Positions 1-41,990 of a stretch of DNA of 41,990 nucleotides are shown here, one piece after another. The notes beneath the pieces were generated by a model. It was given only the letters and a program-made list of their open reading frames with translations. It did no database searches and was not told where the DNA came from. The DNA comes from an uncultured Bacteroidales bacterium. GTDB taxonomy: Bacteria; Bacteroidota; Bacteroidia; Bacteroidales; Paludibacteraceae. Where the stretch lies: positions 1 through 41,990 of the forward strand of contig CACWZZ010000016.1 of NCBI GenBank assembly GCA_902765485.1, read 5' to 3'. Numbering within the stretch: the first letter of the stretch is position 1; each line of letters begins with the position of its first letter. Position numbers and translations under genes: made by a program.

Positions 1-138
1 CGAACGCTGCTCTGAAAGACCTTTCTTTGCCAATACAGTAGTAATAGCTGCGGTCAGAGTCGTTTTTCCGTGGTCAACGTGACCGATGGTACCGATGTTT
101 ACGTGCGGTTTCGAACGGTCAAATTTTTCTTTTGCCAT
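1..138 (-). CDS. tuf: Elongation factor Tu, N-terminal part (runs off the window)
   Basis: Reading from an ATG at 138 gives 46 codons that match the EF-Tu N-terminus: it starts [20 protein letters not shown] and continues into the P-loop GHVDHGKTT (residues 19-27), the GTP phosphate-binding loop of translational GTPases. EF-Tu delivers aminoacyl-tRNA to the ribosomal A site in the cytoplasm. The gene is cut by the window edge, so nothing after residue 46 can be checked. It lies directly downstream of a Thr-Tyr-Gly-Thr tRNA cluster on the same strand, the classical tRNA-tuf arrangement, with a terminator-like hairpin between the tRNAs and tuf. Confidence 0.97.
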
Positions 139-200
139 AGTAATTCTTTAATTTTTATTAACGTTAATAAACAAAATTTGTTTTTGTTTGTTTCCTTTAA

Positions 201-242
201 CTTAAAAAAGGCCGGTCAATGTAGACCGTTGACCAACCTTTT
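201..242 (-). terminator. Intrinsic terminator or attenuator between tRNA-Thr and tuf
   Basis: Two stacked stems are visible: AAAAGG/CCTTTT (206-211 with 237-242) outside and GGTCAA/TTGACC (214-219 with 229-234) inside, separated by a 2x2 mismatch. On the minus strand the hairpin is followed by a T-run. It would end the tRNA transcript or attenuate read-through into tuf. No clear TAnnTTTG promoter is seen between it and tuf, so partial read-through is plausible. Confidence 0.6.
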
Positions 243-283
243 ATTTTTTTGCGCGCTTGCGATCTATTTGTCGAACGCGTGAG

Positions 284-355
<72 letters not shown>

Positions 356-360
356 ATAAG

Positions 361-402
361 AGCGAAAGACGGGACTCAATCTATCGACTGAGCTACTTTC
401 GC
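361..402 (-). pseudogene. tRNA-Gly remnant lacking the whole anticodon arm
   Basis: On the minus strand the 42 nt begin with a Gly-type acceptor GCGAAAG and D-arm start TAGCTCAGTCGATAG, then jump straight to the 3' half of a T-arm, GAGTCCCGT, and the pairing acceptor CTTTCGC plus a T discriminator. The 7-bp acceptor stem is perfect, but the anticodon arm, variable loop and 5' half of the T-stem (about 30 nt) are missing. Its place between tRNA-Tyr and tRNA-Thr is exactly that of glyT in the thrU-tyrU-glyT-thrT-tufB cluster, so I read it as an internally deleted tRNA-Gly. It cannot decode. It is either a true deletion or an assembly artefact. Confidence 0.8.
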
Positions 403-432
403 GTCGCATTTGCAGCACTGCCGCGCAATGTG

Positions 433-514
433 TGGGTGCGGATGGATTCGAACCACCGAAGTCGAAGACAGCAGATTTACAGTCTGCCCCATTTGGCCAC
501 TCTGGAACACACCC
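433..514 (-). tRNA. tRNA-Tyr (anticodon GTA)
   Basis: An 82-nt class II tRNA on the minus strand. Acceptor GGGTGTG pairs with CGCACCC with one G-T wobble; anticodon stem GCAGA/TCTGC encloses CTGTAAA (anticodon GTA); a long variable arm follows and the T-loop is TTCGAAT. The discriminator is A and CCA is not encoded. Confidence 0.95.
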
Positions 515-533
515 ATTTTTCAAAGATCCTTTG

Positions 534-606
534 AGCCTCTAGTCGGACTCGAACCAACGACCGCTGGATTACAAATCTAGTGCTCTACCAACTGAGCTAT
601 AGAGGC
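534..606 (-). tRNA. tRNA-Thr (anticodon TGT)
   Basis: Minus-strand cloverleaf: acceptor GCCTCTA/TAGAGGC, D-stem GCTC/GAGC, anticodon loop TTTGTAA (anticodon TGT), T-stem GTTGG/CCGAC. The anticodon stem CTAGA/TCCAG has an internal A:C mismatch at its third pair, where a G would restore pairing. It is first in the tRNA-tuf cluster, the thrU position. Confidence 0.92.
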
Positions 607-635
607 GTTCGTCAATACACTTCCGACGAAAAAGC

Positions 636-671
636 GTGCAAAAGTACTGCTTTTTTTTGAATTGACCAAAT
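636..671 (-). promoter_or_regulatory. Promoter of the tRNA-tuf cluster
   Basis: On the minus strand, TTTG, 20 nt, then TACTTTTG, the Bacteroidetes -33/-7 pair, about 30 nt upstream of tRNA-Thr(TGT). The spacer holds an A8 tract. The 36 nt 636-671 recur without a mismatch at 10883-10918, in front of tRNA-Phe. Confidence 0.8.
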
Positions 672-694
672 ATTTCTGCAAAAAAATGCATTTT

Positions 695-1639
695 TTAGTC
701 GTTTTTCTTGTTTTTTGACCCTCCAGCACCCTTTGCTCGGGGGTGAGTCGCCATATAGACACGCTTTATTTGCTCAAATGTGGTATGCGTATAGACTTGG
801 GTCGTGGAGAGCGATGCGTGACCCAAAAGCTCCTGAATCGTACGGATATCGGCACCGTTATCCAACATCGCGGTCGCAAACGTGTGACGCAGCACATGCG
901 GCGAGTGCTTCTTCAGCGTACTCACTTCTCCCATACGCGCGCGCACAATATTATATAAGGTGTTTTTCGTCATCGGCACCACCTCGCCCTTCTTGGTTCT
1001 CTTGACGAGAAAGGTCTCACTTCTCTCTCCGGCTATCGCTTTGCGCTCCTCCAGGTAGCTCCGGATCAGCCCCTTCAATGCCTCGCCGATAGGAATCACC
1101 CGTTCCTTACGCCGTTTACCGAAGACGCGCACCTGCCCCTGCGCCAAGTCCAGATCGGCATCCTGCAATCCCAACAACTCCGCCTGACGCATTCCGGTCT
1201 GATACAGAATCTCAATAATCAGAAAATCGCGTACCTCCTCAAAAGTTGCCTCCCCCGCATCTGCGGATCCGTCGTTCATCCGCGCAACCGCCTCCATCTC
1301 TTCCGGACGGAAGAACACCGGCAGCGGCTTGTCCGCCTTAGGCGGGACGACACGGGCGGTGATGTCGCGGTCGGTCAGTTTGGTACGAAGCAGGAACTTA
1401 TAGAAACTGCGCAATGCCGATAACCTGCGTTTCACCGACCGCGGGGACTGTTTCTGCTCCTCCAGCAGGTCCAGCATCCAGGTCTTGACATCATTCTCGT
1501 CCACCTTCTTCGGATCGTACTGATCCTGCGGCACACCCAGGAAACGGCAAAAATCCCGCAGATCATCGCGGTAAGCCTCCACCGTCCGAGCCGAATACTT
1601 CCGCTCGATCGCAATATAATCCAAGAAATGCTGAATCAT
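695..1639 (-). CDS. xerC: Tyrosine recombinase of the XerC/XerD family
   Basis: A 314-aa site-specific recombinase of the kind that resolves chromosome dimers at dif with FtsK (ftsK is at 30393-32942). The N-terminal SAM-like core-binding domain (MIQHFLDYIAIERKYSARTV) covers about residues 1-90. The catalytic domain shows the family residues: Arg in TGMRQAELLGL, Lys in the beta-hairpin FGKRRKERVIP, HVLRHTFA (HxxR), the His of LLGHASLSTTQ, and the nucleophile Tyr in VYTHTT. I chose the ATG at 1639 because the homologous N-terminus starts there; an in-frame extension upstream would run through the promoter. The -7 box ends only 3 nt before this ATG, so the mRNA is probably leaderless. XerC versus XerD cannot be settled from sequence alone. 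Confidence 0.9.
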   Translation of the reverse strand: MIQHFLDYIAIERKYSARTVEAYRDDLRDFCRFLGVPQDQYDPKKVDENDVKTWMLDLLEEQKQSPRSVKRRLSALRSFYKFLLRTKLTDRDITARVVPPKADKPLPVFFRPEEMEAVARMNDGSADAGEATFEEVRDFLIIEILYQTGMRQAELLGLQDADLDLAQGQVRVFGKRRKERVIPIGEALKGLIRSYLEERKAIAGERSETFLVKRTKKGEVVPMTKNTLYNIVRARMGEVSTLKKHSPHVLRHTFATAMLDNGADIRTIQELLGHASLSTTQVYTHTTFEQIKRVYMATHPRAKGAGGSKNKKND

Positions 1640-1643
1640 GCTG

Positions 1644-1675
1644 CAAAGGTACAACTTTTTTCCGAAATATGCAAA
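1644..1675 (-). promoter_or_regulatory. Promoter of the Xer recombinase gene
   Basis: Minus strand: TTTG (1672-1675), 20 nt, TACCTTTG (1644-1651). The start codon begins at 1639, 4 nt after the last base of the box, which leaves almost no 5' UTR. Confidence 0.75.
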
Positions 1676-1702
1676 AAAAATCGCCCCGAAGGACGATTTT
1701 TT
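1673..1702 (-). terminator. Terminator after the deoxynucleoside kinase genes
   Basis: AAAAAATCG (1675-1683) pairs with CGATTTTTT (1694-1702), with two further C-G pairs inside and a short loop. A- and T-runs flank both sides. It lies 35 nt past the stop of the kinase at 1737 and overlaps the -33 element of the Xer promoter. Confidence 0.75.
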
Positions 1703-1736
1703 ATTGTGAGATATAATCAAGCGTGACCTCGGATTA

Positions 1737-2384
1737 TCATATCTCCTTGCCTGTTTTCTCTTCGGCTTCGAAGGGGAAGAGGCCGAAGAGTTCGGCGTCT
1801 ATATGGTCGGTGACCCAACGGAAATCCTCGGGGTTCTCGCCGAACTTGACCTTGTCGCCCTCAATGATCAGCAGTTTGCCTTTGTAATCCTTGATCCAAG
1901 CTTCGTATTTGTCGTTCAGACCCTGGAGGTAATCCAGTTTCATCTGCTGCTCATAGCCGCGGGCACGTTTCTGGATCTGCGCAACGAGTGTCGGAACAGA
2001 CGCACGCACATAGATCAGCAGATCCGGCATCTTAACCAGAGTTGTCATGAGCTCAAAGAGGTCCTGGTAGTTCTCGAAATCACGATCGCTCATCATCCCT
2101 TGGTCATGCAGGTTCGGCGCAAAAATACGCGCGTCCTCATAGATCGTGCGATCCTGGATGATATACTTGTCCGACTGACCGATCTCCACGACGTCTTTGA
2201 AACGCTTGTTGAGGAAATAGACCTGCAGATTAAACGACCACCTCGCCATATCTTGGTAGAAATCAGCAAGATAAGGGTTATACTCCACGGATTCGAAACG
2301 AGGTTCCCAGCCATAATGCTTGGCTAACATGTTTGTCAGGGTGGTCTTTCCACACCCGATGTTTCCTGCTACAGCTATGTGCAT
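1737..2384 (-). CDS. Deoxynucleoside kinase, copy 1 of a tandem pair
   Basis: A 215-aa cytoplasmic P-loop kinase of the deoxynucleoside kinase (dCK/dGK/dAK) family, which phosphorylates deoxynucleosides for nucleotide salvage. The Walker A is GNIGCGKTT (residues 7-15). IIQDRTIYEDA holds the family DR[ST] signature after the substrate-binding region, and the LID-type arginines are in QKRARGYEQQ. Length is normal for the family. The neighbour at 2418-3059 is a clear paralogue (same GNIG[CA]GKTTLT start, same YGWEPRFESV block), so the pair arose by tandem duplication. In lactobacilli such pairs form dAK/dGK heterodimers; that this pair does the same is inference. A 7-bp AT repeat tract separates the two genes. 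Confidence 0.9.
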   Translation of the reverse strand: MHIAVAGNIGCGKTTLTNMLAKHYGWEPRFESVEYNPYLADFYQDMARWSFNLQVYFLNKRFKDVVEIGQSDKYIIQDRTIYEDARIFAPNLHDQGMMSDRDFENYQDLFELMTTLVKMPDLLIYVRASVPTLVAQIQKRARGYEQQMKLDYLQGLNDKYEAWIKDYKGKLLIIEGDKVKFGENPEDFRWVTDHIDAELFGLFPFEAEEKTGKEI

Positions 2385-2386
2385 AG

Positions 2387-2422
2387 AAATTAAAAATTAA
2401 AAATTACGAATTAATAATTACG
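2387..2422. repeat. AT-rich 7-bp tandem tract between the kinase genes
   Basis: Imperfect repeats of TTAAAAA (plus strand) fill the gap between the two kinase genes and reach into the stop codon of the upstream kinase at 2418. Confidence 0.7.
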
Positions 2423-3059
2423 GCTGTTTATTCCAGTTATTTTCGCTGAAGAGTCCGAAGAGTTCAGCATCCACGCGGTCGATCACATGCCTGAAATCCT
2501 TCGGGTTATTCTCAAAATCCATTCCGTCCGACTCGATAACAAGGACACGTCCCTCATAGCGATGGAAGATAAAATCTTCGTATTTATCATTCAGCCCTTT
2601 GAGGTAGTCAATCTCCATCTGCAGCTCATAGTCCCGTCCGCGTTTCTGGATCTGGGCAACGAGCGCCGGAACGGACTTACGGAGGTAAATCATCATATCC
2701 GGCATTTTCATCTGCGATTTCATGAGATCGAAGAGCTCCATGAACGTCTCAAAATCGCGCTCGGACAGGTCTCCGCGCTCATAGTTATTGCGGACGAAGA
2801 CATAAACTCCCTCGAAGATTGAGCGGTCTTGGACAATTGTATGCCCCGCCTTCTGCACAGCCAGCATGTCCTTGAACCGTTCCTTCAGGAAATAAGTCTC
2901 CAGACAGAACGCCCACCGCTTGATATCGCCGTAATAGTCCTCCAAGTACGGATTGAAGCTCACGGATTCAAACCGCGGCTCCCATCCGTAATACTTCGCT
3001 AACATCCTCGTCAGCGTCGTCTTTCCTGCTCCGATATTTCCGGCGATTGCGATGTACAT
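2418..3059 (-). CDS. Deoxynucleoside kinase, copy 2 of a tandem pair
   Basis: A 213-aa paralogue of the kinase at 1737-2384. Walker A GNIGAGKTT lies at residues 7-15, the DR[ST] motif is in VQDRSIFEG, and QKRGRDYELQ is the LID arginine segment. It shares the NPYL-x-D-Y tract and the LNDKYE tail with copy 1. It starts 5 nt after the stop of the large amylase gene, so it is probably co-transcribed with it, an odd partnership for a nucleotide-salvage enzyme and perhaps only read-through. Substrate preference cannot be read from the sequence. Confidence 0.9.
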   Translation of the reverse strand: MYIAIAGNIGAGKTTLTRMLAKYYGWEPRFESVSFNPYLEDYYGDIKRWAFCLETYFLKERFKDMLAVQKAGHTIVQDRSIFEGVYVFVRNNYERGDLSERDFETFMELFDLMKSQMKMPDMMIYLRKSVPALVAQIQKRGRDYELQMEIDYLKGLNDKYEDFIFHRYEGRVLVIESDGMDFENNPKDFRHVIDRVDAELFGLFSENNWNKQP

Positions 3060-3064
3060 ATTAT

Positions 3065-5473
3065 TTAATGAACGCGCGCGCCCGTGAGCGTGTAAGTTCC
3101 GTCGCCGCGGAGGATATAAATCTGTCCGTCGCGCAGGATCTTCTGAACACTGACTTCTGACGGCTGAACGCCGACTTCTTCTATCCCTTGCGCTTCACGT
3201 TTCTGGATATCAGCGAATGTCGGAGCAATGACTTGCGTACCGGTGAACACTTTCAATTCACCCGGCGCGAGGACACAGGTAGTAGCAGTTGCCTTGACTG
3301 CTCCTCCCAGATAATCATACCACGTACCGGAAGGCATAGAAACGGCTTGGTTTCCTTCTACGCCAAAGTTAGCCGCAACGAACACATCATTACCCCATTG
3401 GATCGTACGGAGCGCTTTGCCGGAACCGATGCTGACGTTTGGCGTGCCGGTAAAGGCATTCGGCATCAACTGAGTCCGCAGCGTGATCACTTGCGCACAC
3501 TTGGTGAAGGCATCCACACGCGCCGGTTGAACGAAATACCCCTTGGTGGACGGATTAGGTTTGCTGCCGGTACGACCGTTCTGGTCAATCGAGATGTCGT
3601 AACCCAACTCCTCGAACTGCCACAACATGTGCGCTCCCTTGAGCAGCACATTGAATGCCACATTCTCCGCCACACGTCCCAGACGCGCCGCCTCGTTGGT
3701 CTTCAAATCACCATTACCGTACATCTTCGCCTTGTATTGCATTCGTTCCTCATCGTGGCTCTCGGCATAAGAGACATACCCTGCTCTGTTGGCGCCATCA
3801 AAGGCATCGGTATTACCTGCGTCGTCCGGCTTGAGCCAGCCCATCGTCGTTTGATAATAGGCTGCGCATACACCGGCTCCCGTCCAGCATTGCATGCCCT
3901 GACCGATTAACTGGTCTTGTCCGTTGCCCCAGTGCTCCAAAATCATATAAGCGCCATTCGACACCGCCTTGACATGATTGTTGTAATAACTGATGAGGTT
4001 AGACACCGCATTGTTTGTATTGCCGCAAAGACCATGGCTTAGATCCAGACGGTAGCCGTCGATCTTATACTCCCGCAGCCAATACTCGAACACGCGCTCG
4101 AACATCTCTTTGGCAGGTCCGAAATCATGGTTCCATTCCTCGCCATAGCCGTTGTCGCCCTCCGGCGGATTGATATTGATCCACGGGTTGAGACGCAACT
4201 CCGTCTGGCTCTTGTCCGAACTGGTCCAAGGATAGAGTTTGACCATCGGGTTAGAACCGTTCGTATGGTTGAACACCATATCCATGATCACCGCAATGCC
4301 GCGTTTATGGCACTCATCTACCAGCTGCTTGAAATCATCCGCCTTGCCGTACGCCCTGTCCAGTGCAAAATAAAGCACAGGATTATAGCCCCAACTCTGG
4401 TTGCCCTCAAACTCCGTAATAGGCATCAGTTCGATCGCATTCACACCCAAGTTCTGGATATAATCAAGCCTGTCTATCAACCCCTTGAAGGTCCGTTTGG
4501 TGGTGTAATCATATACCCAAACCTCATAGACGATCAGGTTCTCACGCGCAGGACGCCGGAAATTGAGCGTAGCGCTCGACCATTGATACTCCGGTTTACC
4601 TGGTTGAATGACAGTCACATAGCCGCCGTCAGCACCTCTGGTAGGATAATCAATCAAGGTCGGATCCACCTGCTTCGGCTCCCATTGGTCGTCAGAGTGA
4701 ATCACTTTCTCCGAATAGATATCGCAGATCTGTTTCTTCACACCGTCCGCACGCTCCACAGCATATTGAAAACGATACTCTTTCCCTTTCTCCAACCCCG
4801 TGAGGGTGATCCAGAAATAGTTGCCGTCGCGCTTCATCTGGTGCGCCGCATCCAGTTTCCAGTCGGTCATATCGCCCAGCAGGAAAACGCGTCTTGCCGG
4901 TTCACTATTGCTTGCTGCATACGTACACAGCGTCACAGACGTACCATCCGCTCCATAGTAAATACCGTTGCTGACACCCGAAGGACGGGTTCCCGTTACG
5001 GGAGCCACACTTGCCACTGCGTCCCAAATATCTCCACCGGTCTCTTCGCCCAGATAAACGAGGATGTCACCCGACACAGCTTTGCCTTCCTTGCTTCCGC
5101 TCGGACCGTCGTGGAACACAAAAGCCAGAGCTTTGATATCCGTCGTCTCCGGCACGCCGTAGAACGAATAGATATTCGATATTACCAACTGCCATTTATT
5201 GTTGCCCAGAGAGGTCAACTGAGGCTGAGTCGCTCCACGCCATGAACCGATGACATTCTTCCAGTCGCCGGTATTCTTCGAATCCGCAGTAATGAGACCC
5301 GTGTGGGCATAACATTTGGTGGCGCCCACCATTCCTCCGCTGCCTTTCGTAGCGTCATAAGTGATCGTCACTTCGCCGGCATAGCCCACCGGAATAGGAT
5401 TCGGAGAAGGTGTCACCTGCGCAAACACGCAGGCAACACACATCACCAATATACTTAGAACAAGTTTACGCAT
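3065..5473 (-). CDS. Secreted multidomain GH13 alpha-glucan hydrolase (alpha-amylase/pullulanase type)
   Basis: An 802-aa starch- or glycogen-degrading enzyme. Residues 1-19 are a signal peptide ending near VFAQ. Residues about 30-145 form a beta-rich module typical of Bacteroidetes amylases (CYAHTGLIT, KWQLVISNI, FVFHDGP). Residues about 170-270 resemble a CBM48/E-set module (RRVFLLGDMTDW). The GH13 barrel runs from about 310 to 700. Its four conserved regions are visible: MDMVFNHT (398-405), GYRLD with nucleophile D477, ILEHW with acid/base E513, and ESHDEE with D574. The triad is intact. The tail (QGIEEV, KILRDGQIYILRG, LTGARVH) is the short C-terminal tag shared with the next three secreted proteins. 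The modular build, with E-set plus barrel, is closer to pullulanase-like GH13 than to the two simpler amylases next door, but the linkage specificity is not determinable. Confidence 0.88.
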   Translation of the reverse strand: MRKLVLSILVMCVACVFAQVTPSPNPIPVGYAGEVTITYDATKGSGGMVGATKCYAHTGLITADSKNTGDWKNVIGSWRGATQPQLTSLGNNKWQLVISNIYSFYGVPETTDIKALAFVFHDGPSGSKEGKAVSGDILVYLGEETGGDIWDAVASVAPVTGTRPSGVSNGIYYGADGTSVTLCTYAASNSEPARRVFLLGDMTDWKLDAAHQMKRDGNYFWITLTGLEKGKEYRFQYAVERADGVKKQICDIYSEKVIHSDDQWEPKQVDPTLIDYPTRGADGGYVTVIQPGKPEYQWSSATLNFRRPARENLIVYEVWVYDYTTKRTFKGLIDRLDYIQNLGVNAIELMPITEFEGNQSWGYNPVLYFALDRAYGKADDFKQLVDECHKRGIAVIMDMVFNHTNGSNPMVKLYPWTSSDKSQTELRLNPWININPPEGDNGYGEEWNHDFGPAKEMFERVFEYWLREYKIDGYRLDLSHGLCGNTNNAVSNLISYYNNHVKAVSNGAYMILEHWGNGQDQLIGQGMQCWTGAGVCAAYYQTTMGWLKPDDAGNTDAFDGANRAGYVSYAESHDEERMQYKAKMYGNGDLKTNEAARLGRVAENVAFNVLLKGAHMLWQFEELGYDISIDQNGRTGSKPNPSTKGYFVQPARVDAFTKCAQVITLRTQLMPNAFTGTPNVSIGSGKALRTIQWGNDVFVAANFGVEGNQAVSMPSGTWYDYLGGAVKATATTCVLAPGELKVFTGTQVIAPTFADIQKREAQGIEEVGVQPSEVSVQKILRDGQIYILRGDGTYTLTGARVH

Positions 5474-5535
5474 CTTTCACCTTTCACCTTTCAATTTTCA
5501 CCTTTCACCTTTCAATTTTCATCACCTTTCACCTT
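5474..5535. repeat. 7-bp tandem tract (CTTTCAC family)
   Basis: Eight or so imperfect units of CTTTCAC, CTTTCAA or TTTTCAC follow one another between the amylase gene and the 288-aa gene, from the start codon of one to the stop codon of the other. The same word family (GGTGAAA on the plus strand) recurs at 32979-33006. Confidence 0.85.
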
Positions 5536-6400
5536 ACAACTCGCGACCTGTAGCGTCAAAGATACGCTCGCCGCGAACGATACGCAGCTGACCGTCAATG
5601 ATCACCTTGTGCGCTTTCTCGCTCACCTCGGTGTTCTCAATCGCTTGGCTGCCGCTATAGTGATAAGCGTCGTATGTCGCTTTATCCACGCGCTCCAGCT
5701 GGATATGATCTTTGAACTTCGCGCTGCGGATGATGATATAGTTCACACCCTCAGGAATAGCCCATTTCTGGCAAGGACTCCAACCGTTCGCCCAGTCCAT
5801 CGTCACAGTACTATTCTCGATCGTCGTCTGCGTTCTGGAATAATAGAAATTGCCCTTGTGATCCTTCACGGCGATATAGCTACCCATCTGGCAGTCAATC
5901 GTCAACTTACCATCGACAAACAGCATATTGTCGTCATACGTATCATACGCCGCCTCGCCGTTGTCTGCTCCGTTGATCCAACCGATGGCATAGTAGTTCA
6001 CATCGTCCTCATCTACATCGTCCAAACTACTGATATCAATACCTTCGCCGCAGTCCGTTCCGGCACCGATATAGAGTTCGTCTGCCTGATATTTGAGCTT
6101 GATGTAGAAATCATAGCATCCGCTGACGGTAGCTTTGTAGATATCTCCTTCGCGAGTAATACCGGCTACCGAAGCAGGATTCAGGTCCACCACCCATACC
6201 GCACGGTTTTCTGCGTCGCAGAGTTGCAACTGGTCACCGCTGGCTACCTTCACATGCGCCAGATACTGCTGAAAACCCTCAAACTCGTCCACTTTTGTGC
6301 CCGGATAATAAACTTTTCCGTTCACCAATACCCCATAACTCTGGGCAAACAGCCCTGCTGCACATACCAGCGCAGCCATTAACATAAAAATCTTTTTCAT
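5534..6400 (-). CDS. Secreted non-catalytic protein, probably carbohydrate-binding
   Basis: A 288-aa protein with a signal peptide (MKKIFMLMAALVCAAGLFAQ). Residues 20-112 closely match residues 20-112 of the 618-aa amylase encoded next (shared blocks GVLVNGK/GILVNGK, DEFEGF, QYLAHV, GDQLQL, SGCYDFYIKLKY, ADELYIG). A second beta-rich module, about 130-245, contains AIGWINGADNG and aromatic residues of the sort seen in starch-binding modules. No glycoside-hydrolase barrel or acidic triad is present. The C-terminus (KVIIDGQLRIVRGERIFDATGREL, split here as KVIIDGQLRIV and FDATGREL) carries the cluster's shared tag. I infer a stand-alone glucan-binding helper made by duplicating the amylase N-terminal module. 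Confidence 0.7.
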   Translation of the reverse strand: MKKIFMLMAALVCAAGLFAQSYGVLVNGKVYYPGTKVDEFEGFQQYLAHVKVASGDQLQLCDAENRAVWVVDLNPASVAGITREGDIYKATVSGCYDFYIKLKYQADELYIGAGTDCGEGIDISSLDDVDEDDVNYYAIGWINGADNGEAAYDTYDDNMLFVDGKLTIDCQMGSYIAVKDHKGNFYYSRTQTTIENSTVTMDWANGWSPCQKWAIPEGVNYIIIRSAKFKDHIQLERVDKATYDAYHYSGSQAIENTEVSEKAHKVIIDGQLRIVRGERIFDATGREL

Positions 6401-6438
6401 GATTATTTTAGTTTAGTTTTAGTTTATATCTATCCTTT

Positions 6439-6470
6439 CTCTCCCCTTGAGGGGGAGCCGGAGGGGGTTA
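6439..6470. repeat. G-rich dispersed repeat, copy 1
   Basis: ctctccccttgagggggag plus a gagggggtta tail. 30 of 32 positions match 8421-8452. Its first half is an inverted repeat (CTCCCC/GGGGAG). This copy supplies the TAA stop codon of the 618-aa amylase. Confidence 0.8.
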
Positions 6471-8324
6471 CTTTACTCTCCGTCCGAATGCGTCGAACAC
6501 TTGTTCGCCCACTTGGATGAACAACTGACCGTCGCGGAGCACTTTCTCTCCTCTGACGGCTGACGGCTGAGAACTGACTTCTTCTATTCCCTGCGTCAGG
6601 TCTTTACGCTCGGTGTTCTTGTCCCCGCGCGCGCTATTCATCTTATAATAGACGCCATAACCGTTACCCTTCACAGCCAGCGTGTAGCCACTCGGTGTGC
6701 TGTTATAACCCGAATTCGGACCCAGCAACAGACGGATCTCACCATTCGTTCCGGTGATCGTAGCTTTATAGAAACCGTCGCCGGCTTCGTCGCTCACGGC
6801 GCTCTCGCTATGAACACCTGCTTTGTAACGGGCATTGATCATTTTCTTAATCGTCTCTTTGTACGTCACCCAGTGCGGCCAGAACACACACGGCACACCC
6901 GGCATACTCAGAATATAAGCATTCGCTTGCAGCAGCTTGTCCTTGCAAAGACCCATCGAATTGCCATTTCCGCAGAACTCATTGCCATTATCGCGCTGGA
7001 AGGAATCGTGACTGTCGATGAACGTAACGGCATAGCGGGACTTACCTGCTCCCGGCAGACCGGCACCTTTCAGTTTCCAATAGTTATCTGCCGCAATACC
7101 GTCATTGAATGCCGTATATTTGGTCGCGAAATCAAAGGTCGCAGTATTCCATCCTGCATCATTCAAACGGTCCTGCAAGGTGTTCACATTGCCATCCCAG
7201 TACTCCATGACGCTGAAATAAGCCTCTGCCGCTTTGTTATATTCGTTGATATGGCTGTTATGATAACCCTTGCAGTAGTCATAGCGGAAGCCATCTACTT
7301 TGACCACATTGCGCATCCATTTCAGGTATGCCTTGAACATATTGCGCACGTTCTCATTCGTGTGATCCCAGTCGCGAGAAGCAGCATAATTCGCCTCGTC
7401 GCCATAACCGTCATCGGCGTTACCTGTCGCAAAACCCACACACTCTGCCGGAGCACCCGATGCAGGATTATTCACCTCGTCCGTCCGGCAGATATAACTT
7501 CCGTCCGGTACAAACTTACCGTACGTTCCGAAATTATAACCGCTTGCGTAACCACACCAGCCGCTCTTCGCATCGCCGTGGTTGATCACGATATCAGCAA
7601 TCACACGACCGCCGTTCTTATGAATAATTTCAATCATCTGCGTCAGTTTTTCCTTCGTGCCACGGTCGCTGCTCAATGAACTGTAATCCGATGGGTGATA
7701 ACCCAAGCCGCTTCCGGCACTCATCGGCGGAAACCAGATCATATCAAACCATTGACCGATCTCCTCTGCCGACGATCCGTTATTGCCGTTCAGGAAATCA
7801 ATCCATTTGGTTCGGCCAAACCCGTTTCCGCCACCTTCACCCGCTTTTCCTTCCATGCTGTTCCAATAGAACGCTTGCAACATCACATCCGGACATTTAG
7901 CCGGAACAGAACCGCCGTAACCCGGATTAGGTTGCTCTCCCTTGCTGATATCTACGCCCTCACCGCAAGCGACCCCTGCCCCGGCAGGACCGATATACAA
8001 CTCATCCGCGCCGTATTTGAGTTTGATATAGAAATCATAGCAGCCACTGACGGTAGCGTTGTAGTGGTCGCCGTCACGGGTGAAACCTTCTACAGAATAG
8101 GTGTTCAGATCCACCGCCCAAGCTGCTTTGTTGTCATAATCGTACAGCTGCAACTGGTCGCCGTTCGATACCTGCACATGAGCTAAATACTGCACAAAAC
8201 CCTCAAACTCATCGGTCATCGAGCCTTGGTAGTACATCTTACCGTTAACTAAAATTCCATAGCTCTGCGCCCATCCAATCATACTGCAGAGCAAGGCTGC
8301 TAAAATCAATCCTGTTTTTTTCAT
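6468..8324 (-). CDS. Secreted GH13 alpha-amylase with N-terminal module
   Basis: A 618-aa alpha-amylase. A signal peptide (residues 1-19, ending GWAQ) is followed by a module (20-115) shared with the 288-aa neighbour, a short Gly/Pro linker, and the GH13 barrel from about 143 (CPDVMLQAFYWNSMEG). Conserved regions: IADIVINHG (243-250), VDGFRYDY with nucleophile D349, SVMEYWDG with acid/base E374, and FIDSHDSF with D440. The triad is intact and YHPSDY fits calcium/A-B domain architecture of ordinary alpha-amylases. The C-terminal beta domain ends in the shared tag (KVLRDGQLFIQVG, FDAFGRRVK). The coding sequence just before the tag contains a duplicated GACGGCT word near 6550. It would cut internal alpha-1,4 bonds of starch outside the cytoplasm. 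Confidence 0.93.
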   Translation of the reverse strand: MKKTGLILAALLCSMIGWAQSYGILVNGKMYYQGSMTDEFEGFVQYLAHVQVSNGDQLQLYDYDNKAAWAVDLNTYSVEGFTRDGDHYNATVSGCYDFYIKLKYGADELYIGPAGAGVACGEGVDISKGEQPNPGYGGSVPAKCPDVMLQAFYWNSMEGKAGEGGGNGFGRTKWIDFLNGNNGSSAEEIGQWFDMIWFPPMSAGSGLGYHPSDYSSLSSDRGTKEKLTQMIEIIHKNGGRVIADIVINHGDAKSGWCGYASGYNFGTYGKFVPDGSYICRTDEVNNPASGAPAECVGFATGNADDGYGDEANYAASRDWDHTNENVRNMFKAYLKWMRNVVKVDGFRYDYCKGYHNSHINEYNKAAEAYFSVMEYWDGNVNTLQDRLNDAGWNTATFDFATKYTAFNDGIAADNYWKLKGAGLPGAGKSRYAVTFIDSHDSFQRDNGNEFCGNGNSMGLCKDKLLQANAYILSMPGVPCVFWPHWVTYKETIKKMINARYKAGVHSESAVSDEAGDGFYKATITGTNGEIRLLLGPNSGYNSTPSGYTLAVKGNGYGVYYKMNSARGDKNTERKDLTQGIEEVSSQPSAVRGEKVLRDGQLFIQVGEQVFDAFGRRVK

Positions 8325-8342
8325 CTTATTATATTTTAAATT

Positions 8343-9845
8343 TCAATTTACTCTCCTCCCCTGTACATCGTACATCCGTCCTTCGTACTTCAGATAGAGT
8401 TGTCCGTCTTTGAGGACCTTCTCTCCCCTTGAGGGGGAGTTGGAGGGGGTTATAATCCCCTGTGCGCCCGCCTTGTAATAAACGGTATGCGCCGATCCGT
8501 TCACCACTTTCTCATACCCTTCCGGCGTCTCCGTACTACGGTTGCTGCCCAAACGAAGCATCACTTGACCGTGGTGACCCTGAATAACCGCCTCATAATT
8601 GTTTTGAGAAGTGGTCTCGCTCAGCACAGCCGACTCCGAATGAATACCGGCTAACTTACGCGCCGCGATCAGCGCATTGATCTCACTCTGGTACGTCTTC
8701 CAATGCGGCCAGAACACGCACGGAACACCCGGCATCATCAGAATATAAGCATACCCTTGCAGAATCCGGTTCTTATGCGTCGGGTTTTTCAAATCGATAT
8801 TCTGTCCTCCGAACTGGTTACTGCCGTAACTCTCGCGCTCGAACGTATCATGATTATCAAGGAACGTAACCGCATACTTGGCATAACCCTTGCCGCGCAG
8901 ACTGTTAATCGGATTGCGCAACTTGCCGTACGAACCGCCAACGATAGCTTGGTGAATCTGGTACTTCAGCGGAAAATCAAAAATCATCGTGTTATAGTTC
9001 GTCTCCTTCAAATGGTGCACCTGACGGTCGATTCCATCCCACAACTCCGAAACGGACAAATACGGACGGCTCGCCTCATTGTACATGCTCAGATATTTGC
9101 CGTCATAACCCAAAGTCATGTCATACCGGAATCCGTCGTATTTCATCACGTCAATCATCCATTGCACATAGGCTTTCGCCCATTTCTGCACATATTCGTT
9201 TGTATGGTCCAAGTCGCGCGCGCCGTCGAAATTGCTTCCCGTGTCTGCGTTTCCGCGGTTGGTCGAGTTATAGCAGGTCGAACTCGATTTCGTGAAACCC
9301 TCGTCCCCGTAGCAAATATGCGTGCTGTTCAGTTGGTACGTCCCGTACGATCCGAAGTTATCGGCATAGAAATCACACCAGTTGCTCTTGTTTCCGCGGT
9401 GGTTGATCACAATATCTGCCAACACCCTTGTATTGCCTTTGTGTAACGCAGCGATCAACTCTTCCAGCTTGGCGCGCGTTCCCCAGTCGCTCTCCTGATT
9501 GCTCAACTGTCTATGGGTGTAACCCACGCCGCCTTTTCCGTTACCGCCGTCCGCATAAGCACTCGGCGGAAACCATACCAAGTCAAAATTGGCATTGATT
9601 GCCGCAGTATCTTTCAGCAGATCAACCCATTTCGTGCGACCGTATTTGCTGTCCGTGCTCGTCTGGTTCTTGTAACTGTCCCAATAGAACACCTGCAGCA
9701 TCACATCCTCGCACTCGCTCGGCACACCAATATTTGTCGGCTGCTCGTCCTGTGCAACCGTCTCCGCATTCCTTGCCGCGCGCACCATGCCCGCGTATAA
9801 AATTATGGATAACACTAATAAAATTATCTTTTTCATGGCTTTCAT
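8343..9845 (-). CDS. Secreted GH13 alpha-amylase, single-domain
   Basis: A 500-aa alpha-amylase without the extra N-terminal module. The signal peptide is roughly residues 1-23 (MKKIILLVLSIILYAGMV core); the start could be the ATG at 9845 or the second one at 9836. The barrel starts at CEDVMLQVFYWDSYKN. Conserved regions are LADIVINHRG (143-151), YDGFRYDM with nucleophile D242, SVSELWDG with acid/base E267, and FLDNHDTF with D333. The C-terminus carries the shared tag (KVLKDGQLYLKYEG, YDVQGRRVN). A dispersed G-rich repeat lies in frame at 8421-8452 and encodes PSNSPSRGEK just before the tag. It is the first gene of the starch cluster, behind a clear promoter, and may be co-transcribed with the three genes after it. 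Confidence 0.93.
   Translation of the reverse strand: MKAMKKIILLVLSIILYAGMVRAARNAETVAQDEQPTNIGVPSECEDVMLQVFYWDSYKNQTSTDSKYGRTKWVDLLKDTAAINANFDLVWFPPSAYADGGNGKGGVGYTHRQLSNQESDWGTRAKLEELIAALHKGNTRVLADIVINHRGNKSNWCDFYADNFGSYGTYQLNSTHICYGDEGFTKSSSTCYNSTNRGNADTGSNFDGARDLDHTNEYVQKWAKAYVQWMIDVMKYDGFRYDMTLGYDGKYLSMYNEASRPYLSVSELWDGIDRQVHHLKETNYNTMIFDFPLKYQIHQAIVGGSYGKLRNPINSLRGKGYAKYAVTFLDNHDTFERESYGSNQFGGQNIDLKNPTHKNRILQGYAYILMMPGVPCVFWPHWKTYQSEINALIAARKLAGIHSESAVLSETTSQNNYEAVIQGHHGQVMLRLGSNRSTETPEGYEKVVNGSAHTVYYKAGAQGIITPSNSPSRGEKVLKDGQLYLKYEGRMYDVQGRRVN
8421..8452. repeat. G-rich dispersed repeat, copy 2, inside a coding sequence
   Basis: Differs from 6439-6470 at two of 32 positions. Here it is translated, in frame, between the catalytic part of the 500-aa amylase and its C-terminal tag. 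Confidence 0.8.
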
Positions 9846-9860
9846 TTTTTAAAAACGAAT

Positions 9861-9893
9861 GCAAAGATACTACTTTTTTTTGGAACGAGCAAA
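9861..9893 (-). promoter_or_regulatory. Promoter of the amylase cluster
   Basis: Minus strand: TTTG, 20 nt with an A8 tract, TATCTTTG. The -7 box lies about 16 nt upstream of the ATG at 9845. Confidence 0.75.
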
Positions 9894-9920
9894 TATTTTA
9901 TGCAAAAAATGCATATTACC

Positions 9921-10772
9921 TCATATTTTACTAACTTGGCACACGACCACTACGGAATTTGAATTTACTCGAAACGTCACCCGCCACCCGGCATAATCCA
10001 TCTTATACTCCCGCTCCGGGTCATTCTGATACCCGGGACGCGGATCCTGACGCAAAATATAATCAATCTCAGTCATTTTTCCTCTCAAAAGGGGGTGATA
10101 AGGGGGTGATAAGGGGGTGATTAGGGGGTGATTAGGGGGTGATTCGTATGACGCAAAGCCATCAATAACAGAACTTTCATTCGCCACAAGAGACCAATCG
10201 ACCTCCAATTCTCGGTCCTTTGTCTCCTCCGCAAAACCATTTCGCGCATCGGGATGACTGTCGCTGAAACTCAGATAAGGCTTAATATCATATATCGGCG
10301 TCCCGTCCAGCACATCCGCCCCGCTCACAATCAACTCCATCCTGCCTTCCTTCTTTCCTGCATCACCCTGGAACTTCGATATATCGGTATGTCGATTTGT
10401 TGATTTATCGGGATACACTACCTTAACCAACTTCACGCTACTCAATCCTAACGGATTGGGTCGAAACGGACTCCGCGTCGAAAAAACACCCATCCGCTTG
10501 TTCCCTCCCAAACGCGGCGGACGAACCGTCGGAGACCATTCTTTCGTACTTGGTTCTTTGTCACTTGGCACTTTGTCACTTGGCACTTCCGAGAATCCCC
10601 ATATCAGCCATAAATGGCTGTAACCCTCTATGCCTCTCAACGCTTCGCGCACATTATAATCCGGCTCAAACACAATCCGCGTCAAGATCGGACTTTCCTC
10701 TCTGCTCTGACGCGGAATACCGAACTTGTCCGTGTGCCCGTTACGGGCGATGGCAATCACTTTTAGCTCCAT
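9921..10772 (-). CDS. trmO: tRNA (adenine-37-N6)-methyltransferase TrmO family (TsaA/YaeB), with three repeat-derived inserts
   Basis: A 283-aa member of the TrmO/YaeB family, which uses SAM to N6-methylate t6A37 of tRNA-Thr. Family blocks are clear: FGIPRQS, VREALRGIEGYSHLWLIWGF, TVRPPRLGGNKRMGVFSTRS, PFRPNPLGLSSVKL, LDGTPIYDIKPYL, and the C-terminal TEIDYILRQDPRPGYQ. E. coli TrmO is about 235 aa; the extra length here comes from three stretches of short-period DNA repeats: VPSDKVPSDKEPSTK (nt 10549-10590), the DKSTNRHTDIS segment (10382-10413), and the PPNHPLITPLSPPYHPLL segment (10091-10144). All keep the reading frame and fall between conserved blocks, in likely surface loops. Two tRNA-Thr genes lie in this window, though no regulatory link is implied. 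Confidence 0.88.
   Translation of the reverse strand: MELKVIAIARNGHTDKFGIPRQSREESPILTRIVFEPDYNVREALRGIEGYSHLWLIWGFSEVPSDKVPSDKEPSTKEWSPTVRPPRLGGNKRMGVFSTRSPFRPNPLGLSSVKLVKVVYPDKSTNRHTDISKFQGDAGKKEGRMELIVSGADVLDGTPIYDIKPYLSFSDSHPDARNGFAEETKDRELEVDWSLVANESSVIDGFASYESPPNHPLITPLSPPYHPLLRGKMTEIDYILRQDPRPGYQNDPEREYKMDYAGWRVTFRVNSNSVVVVCQVSKI
10091..10144. repeat. Five 11-bp tandem units inside trmO
   Basis: Plus-strand units gggggtgataa (two), then gggggtgatta (two) and a final partial unit. Because 11 is not a multiple of 3, the units are read in rotating frames, giving the Pro/Leu/His-rich segment near the TrmO C-terminus. Confidence 0.9.
10382..10413. repeat. 8-bp tandem tract inside trmO
   Basis: Words tatcggta, tgtcgatt, tgttgatt, tatcggga follow each other at 8-bp spacing and are translated between two conserved TrmO blocks. 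Confidence 0.65.
10549..10590. repeat. 15-bp tandem units inside trmO
   Basis: Units cttggttctttgtca, cttggcactttgtca and a partial cttggcacttcc. The 15-bp period encodes the pentapeptide repeat VPSDK/VPSDK/EPSTK. Confidence 0.9.
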
Positions 10773-10804
10773 AATAGTTCGTCGCTCTTTATCTGTTTTT
10801 TATG

Positions 10805-10826
10805 GATCGACCATGCATGGGCGATC
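10805..10826. promoter_or_regulatory. 22-bp palindrome in the trmO leader
   Basis: GATCG-a-CCATG and its inverse CATGG-g-CGATC form an 11+11 palindrome with one mismatch, between the trmO promoter and the trmO start. It could be an operator for a dimeric regulator or fold as a leader hairpin. Confidence 0.4.
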
Positions 10827-10835
10827 AAAAACACC

Positions 10836-10868
10836 GCAAAATTACAAAAAAATACGCATATTTGCAAA
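10836..10868 (-). promoter_or_regulatory. Promoter of trmO
   Basis: Minus strand TTTG (10865-10868), 20 nt, TAATTTTG ending at 10837. It is back to back with the tRNA-Phe promoter, only 14 nt away. Confidence 0.7.
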
Positions 10869-10882
10869 AAAAATGCAGAAAA

Positions 10883-10918
10883 ATTTGGTCAATTCAAAAA
10901 AAAGCAGTACTTTTGCAC
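10883..10918 (+). promoter_or_regulatory. Promoter of tRNA-Phe
   Basis: TTTG, 20 nt with an A8 tract, TACTTTTG, 16 nt upstream of the tRNA. The 36 nt are identical to the tRNA-tuf cluster promoter at 636-671 on the other strand. Confidence 0.85.
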
Positions 10919-10934
10919 CCGCTTTTCGCAAAAA

Positions 10935-11007
10935 GGTGCCATAGCTCAGTTGGTAGAGCAAAGGACTGAAAATCCTTGTGTCACTGGTTCGATTCCCGTT
11001 GGCACCA
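10935..11007 (+). tRNA. tRNA-Phe (anticodon GAA)
   Basis: Acceptor GGTGCCA pairs with TGGCACC, D-stem GCTC/GAGC, anticodon stem AGGA-C around loop with GAA, T-loop TTCGATT. Discriminator A; CCA is not encoded. It stands alone between its own promoter and terminator. Confidence 0.95.
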
Positions 11008-11008
11008 C

Positions 11009-11038
11009 AAAAAAGAGACTCTTTCGGGTCTCTTTTTT
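11009..11038 (+). terminator. Terminator of tRNA-Phe, bidirectional
   Basis: AAAAGAGAC (11011-11019) pairs with GTCTCTTTT (11028-11036) around an 8-nt loop. An A-run in front and a T-run behind let it also end the minus-strand gene that stops at 11075. Confidence 0.9.
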
Positions 11039-11074
11039 GGTTCTGTATCCATCTGTATTCCTGATCGGCTGTGC

Positions 11075-12535
11075 TTACCTCGCTTTCTTGATTCGCTTTG
11101 CCAATGAGATCGCGCCCGCCGGACACACCAAACGGCATAAATGGCATCCCACGCATTTGCTGCCCACCACACGCGGCTTGCGGTCTTCGCCGAACTCAAT
11201 CGCTTGGTGACCGCCGTCCATACAAGAGACATAGCATCTTCCGCAACCGATACATTTCTCCTTGTCGATCATCGGATAAACCATCGTCTCGCGATCCAGA
11301 TCAGAAGGTAAAACGATATTTTTCAACTCTTCGCCCACCAGTTTTTTCAACTCCGTAATACCGCGGGAAGCCATATAATGTTGCAGACCCAGTATCAAAT
11401 CATCTATGATCCGATACCCGTATTGCATCACAGCCGTACAAACCTGCACGTTCCGGCAACCGAGTTGGATAAACTCCAGCGCGTCGCGCCAAGTCTCGAT
11501 TCCTCCGATACCCGAGATATCCATGTGTTTCTCGATACCCGCCTTGTGCAAAATCGGATTGCCTGTCATCTCATAAATCATTCGCAGCGCAATCGGTTTG
11601 ACCGCTTTGCCCGAATAACCGGAAACGGTCTTTTTCTCACTCACCTCTGCCTCGTGGCTCATCGTAATGGACTTGATCGTATTGATGGCGCTAATTCCGG
11701 ACGCTCCGGCGTAGAAACAAGCCAGCGCAGGAGACGTCATAGACATGATATTAGGCGTCATCTTCGGTATAACCGGAATCGAAACCGCGTCGCGCACGTA
11801 CGATGTATAAAAGAGGATTAACTCCGAGTTCTGACCTATATCGCTTCCCAAACCCGTCAGACGCATCTGCGGACAGGAGAAATTCAGCTCCACAGCATCG
11901 CAACCTGCCTCTTCTGCCATTTTCGCCAACTCAATCCATTCCTCTTCGGTCTGTCCCATGATCGAAGCAATAACGCGTTTGGAAGGATAGTTCTGCTTCA
12001 GGCGGCGGAGAATATCAAAGTCCATTGTGTACGGATTTTCGCTCAACTGCTCCATGTTCCTGAAACCGACAAAAGGCGTTCCTTCCTTTCGCACGGCGTC
12101 GAAGCGCGGCGACACCTCGCGGATATCCGCCTTGGTGATCGTTTTATAGAACACACCTGCCCAGCCGGCTTCGAAGGCGCGGGCTACCATGTCATAATTG
12201 GTGCAAACCGCCGAAGAAGCCAGGAAGAACGGGTTCTCGCACACCATGTCGCAGAAATTGATCTCCAGCGAAGGCAACTCCGCCGTCTGATGGCTGATAG
12301 CTGACGGCTGATGGCTGATAGCTTTTGCAAGCTCCGCAATCCGTATTGGCTTGTCATAGTGAATACAGGCTTTTTCTGCCGCTGCCAACTCCGCCTCCGA
12401 GATTTCGTTAAAAAGCTCTACGGCGGTGTACATGTTCTCGAAACGGGCTGCGCGAATCGCGCGAGCTACCTTCTCTCCGCAGGGCGCATTGTGGCACAAG
12501 AGGCACCGTGCTGTTTCTTCATTCAGGTGTAGCAT
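11075..12535 (-). CDS. PreA-like dihydropyrimidine/dihydroorotate dehydrogenase with a partial PreT-type N-terminus
   Basis: A 486-aa protein. The core (about 90-390) is an FMN-binding TIM barrel of the dihydroorotate/dihydropyrimidine dehydrogenase class (LEINFCDMVCENPFFLASS, VELNFSCP, GISAINTI, GIGGIETWRDALEFI). The C-terminus has two 4Fe-4S clusters: CIGCGRCYVSC and CVGCHLCRLVCP. E. coli PreA is about 411 aa; the extra 75 N-terminal residues resemble the start of PreT (CLLCHNAPC at 11-19, then the helical segment to C57), but the second cysteine group and the FAD/NADPH domains of PreT are absent. The loop equivalent to the catalytic-Cys loop of DPD (LACGQ) reads SDIGQ, so the general-acid Cys is not there. 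Five 7-bp repeats are translated as AISHQPSAISHQ between the two parts. The exact substrate is uncertain. Confidence 0.8.
   Translation of the reverse strand: MLHLNEETARCLLCHNAPCGEKVARAIRAARFENMYTAVELFNEISEAELAAAEKACIHYDKPIRIAELAKAISHQPSAISHQTAELPSLEINFCDMVCENPFFLASSAVCTNYDMVARAFEAGWAGVFYKTITKADIREVSPRFDAVRKEGTPFVGFRNMEQLSENPYTMDFDILRRLKQNYPSKRVIASIMGQTEEEWIELAKMAEEAGCDAVELNFSCPQMRLTGLGSDIGQNSELILFYTSYVRDAVSIPVIPKMTPNIMSMTSPALACFYAGASGISAINTIKSITMSHEAEVSEKKTVSGYSGKAVKPIALRMIYEMTGNPILHKAGIEKHMDISGIGGIETWRDALEFIQLGCRNVQVCTAVMQYGYRIIDDLILGLQHYMASRGITELKKLVGEELKNIVLPSDLDRETMVYPMIDKEKCIGCGRCYVSCMDGGHQAIEFGEDRKPRVVGSKCVGCHLCRLVCPAGAISLAKRIKKAR
12287..12321. repeat. Five 7-bp units inside the preA-like gene
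   Basis: ctgatgg, ctgatag, ctgacgg, ctgatgg, ctgatag in perfect 7-bp phase, encoding residues about 72-83 between the cysteine-rich N-terminus and the FMN barrel. Confidence 0.92.
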
Positions 12536-12552
12536 ATAATACTGGATTTTGG

Positions 12553-12596
12553 ATTAAGCTATACGGGTATTTGAATTAAACTATACGGGTATCATG
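12553..12596. repeat. Two 22-bp units in the 5' leader of the preA-like gene
   Basis: attaagctatacgggtattt and attaaactatacgggtatca (first 20 nt of each unit shown) repeat at 22-bp spacing, between the promoter at 12610 and the start codon at 12535. Confidence 0.8.
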
Positions 12597-12609
12597 GTTA
12601 ATTACGGCT

Positions 12610-12642
12610 GCAAAAGTACTACTTTTTTTTCAAATACGCAAG
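12610..12642 (-). promoter_or_regulatory. Promoter of the preA-like gene
   Basis: Minus strand CTTG, 20 nt with an A8 tract, TACTTTTG. It is divergent from the menA promoter, 26 nt away. Confidence 0.75.
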
Positions 12643-12667
12643 AAATACACAAAAAAAGTGCTCCATT

Positions 12668-12699
12668 CTTGCGTATATCAAATAATTATAGTAATTTTG
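12668..12699 (+). promoter_or_regulatory. Promoter of menA
   Basis: CTTG (12668-12671), 20 nt, TAATTTTG (12692-12699). The first downstream ATG, at 12709, is out of frame with menA and lies in the first copy of a duplicated 15-bp segment. Confidence 0.75.
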
Positions 12700-12705
12700 C
12701 CGCTC

Positions 12706-12736
12706 GTTATGAATCCGTATTGTTATGAATCCGTAT
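12706..12736 (+). repeat. Tandem duplication of the menA start region
   Basis: gttatgaatccgtat occurs at 12706-12720 and again at 12722-12736, a 16-bp period. Only the second ATG (12725) is in the menA frame; the first opens a 13-codon ORF that overlaps it. Confidence 0.85.
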
Positions 12737-13600
12737 ATTCAATCTTTTAGACTTCGAACGCTTCCCCTTTCTATGTCGGGGATTATTCTCGGATCCGGCT
12801 TGGCTGCAAAATACATGCACGCAAGCGGTAACTCATTCTCCATCCATGAATGGATCGTCTTCGCTCTGGCGATGTGTACAACTATTAGTCTGCAAATCCT
12901 CAGCAACCTCTGCAACGAATTAGGCGATGACCAGAAAGGCACCGACCTCTTCCAGGAAGAGCGCACTCCCTATGGCCTGCAAGCTGGTACTATCACCGTG
13001 GAGCAAATGAAAAAGGTGATATGGCTATTTGTCGGGATATGCGCCGTCTTCGGTACCGCGCTGATTTACAGCGCGTTCGGCACACTCTTCAATATGCAAA
13101 GTCTAGGATTCACAGCACTTGGACTGCTGGCAATCATTGGAGCCGTCACATACACCCTCGGCAAACATAGTTATGGCTATTACGGATTAGGAGACTTGGG
13201 CGTATTCATCTTCTTCGGTCTGGTCAGCACAATGGGCTCTTTCTACCTCCTGACTCAAACGATGAACTGGGACGTGTTCTGGAGCGGAGTCGCGATCGGA
13301 CTTCCGTGCGTGAGCGTGTTGAACCTCAATAATATACGCGACATGGAGAACGACATTGAACACGGCAAACGTACTTTCGCAAGTCTCTTGGGACCTATAG
13401 GAGCACGGATTTACCAGCTCGTTCTGCTGCTTGGCAGTCTGGTTATTTTCGCAGTCCTCGGCAACTATTGGGTAATAGCCTTATTACCTGTCTGGGCGTG
13501 GCATGTCGGATTCGTCGGAGCCAATGACGAGGGACTGGACAAACACATGCCGATCCTGATGGTTACTACCTTCCTTGCCGCTATTTTAGCGCTCATTTGA
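12725..13600 (+). CDS. menA: 1,4-dihydroxy-2-naphthoate polyprenyltransferase (UbiA family)
   Basis: A 291-aa integral membrane prenyltransferase that attaches the isoprenoid chain to DHNA in menaquinone synthesis. The start FRLRTLPLSMSGIILGSGLA is typical of MenA. The first Asp-rich motif is NLCNELGDDQKGTD and the second is LNNIRDMENDIEHGKRTFA, the Mg-diphosphate binding sites of UbiA enzymes. About eight hydrophobic segments follow the fold. The ATG at 12725 starts the conserved sequence; the duplicated ATG at 12709 is out of frame. Menaquinone would serve the respiratory chain. The gene ends in a strong hairpin that overlaps the rmlA promoter. Confidence 0.92.
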   Translation: MNPYIQSFRLRTLPLSMSGIILGSGLAAKYMHASGNSFSIHEWIVFALAMCTTISLQILSNLCNELGDDQKGTDLFQEERTPYGLQAGTITVEQMKKVIWLFVGICAVFGTALIYSAFGTLFNMQSLGFTALGLLAIIGAVTYTLGKHSYGYYGLGDLGVFIFFGLVSTMGSFYLLTQTMNWDVFWSGVAIGLPCVSVLNLNNIRDMENDIEHGKRTFASLLGPIGARIYQLVLLLGSLVIFAVLGNYWVIALLPVWAWHVGFVGANDEGLDKHMPILMVTTFLAAILALI

Positions 13601-13622
13601 CAGAAAATACACATAAATGTGT

Positions 13623-13658
13623 AAAAATTGACACTTTTATTTGCGAGTGTCAATTTTT
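13623..13658 (+). terminator. menA terminator overlapping the rmlA promoter
   Basis: A perfect 13-bp stem AAAAATTGACACT (13623-13635) / AGTGTCAATTTTT (13646-13658) with a 10-nt loop, ending in a T-run. The loop contains the TTTG -33 element of the next promoter. Confidence 0.88.
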
Positions 13659-13671
13659 TATTGTACCTTTG
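13640..13671 (+). promoter_or_regulatory. Promoter of rmlA
   Basis: TTTG (13640-13643), 20 nt, TACCTTTG (13664-13671). The -33 element sits in the loop and the spacer in the 3' arm of the menA terminator hairpin. Confidence 0.8.
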
Positions 13672-13699
13672 CGGACGCTAACGTTAACATACCATAAAT

Positions 13700-14593
13700 A
13701 TGAAAGGAATTATTTTAGCCGGAGGCAGCGCTACGCGCTTGTATCCATTGAGTAAAGCGATCAGTAAACAAATCATGCCGGTTTACGACAAGCCGATGAT
13801 TTACTATCCGCTGAGTGCTTTGATGATGGCGGGAATTCGCGAAGTATTGATCATTAGTACACCTCGCGATCTGCCGATGTTCGAGGAACTGTTGGGCGAC
13901 GGAAGCCGCATCGGAATGACCTTGAAATACAAAGTGCAACTCGTGCCAAACGGCTTGGCGCAAGCGTTCGTGCTCGGCAAAGAGTTCCTCAATGGTGAAC
14001 CCGGATGTCTCATCCTCGGCGATAATATGTTCTATGGCCAGCATTTCGGACGAATGCTCAAAGAGGCGGTAGAAAGCGTCCAACACGGCGGAGCGTGCAT
14101 CTTCGGATACGAAGTGGCAGACCCGCGCGCGTACGGCGTTGTGGAGTTCGAGGGAAAACACACCGACGGAAAAGAATCGGAGCTGATTGTAAAGAGCCTG
14201 GAGGAGAAACCGGCGGAGCCCAAGAGCAACTATGCGGTTCCGGGTCTGTATTTCTATGACAACACGGTCTGCGACAAAGCCGCAGCACTCAAACCCAGCG
14301 CACGCGGAGAATACGAGATCACAGACCTCAACAAACTATACCTCGCGGAAGGAACGCTGCGCGTCAAACTCTTCAGCCGCGGCTTCGCTTGGCTCGACAC
14401 CGGCAACTGCGACAGCCTGCTCGACGCCGGCAATTTCATTGCTACTATCCAGAACCGCCAAGGATTCTATGTCAGCTGCATAGAGGAGATCGCTTGGAAA
14501 AACGGTTGGATCACAACCGAACAACTCGCTGCGCTCGGCAAAGAGATGAAAACCGCCTATGGACGCTATCTGGAGCGCTTGGCTTCACGATAA
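13700..14593 (+). CDS. rmlA: Glucose-1-phosphate thymidylyltransferase
   Basis: A 297-aa RmlA/RfbA enzyme that makes dTDP-glucose from glucose-1-phosphate and dTTP, the first step to dTDP-rhamnose for surface polysaccharides. The nucleotide-binding signature is MKGIILAGGSATRLYP (usual form GGSGTRLYP, one Gly-to-Ala change), followed by KAISKQIMPVYDKPMIYYPL, ILGDNMFYG with the metal-binding Asp, and EEKPAEPKSNYAVPGLYFYD. Length is normal. The other rml genes are not in the window, so the rhamnose pathway must be completed elsewhere. Confidence 0.95.
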   Translation: MKGIILAGGSATRLYPLSKAISKQIMPVYDKPMIYYPLSALMMAGIREVLIISTPRDLPMFEELLGDGSRIGMTLKYKVQLVPNGLAQAFVLGKEFLNGEPGCLILGDNMFYGQHFGRMLKEAVESVQHGGACIFGYEVADPRAYGVVEFEGKHTDGKESELIVKSLEEKPAEPKSNYAVPGLYFYDNTVCDKAAALKPSARGEYEITDLNKLYLAEGTLRVKLFSRGFAWLDTGNCDSLLDAGNFIATIQNRQGFYVSCIEEIAWKNGWITTEQLAALGKEMKTAYGRYLERLASR

Positions 14594-14634
14594 ATCGTTA
14601 AACCTTAATACGTTAAACTGTTAAATCGTTAAAT
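14594..14634. repeat. 8-bp tandem tract between rmlA and the hybrid sensor gene
   Basis: Words CGTTAAAC, CTTAATA, CGTTAAAC, TGTTAAAT, CGTTAAAT fill the whole 41-nt gap. Confidence 0.8.
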
Positions 14635-17600
14635 ATGAAGCATTTCCGTCTTCTCATCGGGCTTTTGTTCGTCGCGCTTGGCGCAAGCGCAAACGAGCAC
14701 TACGTCGTGCAGCACTATTCCATCAAAGATGGCATGAGCCAAAATACCGTCATGGCAATCATGCAGGACAAGCAAGGCTTCATGTGGTTTGGCACATGGG
14801 ATGGTTTGAACCGTTTCGACGGATACGAGTTTGTGACCTTCAAAGCCATGCGCAACGGAGAAGAAGCGCAAGTCAACAATCGTGTGGAACTGATTTATGA
14901 GGATGACCGGGAACAACTATGGTGGAAAACGTACGACGGACACTATTACCGTCTGGACGCCGCACGCCAAGTAACAACCGAGTTCCCGTACGACAGCCTG
15001 CCGGAAGGAATGTTACTCAAAATGAACGAAGCGGAGAAGCACACGAAAGTGGACTCGCGAGGCGTGATCTGGCAAACGGATGATACCAATGGTATCCTGC
15101 GCTACCGCTTCGGGCAATGGAAACGCTTCACTCCGCCTTTGGACAGCCGATATGCCGGGCGACTCAGACAGCATTTCTTCCTCTTGGAGGATCGCCAAGG
15201 ACGCACTTGGGTCAACCCCACCGGAGGTGGATGGAGTTATTACGATTACGAGAAAGATGAACTGGTCTATCCGATTGACGGACTGACCAACATGATTCAT
15301 ACAGCGTATATTGATCGCGACGGACTGATGTGGGTCTCGACGTACGACGGAGGCGTCGATTGCATCAACATGGAACCCACGCCTTATCAACTGCACGACA
15401 TGAGACACTCCTTGGATGCGAATGGTGAAGTACGCGCTTTCACTACCACCCGACAAGGAGAAGTGCTCACTCTCGTCAAATCGGAGACAAACGTATATTG
15501 CGCCTTGGAGAGTTCGCATGGCATGTTATATGGCACCAAAGGCAACGGACTGAAAAACATGTCGGACGGAACCATCATTCCTACCTCACATCCCGATATC
15601 TATGATATCGAAGAAGGCAAAGACGGCACGCTGTATGTCGCTACGTATGGCGGCGGAGTAAATATCCTGCGAAAAGAAGGGGAAAAATGGAGCGCACCGC
15701 AAGTGGTAGGATACGGTATGAAAGTGCGCGACATCGTGCTTATTGACGAAAACTTATGGTGTGCCACCACCACCGGTGTGCTCAAAGTGAACCTGCAAAA
15801 CATGGAATGTACTGTCATTCCGAGTTACGATATCCGCGCACTATGCTACAGCCATGGACTACTATGGCTGGGTTCGTTCGGAGGCGGATTACTGAGTATC
15901 GACCCGCAAGCGGAGAAACCGGAGATCGTTGCTACAGAAGTCTTCCATGATATCATTCTGGCTATGACCTGCGACAGCACGAACCTCTGGTTCTGTTCCG
16001 AAAGCGATATTGCCCAACTAGATCTGAGCACCGGCAATTTATACTACTACGACGCGCTGGACGGAGAGGATAATATCTATTTCACCGAGGCAGAAGCGCT
16101 GCGCACGCCGGACGGTCAAATCTTCTTTGGCTATTCGAACGGCTACTGCTCGTTTGACCCGCGCCGTATCCATCGCTCCGAGTCTGTTCCGCCGATGCGG
16201 ATCACCAAAATAGAAGTGGCAGACTCCGTCCTCTACGGAGACACCATTTCCATTCCGTACAAGAGTAATATCGAGATTGAATACTCCGCGATGGAATACG
16301 TAGCAGCCGACCAGATCATGTATCTCTATAAGATGCAGGGCATCGACCATGAATGGCGGAATGCACGCGACCTGCGGCGAGTGGCGTACAACAATCTTCA
16401 CCATGGTACCTATATCTTCCATGTCCGCTCCACCAACCGCGAAGGAATCGAAGTGAACAACGAGCAGACCCTGGTCATTTGTGTAAACAAACCGACCTGG
16501 CTCACATGGTGGGCGATCCTGTTGTACATACTCGGTCTCACTCTCCTCATTGGCATCATCTCCTATGCCGTTTCGGTGTTCAACGGACTCCGCCAACGAG
16601 TGATCGTAGAGCAACAAGTGACGGATATCAAACTGCGGTTCTTCACCAATATCAGCCATGAACTCCGCACGCCGCTCACGCTCATTGTAGCGCCTATTGA
16701 GAATATCCTCCAGAATGAACGCATCAGCCAAAGCGTCCGCAGCCAGCTGGAGATCGTGCAAAGCAACGGGCAACGGATGCTGCGCATGGTGAACCAGTTG
16801 CTGGAGTTCCGAAAAGTGCAAAACCAGAAGATGAAACTCAAAATCCAGCAGACCATGCTCAGCAGTCTGGTGGAAGAAACGAGCGCCAACTTCCGCAAAG
16901 AGGCGTACGAGAAACATATCCATTTCGAGATCGACAACCGCACGGAGGACTCGACCGTCTGGGTGGATCGCGAACGAATGGACACCATCCTTTGGAACCT
17001 CCTCAGCAATGCGTTCAAATTCACTCCTGCCGGCAAATCCATCCGGGTGATCATTGATTCCAAACCGGGATTTGTGACGCTGGCGGTAGAGGACGAAGGT
17101 GTCGGCATCGCACCGGAGAAACGGAATGTCCTCTTCGAGCGCTTCTCCAGCAACAACGAACTCAATAACACCGGCATCACCGGAACCGGCATCGGAATGA
17201 ATCTGACCAAAGAATTGGTGGACTTGCACCACGGATATATAGAGGTGGAGAGCGAAGTGGGCAAAGGTACCAAGATCACCGTCCTCCTCCACACCGGCAA
17301 AGAGCATTTCGGAAACGAGGTGGAGTTCATCGCCGATGACGCTTCCTCGCAAGCCGTTACGGCTCCCACGTTCGAAGACAAACTGGAGCAACTGGAGCAA
17401 GAGCAGCAAGACCAGCCCAGAACGATCCTCGTTGTCGATGACAATGCGGACATGCGCAATTTCCTGACCAAGATATTGAGCCACGACTACCACATCGAGA
17501 CAGCAGCGGACGGAGAAGAAGCAGAGAAAATTATCTCCAACAATCATATTGATCTGGTCGTCACAGACCTGATGATGCCGAAAGTGGACGGACTCCAATT

Positions 17601-18195
17601 GACGCAATGGATCAAGCAGCATAGAGACTTTGATTTCATTCCGGTGATCCTTCTCACAGCAAAAACAGCCATAGAGAGCCGGCTGCAAGCGCTGGAATTC
17701 GGAGCCGATGACTACGTCACGAAACCTTTCGAACCCGAATACCTGCGCGCAAGGGTACAAAATATCCTCACGCAACGCGAACAATTGGAACAGAGTTACC
17801 GCCAGCGGCTGATGCGTTTAGAGCCGCAGAAGACGGACGATCCGCTTCCGGGAGATGCTTTCCTCGCCAGACTACTGGATGTGATGGAGCGACAACTGGA
17901 TAACAACACCCTCACCGTAGATGAATTGGTAGAAGAGATGGGAATGGGCAGAACGGTATTCTTCAACAAACTGAAGAGCCTCACCGGGCTGAGTCCGGTT
18001 GAGTTCATCCGCGAAATGCGTATCAAACGCGCGGCGCAACTCTTGGAGGAGAGACAGTATAACATCACCGAAGTCACATACATGGTGGGCATGAACGACA
18101 GCCGCTATTTCGCCAAATGCTTCAAGAACACGTACGGCGTCACGCCGAGCGAATACCGTCGTGCCGCATTGGAGAAAAAGGGAAACAACTCATGA
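14635..18195 (+). CDS. Hybrid two-component system sensor kinase/response regulator (HTCS)
   Basis: A 1186-aa one-protein two-component system. A signal peptide (about 1-19) precedes periplasmic two-component-regulator propeller repeats to about residue 510 (QGFMWFGTWDGLNRFDG, DGLMWVSTYDGGV, DGTLYVATYGGGV), then a Y_Y_Y domain (about 545-615) and a single membrane helix near 625-648. Cytoplasmic parts: HisKA with phospho-acceptor H675 (NISHELRTP), HATPase with N-box WNLLSNAFKF and G-boxes DEGVGIA and GTGIGMNL, a receiver with D978 (VVTDLMMPKVDG), and an AraC-type HTH at about 1080-1180. All catalytic residues are present. The propeller part is short compared with typical 1300-1400-aa HTCS proteins. 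Such proteins usually sense oligosaccharides and switch on adjacent polysaccharide loci; none is adjacent here, the nearest starch genes being 5 kb away. Confidence 0.93.
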   Translation: MKHFRLLIGLLFVALGASANEHYVVQHYSIKDGMSQNTVMAIMQDKQGFMWFGTWDGLNRFDGYEFVTFKAMRNGEEAQVNNRVELIYEDDREQLWWKTYDGHYYRLDAARQVTTEFPYDSLPEGMLLKMNEAEKHTKVDSRGVIWQTDDTNGILRYRFGQWKRFTPPLDSRYAGRLRQHFFLLEDRQGRTWVNPTGGGWSYYDYEKDELVYPIDGLTNMIHTAYIDRDGLMWVSTYDGGVDCINMEPTPYQLHDMRHSLDANGEVRAFTTTRQGEVLTLVKSETNVYCALESSHGMLYGTKGNGLKNMSDGTIIPTSHPDIYDIEEGKDGTLYVATYGGGVNILRKEGEKWSAPQVVGYGMKVRDIVLIDENLWCATTTGVLKVNLQNMECTVIPSYDIRALCYSHGLLWLGSFGGGLLSIDPQAEKPEIVATEVFHDIILAMTCDSTNLWFCSESDIAQLDLSTGNLYYYDALDGEDNIYFTEAEALRTPDGQIFFGYSNGYCSFDPRRIHRSESVPPMRITKIEVADSVLYGDTISIPYKSNIEIEYSAMEYVAADQIMYLYKMQGIDHEWRNARDLRRVAYNNLHHGTYIFHVRSTNREGIEVNNEQTLVICVNKPTWLTWWAILLYILGLTLLIGIISYAVSVFNGLRQRVIVEQQVTDIKLRFFTNISHELRTPLTLIVAPIENILQNERISQSVRSQLEIVQSNGQRMLRMVNQLLEFRKVQNQKMKLKIQQTMLSSLVEETSANFRKEAYEKHIHFEIDNRTEDSTVWVDRERMDTILWNLLSNAFKFTPAGKSIRVIIDSKPGFVTLAVEDEGVGIAPEKRNVLFERFSSNNELNNTGITGTGIGMNLTKELVDLHHGYIEVESEVGKGTKITVLLHTGKEHFGNEVEFIADDASSQAVTAPTFEDKLEQLEQEQQDQPRTILVVDDNADMRNFLTKILSHDYHIETAADGEEAEKIISNNHIDLVVTDLMMPKVDGLQLTQWIKQHRDFDFIPVILLTAKTAIESRLQALEFGADDYVTKPFEPEYLRARVQNILTQREQLEQSYRQRLMRLEPQKTDDPLPGDAFLARLLDVMERQLDNNTLTVDELVEEMGMGRTVFFNKLKSLTGLSPVEFIREMRIKRAAQLLEERQYNITEVTYMVGMNDSRYFAKCFKNTYGVTPSEYRRAALEKKGNNS

Positions 18196-18713
18196 GAAAA
18201 GCGCAATGCATCATAGGACTGTGCTTGGTTCTCCTCGTCGGTTGCGGACACCAAGCGCCGCAGCGCCCCAGCCAACGCAAAGGAGAAGCGCCTCAAGTCG
18301 ATAGCGCCCAATTAGCGCTGATGCAGGTCAATAGAGACTTGGCGGCAGCGGCAGATAAACAGTTGCTGCAACTGGCTCAGGCGCAAGACGAACCATACGC
18401 GCTCTACGAAGGCGGAGCGTGGATCACCATCTTGGACCGAGGCGATACCGACTCTCCGACTCCCCAAAGAGGCGAAGAATGGGTCATCCACATGCAGGTG
18501 TACGACTTGAACGGGAAACGGCTGAAGGACAGCGAGGGCACATATACCATCGGCAAACAAGAGTTGCCCATCGCGATTGAATTTAGCATCAGGGAATGGC
18601 ATCGTGGATGCCGCATCAGAATGTTTGTGCCTTGGTACACCGCGTTCGGAATGCAGGGCACCAATGATATCCCTCCGTATGAAAATGTAATGATTGAATT
18701 AGAATTGAAATAA
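18192..18713 (+). CDS. Putative lipoprotein of unknown function
   Basis: A 173-aa protein with a lipoprotein signal (MRKAQCIIGLCLVLLVGCGH; lipobox LVGC, Cys18). Its ATG overlaps the TGA of the hybrid sensor gene (ATGA), and its stop overlaps the start of the next gene, which implies translational coupling. The rest is soluble and mixed alpha/beta, with a helical segment rich in Ala/Gln (residues 37-62) and ITILDRGD and IPPYENVMIELELK at the end. I do not recognise the family. The start at 18192 is chosen because the lipobox begins there. Confidence 0.75.
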   Translation: MRKAQCIIGLCLVLLVGCGHQAPQRPSQRKGEAPQVDSAQLALMQVNRDLAAAADKQLLQLAQAQDEPYALYEGGAWITILDRGDTDSPTPQRGEEWVIHMQVYDLNGKRLKDSEGTYTIGKQELPIAIEFSIREWHRGCRIRMFVPWYTAFGMQGTNDIPPYENVMIELELK

Positions 18714-19291
18714 TGAAGAAGAGTATTTTATTGAGTTTGGTTAGTCTGATTATTATTGCATCCGGATGCAGTAGTAACACCTATTCCAGACTCCGCGACC
18801 AAGAAGACAGGCTGATTGCCAACTATATCAGCCGAAATAACCTGCAGATTCTCAAGGAAGAACCGGACGAGGATCATGTGTGGGGAGAAAAAGAGTACTA
18901 CAAAGTAACGGGAGTGGACAATTTCTATTTCCATCTCATCTCGCGCGGCGACTCCGTGCGATACGACACCATCAGCCCCACGAAGATTGATACGGTTGAT
19001 TTGGAGATTATTCCGAACGACCTCATCGTCGCGCGGTACAAGAAATTCGGTCTGACGGAGAATGCGGACACGCTGAGTTACTGGTCCACCTTGGATCAGT
19101 CGTATCCGTATGAGTTCCATTATACGAACCTGAGCGAGTGCGAAGCAACGGCTTGGCATTTGGCTATTCGGCTGATGAAATATCCGGAGTCCGTATGCGA
19201 AATCATTGTGCCCAGCAAATTAGGATTTAACGCCGAGCAATCGTCCGTCACTCCGTATGTATATATTCTGAAAATCAAAGTAAAGCAATAA
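18713..19291 (+). CDS. Lipoprotein, DUF4827/FKBP-like
   Basis: A 192-aa lipoprotein (MKKSILLSLVSLIIIASGCS; Cys19). The C-terminal part (CEATAWHLAIRLMKYPESVC, IVPSKLGFNAEQSSVTPY) resembles the end of FKBP-type domains, where the same strand normally reads ...IPSxLGYG...; this fits the DUF4827 lipoproteins that sit next to glmM in Bacteroides, but the family call is from memory. The start overlaps the previous stop by one base (TAATG) and the stop lies 1 nt before glmM, so these genes form one operon. Confidence 0.7.
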   Translation: MKKSILLSLVSLIIIASGCSSNTYSRLRDQEDRLIANYISRNNLQILKEEPDEDHVWGEKEYYKVTGVDNFYFHLISRGDSVRYDTISPTKIDTVDLEIIPNDLIVARYKKFGLTENADTLSYWSTLDQSYPYEFHYTNLSECEATAWHLAIRLMKYPESVCEIIVPSKLGFNAEQSSVTPYVYILKIKVKQ

Positions 19292-19292
19292 T

Positions 19293-20666
19293 ATGAGTTT
19301 AGTTAAAAGTATCTCCGGTATCCGCGGTACGATCGGCGGACGTGTGGGAGAGGGGTTGAACCCGGTGGATATTGTTCGTTTCACAGCGGCTTATGCTACC
19401 CAGCGACGCGCTGCGCTACCGGGAAATAACAAGATCGTAGTGGGACGCGATGCGCGCCTGAGTGGACACATGGTAGAGCAAATCGTTTGCGGTACGCTCA
19501 TGGGAATGGGATATGACGTAGTTAATATCGGACTCGCGACGACGCCAACCACGGAACTTGCCGTCACGGGCGAACATGCCGCAGGAGGTATTATCCTTAC
19601 CGCCAGCCATAATCCCAAGCAATGGAACGCACTCAAGCTCCTCAACGAGAAAGGAGAGTTCCTCAATGATGCCGAAGGAAAAGGTGTATTGGCGATTGCG
19701 GAGAAAGAAGATTTCACCTTTGCCGAAGTGGATGACTTGGGTCACATGACCTCCAAGGATTATCTGCCCTACCACGTTGAGCAGGTGCTCAAACTGAAAC
19801 TGGTGGACGTAGAAGCCATCCGCAAGCGGAATTTCACAGTTGCTATCGACTGTGTCAACTCCGTCGGAGGACTTGCTATTCCGGCTATTCTCAAAGCCGT
19901 AGGAGTACAGAATATCATCGAACTCAACTGCACGCCGGATGGACATTTCCCCCATAACCCGGAGCCGCTGCCGCAGCATTTGACCCAGATCAGCGACTTG
20001 CTCAAATCCGGCAAAGCCGATGTGGGTTTTGTGGTGGATCCCGATGTGGACCGACTCGCTATCATCTGCGAAAACGGAGAGATGTTCGGCGAGGAATACA
20101 CGCTCGTCAGCGTAGCGGATTACATCCTCAGCCATACACCGGGCAATACCGTCAGCAATATGTCCAGCACGCGCGCGCTGAGCGATATCACCCGAGCACA
20201 CGGCGGTGAATATAGTGCCAGCGCAGTGGGAGAAGTGAATGTCGTTGCAGAAATGAAACGTGTTAACGCGGTCATCGGCGGAGAAGGCAACGGCGGCGTC
20301 ATCTATCCGGAGTGTCACTACGGCAGAGACGCACTCGTCGGCATCGCGCTCTTCCTCAGCCATCTGGCGCATCTGAATATGAAAGTGAGTGAACTGCGCG
20401 CTACCCTGCCCAACTACTGCATCAGCAAGAACCGTATTGACCTCACTCCCGATACCAACGTCGATGCTATTCTCGCCAAGGTGAAAGAACTCTACCGCAA
20501 CGAGCGCGTCAACGACCGCGACGGTGTGAAGATCGATTTCGCCGAAGGATGGGTTCACCTCCGCAAATCCAATACGGAACCCATCATCCGCGTCTATTCC
20601 GAAGCGGCTACGATGGAACAGGCGAATGAGCTTGCGCAGAGTGTAATGAAGGTAATAAAGGCTTAG
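19293..20666 (+). CDS. glmM: Phosphoglucosamine mutase / phosphohexomutase
   Basis: A 457-aa alpha-D-phosphohexomutase. GlmM interconverts glucosamine-6-P and glucosamine-1-P on the way to UDP-GlcNAc for peptidoglycan and LPS. The catalytic phosphoserine loop is TASHNPKQWNALKLL, the metal site DPDVDRLA, the sugar-binding loop GEGNGGVIYPE, and the phosphate-binding loop RKSNTEPIIRVYSE. The length and start (MSLVKSISGIRGTIGG) match the Bacteroidetes GlmM group, although phosphomannomutase activity cannot be excluded. lpxB follows, so UDP-GlcNAc supply and lipid A synthesis are adjacent. Confidence 0.88.
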   Translation: MSLVKSISGIRGTIGGRVGEGLNPVDIVRFTAAYATQRRAALPGNNKIVVGRDARLSGHMVEQIVCGTLMGMGYDVVNIGLATTPTTELAVTGEHAAGGIILTASHNPKQWNALKLLNEKGEFLNDAEGKGVLAIAEKEDFTFAEVDDLGHMTSKDYLPYHVEQVLKLKLVDVEAIRKRNFTVAIDCVNSVGGLAIPAILKAVGVQNIIELNCTPDGHFPHNPEPLPQHLTQISDLLKSGKADVGFVVDPDVDRLAIICENGEMFGEEYTLVSVADYILSHTPGNTVSNMSSTRALSDITRAHGGEYSASAVGEVNVVAEMKRVNAVIGGEGNGGVIYPECHYGRDALVGIALFLSHLAHLNMKVSELRATLPNYCISKNRIDLTPDTNVDAILAKVKELYRNERVNDRDGVKIDFAEGWVHLRKSNTEPIIRVYSEAATMEQANELAQSVMKVIKA

Positions 20667-20677
20667 TCCGGTTCACA

Positions 20678-20721
20678 CCTAGGTGATACCTAGGTTATAC
20701 CCAGGTTATACCTAGGTTATT
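20678..20721. repeat. Four 11-bp tandem units between glmM and lpxB
   Basis: CCTAGGTGATA, CCTAGGTTATA, CCCAGGTTATA, CCTAGGTTATT in strict 11-bp phase, starting 12 nt after the glmM stop and ending 4 nt before the lpxB start. CCTAGG is itself palindromic. Confidence 0.95.
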
Positions 20722-20725
20722 TAGC

Positions 20726-21835
20726 ATGGTTAAGTATTACATCATAGCAGGAGAAGCATCCGGCGATACGCATGCGGCTGCGTTGATTGCGCAAATAGCA
20801 CAACGTGAGCCGCAGGCTGTTTTTGCCGGAATGGGAGGCGATAACATGGAAGCCGCCGGATGTCGGCTATACCAACATATCCGGCACATGGCGTTCATGG
20901 GCTTTGCTGCGGTCATCAGTCATTGGCGCGATATTCGGACGAACTTCCGCATTGCGCAGCAGACCCTGCTGGAGGAGAAACCGGACGTGCTGGTCCTCAT
21001 TGACTATCCTTCTTTCAACCTCCGTATGGCTGCTTTCTGCCGCAAGCACCTGCCGCACACCAAAATCGTCTATTATATACCTCCCAAAGTGTGGGCATGG
21101 AAACGCAAAAGGATCCACACGATCGCACGGCTATGCGAGGAGGTATTGGGCATCTTTCCTTTCGAACCGGAATTCTATGCCCGCTACGGCTACCGCTGCA
21201 CGTTTGTCGGAAACCCGACAGCGGAAGCCGTACAGCATTTCGTTGCTTCTAAAACCGCTCCGCCGGAGCGGCAAAAGATCATTGCTATCCTGCCCGGTTC
21301 GAGACCTTCGGAGATCAGTCATTGCCTGCCGCGGATGTTGGACGCTGCGCGGCAGTTTCCGGAATACAAACGAATCGTTTGTGCCGCTCCGGGGATAGAA
21401 GACTCGTTCTATGCGCCCTATTTGCAACCGGACGAGACGCTGACGCGCGACACGTATTCCACGCTCCTGCAAGCCTCAGCCGCTGTGGTCAATTCCGGAA
21501 CAGCGACGCTGGAAACGGCGCTCTTGAGATGTCCGCAAGTAGCGGTTTACCATCTGGCATGCTCCCGCCTCATCGGACTCATCCGCTGGGTGCAACCGAT
21601 GGTGTTCTCTATCCGCCATTTCACGCTCGTGAATATCATCTCCGGACGGGAAGTCATCAAAGAGTGCGTCGCCAACGATTTCACCACTTCGAATGTAGCA
21701 GCAGACCTGAACCGCCTGCTGCACGACGAAGCATACCAAAAAGAGATGCTCGCTTCGTACGAACATCTCTCTTCTCTCTTGGGATCGCAGCCTGCTTCTG
21801 CTACGGCTGCCGACATCATTACATCGATACAATAA
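20726..21835 (+). CDS. lpxB: Lipid-A-disaccharide synthase
   Basis: A 369-aa GT19 glycosyltransferase that joins UDP-2,3-diacylglucosamine and lipid X to form the lipid A disaccharide at the inner membrane. Signatures: YYIIAGEASGDTHAAALI at the N-terminus, GMGGDNMEAAGC, LVLIDYPSFNLRMA, YYIPPKVWAWKRKRI, and VGNPTAEAV. The length is typical. Its last 17 nt overlap the convergent small membrane-protein gene. Because of the 11-bp repeat array right before the start codon it has no ordinary ribosome-binding leader of its own. Confidence 0.95.
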   Translation: MVKYYIIAGEASGDTHAAALIAQIAQREPQAVFAGMGGDNMEAAGCRLYQHIRHMAFMGFAAVISHWRDIRTNFRIAQQTLLEEKPDVLVLIDYPSFNLRMAAFCRKHLPHTKIVYYIPPKVWAWKRKRIHTIARLCEEVLGIFPFEPEFYARYGYRCTFVGNPTAEAVQHFVASKTAPPERQKIIAILPGSRPSEISHCLPRMLDAARQFPEYKRIVCAAPGIEDSFYAPYLQPDETLTRDTYSTLLQASAAVVNSGTATLETALLRCPQVAVYHLACSRLIGLIRWVQPMVFSIRHFTLVNIISGREVIKECVANDFTTSNVAADLNRLLHDEAYQKEMLASYEHLSSLLGSQPASATAADIITSIQ

Positions 21836-22097
21836 GCGATGCTAAAATATATGGCATTGCTCCGACCAGCACGCCTTTGCTGAGACGCCATGTATCCGTG
21901 GTGTAGAATACGAAGATTAGTGCCAGATCAGGAAACACGCTTACCAGCAGCAGTTTACTTAACACACCTCCGGCTTGGAACTGCAAGGTCTGCAGCGGAT
22001 ACCAGAGGTTCATCACCTCGATATACGTCAGCCCGAACGCAGCAGGAAGTATCAGCCCGATCAGTATTCCGATCCAATAGCGGTCAAAGCGATCCAT
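21819..22097 (-). CDS. Small membrane protein of unknown function
   Basis: A 92-aa protein with three likely membrane segments: residues 7-25 (YWIGILIGLILPAAFGLTY), about 45-67 (LSKLLLVSVFPDLALIFVFY) and 75-92 (KGVLVGAMPYILASLIVSM). It overlaps the surE stop by 14 nt and, convergently, the lpxB end by 17 nt. The tight packing and clear hydrophobic pattern support a real gene. It is likely translated from the surE transcript. Function unknown. Confidence 0.75.
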   Translation of the reverse strand: MDRFDRYWIGILIGLILPAAFGLTYIEVMNLWYPLQTLQFQAGGVLSKLLLVSVFPDLALIFVFYTTDTWRLSKGVLVGAMPYILASLIVSM

Positions 22098-22827
22098 AAT
22101 CCGTCCAGTCTAATGACAGCGGCGTGATTGAGAGCAGTTGATGCTCCATCGCCCAGATGTCAGTATCGTTCGCCGAAGGTTCTTCGTTGATGAACGCTCC
22201 GGCTAATTTCCATCCTTGCAGCACACCTTCCGGCAGCGGTTCGGTTATAGGAGCCAGTTCGTTTGCCCAATGCCCCACGCATTGCCGCGTCCAGCGGATA
22301 CCTTCTATCTCGCCCACAGGCGCATTGATATTGAATACCGTGCGCGGAGCAATCCCTTCTTCATACAAATGTTGCGTCACCTCTACTAAGAATGGTTGCA
22401 ACCAGTGCAGATCCACATCCGGACGGTGGTCGTCTATAGACCATCCGACAGCCGGAATACCTTTCTCTGCTGCTACCAGACAAGCTCCGATCGTGCCGGA
22501 ATACATGGCATTTATTGCCGCATTGGAACCATGGTTGATTCCCGATACCACGAGATCAATCTGTTCATTCGGAAAGATGTACTCCCGCGCGATCTTGATA
22601 CAGTCTGCCGGCGTGCCGTTGGTGACATAGACATCCGCTCCGTTCAGATCATGCTCCTCTATGCGGCGAAGATAGATCGGCGTCTCTACGCTGATGGACG
22701 CGCCTTTACCGCTTCGCGGCCCGTCCGGGGCAATGACTGTCACATGCCCCAGACGAGTCATCTCTTTGGCTAACAGACGGATGCCCGCTGTTCCCCAACC
22801 ATCATCATTTACTACTACTATATTCAT
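22084..22827 (-). CDS. surE: 5'/3'-nucleotidase SurE
   Basis: A 247-aa metal-dependent phosphatase that removes phosphate from nucleoside monophosphates. MNIVVVNDDGWGTAGIRLLA carries the metal-binding DD pair (residues 8-9), KGASISVE the metal-binding Ser region, and VVSGINHGSNAA the family NHG motif. The length is normal. It begins 4 nt after the M16 protease gene stops, on the same strand. Confidence 0.94.
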   Translation of the reverse strand: MNIVVVNDDGWGTAGIRLLAKEMTRLGHVTVIAPDGPRSGKGASISVETPIYLRRIEEHDLNGADVYVTNGTPADCIKIAREYIFPNEQIDLVVSGINHGSNAAINAMYSGTIGACLVAAEKGIPAVGWSIDDHRPDVDLHWLQPFLVEVTQHLYEEGIAPRTVFNINAPVGEIEGIRWTRQCVGHWANELAPITEPLPEGVLQGWKLAGAFINEEPSANDTDIWAMEHQLLSITPLSLDWTDYGSL

Positions 22828-22831
22828 TCGC

Positions 22832-25642
22832 TTAATTCTCCGGGAACATGACTACCTCAAATACATTACCTGCTTTGACCAGCTCCTTCAGCGTGGATTG
22901 CACGGTTTCGGCTGTGATTGCCTCCACCGCAGGCTTGTAGTCGCGGATATTATTGACGCCATAGAGATAGTACATATACAGCTGCTGACGCCAATAGGTG
23001 TTCTTCTCCAAGTCCTCCTGGAAGTCCTTCAGCATCGACTCTTTCTCTTTCTGCAGATCCGTTGCCAAAGGTCCGTTCTCGATGATGGTCTGTACTTCCT
23101 CATGAATGATCTCCATCAGTCTCTCCTGCTTCTTCGGATCCGTATCGAACTCCATCAGCAAAGCAGCTTCAGCACTCGGCAGAATACTCATATATCCGTA
23201 TGTACCCACGCCGTACGAACCTCCTTCGCGCTCACGGATCGACTCCAGATAGCGCGTAGAGAGGATGCGTCCGATCATCTCCATATTCAGATCGTTCGCC
23301 AGCGTATAAGGCATGTCGTAAGAGGTATATTGGATATAGTTGGACGCCGTAGTGGTCTCCATCTGGCGGGAGAAATAGTTCTTCTGCTGACCGAGTGCCA
23401 CGGTCTCATGGTGGTCAATGATCTCTTCGTGCTGACATTTCTTGGTCTTCAGTCCTCCAAGCCACAAGCAGATCATATCTTTCACTTTGGGATCCTCGGG
23501 ATTGATATTTCCCACGAAGACGAAGGTGAAGTCCGCCGGATTAGCGAAACGGGCTTTATAGATCTCCAGCGCTTTGTCCAGACTCACTTTCTTCAGCATC
23601 TCGCTATCTACCAGAATGGTACGCTGCGAATGGTTGGAACTCATCATCTGTACGGAATCGGAGAAAGCGATCTTGGGGTTCTTGTCGCGGTTCGCCAGTT
23701 GGTTATTCATCAATGCGAGGAAAGTCTCGTATGCTTGTTCATCGCGACGCGGAGCGGTGAAATAGAGATACGTCAGTTGGAGCAACGTCTCGAAATCCTT
23801 TATGCTGGACGAACCGGCAATATGCTCCGTGTTCCGGTTGATAGACGGATCAATGCTGACGCTCTTTCCTGTCAAGGCTTTCTGCAACTGGGTGGCATTG
23901 AAACGTCCGATACCGGAGAGTCCGACAATCGAAGTAGCCACCATCGCAGAAGGCAGGTCGGCTGTCTTCACCTGGCTGTAACCACCTTTGGAGAAGCCGC
24001 GCATCAGAATCTCGTCTGCTTTGAACTCGGTCGGTTTGAAGACTACCTTCACACCGTTTGCCAAAATCCATTCCGTAGCCTCTATTTCTTCGTTAAAGCG
24101 GAAGGATTTGATCTTTCCTTTGCGGGGCGCTTTCTTTACCAGCTCGCTGTCAAAGGCTTCCTCTACCGGCGCTTCGATAGCCAATTCGCTCTGACCTGCC
24201 AGAGAAGCTAAAATAAGCTCTTCGGAAGGAATGTTCACTCCCTCTTTCTGCGGGCCGGAGATAGCTACGGTCGGGTTCGCATGGATAAGCGATTTCGCTA
24301 AGTTATTCACGGTCTCCAGAGAGATCATCGGCAGGACTGCCTGGGTGAACTCATACTCCCATTCTACGCCCGGCATGCTCTCGTGGTTCTCGAAATTGCG
24401 GATGCACTCGCGCGCCAGCGTGATATTCTTGCGTGTGTTGCGTTCGTTATAGTATTTCTCCATAGAGTTGAGTCTCTCGCTCTTCACTCGGTCCAACTCG
24501 CTCTGGGTAAAGCCATAGCGGTGCATCTTCTCCAATTGGAACAGGAGGTCATTGTATGCCTCCGTCTCACGACCTTCTTTCGGAATAGAAACGCCATAGA
24601 AAGCGTCCATCTTCTTCGCTGCGGAACCATAGTAGCAACCTGCTCCGGTGAACGAAGCTTTCGGATCGAGCGCCAGTTCCGAGAAGCGGTTATCCAGCAT
24701 ATCGCATACAATACCGCGTACCAGACTCAGCATATACTCCTGTGCGGTATTCTGCAAAGCCTCCGGTATCTCGTCGAACTTATACTCTATCGTGATACGG
24801 CTTCCTTCTGCTTCCGGATCGGTCACGATCGCCACCAGCGGTTTGTCATTGTGGTTGACCGTATAGATGGGACGCTCGCCATAGTTCGCGCGACGCGGTA
24901 CATCTGCCCAGAGGCGTTTGATCTTCGCCTCGATGGTATCCACATTGATGTCCCCGACCACGATGATAGCCTGATTGTCCGGTCCATACCATTTATGGTA
25001 GTAATCGCGGAGCGCTTGGTATTCAAAGTTGTTGATTACCGCGGTATCGCCGATCACGTCGCGTTTAGCGTATTGCGTGCCGGGATACATCTTGGCGTTC
25101 ATCTCTTTCCATATACGGCGGCTGGCAGTACGTCCGGTGCGCCATTCCTCCAAGATCACGCCGCGCTCCGCATCAATCTCTTCGTCCAGCAGCAGCAATC
25201 CGCAACTCCAGTCGTGCATCACCAGCAACGCGCTGTCCACGATTCCTTCGCGGTACGTGGGCACATCCGAGAGACGGTAAACGGTCTCGTCAATTGAGGT
25301 GTACGCATTGATGTTTCCTCCGAAATTGACACCCACGGACTCAAAGTAGTTGATGATACCTTTTCCCGGGAAATGCCGGGTACCGTTGAATGCCATGTGC
25401 TCCAAGAAGTGCGCCAAGCCGTTCTGGTGGTCTTCCTCCAGAATAGCTCCCACCGCTTGGGCGATATGGAACTCCGCGCGCTGTTTGGGTTGCTCGTTAT
25501 GACGGATGTAATAGGTTAATCCGTTTTCCAATTTGCCGTAGCGAACCTCCGGGTCCATCGGCAGTTTCTCCGGTGTCTCTTGAGCCGACACCATGACTGC
25601 TGCGCAAAGCAGCACTAAGTTAAGCAGTAGTTTCTTAGCCAT
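22832..25642 (-). CDS. Secreted M16 (pitrilysin/insulinase) family zinc protease
   Basis: A 936-aa periplasmic peptidase. I start at the ATG at 25642, 10 nt after the ftsH stop, because MAKKLLLNLVLLCAAVMVSAQ is a clean signal peptide; an upstream in-frame ATG (25669) would overlap ftsH. The inverted zinc motif is HFLEH in NGLAHFLEHMAFNGT, with the third ligand expected in the LEEWR segment downstream. The second, non-catalytic M16 half follows (residues about 500-930). Two-domain-pair M16 enzymes of this size (PqqL-like) degrade peptides in the envelope. It lies in an operon with ftsH and surE. Confidence 0.92.
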   Translation of the reverse strand: MAKKLLLNLVLLCAAVMVSAQETPEKLPMDPEVRYGKLENGLTYYIRHNEQPKQRAEFHIAQAVGAILEEDHQNGLAHFLEHMAFNGTRHFPGKGIINYFESVGVNFGGNINAYTSIDETVYRLSDVPTYREGIVDSALLVMHDWSCGLLLLDEEIDAERGVILEEWRTGRTASRRIWKEMNAKMYPGTQYAKRDVIGDTAVINNFEYQALRDYYHKWYGPDNQAIIVVGDINVDTIEAKIKRLWADVPRRANYGERPIYTVNHNDKPLVAIVTDPEAEGSRITIEYKFDEIPEALQNTAQEYMLSLVRGIVCDMLDNRFSELALDPKASFTGAGCYYGSAAKKMDAFYGVSIPKEGRETEAYNDLLFQLEKMHRYGFTQSELDRVKSERLNSMEKYYNERNTRKNITLARECIRNFENHESMPGVEWEYEFTQAVLPMISLETVNNLAKSLIHANPTVAISGPQKEGVNIPSEELILASLAGQSELAIEAPVEEAFDSELVKKAPRKGKIKSFRFNEEIEATEWILANGVKVVFKPTEFKADEILMRGFSKGGYSQVKTADLPSAMVATSIVGLSGIGRFNATQLQKALTGKSVSIDPSINRNTEHIAGSSSIKDFETLLQLTYLYFTAPRRDEQAYETFLALMNNQLANRDKNPKIAFSDSVQMMSSNHSQRTILVDSEMLKKVSLDKALEIYKARFANPADFTFVFVGNINPEDPKVKDMICLWLGGLKTKKCQHEEIIDHHETVALGQQKNYFSRQMETTTASNYIQYTSYDMPYTLANDLNMEMIGRILSTRYLESIREREGGSYGVGTYGYMSILPSAEAALLMEFDTDPKKQERLMEIIHEEVQTIIENGPLATDLQKEKESMLKDFQEDLEKNTYWRQQLYMYYLYGVNNIRDYKPAVEAITAETVQSTLKELVKAGNVFEVVMFPEN

Positions 25643-25652
25643 AATGGCACGA

Positions 25653-27701
25653 TTAACTTTGTTCTTCATTATTATTGTCTGTTGTTTGTGGTTTCTTCTT
25701 ACGTGGAGCGCGTCTCTTGGATTTAGCCGCTTGCTCTGCCTCGGCAAGCGCGGCATTGACCTCCAGCAGTTCATCTCCGCGGCTCTTCCATGGACGCGGA
25801 CCGAGGATACGCTCTACATCCTCCGAGGTGATTACCTCGCGCTCGATGAGCAGTTCGGCGATCCGGTGATGTCCTTCGGCGTGCTCGGTCAGGATCTGTT
25901 TGGCGCGCGCCATCTGCTCGGCGATAATACGCTGGGTCTCTCGGTCTATCAGTTCCGCCGTGCTGTCCGAATAGGGTTTGGTGAAGCCGTAGTCATAGCG
26001 TCCCGTTGAGTCATAGAAGCTGACATCTTTCAGTTTGTCGCTCATACCATAGTACGCCACCATGGCATAAGACTGTTTGGTAGCACGCTCCAAGTCGTTA
26101 AGTGCACCTGTGGAAGTCTGGTTGAGGAATAGTTGCTCTGCAGCACGCCCTCCCAAGAGTGAACATAGTTCGTCCAGAATATGCTCTTCGTTGGTCAGTT
26201 GTCTCTCTTCGGGCAGATACCAAGCGGCTCCCAATGCCATTCCTCGCGGTACGATAGTCACTTTAACCAGCGGATTCGCCCAACGCAGCATCCAGCTGAT
26301 GGTAGCGTGTCCCGCCTCATGGTATGCGATGGAGCGTTTCTCCTCTTCGGTCATGATTTTGTTCTTGCGCTCCAAGCCTCCGACGATACGGTCAACGGCA
26401 TCCATGAAATCCTGCTTGGTCACTTTCTTCCGTCCGCCGCGGGCAGCAATCAAAGCTGCTTCGTTGCAGACATTCGCGATATCGGCTCCGGAGAAGCCCG
26501 GTGTCTGTTTGCTAAGGAAATCGATATCCACACTCTCGTCCAGCTTCAGCGGACGGAGATGCACTTGGAATATCTCTTTGCGCTCTTGGAGATCCGGCAG
26601 TTCGACATGTATCTGTCGGTCAAACCGTCCTGCGCGCAGGAGCGCTGCATCCAGCACGTCTGCACGGTTGGTAGCCGCCAGAATGATGACTCCTGAGTTC
26701 GTACCGAATCCGTCCATCTCGGTCAGGAGCTGGTTCAGCGTACTCTCACGCTCGTCATTACCTCCGGTGAAGGTGTTCTTTCCTCTGGCGCGACCGATAG
26801 CGTCTATCTCATCGATGAAGATAATAGACGGTGCCTTCTCTTTCGCTTGACGGAAGAGATCGCGCACACGGCTCGCTCCCACGCCGACGAACATCTCCAC
26901 GAAATCGGATCCGCTCATTGAGAAGAAGGGTACATCCGCTTCTCCTGCTACCGCCTTTGCAAGCAAGGTCTTACCGGTTCCCGGAGGGCCCACCAAGAGT
27001 GCTCCTTTCGGTATTTTAGCTCCGATCTCGGTATATTTCTTCGGGTTCTTGAGGAACTCTACGATCTCTTGCACCTCTTGTTTGGCACCATAGAGACCTG
27101 CCACGTCCTGGAAGGTCACTTTGTCCTTTTTGTCCTTGTCGAAGAGTTGCGCTTGCGCTTTGCCGACGCCGAAGATACCTCCGGGTCCGCCGGCTCCCGC
27201 AATGCCACGACTCATATAGAAGAAGAACAGCACGATTAGCACAAAGGGTAATATGTTCACCAAGATCAGGTACCAGTAGTCGCGCGACTTACTATAGGTC
27301 ACGTCGATGGCAGCCTGGCCTGCTTCCTTGCGCGAAGCGTTCACACCATCCATGAATTTGGAGAACTCTTCGATAGAAGGCACTTGGGTTACCAAGACGC
27401 CTCTTGCTTTTTCTCCATCTCCCTGCGTACCGAAGACGAGGGTGTAACTCTGCGGTTTCACGGTCGCTTGGGCTTGCAGATCGTCTGCCACCTCGATCTT
27501 CTCAATCGCACCGACTTCGATATACGCTGTCAGTTTGGTATAGCTTAGATCCTTGCTGGAGCCTCTACCTTCTTTGTCTCCAAAGAAATAAAATCCCATC
27601 AGCGCAAAAGCAAGCGTGTATAAGACGATGCTGATCCACCGACGCCCGCCTCCCGGTTGTTGTTCGGGTTGCCGCGGGTTTCTATTTTTTCTCTCTGCCA
27701 T
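25653..27701 (-). CDS. ftsH: ATP-dependent zinc metalloprotease FtsH
   Basis: A 682-aa inner-membrane AAA+ protease for quality control of membrane proteins. Two membrane helices (about 22-40 and 143-163) flank a periplasmic domain. The AAA module has Walker A GPPGTGKT (238-245), Walker [10 protein letters not shown], and the pore/second-region motif [19 protein letters not shown]. The zinc site is HEAGH in [15 protein letters not shown]. The Lys/Arg-rich tail is disordered. It follows rsfS by 12 nt. Confidence 0.97.
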
Positions 27702-27713
27702 ATTCTCTTTTGT

Positions 27714-28079
27714 TTATAATATCTCCGGCAATTCGGTCACTTTGCCATCCGCCCAGAGGTGCTCTATGTCGTAGAACTCGCGCGCAGCGCGCTGCATCAC
27801 ATGTACGAAGATCGTACCATAGTCCATAGCGATCCACTCTGCGTTTTCCTGTCCTGCTACGCTCAGAGGATGGACGTGGGTCTTTGTGCGAACGAAATCA
27901 TCGATCTCGTCTGCGATTGCCGAAACTTGGGTGTTACTCTGTCCCTCGCAAATCAGCATCATCTCCACCGGAGCTTCTTTGATTTTGCGAAGGTCGATGG
28001 TGACGATACGCTGTCCTTTGCGGTTGCGCACTCCTTCAATAATCGTGTCTAATAATTTCTTTGTAGTTATTTCTTTCAT
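27714..28079 (-). CDS. rsfS: Ribosomal silencing factor RsfS
   Basis: A 121-aa member of the RsfS/Iojap family, which binds L14 on the 50S subunit and blocks joining of the 30S subunit in stationary phase or starvation. Conserved blocks are IVTIDLRKI, MMLICEGQSNTQVSAIADEI, the GQENAEWIAMDYG segment and VHVMQRAAREFYDIEHLWAD. Length fits. It precedes ftsH, a common pairing in Bacteroidetes. Confidence 0.95.
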   Translation of the reverse strand: MKEITTKKLLDTIIEGVRNRKGQRIVTIDLRKIKEAPVEMMLICEGQSNTQVSAIADEIDDFVRTKTHVHPLSVAGQENAEWIAMDYGTIFVHVMQRAAREFYDIEHLWADGKVTELPEIL

Positions 28080-28095
28080 ATTTACTTGTTATATT

Positions 28096-28569
28096 TTACC
28101 ATATTGCTTGTATCAATGCTACCGCCATTAAGCCGCAGCAGACTAATTTCAGGATTGTGCCGAAGAGCAGTCCTATGAAACTGCCCCATCCTGCGCGTAG
28201 CGCTTCCGCCACTTCTTTACCGCCGATCAGTTCCCCTAATACAGCTCCGACGAGCGGTCCGATGATGACTCCGAGAGCTCCGAAGAACATGCCTGCGAAC
28301 ACACCTATTGTACTACCCCAGACGCCGTATTTCGTACCGCCGAATTGCTTTGTTCCCCACGCCGGAACGACGTAGTCCAAGATGCTAACGACGATGGTTA
28401 CTATACCCCACACCAGCAGCATCTGCCAACTGAAGTCGATTCGCTCTGTTGCTTGCGCTATCCATAAGCCGGCATAGGCAAGCGGCACACCCGGCAGCCC
28501 GGGAACGATGCAGCCTATAATACCCACGAGTATCAGTAGCGCCGCTATGATCAATAAGAAGATATCCAT
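28096..28569 (-). CDS. DUF456 family membrane protein
   Basis: A 157-aa, very hydrophobic protein with about four to five membrane segments and the glycine-rich repeats of the DUF456 family (GCIVPGLPGVPLAYAGLW, FAGMFFGALGVIIGPLVGAV). No biochemical function is established for the family. Its start shares a base with the stop of trxB (28569), so it is coupled to trxB. Confidence 0.85.
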   Translation of the reverse strand: MDIFLLIIAALLILVGIIGCIVPGLPGVPLAYAGLWIAQATERIDFSWQMLLVWGIVTIVVSILDYVVPAWGTKQFGGTKYGVWGSTIGVFAGMFFGALGVIIGPLVGAVLGELIGGKEVAEALRAGWGSFIGLLFGTILKLVCCGLMAVALIQAIW

Positions 28570-29582
28570 TACAAACTCTTGATATATTTATCTGCTTCGA
28601 TTGCTGCTTTAGCGCCGCTGCCTGCGGCTACGATCGCCTGACGGTAGTGCGGGTCGGCGCAGTCTCCTGCGGCAAAAATGCCGGGCAATTTTTCATTTTC
28701 ACATTTACCCATTTGCGCATTTTCACATTTGAAGCATTGTGTAGAGGCTCCGTCGGTGATGATGTACCCTTCTGCGTCGCGGGCTACGTAGTCCTTGAAG
28801 AGGTCGGTGTTGGGATGGTGTCCGATAGCGAGGAAGAAACCGTCGATCGCTATATGGCGGATTTCTTCGTCCGGCTCGCCTTTGCGGTAGATCAGGTCCG
28901 CTCCTTGTACTTTTCCTTCGCCGGTCAGTTGAAGCGTGTTGTGCTCAAAGAGCACTTCGATCTTGGGGTTGTTCAGTACACGCTGCTGCATGATCTCGGA
29001 AGCGCGGAGGAAGGGTTTGCGAACGATCATATAGACTTTCTCGCATAGACCCGCCAGATAGTTTGCTTCCTCGCAGGCTGTGTCTCCGCCGCCGACTACT
29101 GCAACGGTTTTCTTGCGATAGAAGAAGCCGTCGCAGGTTGCACATGCACTTACGCCGCGTCCTTTGTAGGTGCGCTCGGACTCAATTCCGAGGTACTTGG
29201 CAGAAGCACCTGTAGCGATGATGACTGCGTCCGCTTCGTACAAGTCTGTGTCTTCTACCCAGACTTGATGAGGTTTGCGGGCTTCGCCCGTGTTTGAGGT
29301 TGTTTGAAAGTTTACTTTGGTTACTACACCGGAAACGAAAGTTGTGCCGAAGCGCTCCGCCTGGCGGCGCATATCGTCCATCATCTGAAACGGCTCTACT
29401 CCATCCGGATAGCCGGGGAAGTTCTCCACTTCGGTAGTGGTGGTCAGCTGTCCGCCGAGTTGCGGACCTTCAATGAGTACCGGTTGCAGGTTCGCACGGG
29501 AGGCATAGATCGCCGCCGTGTAGCCGGCAGGTCCGGAACCGATTATCAAACATCTTACTTTATTTACCATTTGTTCATTCAT
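28569..29582 (-). CDS. trxB: Thioredoxin-disulfide reductase with a repeat-derived insert
   Basis: A 337-aa FAD enzyme that reduces thioredoxin with NADPH. FAD motif GSGPAGYTAAIYASRA, redox motif CATCDG, NADPH motif VVGGGDTACEEA, and C-terminal FAD motif GIFAAGDCADPHYRQAIVAAGSG. Between the STQ strand and LPGIFAAGD there are about 17 extra residues (CFKCENAQMGKCENEK) not expected in the family; they are encoded by an 8-bp tandem repeat (28694-28733) and add two Cys pairs. The start could be M1 or M5. Confidence 0.94.
   Translation of the reverse strand: MNEQMVNKVRCLIIGSGPAGYTAAIYASRANLQPVLIEGPQLGGQLTTTTEVENFPGYPDGVEPFQMMDDMRRQAERFGTTFVSGVVTKVNFQTTSNTGEARKPHQVWVEDTDLYEADAVIIATGASAKYLGIESERTYKGRGVSACATCDGFFYRKKTVAVVGGGDTACEEANYLAGLCEKVYMIVRKPFLRASEIMQQRVLNNPKIEVLFEHNTLQLTGEGKVQGADLIYRKGEPDEEIRHIAIDGFFLAIGHHPNTDLFKDYVARDAEGYIITDGASTQCFKCENAQMGKCENEKLPGIFAAGDCADPHYRQAIVAAGSGAKAAIEADKYIKSL
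28694..28733. repeat. Five 8-bp units inside trxB
   Basis: cattttca, catttacc, catttgcg, cattttca, catttgaa in 8-bp phase, translated in frame on the minus strand. Confidence 0.88.
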
Positions 29583-29624
29583 TTTCTTATTTTCTTATTT
29601 TCTCATTTTCTTATTTTCTCATTT
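29581..29624. repeat. 8-bp tandem tract between lolA and trxB
   Basis: attttctt (two), attttctc, attttctt, attttctc and a partial unit span exactly from the trxB start codon to the lolA stop codon. Confidence 0.92.
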
Positions 29625-30192
29625 AGAAGCGCATATCGTTCACAAACGTATTTTTGCTTGGTTTCAATACAAAGATCTCCTCGGGTGTTGTTGCGACGAA
29701 CTTCGGCTCTTTCATCTTCAGGGTCGAGATCTTCTTTCCTTCCTTGATCTCCGCCGACAGCGGCATCAGGTCGCTGTTTCGCACGCGGAGAGTGAAGCGG
29801 TTGATGCCGACAGTCTGATCCTTGGGTGTCAGGGTGACGATCGTCTCTTTTCCATCCGCAGAAGCGCGTTCGGTGATGTTACAAACCGGTATAAGCGCCT
29901 TCGCGTAGAGGAACGGGTTTGCCTCCAGCAGTTCTTGGTCGGTCGGGTTGGAGAGCGTCAGTTCGTCGGTCTCGCCGGAGTACATGTACATCGTTTTGCC
30001 GTCGTACGCCGCTTCTATATCCATCATTTCCAGACGAAAGTTCCGACCGTGCATAATGATCTCTCCGGGGAAATTCATCGGCGCGTTCACTTCTTCCGCT
30101 ACCGTGACCGTGAATGCCGACTGCAGCGTCTTCTCCTCCAAGTTCGCCAGAAAGGACGAAAGGATGGTTAATATCATTAATACGTGTTGCAT
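29623..30192 (-). CDS. lolA: LolA-like outer-membrane lipoprotein carrier
   Basis: A 189-aa periplasmic protein with a short N-terminal signal (MQHVLMILTILSSFLA). The pattern of amphipathic strands fits the LolA half-barrel: FTVTVAEE, FPGEIIMHGRNFRLEM, AAYDGKTMYMYSGETDELTLSNPT, and a late FTLRVRNSDLMPLSAEI. The order ftsK-lolA-trxB is common in Bacteroidales and supports the call. It would carry lipoproteins from the inner to the outer membrane. Confidence 0.85.
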   Translation of the reverse strand: MQHVLMILTILSSFLANLEEKTLQSAFTVTVAEEVNAPMNFPGEIIMHGRNFRLEMMDIEAAYDGKTMYMYSGETDELTLSNPTDQELLEANPFLYAKALIPVCNITERASADGKETIVTLTPKDQTVGINRFTLRVRNSDLMPLSAEIKEGKKISTLKMKEPKFVATTPEEIFVLKPSKNTFVNDMRF

Positions 30193-30209
30193 GTTGCTTT
30201 ATTTTTCCT

Positions 30210-30396
30210 ATTGTTCTGCCGTTATTCTCCCGTTGTTCTCCCGACGTCGTCGGCTTCCGATTACGTGTCGTTTACGTCTCGTTTACGTGTCGTTTACGTG
30301 TTTGACAGCAGGTTTACTGCATTTTTGGAGCAGGTTTACTGCATTTTTTGGGCAGGTTATTTGCTATTTTGCGGCTACTTGCTATTTTGCGGCTAC
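30210..30396. repeat. 11-bp phased repeat array filling the ftsK-lolA gap
   Basis: Cutting the plus strand from 30210 into 11-mers gives attgttctgcc, gttattctccc, gttgttctccc, gacgtcgtcgg, cttccgattac, gtgtcgtttac, gtctcgtttac, gtgtcgtttac, gtgtttgacag, caggtttactg, catttttggag, caggtttactg, cattttttggg, caggttatttg. The word changes stepwise but the phase is kept for about 155 bp; an 18-bp duplication (ttgctattttgcggctac) then runs into the ftsK stop codon. Confidence 0.95.
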
Positions 30397-32942
30397 TTGA
30401 CGCCCAGTTCCTCCAGCAGTTTCTCGAGGGCATCCATGTCTTGGATGAGGACATCGCGTCCCTTCGGTCCTTTGTTCGGTCCGACGATGCCGGCAGCTTC
30501 GAGTTGGTCGGAGAGTTTACCGGCGCGGTTATAACCGATCTCGAAAGCACGTTGCAGGCGGCTGGTGGAACCTTCCTGTTTGGCGACCACGTATCGCGCC
30601 ACGTCTGCGAACATCGGATCCAAGCGTTTCATATCCACGGATCCCGGTGCGAGCGCTTCTCCTTCGCCTCCTTCGCCCACATATTCCGGCAACTGATACG
30701 GTTCGGTATAGCGCTGTTGCTTGGAGATATGTTTGACGATTTCGTCCACTTCGGGCGTGTCCACAAAGGCACATTGCACACGGGTGATAGAAGCATTTCC
30801 GGCATAGAGCGAGTCTCCGCGTCCGATGAGCTGTTCGGCTCCTTTCGCATCGAGCACGGTTCGCGAGTCGATGACCGATTGTGTGCGCAGAGCTATACGG
30901 GTCGGAATGTTCGCTTTGATGACACCGGTGACGATGTTGACGGACGGACGCTGGGTAGCGAGTATCATGTGCATACCGACGGCACGCGCCTTCTGGGTGA
31001 TACGCGCAATCGGCGTCTCGACCTGTTTGCCCGCCTGCATGATAAAATCGCCGTACTCATCGATGATGATGACGATATATGGCAGGTATTGGTGGTGAAG
31101 ACTATCAGCCACTAACTTATTGGGATTCAGTCTTCTGCGGACGAACTTGTCGTTATAATCCTCCAAGTTGCGCACGCCGGCATCCATCAGCAGTTTGTAC
31201 CGGTTCTCCATCTCGATTACCAATGAGTTGAGGGTGTTGACGACCTTGTCGCAGTCGGTAATGACGATCTGCTCGGGATCGGTGTCCGGCATCGCCGCGA
31301 GGAAATGCTTGATGAGCGGTTTGTAGGGCGCGAACTCCACCATTTTCGGGTCCACCATGACGAGTTTGAGCTCCGCCGGGTGCTTCTTGTAAAGAAGCGA
31401 AGTGATGATGGCGTTGATGGCAACCGATTTACCTGTTCCGGTAGCACCCGCGACGAGCAAGTGCGGCGTTTTGGCGAGGTCGAACATGAAGACTTCGTTG
31501 GTGATCGTTCGTCCATAAGCGATCGGCAGCCGCATCTTCGTTTCCTCTTGGAAACGCTTGGAGGCGATGACGGAGTGCATCGAGACGGTCTGCGGTTTCT
31601 CGTTCGGGACTTCTATACCGATTGTTCCCTTGCCGGGCATCGGGGCGATGATACGGATTCCTGTCGCAGAAAGGCTCATCATAATATCGTTCTCGAGCGC
31701 CTGTACTTTCGCCACGCGGATACCTGCTTTCGGCACTATTTCATAGAGCGTCACGGTCGGTCCGACCGTTGCTTTGATACTATCAATTTCTATGCCATAG
31801 TTGCGGAGCGTGGTGACGATCCGTGCTCCGTTGGCGCGTTGTTCGTTCTCGTCGATAAGCGGCGCCGATTCGTTGTCATAGACTTTCAGGAGGTTGAGAC
31901 TGGGGAACTTGTAGAACTCCAGATCCTTGCGCGGGTCGTACGGACCGAGTTTCTCCAGCAGTTTGTCGGGATCCTTGGTGTACAGTTCATCTTCCGGGAT
32001 ATCTTCTATCTCCAGCTCCGGAGATTCCGGAGTTTCCAGGATTTCCGGGATTTCAGGTTCTTCGGGCTTCTCGGGTTCTTCGGGCTCTTCGGGATCTTTC
32101 GGTTCTTCGGGTTTGTCGATATTCTCAATTGTGAAAGTCACCTCATCCTCCTTGGGTTCGTCTTTGGGTTCGTCTTTCTTCTCTTCCTCAACGTCAATCG
32201 GGATGTCGATGGTCACTTCCTCGTCCGTTTTTTCCTCCTCTTCTTGCGGGGTTGGAGCGGGCTTCTCTTTCTTTTTGAAGAGTGTTTTACACCATTCGCC
32301 GAAAGCTTTGCATTTATCGATAAAACGCCGGTCGCTGACGATAAGGAAAATGACCATTGCCGCAGCCAGAATCAGGGCTGTTCCTATTTCGTTGACGTAG
32401 CTGACCATCCATCGCGCGGACGCTTCTCCGAACGCTCCACCCCAGAGGAACACGCCCATCTTATGCACCATGTTATGCGCAAAACCGAGTGTTACCGATC
32501 CCCAGAGGACAAGGAACGTGCCGCAGAGGAAGATTTTCAACGCCGGAATATCCCGCAACACATGCATGATCCGCAGCGCGTACGCGCCGAGCATACCGAT
32601 CAGCAAGATGGACATGAAACCGAAACTGCCGTCAATGAGGAACTGAGCCAACTCCGCTCCGGGCAAGCCCAATAGATTTCTGATCGCTTCGCGATTAGCG
32701 ATTCGTTCGGGTCGGGACATAGAGAGAACCGACTGGTCGGACGGACCGGTAAAGAGGTAACTGACATAAGCGAGGAGCGCGATTACCGCGAAGGTCAGCA
32801 GCAGAATGCCGCATATCATTCGCGTCTCTCTCGCCATCATAAAATGCTTCACCGTTTCCCAGACGTTCGGTTTCTCCACCTTGATGGCGCGAGGGGACGG
32901 ATCCGCAGAGGTATTCGATACTTTAGATGATGTTCGGGGCAT
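30393..32942 (-). CDS. ftsK: DNA translocase FtsK/SpoIIIE
   Basis: An 849-aa septal DNA pump that clears chromosomes from the closing septum and activates Xer recombination. Four membrane helices lie at about 42-62, 108-128, 137-155 and 185-202. A charged, Pro/Glu-rich linker (about 226-320, repeated PEEP units) follows. The RecA-like motor has Walker A GATGTGKS (about 499-506), MVDPKMVEF, and Walker B IIIDEYGDF. The C-terminal gamma winged helix (SRLQRAFEIGYNRAGKLSDQ) recognises polar DNA motifs. The start at 32942 (MPRTSSK) is chosen because the in-frame extension would begin inside the promoter. It would act with the Xer recombinase encoded at 695-1639. Confidence 0.96.
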   Translation of the reverse strand: MPRTSSKVSNTSADPSPRAIKVEKPNVWETVKHFMMARETRMICGILLLTFAVIALLAYVSYLFTGPSDQSVLSMSRPERIANREAIRNLLGLPGAELAQFLIDGSFGFMSILLIGMLGAYALRIMHVLRDIPALKIFLCGTFLVLWGSVTLGFAHNMVHKMGVFLWGGAFGEASARWMVSYVNEIGTALILAAAMVIFLIVSDRRFIDKCKAFGEWCKTLFKKKEKPAPTPQEEEEKTDEEVTIDIPIDVEEEKKDEPKDEPKEDEVTFTIENIDKPEEPKDPEEPEEPEKPEEPEIPEILETPESPELEIEDIPEDELYTKDPDKLLEKLGPYDPRKDLEFYKFPSLNLLKVYDNESAPLIDENEQRANGARIVTTLRNYGIEIDSIKATVGPTVTLYEIVPKAGIRVAKVQALENDIMMSLSATGIRIIAPMPGKGTIGIEVPNEKPQTVSMHSVIASKRFQEETKMRLPIAYGRTITNEVFMFDLAKTPHLLVAGATGTGKSVAINAIITSLLYKKHPAELKLVMVDPKMVEFAPYKPLIKHFLAAMPDTDPEQIVITDCDKVVNTLNSLVIEMENRYKLLMDAGVRNLEDYNDKFVRRRLNPNKLVADSLHHQYLPYIVIIIDEYGDFIMQAGKQVETPIARITQKARAVGMHMILATQRPSVNIVTGVIKANIPTRIALRTQSVIDSRTVLDAKGAEQLIGRGDSLYAGNASITRVQCAFVDTPEVDEIVKHISKQQRYTEPYQLPEYVGEGGEGEALAPGSVDMKRLDPMFADVARYVVAKQEGSTSRLQRAFEIGYNRAGKLSDQLEAAGIVGPNKGPKGRDVLIQDMDALEKLLEELGVK

Positions 32943-32960
32943 AATATCCAAATTTAGCAC

Positions 32961-32969
32961 GCAAAGGTA
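32961..32969 (-). promoter_or_regulatory. -7 box of the ftsK promoter
   Basis: TACCTTTGC on the minus strand, about 20 nt upstream of the ftsK ATG. The place where TTTG should lie (20 nt further up) reads CTTT and is inside a GGTGAAA repeat tract. Confidence 0.7.
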
Positions 32970-32978
32970 CAAAAAAAA

Positions 32979-33006
32979 GTTGAAAGGTGAAAGGTGAAAG
33001 GTGAAA
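32979..33006. repeat. Four 7-bp units (GGTGAAA) upstream of ftsK
   Basis: gttgaaa and three ggtgaaa in 7-bp phase, overlapping the -33 region of ftsK. This is the same word family as 5474-5535. Confidence 0.9.
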
Positions 33007-33061
33007 AATTATGATTTTTTATAACAAAAAGACTAATTTTTATAAATAAAGTACGCGTGCG

Positions 33062-33093
33062 CTTGCGTATATGAAAAATAATTTGTATCTTTG
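33062..33093 (+). promoter_or_regulatory. Promoter of the rseC-rnf operon
   Basis: CTTG (33062-33065), 20 nt, TATCTTTG (33086-33093), about 15 nt before the rseC start. Confidence 0.8.
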
Positions 33094-33107
33094 CAGCCGC
33101 TTTAAGT

Positions 33108-33527
33108 ATGGACATGGACGAAATGATCAGACATGAGGGGATCGTGGAGCGCATCGACGGTGAGATGGCGCACATCCGCATTGTGCAAACGAGTGCGTGC
33201 TCGGCGTGCAAAGCGAGGAGTATGTGCATGTCTGCGGAGAGCCAGGAGAAAGAGATGGACGCCGTGATGCTGGAGCCGATGCAACCGGGCGACCAAGTGG
33301 AGATTCTGGTTCGTGAACGGCTGGCGTGGAAAGCTGTGCTACTCGCTTACATTCTGCCTTTCGTCGTCATGGTGGCGTTGATCGCCATATTGGATATTCT
33401 GACCCCATGGTCGGAGGCGGTAGTGGGCACGATTTCGCTTTGCGGCATCGCTCTGTACTACATCGGGCTGAGTGTGTTCAAGCACCGCCTACAGACCCAA
33501 TTTTCCTTCACGGCAAGGAAGATCTAA
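33108..33527 (+). CDS. rseC: RseC/MucC-like SoxR-reducing system protein
   Basis: A 139-aa membrane protein. The N-terminal domain has a conserved Cys cluster (TSACSACKARSMCM) typical of RseC, then two membrane helices (about 75-97 and 103-121). In E. coli RseC works with the Rsx/Rnf complex to keep SoxR reduced. In Bacteroidetes rseC regularly heads the rnf operon, as here. The ATG at 33108 is the first after the promoter; ATGs at codons 3 and 6 are alternatives. Confidence 0.88.
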   Translation: MDMDEMIRHEGIVERIDGEMAHIRIVQTSACSACKARSMCMSAESQEKEMDAVMLEPMQPGDQVEILVRERLAWKAVLLAYILPFVVMVALIAILDILTPWSEAVVGTISLCGIALYYIGLSVFKHRLQTQFSFTARKI

Positions 33528-33576
33528 ACAAGAGCAAATTAATATTAACACAAATAACAAACAAAAATCCAAGAAC

Positions 33577-33993
33577 ATGAATTTAATTCTGATTTCAATG
33601 GGAGTATTAGGCGTGGTAGCCTTACTGGCAGCGATCCTGCTGTATGTTGTCAGCCTGTACTTCAAAGTGGAAGAAGATCCGCGCATTGACCTTGTGGCGG
33701 CTGTACTGCCGGGTGCCAACTGCGGCGGATGCGGTTTCGCCGGATGTCGTAACTTTGCGGAGGCTTGTGTTAAAGCCGGAGGCATTGACGGTCTGGCATG
33801 TCCCGTTGGTGGCGATCCCACGATGGAACAAGTAAAACTGATCTTAACCCCTGCGGACGCACAAGCGGAGACCCCTGCTGCGCAAGAGGGTGAGAAGAAG
33901 GGCTTCGATCCTGCTATTGCAGAGAAAATCAAGGCTTTGGCAACTCCAAGAGCTGCGTTCCCCAACTTAATCGCCATGGCACAAAAAAGTTAA
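33577..33993 (+). CDS. rnfB: RnfB, short form lacking the ferredoxin domains
   Basis: A 138-aa protein: membrane anchor (residues 1-29) and the N-terminal 4Fe-4S domain with C49, C52, C57 and C75 (CGGCGFAGC then ACPVGG), exactly as in RnfB. Typical RnfB continues into two to four ferredoxin-type CxxCxxCxxxCP clusters and reaches about 190-330 aa; here only a 45-residue Ala-rich tail follows (ending AFPNLIAMAQKS), and rnfC starts 6 nt after the stop, so no remnant of the missing part is left. RnfB takes electrons from reduced ferredoxin in the Rnf pump. Either this form does with one cluster, or another protein supplies the rest. The ATG at 33577 is followed directly by the helix. Confidence 0.88.
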   Translation: MNLILISMGVLGVVALLAAILLYVVSLYFKVEEDPRIDLVAAVLPGANCGGCGFAGCRNFAEACVKAGGIDGLACPVGGDPTMEQVKLILTPADAQAETPAAQEGEKKGFDPAIAEKIKALATPRAAFPNLIAMAQKS

Positions 33994-33998
33994 GAATT

Positions 33999-35345
33999 AT
34001 GAGAACATTCAAAATAGGCGGAGTTCATCCGCATGACAACAAACAATTCTCCGCGCACCAGCCTATTACGGTATGCCCGCTGCCTAAACAAGCGATTATT
34101 CCGCTTGTACAGCATATCGGCGCACCGGCTCAGGCTGTAGTGGCTGTCGGAGCGAAAGTGAAAGTAGGCGAACTGCTGGCAAAAGCCGGCGGGTTCGTGA
34201 GTGCGAACATCTGTTCGCCGGTAAGCGGAACGGTCACCAAGATTGATGCCACCACCGATGCGTGGGGCGCGCCGATGCAGGCGATCTTCATCGATGTAGA
34301 GGGCGACGAGTGGCTCCCGGAGATCGACCGCAAGCCGGAGATCATTCGCCAGTGCACATTGGAGCCGAAAGAGATCATCGACAAGATCGCGGCTGCCGGT
34401 ATCGTGGGTCTCGGCGGAGCTTGCTTCCCGACACACGTCAAACTGATGCCGCCTCCCGGCAAGAAAGCCGAAGTGCTGATTGTCAACGGTGTAGAGTGCG
34501 AGCCGTATCTGACTTGCGACCACCAGTTGATGCTGGAGCATGGCGAGGAGATCATCATCGGTATTCAGATCCTCAAGAAAGCGCTGGGTGTCAACCGTGC
34601 AATCATCGGTATCGAGAACAACAAACCCGATGCGATCGAGCACATGACGAAGTTGGCAAACGCTTCGCTGGGTATTGAGGTGATGCCGCTCAAGCTGCGT
34701 TACCCGCAGGGCGGTGAGAAACAGCTGATTGACGCTTGTATCGGTCGTCAGGTACCGTCCGGCGCACTGCCCATCGAGGTAGGAGCCGTGGTGGACAATG
34801 TGGCTACGATCTTCGCCGTTTATGAGGCTGTACAGAAGAACAAACCGCTGATCTCGCGCGTTATGACCGTGACCGGTAAGAACCTTGCCAAACCGGGCAA
34901 CTACTCCGTTCGTTTCGGTACGCCGATCGAGGAAGTGATTGCGCTGGCAGGTGGTGTTCCTGCGGACACCGGAAAGATCATCGGCGGCGGTCCGATGATG
35001 GGTCGCGCGATGGATCATATCGAGGGTATGCCGGCTAACAAACGTCTGTCGGGTCTGCTCTTTATGACCGAGGCAGAGAGCGTTCGTCCGGAGGAAGAGA
35101 ACTGTATCCGTTGCGGTAAGTGCGTTCAGGCTTGTCCGATGGGTCTGGAGCCGTATCTGCTGAGCCGTTTGGCTGAGCTGGAGATGTACGACGAGCTGGA
35201 GAAACATGACATCATGGACTGCATCGACTGCGGTTGCTGCGTCTTCACCTGTCCTGCTCACCGCCGTCTGCTCGACGGTATCCGTCCGGGTAAAGCCAAA
35301 GTGGGCGCTATCCTCCGCGAGCGCGCTGCGGCTGCGAAAAAATAA
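33999..35345 (+). CDS. rnfC: Rnf complex subunit RnfC
   Basis: A 448-aa membrane-associated subunit that exchanges electrons with NAD(H). N-terminal barrel-sandwich domain (VKVGELLAKAGGFVSANICSPVSG), Rossmann-like NADH/FMN part (GIVGLGGACFPTHVKL, VNGVECEPYLTCDH), an SLBB segment, and two 4Fe-4S clusters: CIRCGKCVQACPMG and CIDCGCCVFTCPAH. The C-terminal Ala/Lys extension seen in enterobacteria is short here. It follows rnfB by 5 nt. Confidence 0.96.
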   Translation: MRTFKIGGVHPHDNKQFSAHQPITVCPLPKQAIIPLVQHIGAPAQAVVAVGAKVKVGELLAKAGGFVSANICSPVSGTVTKIDATTDAWGAPMQAIFIDVEGDEWLPEIDRKPEIIRQCTLEPKEIIDKIAAAGIVGLGGACFPTHVKLMPPPGKKAEVLIVNGVECEPYLTCDHQLMLEHGEEIIIGIQILKKALGVNRAIIGIENNKPDAIEHMTKLANASLGIEVMPLKLRYPQGGEKQLIDACIGRQVPSGALPIEVGAVVDNVATIFAVYEAVQKNKPLISRVMTVTGKNLAKPGNYSVRFGTPIEEVIALAGGVPADTGKIIGGGPMMGRAMDHIEGMPANKRLSGLLFMTEAESVRPEEENCIRCGKCVQACPMGLEPYLLSRLAELEMYDELEKHDIMDCIDCGCCVFTCPAHRRLLDGIRPGKAKVGAILRERAAAAKK

Positions 35346-35374
35346 CATTGTTAAATCACTAATTACAATAACAA

Positions 35375-36379
35375 ATGAAAAATCTTATTGTTGCTCCGGC
35401 TCCTCACGCCCATAGCGGTGATAGCGTGCGTAAGAACATGCTTCTGGTTATTCTCGCGCTGCTGCCTGCTTATGTGGTATCTGTGATTGAGTTCGGCTGG
35501 GGTGCTCTTATCACGGCAGCCATCTCTATCTGCGCTTGCGTTCTGACAGAATGGTGTATTAGCCGTTTCGTGCTCAAAGAGCAAAAAATGACTATCGGAG
35601 ATCTCTCCGCTGTCCTGACCGGTCTGTTGCTGGCATTCAACCTGCCGTCCAACCTCGACTGGTGGATTGTTATCATCGGCGCGGTCGTTGCTATCGGCGT
35701 CGGCAAAATGACCTTTGGCGGTCTGGGACAAAACCCCTTCAACCCCGCTCTGGTGGGACGTGTGTTCCTGTTGATTTCTTTCCCTGCGCAGATGACCACA
35801 TGGCCGACTCCGCAAGGTTTCGGAGGTTCGTACGTGGATGCAGAGACGGGCGCTACTCCGCTCTATTATCTGAAACATATCGTTAAATCCGGTGATGCTT
35901 CGGTCATTGACCAGTTGCCTTCGCTCATGGATTCGTTCCTGGGTGTGATGGGTGGTTCGCTGGGTGAAGTGAGTGCATTGGCGCTCATCATCGGCGGTCT
36001 CATCCTCATCTGCTGCCGCGTCATCACATGGCATATTCCGGTAGCTATCATCGCGACTGTGGCTTGCTTCGCAGCTTGCACCGGTCTGGCAGGCGCACTG
36101 CCCGAGGGACTGACTACCGGCGAATACGTGGCTTACGAACTGCTCTCCGGCGGTCTGATGCTCGGTGCGTTCTTCATGGCTACCGACTATGTCACCAGCC
36201 CGATGAGTGCATGGGGTAAGATCATCTTCGGTATTGGCATCGGATTTATCGTAATGGTCATCCGTACATGGGGTAACTACCCCGAAGGTATGTCCTTCGC
36301 TATTCTGATCATGAACGCTTGCGTTCCATTGTTGAACAAGATTCGTCCGCAGCGTTTCGGCGAACCTAAAAAAGCATAA
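35375..36379 (+). CDS. rnfD: Rnf complex subunit RnfD
   Basis: A 334-aa membrane subunit with about nine to ten helices. The covalent FMN attachment motif reads TGATPL (in AETGATPLYYL, about residues 165-175), where the second Thr carries the flavin in the usual SGAT form. FGGLGQNPFNPALVGRVFLL and MATDYVTSPMSAWGKIIFG are family signatures. It is part of the ion-translocating core. Confidence 0.96.
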   Translation: MKNLIVAPAPHAHSGDSVRKNMLLVILALLPAYVVSVIEFGWGALITAAISICACVLTEWCISRFVLKEQKMTIGDLSAVLTGLLLAFNLPSNLDWWIVIIGAVVAIGVGKMTFGGLGQNPFNPALVGRVFLLISFPAQMTTWPTPQGFGGSYVDAETGATPLYYLKHIVKSGDASVIDQLPSLMDSFLGVMGGSLGEVSALALIIGGLILICCRVITWHIPVAIIATVACFAACTGLAGALPEGLTTGEYVAYELLSGGLMLGAFFMATDYVTSPMSAWGKIIFGIGIGFIVMVIRTWGNYPEGMSFAILIMNACVPLLNKIRPQRFGEPKKA

Positions 36380-36391
36380 GGAGGTACGATC

Positions 36392-37024
36392 ATGGCTAAA
36401 TTAGAAAGTACATTCAAGAATATGGTGCTCTCGCTGGTTATCATCTCGATGGTAGCCGCAGGCGCGCTCGCAGGAGTATATATCCTGACCGAGAAGAATA
36501 TCGCGCTGCAAGAAGCACAGAAACAACAGGCTGCAATCCTTGCCGTTCTTCCGGAGGGCTGCACAGTTGCTGAACCGGAAGAGGTTGATGGTCTGACGAT
36601 CTACAAAGCGTTCAAGGACGATCAATGGATTGCTACAGCAGTAGAGACCAGCGAAGTTGGTTTCGACGGACCGCAAGTGATCATGGTGGGTCTGGATGCA
36701 GAAGGCAAAGTGCTGGACTACGTAGTGCTCAAACAGACGGAGACTCCGGGTCTGGGTGCACATATCGACCACTGGTTCAAAGACGCCATCGGCAACCGCT
36801 CTATCATCGGTAAGAAAGCCGGTGCACTCGCGGTAACCAAAGAGGGCGGAGACGTAGATGCTATCACAGCCGCTACCATCTCTTCCAAAGCGTTCCTCAA
36901 AGCAATCAACAAAGCGTATAATGCAATCGCAGCGCAATCTGTAGAAGCTGCTACCGGCGCTACACAACAAGTACCAAGTGACCAAGTACAAAGTACAGAT
37001 GAAGAAAAGGAGGAAACACTATGA
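36392..37024 (+). CDS. rnfG: Rnf complex subunit RnfG
   Basis: A 210-aa subunit with an N-terminal helix (about 11-33) and a periplasmic FMN-binding domain. The covalent FMN motif appears as ITAATISSKAF (usual form SGATxTS), with Gly replaced by Ala. The C-terminal 20 residues (QQVPSDQVQSTDEEKEE) come from a 7/8-bp repeat tract (36968-36996) that recalls the VPSDK insert in trmO. It overlaps rnfE by 4 nt. Confidence 0.94.
   Translation: MAKLESTFKNMVLSLVIISMVAAGALAGVYILTEKNIALQEAQKQQAAILAVLPEGCTVAEPEEVDGLTIYKAFKDDQWIATAVETSEVGFDGPQVIMVGLDAEGKVLDYVVLKQTETPGLGAHIDHWFKDAIGNRSIIGKKAGALAVTKEGGDVDAITAATISSKAFLKAINKAYNAIAAQSVEAATGATQQVPSDQVQSTDEEKEETL
36968..36996. repeat. 7/8-bp tandem tract in the 3' end of rnfG
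   Basis: caagtac, caagtgac, caagtac, aaagtac; translated as the acidic C-terminal tail of RnfG. Confidence 0.8.
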
Positions 37025-37608
37025 GTAATGCAATGAAAACTCTCACCAACGGTATTCTCAAAGAGAATCCGACTTTCGCGCTCGTGCTCGGTATGTGTCC
37101 GACTCTGGCTACTACCACCAGCGCTGTTAACGGTATGTCCATGGGCTTGGCTACCCTCTTCGTGCTCGTTTGCTCGAACGTGGTGATCTCCATGCTCAAG
37201 AACCTCATCCCGGACAAAGTGCGTATCCCGGCGTTCATCGTCGTCATCGCTACGTTCGTGACCATGGTTCAACTGGTTATGCAGGCTTATCTGCCGGCTA
37301 TCTATGACGTGCTCGGTCTGTTCATTCCGCTGATCGTGGTGAACTGTATCGTGCTCGGCCGTGCAGAGGCTTTTGCGGCTAAAAACACCGTGGGTCTCTC
37401 TGCGCTGGACGGACTGGGAATGGGTCTCGGTTTCACCCTCTCGCTCACCGTGCTGGGTGTCATCCGCGAGTTCCTGGGAGCTGGCACAGTCTTCGGACTC
37501 CAGATCTACAGCAGCCAGTTCGCAGCTCTGATCTTCGTCCTCGCTCCGGGTGCATTCATCTGCCTTGCGTACCTCATGGCCGCAGTCAACAAACTGCAGA
37601 AAAAGTAA
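37021..37608 (+). CDS. rnfE: Rnf complex subunit RnfE
   Basis: A 195-aa six-helix subunit, homologous to NqrD. It shows KENPTFALVLGMCPTLATTT with the conserved membrane Cys, and VVNCIVLGRAEAFA with the second Cys; together with the Cys of RnfA these bind the intramembrane 2Fe-2S cluster. The start overlaps rnfG by 4 nt (ATGA). Confidence 0.96.
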   Translation: MSNAMKTLTNGILKENPTFALVLGMCPTLATTTSAVNGMSMGLATLFVLVCSNVVISMLKNLIPDKVRIPAFIVVIATFVTMVQLVMQAYLPAIYDVLGLFIPLIVVNCIVLGRAEAFAAKNTVGLSALDGLGMGLGFTLSLTVLGVIREFLGAGTVFGLQIYSSQFAALIFVLAPGAFICLAYLMAAVNKLQKK

Positions 37609-37632
37609 TTTTTAATTTTTAATTTTTAATTG
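37606..37632. repeat. 7-bp AT tract between rnfE and rnfA
   Basis: Repeats of AATTTTT begin at the rnfE stop codon and end 2 nt before the rnfA start. Confidence 0.85.
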
Positions 37633-37634
37633 AA

Positions 37635-38237
37635 ATGGTTTACTTTCTGATATTTATCTCTGCAATATTTGTTAACAATATTGTATTGAGCCAGTTCCTG
37701 GGCATCTGCCCGTTCCTGGGTGTAAGTAAGAAGATTGACACCGCGCTGGGCATGGGTGCCGCTGTGACGTTCGTGCTCACCCTCGCGACGGTAGTAACAT
37801 ACCTGCTGCAGAAACTGCTGGTGCTTTGGGGCATTGAGTTCCTCCAGACCATCCTCTTCATCCTCGTCATCGCTGCGCTTGTGCAGATGATTGAGATCAT
37901 GCTGAAGAAAGTGTCTCCGGCGCTCTATCAGGCACTCGGCGTGTTCCTGCCGCTGATCACCACCAACTGCTGTATTCTGGGTGTAGCTCTTATCGTGGCT
38001 GACCAGAGCAAGCTGCTGGCTAAACTGCCGCTCGGAGCCGAGTATGGTCTGCTCTCCGGCACAGTATATGCCTTCGCAACGGCTGTTGGTTTTGCTCTTG
38101 CGCTGATCCTGTTCGCAGGTATCCGCGAGCAGCTGGCATTGAATAAAGTGCCCGAAGCAATGAAGGGTACTCCGATTGCCCTTCTGACCGCCGGTCTGCT
38201 GGCTATGGCATTCATGGGCTTCAGCGGTGTGGTATAA
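37635..38237 (+). CDS. rnfA: Rnf complex subunit RnfA
   Basis: A 200-aa six-helix subunit, homologous to NqrE and inverted in topology to RnfE. FVNNIVLSQFLGICPFLGVSKK and LITTNCCILGVALI carry the conserved membrane cysteines. It is the last gene of the rnf operon, followed by a terminator. Confidence 0.96.
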   Translation: MVYFLIFISAIFVNNIVLSQFLGICPFLGVSKKIDTALGMGAAVTFVLTLATVVTYLLQKLLVLWGIEFLQTILFILVIAALVQMIEIMLKKVSPALYQALGVFLPLITTNCCILGVALIVADQSKLLAKLPLGAEYGLLSGTVYAFATAVGFALALILFAGIREQLALNKVPEAMKGTPIALLTAGLLAMAFMGFSGVV

Positions 38238-38242
38238 TTAAA

Positions 38243-38275
38243 TAGGACACTAGGATCTTAGTATCTTAGTCCCTT
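38243..38275. repeat. 8-bp tandem tract after rnfA
   Basis: actaggat, cttagtat, cttagtcc in 8-bp phase, just after the rnfA stop. Confidence 0.75.
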
Positions 38276-38279
38276 ACAC

Positions 38280-38325
38280 ACATACGCGCGTACTAATTAA
38301 TATGGTACGCGCGTATGTTGTTTTA
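38280..38325 (+). terminator. Terminator of the rnf operon
   Basis: A perfect 14-bp stem ACATACGCGCGTAC (38280-38293) / GTACGCGCGTATGT (38305-38318) with an 11-nt AT loop, followed by TGTTTTA. It marks the border between the core genes and the AT-rich accessory region. Confidence 0.85.
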
Positions 38326-38417
38326 TCCACCGACCGATGAGCGAGAGAAAACCGACTCAAGACCGAGGCACAAAACTCCCTAAAAACGTACGCACAAAAA
38401 AGAATTTTAGCAAAATC

Positions 38418-38449
38418 CTTGTGTATGTCGTTTTTTTTGTGTAATTTTG
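38418..38449 (+). promoter_or_regulatory. Canonical promoter upstream of the WYL gene
   Basis: CTTG (38418-38421), 20 nt, TAATTTTG (38442-38449), about 70 nt upstream of the WYL start codon. Confidence 0.6.
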
Positions 38450-38462
38450 CGCACACATCCAC

Positions 38463-38490
38463 TTTGTGGGAGAGTAAAGTAGTAATTTTG
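38463..38490 (+). promoter_or_regulatory. Second promoter of the WYL gene, island type
   Basis: TTTG (38463-38466), 16 nt, TAATTTTG (38483-38490), followed by CAG. The shorter 16-nt spacing and ccactttgtg start are shared with the promoter at 41343; the spacing is shared with 40628. Confidence 0.6.
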
Positions 38491-38519
38491 CAGCCGAAAC
38501 GCTAAAACACGAAAGAATT

Positions 38520-39434
38520 ATGAAGAAATCATCCACTGCTTATCTGTTTGAGTGCTACATCTGGTTACTGAACACTATCGCACGCGGTCCTATTTCTCGT
38601 AAAGAGATAGACATAAAGTGGGCGCACTCGTCTGTAAATGACTACAAACAGGATTATCTGCCTGAAAGTAATTTTCATCGTTGGAAAAGCACTATAGAAT
38701 TGCTCTTCGATATTAAGATCAAGTGTAATTCTAATAATGAGTACTACATTGCAGAGATGGATGAATCGAGCGATGCGGACTTACACAATCGTTTGATTTC
38801 TATTATGGGAGTTAACAGCTTGCTCAAGGACAGCAAGAAACTCCGCGATAGAATTCTTTTTGAGCATGTTCCTTCAGGAGAGAAGTTCCTCGCGCCAATA
38901 ATAGAAGCCTTACGCGACCACTATTCCATCCAAATCACCCATCAGGGATTTGGGAAACCAAGACCATATACTTTTGTTGTAGAACCTTATTGCTTAAAAA
39001 TGTTCAAGCAACGCTGGTATATGTTGGCACGTTCTCCATACGATGATGAGTTCCGCGTGTATGGTCTTGATCGTATTTTAGCGCTTGAGTCCACGGGTCA
39101 GAAATACGATCTCCCCGATGGTCCTTGCGCAGCAGAAAGGATTTTTCGTCAGGTATATGGTGTCACAATGTTGGAGGGGGGAACTGAAGAAATTATCATT
39201 TCAATAAGTGAAGATCAAGCGCCCTATTTGCGCACATTGCCCATACATCCTTCTCAGCGTGAGATTGAACCTATTAACGGCTATCCGGCTTTTAGTTTCA
39301 ATGTTTACCCGTCCGCTGAGTTCTGTCAGGAACTATTAAAATATGGTTCCGATTTAGAAGTTCACGAGCCGGAATCATTACGGAATTATTTTGCTGAAGA
39401 TGCGGATAGAGTAAATAAAATGTATAACTACTAA
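38520..39434 (+). CDS. WYL-domain transcriptional regulator
   Basis: A 304-aa protein. Residues about 8-60 look like a winged helix-turn-helix; residues about 118-195 form the WYL domain with YCLKMFKQRWYMLARS (the WYL-like RWYML) and VYGLDRI; residues 210-300 fit the WCX C-terminal extension. WYL regulators sense ligands, often nucleic acids or nucleotides, and repress or activate phage-defence and DNA-damage genes (e.g. CapW, BrxR). It heads an AT-rich gene group after a terminator, 12 nt before the next gene, so the likely target is its own operon. Confidence 0.85.
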   Translation: MKKSSTAYLFECYIWLLNTIARGPISRKEIDIKWAHSSVNDYKQDYLPESNFHRWKSTIELLFDIKIKCNSNNEYYIAEMDESSDADLHNRLISIMGVNSLLKDSKKLRDRILFEHVPSGEKFLAPIIEALRDHYSIQITHQGFGKPRPYTFVVEPYCLKMFKQRWYMLARSPYDDEFRVYGLDRILALESTGQKYDLPDGPCAAERIFRQVYGVTMLEGGTEEIIISISEDQAPYLRTLPIHPSQREIEPINGYPAFSFNVYPSAEFCQELLKYGSDLEVHEPESLRNYFAEDADRVNKMYNY

Positions 39435-39446
39435 ATATTTATCAAT

Positions 39447-40247
39447 ATGAAAGACTATGTAGGAGAAAACCAACGCATTCTTGATGAATGGGAAGTGCGA
39501 ATAAATGCAAAAGAGAGTGAACCAAATTTCGCTCCTGACGGAATTTTGTATCGTGGAAAACCTGAAGATTATGCAACATATAGTGAGTTTACAGAAAATA
39601 AAGAAAAAGAGAATAAGTTATGGTCAGAGGCTCCCATACGCTACATGTTTATAACTAAAGACCAAAATGCAGGGGGAGAAGATGCATGGGATGTGCGTGG
39701 AGAAACTGGCCGAAAGCAAAAAGATTCAGAAAACATTCCTTATCGGTTTTATCGCAATTTGATGTATATTCTTTATGGGTTGACACATAGTCAGGACAAA
39801 TTATGTGGATATGACGATTTTACTAATCCACAGGCAATTAAGGAATACGATGAGGCTCCTCTTGCCCGCATCAATGTTAAGAAGCAAGCAGGAAGTAGTT
39901 CTATTGACAATCAAACACTTGATCAATATATCATAGATTATAAAGACTTGTTAATAAAGCAAATTGAACTATTAGATGCGGATGTGTTGGTCTGTTGTGG
40001 ATATTCTGAATCTGTTGGAGAAACTGGTAATCTCATTCTTAATTTTCTTAAAGAGAATGTTTATAGCTTTGAAAAATTTGACGAATGGATATATATTGAG
40101 AAAGAAGGAGAAAAAGTTAAAAGAATTGCGATAAACGCATGGCATTTGAGTTATAGCGGAGTATCTCAAAAAGATTTTTATGAAGGATTAGTTTCTTCTT
40201 ATCATAAGTTTATTCAAAAGCATCCGGACTTTAAAAAACATCGTTAA
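39447..40247 (+). CDS. Unknown protein, possibly of the uracil-DNA glycosylase fold
   Basis: A 266-aa soluble protein without signal or membrane segments. Four blocks follow the order of the UDG superfamily: YMFITKDQNAGGEDAWD (66-82; position of the catalytic motif after strand 1), LARINVKKQAG (139-149), a helix then LLDADVLVCCG (175-185; strand before the substrate pocket), and INAWHLSYSG (229-238; position of the HPS motif). This is a pattern inference, not a recognised family. Other possibilities are a general nucleotide-binding Rossmann-like protein. It is clearly more AT-rich than the core genes and lies 12 nt after the WYL regulator, with which it probably forms an operon. Confidence 0.5.
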   Translation: MKDYVGENQRILDEWEVRINAKESEPNFAPDGILYRGKPEDYATYSEFTENKEKENKLWSEAPIRYMFITKDQNAGGEDAWDVRGETGRKQKDSENIPYRFYRNLMYILYGLTHSQDKLCGYDDFTNPQAIKEYDEAPLARINVKKQAGSSSIDNQTLDQYIIDYKDLLIKQIELLDADVLVCCGYSESVGETGNLILNFLKENVYSFEKFDEWIYIEKEGEKVKRIAINAWHLSYSGVSQKDFYEGLVSSYHKFIQKHPDFKKHR

Positions 40248-40264
40248 TTTTAAATAATTTAGCT

Positions 40265-40609
40265 ATGCCAACAATGGTTAATCTCGGCAGTGAACTGATT
40301 AGAATCAATCCTGCCAAAAACACAATTGAGTATTCAACAAATGGTGGACGTTTCTGGGTGTCTCGTTGCACAAGTTCTTCGTATGGAACATTTGTTGACT
40401 TATTGCCATTTGGAAATGAGCTTATTGCAATTACAAGCAAAGGAGTCTATGCTTCCACAAACAAGGGCAGTTTTTGGGTATCAAGATGTACAAGTTCTTC
40501 CTATGGAGAATTTCTTTCATTAACCGACGGCGGAAAGGAAATCTTGGCACAAACTTCCAAAGGTTTGTATTATAGCACAAATGGCGGTCGCTTTTGGGTA
40601 AGAAGATAA
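40265..40609 (+). CDS. Small Asp-box (BNR-like) repeat protein
   Basis: A 114-aa protein made of about 2.5 copies of a 40-residue repeat. Each copy contains the Asp-box pattern S-x-N-x-G-x-x-W: STNGGRFW, STNKGSFW, STNGGRFW, then VSRCTSSSYG and a strand ending in TSKG[VL]Y. Asp boxes mark beta-hairpins of sialidase-like propellers, but 2.5 repeats are too few for one propeller, so it may oligomerise. No signal peptide, so probably cytoplasmic, unlike most Asp-box proteins. It follows the UDG-like gene by 17 nt. Function unknown. Confidence 0.7.
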   Translation: MPTMVNLGSELIRINPAKNTIEYSTNGGRFWVSRCTSSSYGTFVDLLPFGNELIAITSKGVYASTNKGSFWVSRCTSSSYGEFLSLTDGGKEILAQTSKGLYYSTNGGRFWVRR

Positions 40610-40627
40610 AAAATGTGCCTCTTCCTT

Positions 40628-40655
40628 TTTGTGGGCGTTTGGTGTTGTAATTTTG
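40628..40655 (+). promoter_or_regulatory. Promoter of the 203-aa secreted-protein gene
   Basis: TTTG (40628-40631), 16 nt, TAATTTTG (40648-40655). The 20 nt gtaattttgcagcgtgattc at 40647-40666 are identical to 41362-41381. Confidence 0.65.
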
Positions 40656-40680
40656 CAGCGTGATTCAAAAGTCACGCTGC
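40655..40680 (+). promoter_or_regulatory. Perfect 9-bp inverted repeat at the transcription start
   Basis: GCAGCGTGA (40655-40663) and TCACGCTGC (40672-40680) with 8 nt between, followed by ATTTTT. Its left arm starts inside the -7 box, so a full RNA hairpin cannot form from the expected start site. I favour an operator, although an attenuator with a shorter stem is possible. Confidence 0.55.
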
Positions 40681-40708
40681 ATTTTTATAATAATCAAATT
40701 AAGTAGTT

Positions 40709-41320
40709 ATGAGAAAAGTTATTCTTTTTAGTCTGCTTCTCTCCATGGGAGTAGCAACCGCATTCGGACAGAAGTCCGCAGTTCAAGTATTTGGTGTCCC
40801 TTTCGGGAGTACTTATGAGGAGTTCTTAACCGCTTTTAGCGAAAAGGGCTTTACAGGGAAAACGTACATCTATGAAGGAGAAAGTGATGTTCTAGTTAGC
40901 AGCATCTATGGCACTTTTATGACTTACGAGTGCTATATAGAAATGCGCGCTACCAAACTTACACACACTGTTTACAAGATTAAGATTTCCTTCTCCGTTA
41001 CCGACAAATACAAAGACATCCCCGGAATGGAGCAGTGTCGCGCTATCATTTCGCGCTTTGAGGAGAAATACGGAAAAGCAACTTTAATTCAGAAGATGCA
41101 CGGCGGTAAGGTCGTTCAAGATTTGGAAGAAAGTAGTGCTGCAATATGGCATTTAGACGATAAGATTGATTTGGAGTTATTCTATCGAGGCTTTGATGAT
41201 TGTAAGGTGACTTATGGGGGCAAGGAAGCACTTGATGGTATATTCCAGAAAGAAGTTGACCAATACAATCAGCAGAAAGCTCAGGAGATACAAAATCAAC
41301 TATCCGGAAGCGATTTTTAA
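40709..41320 (+). CDS. Secreted protein of unknown function
   Basis: A 203-aa protein with a signal peptide (MRKVILFSLLLSMGVATAFGQ). The mature part is mixed alpha/beta (VFGVPFGSTYEEFLTAFSEK, KIKISFSVTDKY, CRAIISRFEEKYGK, IWHLDDKIDLELFY) and ends in a Gln-rich helix. The GVPFGSTYEEF start resembles small periplasmic proteins of Bacteroidales that begin with a similar G-x-PFG-x-[ST]-x-x-[ED] motif, but I cannot name a family. It has its own promoter with an inverted repeat. Confidence 0.75.
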   Translation: MRKVILFSLLLSMGVATAFGQKSAVQVFGVPFGSTYEEFLTAFSEKGFTGKTYIYEGESDVLVSSIYGTFMTYECYIEMRATKLTHTVYKIKISFSVTDKYKDIPGMEQCRAIISRFEEKYGKATLIQKMHGGKVVQDLEESSAAIWHLDDKIDLELFYRGFDDCKVTYGGKEALDGIFQKEVDQYNQQKAQEIQNQLSGSDF

Positions 41321-41342
41321 TAAAAAAATAATGCTCTGCCAC

Positions 41343-41381
41343 TTTGTGAACGAGCGAGGCAGTAATTTTGCAGCGTGATTC
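41343..41381 (+). promoter_or_regulatory. Promoter of the metallopeptidase gene
   Basis: TTTG (41343-41346), 16 nt, TAATTTTG (41363-41370), then cagcgtgattc as at 40656. The leader that follows can pair imperfectly (CAGCG...CGCTG and TAATCG/CGATTA), in place of the perfect palindrome of the other copy. Confidence 0.6.
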
Positions 41382-41449
41382 TTATTTCGCGTAATCGCTC
41401 AAACGATTATTTCGAAAGAGTCCCGCTGTAATTTTACTATTTTATTGAT

Positions 41450-41990
41450 ATGACGCCACCTTATTTATCAAATTTTGAGCAAATCCATAACGAGGCTATA
41501 AGACTAGCCGATTATAAAATGAATGAGATTCGTAATATAGATGAAGAATATATTATAAATGTTTTATGTGCTTTTGTTGCAGTTGCTTATAATAAAATTC
41601 AGAAATATGCAGAAAAATATTTTGGAGGTTTCTCGAACAAAATAAATCTATTTTATAACAAACTCGTTATGGGACGTTATGATTTTGTGTCTGGAAATAT
41701 CAGTATAAATCCGGATATTATATTCTACGAGGAGGATGTCTTTGATGAAGTTCTTTTACATGAATTGACGCATTCAATATATCATGACCACCGTATTGAA
41801 TTTTGGCAACACTTGCAGCATCTTTTATATTTGGAAGGCCTTATTAAGGAAGAGAAAGAATTTCGTATATGTGAGCAGTCTGGCTCTCGTGCTGTATATT
41901 ATGGTGAGAGAAAAATAGGTAATAACGATCAAAGACTTATGATGCACTTTGTGGAAAATAGTGGTAGTGATAGGTATGATAATATAGAAA
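41450..41990 (+). CDS. YgjP/DUF45-type zinc metallopeptidase, partial (runs off the window)
   Basis: The open frame from the ATG at 41450 has 180 codons and no stop before the window ends. The segment HELTHSIYHDHRIEFW (residues 104-119) fits H-E-x-x-H-x5-H-x3-F-W, the spacing of the YgjP-like (M48/DUF45, SprT-related) metal-binding site, with H104, H108 and H114 as ligands and E105 as catalytic base. The N-terminal 100 residues are not recognisable. No signal peptide, so cytoplasmic. The sequence is AT-rich like its neighbours, and it has its own island-type promoter. Confidence 0.7.
   Translation, partial: MTPPYLSNFEQIHNEAIRLADYKMNEIRNIDEEYIINVLCAFVAVAYNKIQKYAEKYFGGFSNKINLFYNKLVMGRYDFVSGNISINPDIIFYEEDVFDEVLLHELTHSIYHDHRIEFWQHLQHLLYLEGLIKEEKEFRICEQSGSRAVYYGERKIGNNDQRLMMHFVENSGSDRYDNIE

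Follow-up and report, generated by a model that had tools for sequence, protein, structure and literature searches.

What fills the gap between ftsK and lolA in this uncultured Bacteroidales genome, and why should its sequence repeat at about one helical turn of DNA? Within the window (the whole 41,990-nucleotide stretch that was analysed), the initial annotation had described positions 30210 to 30396 as a continuous array of 11-bp words without a phase slip. Autocorrelation bore out the phasing (0.57 against 0.29 in shuffles): identity at lag 11 was 0.568 (shuffle mean, 0.294; sd, 0.032; z, 8.6), a value reached by 0/1000 dinucleotide shuffles across lags 1 to 40. Identity was also raised at lag 22 (0.533; z, 7.1; 0/1000 shuffles) and weakly at lag 33 (17/1000 shuffles), while the remaining three of the six highest lags (3, 21, and 25) were not raised against shuffles. 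TRF, run independently, called four blocks, two with a unit of 11 bp (30214-30243 and 30261-30301), one of 22 bp (30307-30358), and one of 18 bp (30361-30399). The strict register extends over 14 to 15 units, starting at about 30210/30221 and ending at about 30374, and the claim of unbroken phase held over that span; one slip occurs at the last repeat, TTGCTATTTTGCGGCTAC (30361-30399, period 18), where the register breaks before the ftsK stop codon, which itself sits within that repeat. The sorting of the 11-mers into families likewise needs one exception, since two middle units (30243-30264, GACGTCGTCGG CTTCCGATTAC) keep register yet resemble no neighbour. Both genes are on the minus strand, placing the tract downstream of ftsK and upstream of lolA. 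A terminator, promoter, or structured RNA was set aside for the tract, which has no consensus site and a fold z of −0.83 against shuffles; region 30193-30400 had no inverted repeat of at least 8 bp, and Rfam at gathering score returned four tRNAs only for the whole window.

Features of the window that bear on the 11-bp arrays
Feature	Positions	Strand	Evidence
trmO with in-frame array	9921..10772	-	Pfam TrmO_N E 5.8e-37, TrmO_C E 5.6e-8
Second 11-bp family, word AATCACCCCCT, 5 copies, in frame within trmO	10090..10144	-	14 places in own genome
Third 11-bp family, word ACCTAGGTTAT, 4 copies	20677..20720	+	4 places in own genome
lolA (LolA_2, slightly below Pfam cut-off)	29623..30192	-	PF16584 E 1.1e-5, 25.8 bits vs cut-off 26.8
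ftsK-lolA gap filled by 11-bp phased array	30193..30392	-	lag-11 identity 0.561, z 8.3, 0/1000 shuffles; TRF
Dispersed core: suffix units (CGGGAGAACAA type), GACGTCGTCGG segment, word array ACGTAAACGA[CG]	30225..30311	-	own-genome search
Word ACACGTAAACG (minus strand), 3.7 copies	30261..30301	-	TRF score 75
22-bp unit (two 11-mers), one copy more than L052, L103, L033	30307..30358	-	TRF, alignment
18-bp repeat breaking 11-bp phase, holds ftsK stop codon	30361..30399	-	TRF 2.2 copies, 100% match
ftsK	30393..32972	-	Pfam FtsK_SpoIIIE E 2.2e-53, FtsK_gamma E 1.9e-22

The same gap was present in two loci whose FtsK was 95 and 97% identical to that of the window (L052 and L103, FtsK search) and in a congener, G059 (L033). 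Sister sequences had been expected to differ by repeat units, and they do, in steps of 11 and 22 bp, with a single 18-bp step besides: in alignment, the window had an additional 22 bp (CCAAAAATGCAGTAAACCTGCT) and an additional 18 bp relative to L103 and L033, and L052 lacked one 11-mer (CAGAACAATAG) and carried one extra CCGCAAAATAG. Across 80 loci, the ftsK-lolA gap was measurable in 65, of which 29 were under 34 bp. The best lag (at least 0.73) of the other 36 gaps was 11 in 10, 8 in 4, 7 in 3, and 14 in 1; the remaining 18 had no clear lag, several of them with a diverged 11-phased stretch (by eye). The words in this gap vary from genome to genome.

A search of the genome for other 11-bp phased sites was productive. 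The core of word 1 (ACGTAAACGAC) lies at 8 places of the 2.1-Mb own genome, the tract included (own-genome search), and this dispersal rules out a private microsatellite. The seven other places matched the whole core or part of it at 77 to 98% identity; L008 (27 bp) matched word-1 suffix units only. A pattern search of the same genome gave 24 matches for word 1 and 1 for the reversed pattern. Within the genus, a 301-bp query matched 22 of 61 genomes (own included), with the array itself matched in 18 and the match confined to the ftsK end of the query in 4. Several word-1 copies have common prefix and suffix units, themselves 11-phased (by eye). Two further families in the window, AATCACCCCCT (13 places fetched plus the window's own) and ACCTAGGTTAT, are also dispersed, with shared flanks; the ACCTAGGTTAT array occupies most of the gap between two open reading frames (20667-20725). 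Repeated 11-bp slippage with mutation, one of two origins initially proposed for the tract, accounts for the unit-step length changes in sisters but is not the whole story, because close copies of the core stand at unrelated loci and in-frame copies stand in conserved genes. As side observations, L002 1400-1620 seems to be a segmental copy of L003 1450-1760 in another setting (by eye), the shared piece comprising the end of a sugar transferase gene, the array, and part of a small downstream gene; and most AATCACCCCCT copies (L326-L338) are followed by TTTTGAGAGGAAAAA, many then by AAAGGTG-type 7-bp repeats, so that the AATCACCCCCT array seems to travel together with a 7-bp array.

Three of the seven other word-1 places in the own genome are in frame within rnr, valS, and aroC. 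Taken over all loci, in-frame word-1 arrays were found in rnr (L005, L211), valS (L006, L222, L214), aroC (L007, L223, L210), mreC (L037, L226), a pseudouridine synthase gene (L233), and an Amidase_3 gene (L236), named by Pfam except for L214, L222, and L223, which were named from their place in the valS and aroC searches. In trmO, the AATCACCCCCT array accounts for part of the coding sequence that separates TrmO_N (residues 18-171) from TrmO_C (residues 236-270). Word 1 holds TAA, and with an 11-bp period 33 bp are enough to bring it into all three frames. A scripted count over 13 coding arrays (several orthologous) found TAA changed, to GAA, TTA, ATA, or GTA, in 16/16 units in which it would fall in frame and in 1/43 of the others. 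The first fraction is demanded by the choice of open frames and only the second is free; 1/43 shows that the change is nearly confined to units where it was needed. Spanning frames on the opposite strand are doubtful, since the reversed word is free of stops in all frames, and the peptide TRKRDVNDTET simply follows from the word. In L213 (213-2102), one 630-codon frame joins EPSP synthase and glycosyltransferase matches across a word-1 array, which may reflect two genes fused through the array or an artefact of assembly.

The arrays are linked to a gene for a small protein. Approached from the protein, 27/32 small-gene loci in the genus (homologous genes, not independent) had an upstream array (lag-11 identity of at least 0.70 over 33 bp, within 250 bp), against 13/390 control open reading frames drawn by a simple open-frame rule, wrong starts included (Fisher p, 7e-28). 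Over lags 4 to 20, the 32 loci had no array at any lag but 11 (0/32 at 7 bp). The five exceptions were L158 (array 286 bp upstream), L165 (a weaker 11-phased stretch, 0.61), L140 (seemingly interrupted by other sequence, by eye), L164 (a fragment), and L134 (array downstream only). The 28 callable upstream neighbours of the small gene formed 22 groups (some neighbour frames may be spurious), so the gene-array pair sits in many places. Of 81 control loci, two hold family members: L111, with a weak 11-phased stretch upstream (0.64), and L082, with none. The L111 member (6242-6568, minus strand) lies near ftsK and has upstream a CAGACTAACGAGACAC-type array, a type found in other genomes in the ftsK-lolA gap.

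Approached from the arrays (profile A1), each window family had exactly one examined copy upstream of a small-protein gene: 1/8 copies of word 1 (L004, a member of A1), 1/14 of AATCACCCCCT (L338; E, 1.6e-6; 256 bp), and 1/4 of ACCTAGGTTAT (L324; E, 5e-6), the latter two proteins lying outside A1. The A1 search for the AATCACCCCCT and ACCTAGGTTAT loci covered 2452 open reading frames. Chance would give 0.013, 0.004, and 0.008 copies for the three window families, figures that assume a 250-bp limit and 8 genes and for which L338, at 256 bp, is just beyond the limit. A further word, word 2, has a single copy in the own genome, at a family gene, and no solo copy; four words in this genome have a gene copy. 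A gene-linked copy in each of the three families suggests an undescribed partnership of a protein with the repeats that it reads.

In other genomes, gene-linked copies numbered 1/12 in G049 and 1/15 fetched in G033 (15 sites; 25 rows). None of the 15 listed word-2 arrays of G050 was at a family gene, and the word-1 loci examined for G007 (5), G029 (4), G001 (3), and G059 (7) had no linked family gene. The link in trans is therefore imperfect, some genomes having arrays without a linked gene. Among 66 small-protein matches (E up to about 8e-7), arrays of words 1 and 2 nearby were upstream in 25 cases and downstream in 0. The count drew on 62 word-1 places, with matches to the ftsK end and some repeat rows for the same array left out, and on the word-2 rows listed, less those of G033 and repeat rows for the same array. 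Hand counts of dispersal versus linked gene over the matches listed gave 5/9 versus 9/52 for word 1 (p, 0.024) and 8/13 versus 16/48 for word 2 (p, 0.065), a weak association across genomes that we do not use as main evidence. CG was present in 27/27 arrays tallied for motif, in an alignment anchored on CG and with some loci fetched by array; the AATCACCCCCT and ACCTAGGTTAT words are without CG. Set against letter shuffles, CG occurred in 37/51 words of 11/22 bp (26.2 in shuffles), 14/26 of 8/16 bp (6.7), and 16/68 of 7/14 bp (10.9), and the excess is thus also present in 8-bp words.

Our reading is that the tract is probably a solo copy from a gene-plus-repeat system, whose small protein would bind its own helically phased word and whose arrays would be mobile. 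The elements of the system are a small protein family, an 11-bp array upstream of most of its genes in the genus, and scattered arrays of the same word; with them go phasing, dispersal, in-frame copies, gene linkage, unit-wise length change, and near-uniform words at a shared site. The second origin offered in the initial annotation, DNA serving as a scaffold that a protein would bind on one face, gains from the partner gene family, with binding still putative. Mechanistically, the small protein may bind its word at about one protomer per helical turn, along one DNA face, and may regulate its own gene. Solo arrays would be spread copies, kept where they are tolerated, in short intergenic gaps and protein loops, and their length could change in whole units through ordinary slippage or unequal exchange. 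When a lineage changes its word, arrays at old sites would be rewritten to the new word, either by inter-array conversion or by selection for a match with the protein. A REP-transposase-like gene beside some copies is a candidate for copying arrays to new places.

The small protein is 97 to about 190 amino acids long, with the pattern M-A-K..SGK..R.GK, and its search gave matches in 42/61 genus genomes at E 0.001. Models of two members (AlphaFold; pLDDT, 81.5 and 85.5) predict an N-terminal beta-hairpin followed by helices. The invariant residues include no obvious catalytic set, which makes a candidate binding role likelier than an enzymatic one. The L004 member matched no Pfam family at E 0.001, ten outgroup members had only weak, unrelated Pfam matches, and none of these eleven had an NCBIfam match near a cut-off. 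A known fold was rejected, as Foldseek of the two models against the PDB returned nothing at E 0.001 or better; the first model had a few short MazE/AbrB-like matches (E above 3), absent from the best 50 of the second. One model searched against viral structures also gave nothing at E 0.001 or better. A phage or plasmid origin was set aside: one outgroup member had no tblastn match in plasmids or phages, the L004 member had none in phages, and PHROGs gave weak single-member matches only (best E, 0.011).

Could the arrays instead be plain short tandem repeats, the outcome of a slippage habit with preferred units of 7, 8, and 11 bp, with the gene link accidental or a result of the small genes' position in hypervariable spacers? 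A bacterial preference for 7-nt units is reported from earlier work in MacGregor 2015. At the control open reading frames, 7-, 8-, and 11-bp arrays coexist at the 0.70 threshold (49, 14, and 13 of 390, respectively), lags 9, 10, 12, and 13 give none, and a general slippage habit would yield such arrays without any protein. Unit lengths upstream of open reading frames (L052-L131 and the window) look quantised. The same habit fits the 7-bp repeats that valS and aroC loops hold in some other genomes (by eye) and the whole-unit differences between sister gaps. Slippage, however, cannot copy one word with its flanks to unrelated loci, and it leaves unexplained both the contrast of 27/32 with 13/390, with 0/32 at 7 bp, and the finding that all three window families have a single copy at a family gene. 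We consider this account unlikely.

Mobile repeats of the REP/RAYT kind, moved by a divergent REP-associated tyrosine transposase with the small protein as accessory or passenger, make a similarly doubtful alternative. A motif search found a protein with an HUH-type motif near 6/32 small-gene loci (L132, L139, L141, L148, L150, and L156), five of which were also recovered by neighbour clustering. The copy at L004 matched NCBIfam REP_Tyr_transpos (E, 9e-4; 22 residues; 19.1 bits versus a cut-off of 80), and a further own-genome copy, L136, adjoins a short 11-bp array; the other copy, L137/L138, is without one. The other 26/32 loci, each spanning about 1.5 kb each way, had no HUH motif, which tells against a RAYT as constant partner, and the defining palindrome is missing, as seen from the inverted-repeat search and fold score of the tract. 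Word-1 copies such as L001-L003 have a 5-bp stem, CCGAC..GTCGG (by eye). Separately, L135-L138 hold divergent REP-associated transposase-like genes with an HUH-type motif, and one of these copies is recorded as two matches in C18 that fall in a single open frame, close to whose end lie 39-bp repeats.

At two fixed sites, the ftsK-lolA gap and valS, words differ by species and are nearly uniform within an array. Eleven-bp arrays were present in 7 of the 21 readable valS loci, with five words (by eye); regular expressions made 21/30 valS and 8/30 aroC loci readable and missed the rest. The array-bearing valS loop has 59 residues in six of the seven and 58 in one, and loops without arrays also reach 59 residues (L263, L265). 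Some other valS and aroC loops hold 7-bp repeats (by eye). Units of one valS array were 0.92 identical to each other, whereas units at matching positions in different genomes were 0.77 identical (five genomes, with G059, the same as G000, and the diverged G055 left out); slippage alone could suffice for this homogenisation. It is possible rather than probable that this is a new kind of gene-repeat partnership, with an unnamed Bacteroidales protein family whose members each read an 11-bp word of their own along one helical face, spread arrays of it through the genome (in stop-avoiding form also into loops of core proteins), and shift those arrays to a new word along with their specificity, so that one site (valS, ftsK-lolA) differs by species.

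Homologues of the small protein extend beyond the genus, in that the family profile matched 14/393 genomes of the order, 11 of them outside the genus. Upstream lag-11 identity was at least 0.67 at 5/13 outgroup homologues from three families (L169, L176, L179, L185, and L187; L186 was dropped for want of a usable frame), with period 10 fitting L169 equally well. Two others (L174, L175) had 7-bp arrays, and the remaining ones were without a clear array. At a threshold of 0.70, the count was 4/13 versus 1/10 control open reading frames from the same loci, which is not significant alone; at 0.64, the ten controls had one lag-11 and two lag-7 arrays. Upstream 11-bp arrays at outgroup homologues are accordingly suggestive. 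In L185, the units combine ATAAACG with letters that vary (by eye), an arrangement that resembles a conserved core held at constant spacing more than a recent duplication.

The L185 pattern, and the recurrence of arrays with different words at the same positions in several genomes, would also suit arrays selected first as sites for a nucleoid or regulatory protein, recurring where they function and not where they are tolerated. The orientation of 42 intergenic arrays, for the most part that of their flanking genes (21 same/same, 6 opposite/opposite, 12 mixed, and 3 with one flank missing), points the same way. This is the least probable of the accounts considered here and very unlikely: 29/65 measurable ftsK-lolA gaps, at under 34 bp, are too short for three units, the same sites also carry 7- or 8-bp repeats, and the coding copies look like tolerated loops.

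The preferred reading, a solo copy of a gene-plus-repeat system, recalls several known systems in part. In REP/RAYT systems (REPtrons), one gene has a cognate repeat and many solo copies, and gene and repeat co-vary between lineages. The arrays share the gene with its cognate repeat and the many solo copies; they differ in being 11-bp direct repeats without a palindrome, with a small partner without an HUH motif and with in-frame copies. Boxes bound by MraZ have a 10-bp spacing. MraZ is described as controlling its own gene by binding repeated boxes that precede it (PMC8475190); repeats stand upstream of the small gene here too, and autoregulation is putative, but the protein has no MraZ/AbrB family match and no fold match, and the arrays are dispersed. 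In ParMRC, ParR of R1 is reported to need at least two 11-bp parC repeats, and the direct repeats of R1 and pB171 are about one helical turn long, with a sequence that differs by protein family (PMC9426499). A small protein family and direct repeats of about one helical turn are common to both; the present protein has no ribbon-helix-helix match (two models, PDB), the arrays are chromosomal and scattered over many loci, and no ParM was noticed among the gene neighbours listed.

Rickettsia palindromic elements, with relatives in Wolbachia, are described as short DNA in frame in housekeeping genes at tolerated positions (PMC10969869, PMC2996958). The in-frame insertions in rnr, valS, aroC, mreC, pseudouridine synthase, Amidase_3, and trmO genes resemble them; those elements are palindromic, about 150 bp long, and code a conserved peptide, whereas the arrays are tandem, 11-bp based, and variable in length, with a partner gene and changing words. 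Intergenic heptamer repeats (TAACTGA) and long simple sequence repeats are reported as tandem short units between genes, in some Bacteroidetes too (PMC4679880). Long simple sequence repeats and STRR share the head-to-tail short units and mostly intergenic position, but the pattern of local origin with unrelated words at each locus does not hold here, the same word with its flanks standing at 8, 14, and 4 places of one genome. Heptamer repeats differ further in that the unit here is 11 bp, with several words per genome, gene-linked copies, and in-frame coding copies. Unlike CRISPR, the units are contiguous, with no unique spacers. Among the titles and abstract openings listed in searches of the open-licence literature, none described Bacteroidales arrays of 11 bp with a linked small protein. 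Since each known kind fails at least one tested defining feature, we regard the whole as categorically new, with its function putative.

If the preferred reading is true, the arrays would form a new class of dispersed repeats, distinct from palindromic elements and from private microsatellites, for which a partner protein has been proposed. They would carry a built-in record of changing DNA specificity, each word and its adjacent protein being a matched pair testable by binding assays, and would account for the 11-bp phased gaps and for the inserts that stand in frame in gut Bacteroidales core proteins. With homologues outside the genus in 11/393 order genomes, cultured Bacteroidales may serve as a test bed. 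Two minor observations concern the coding loci: aroC of G035 (L287) has a chorismate synthase match with one internal TAG, and trmO in the window holds a second repeat (10539-10588) with a 15-bp unit, coding a PSDK/PSTK-type run.
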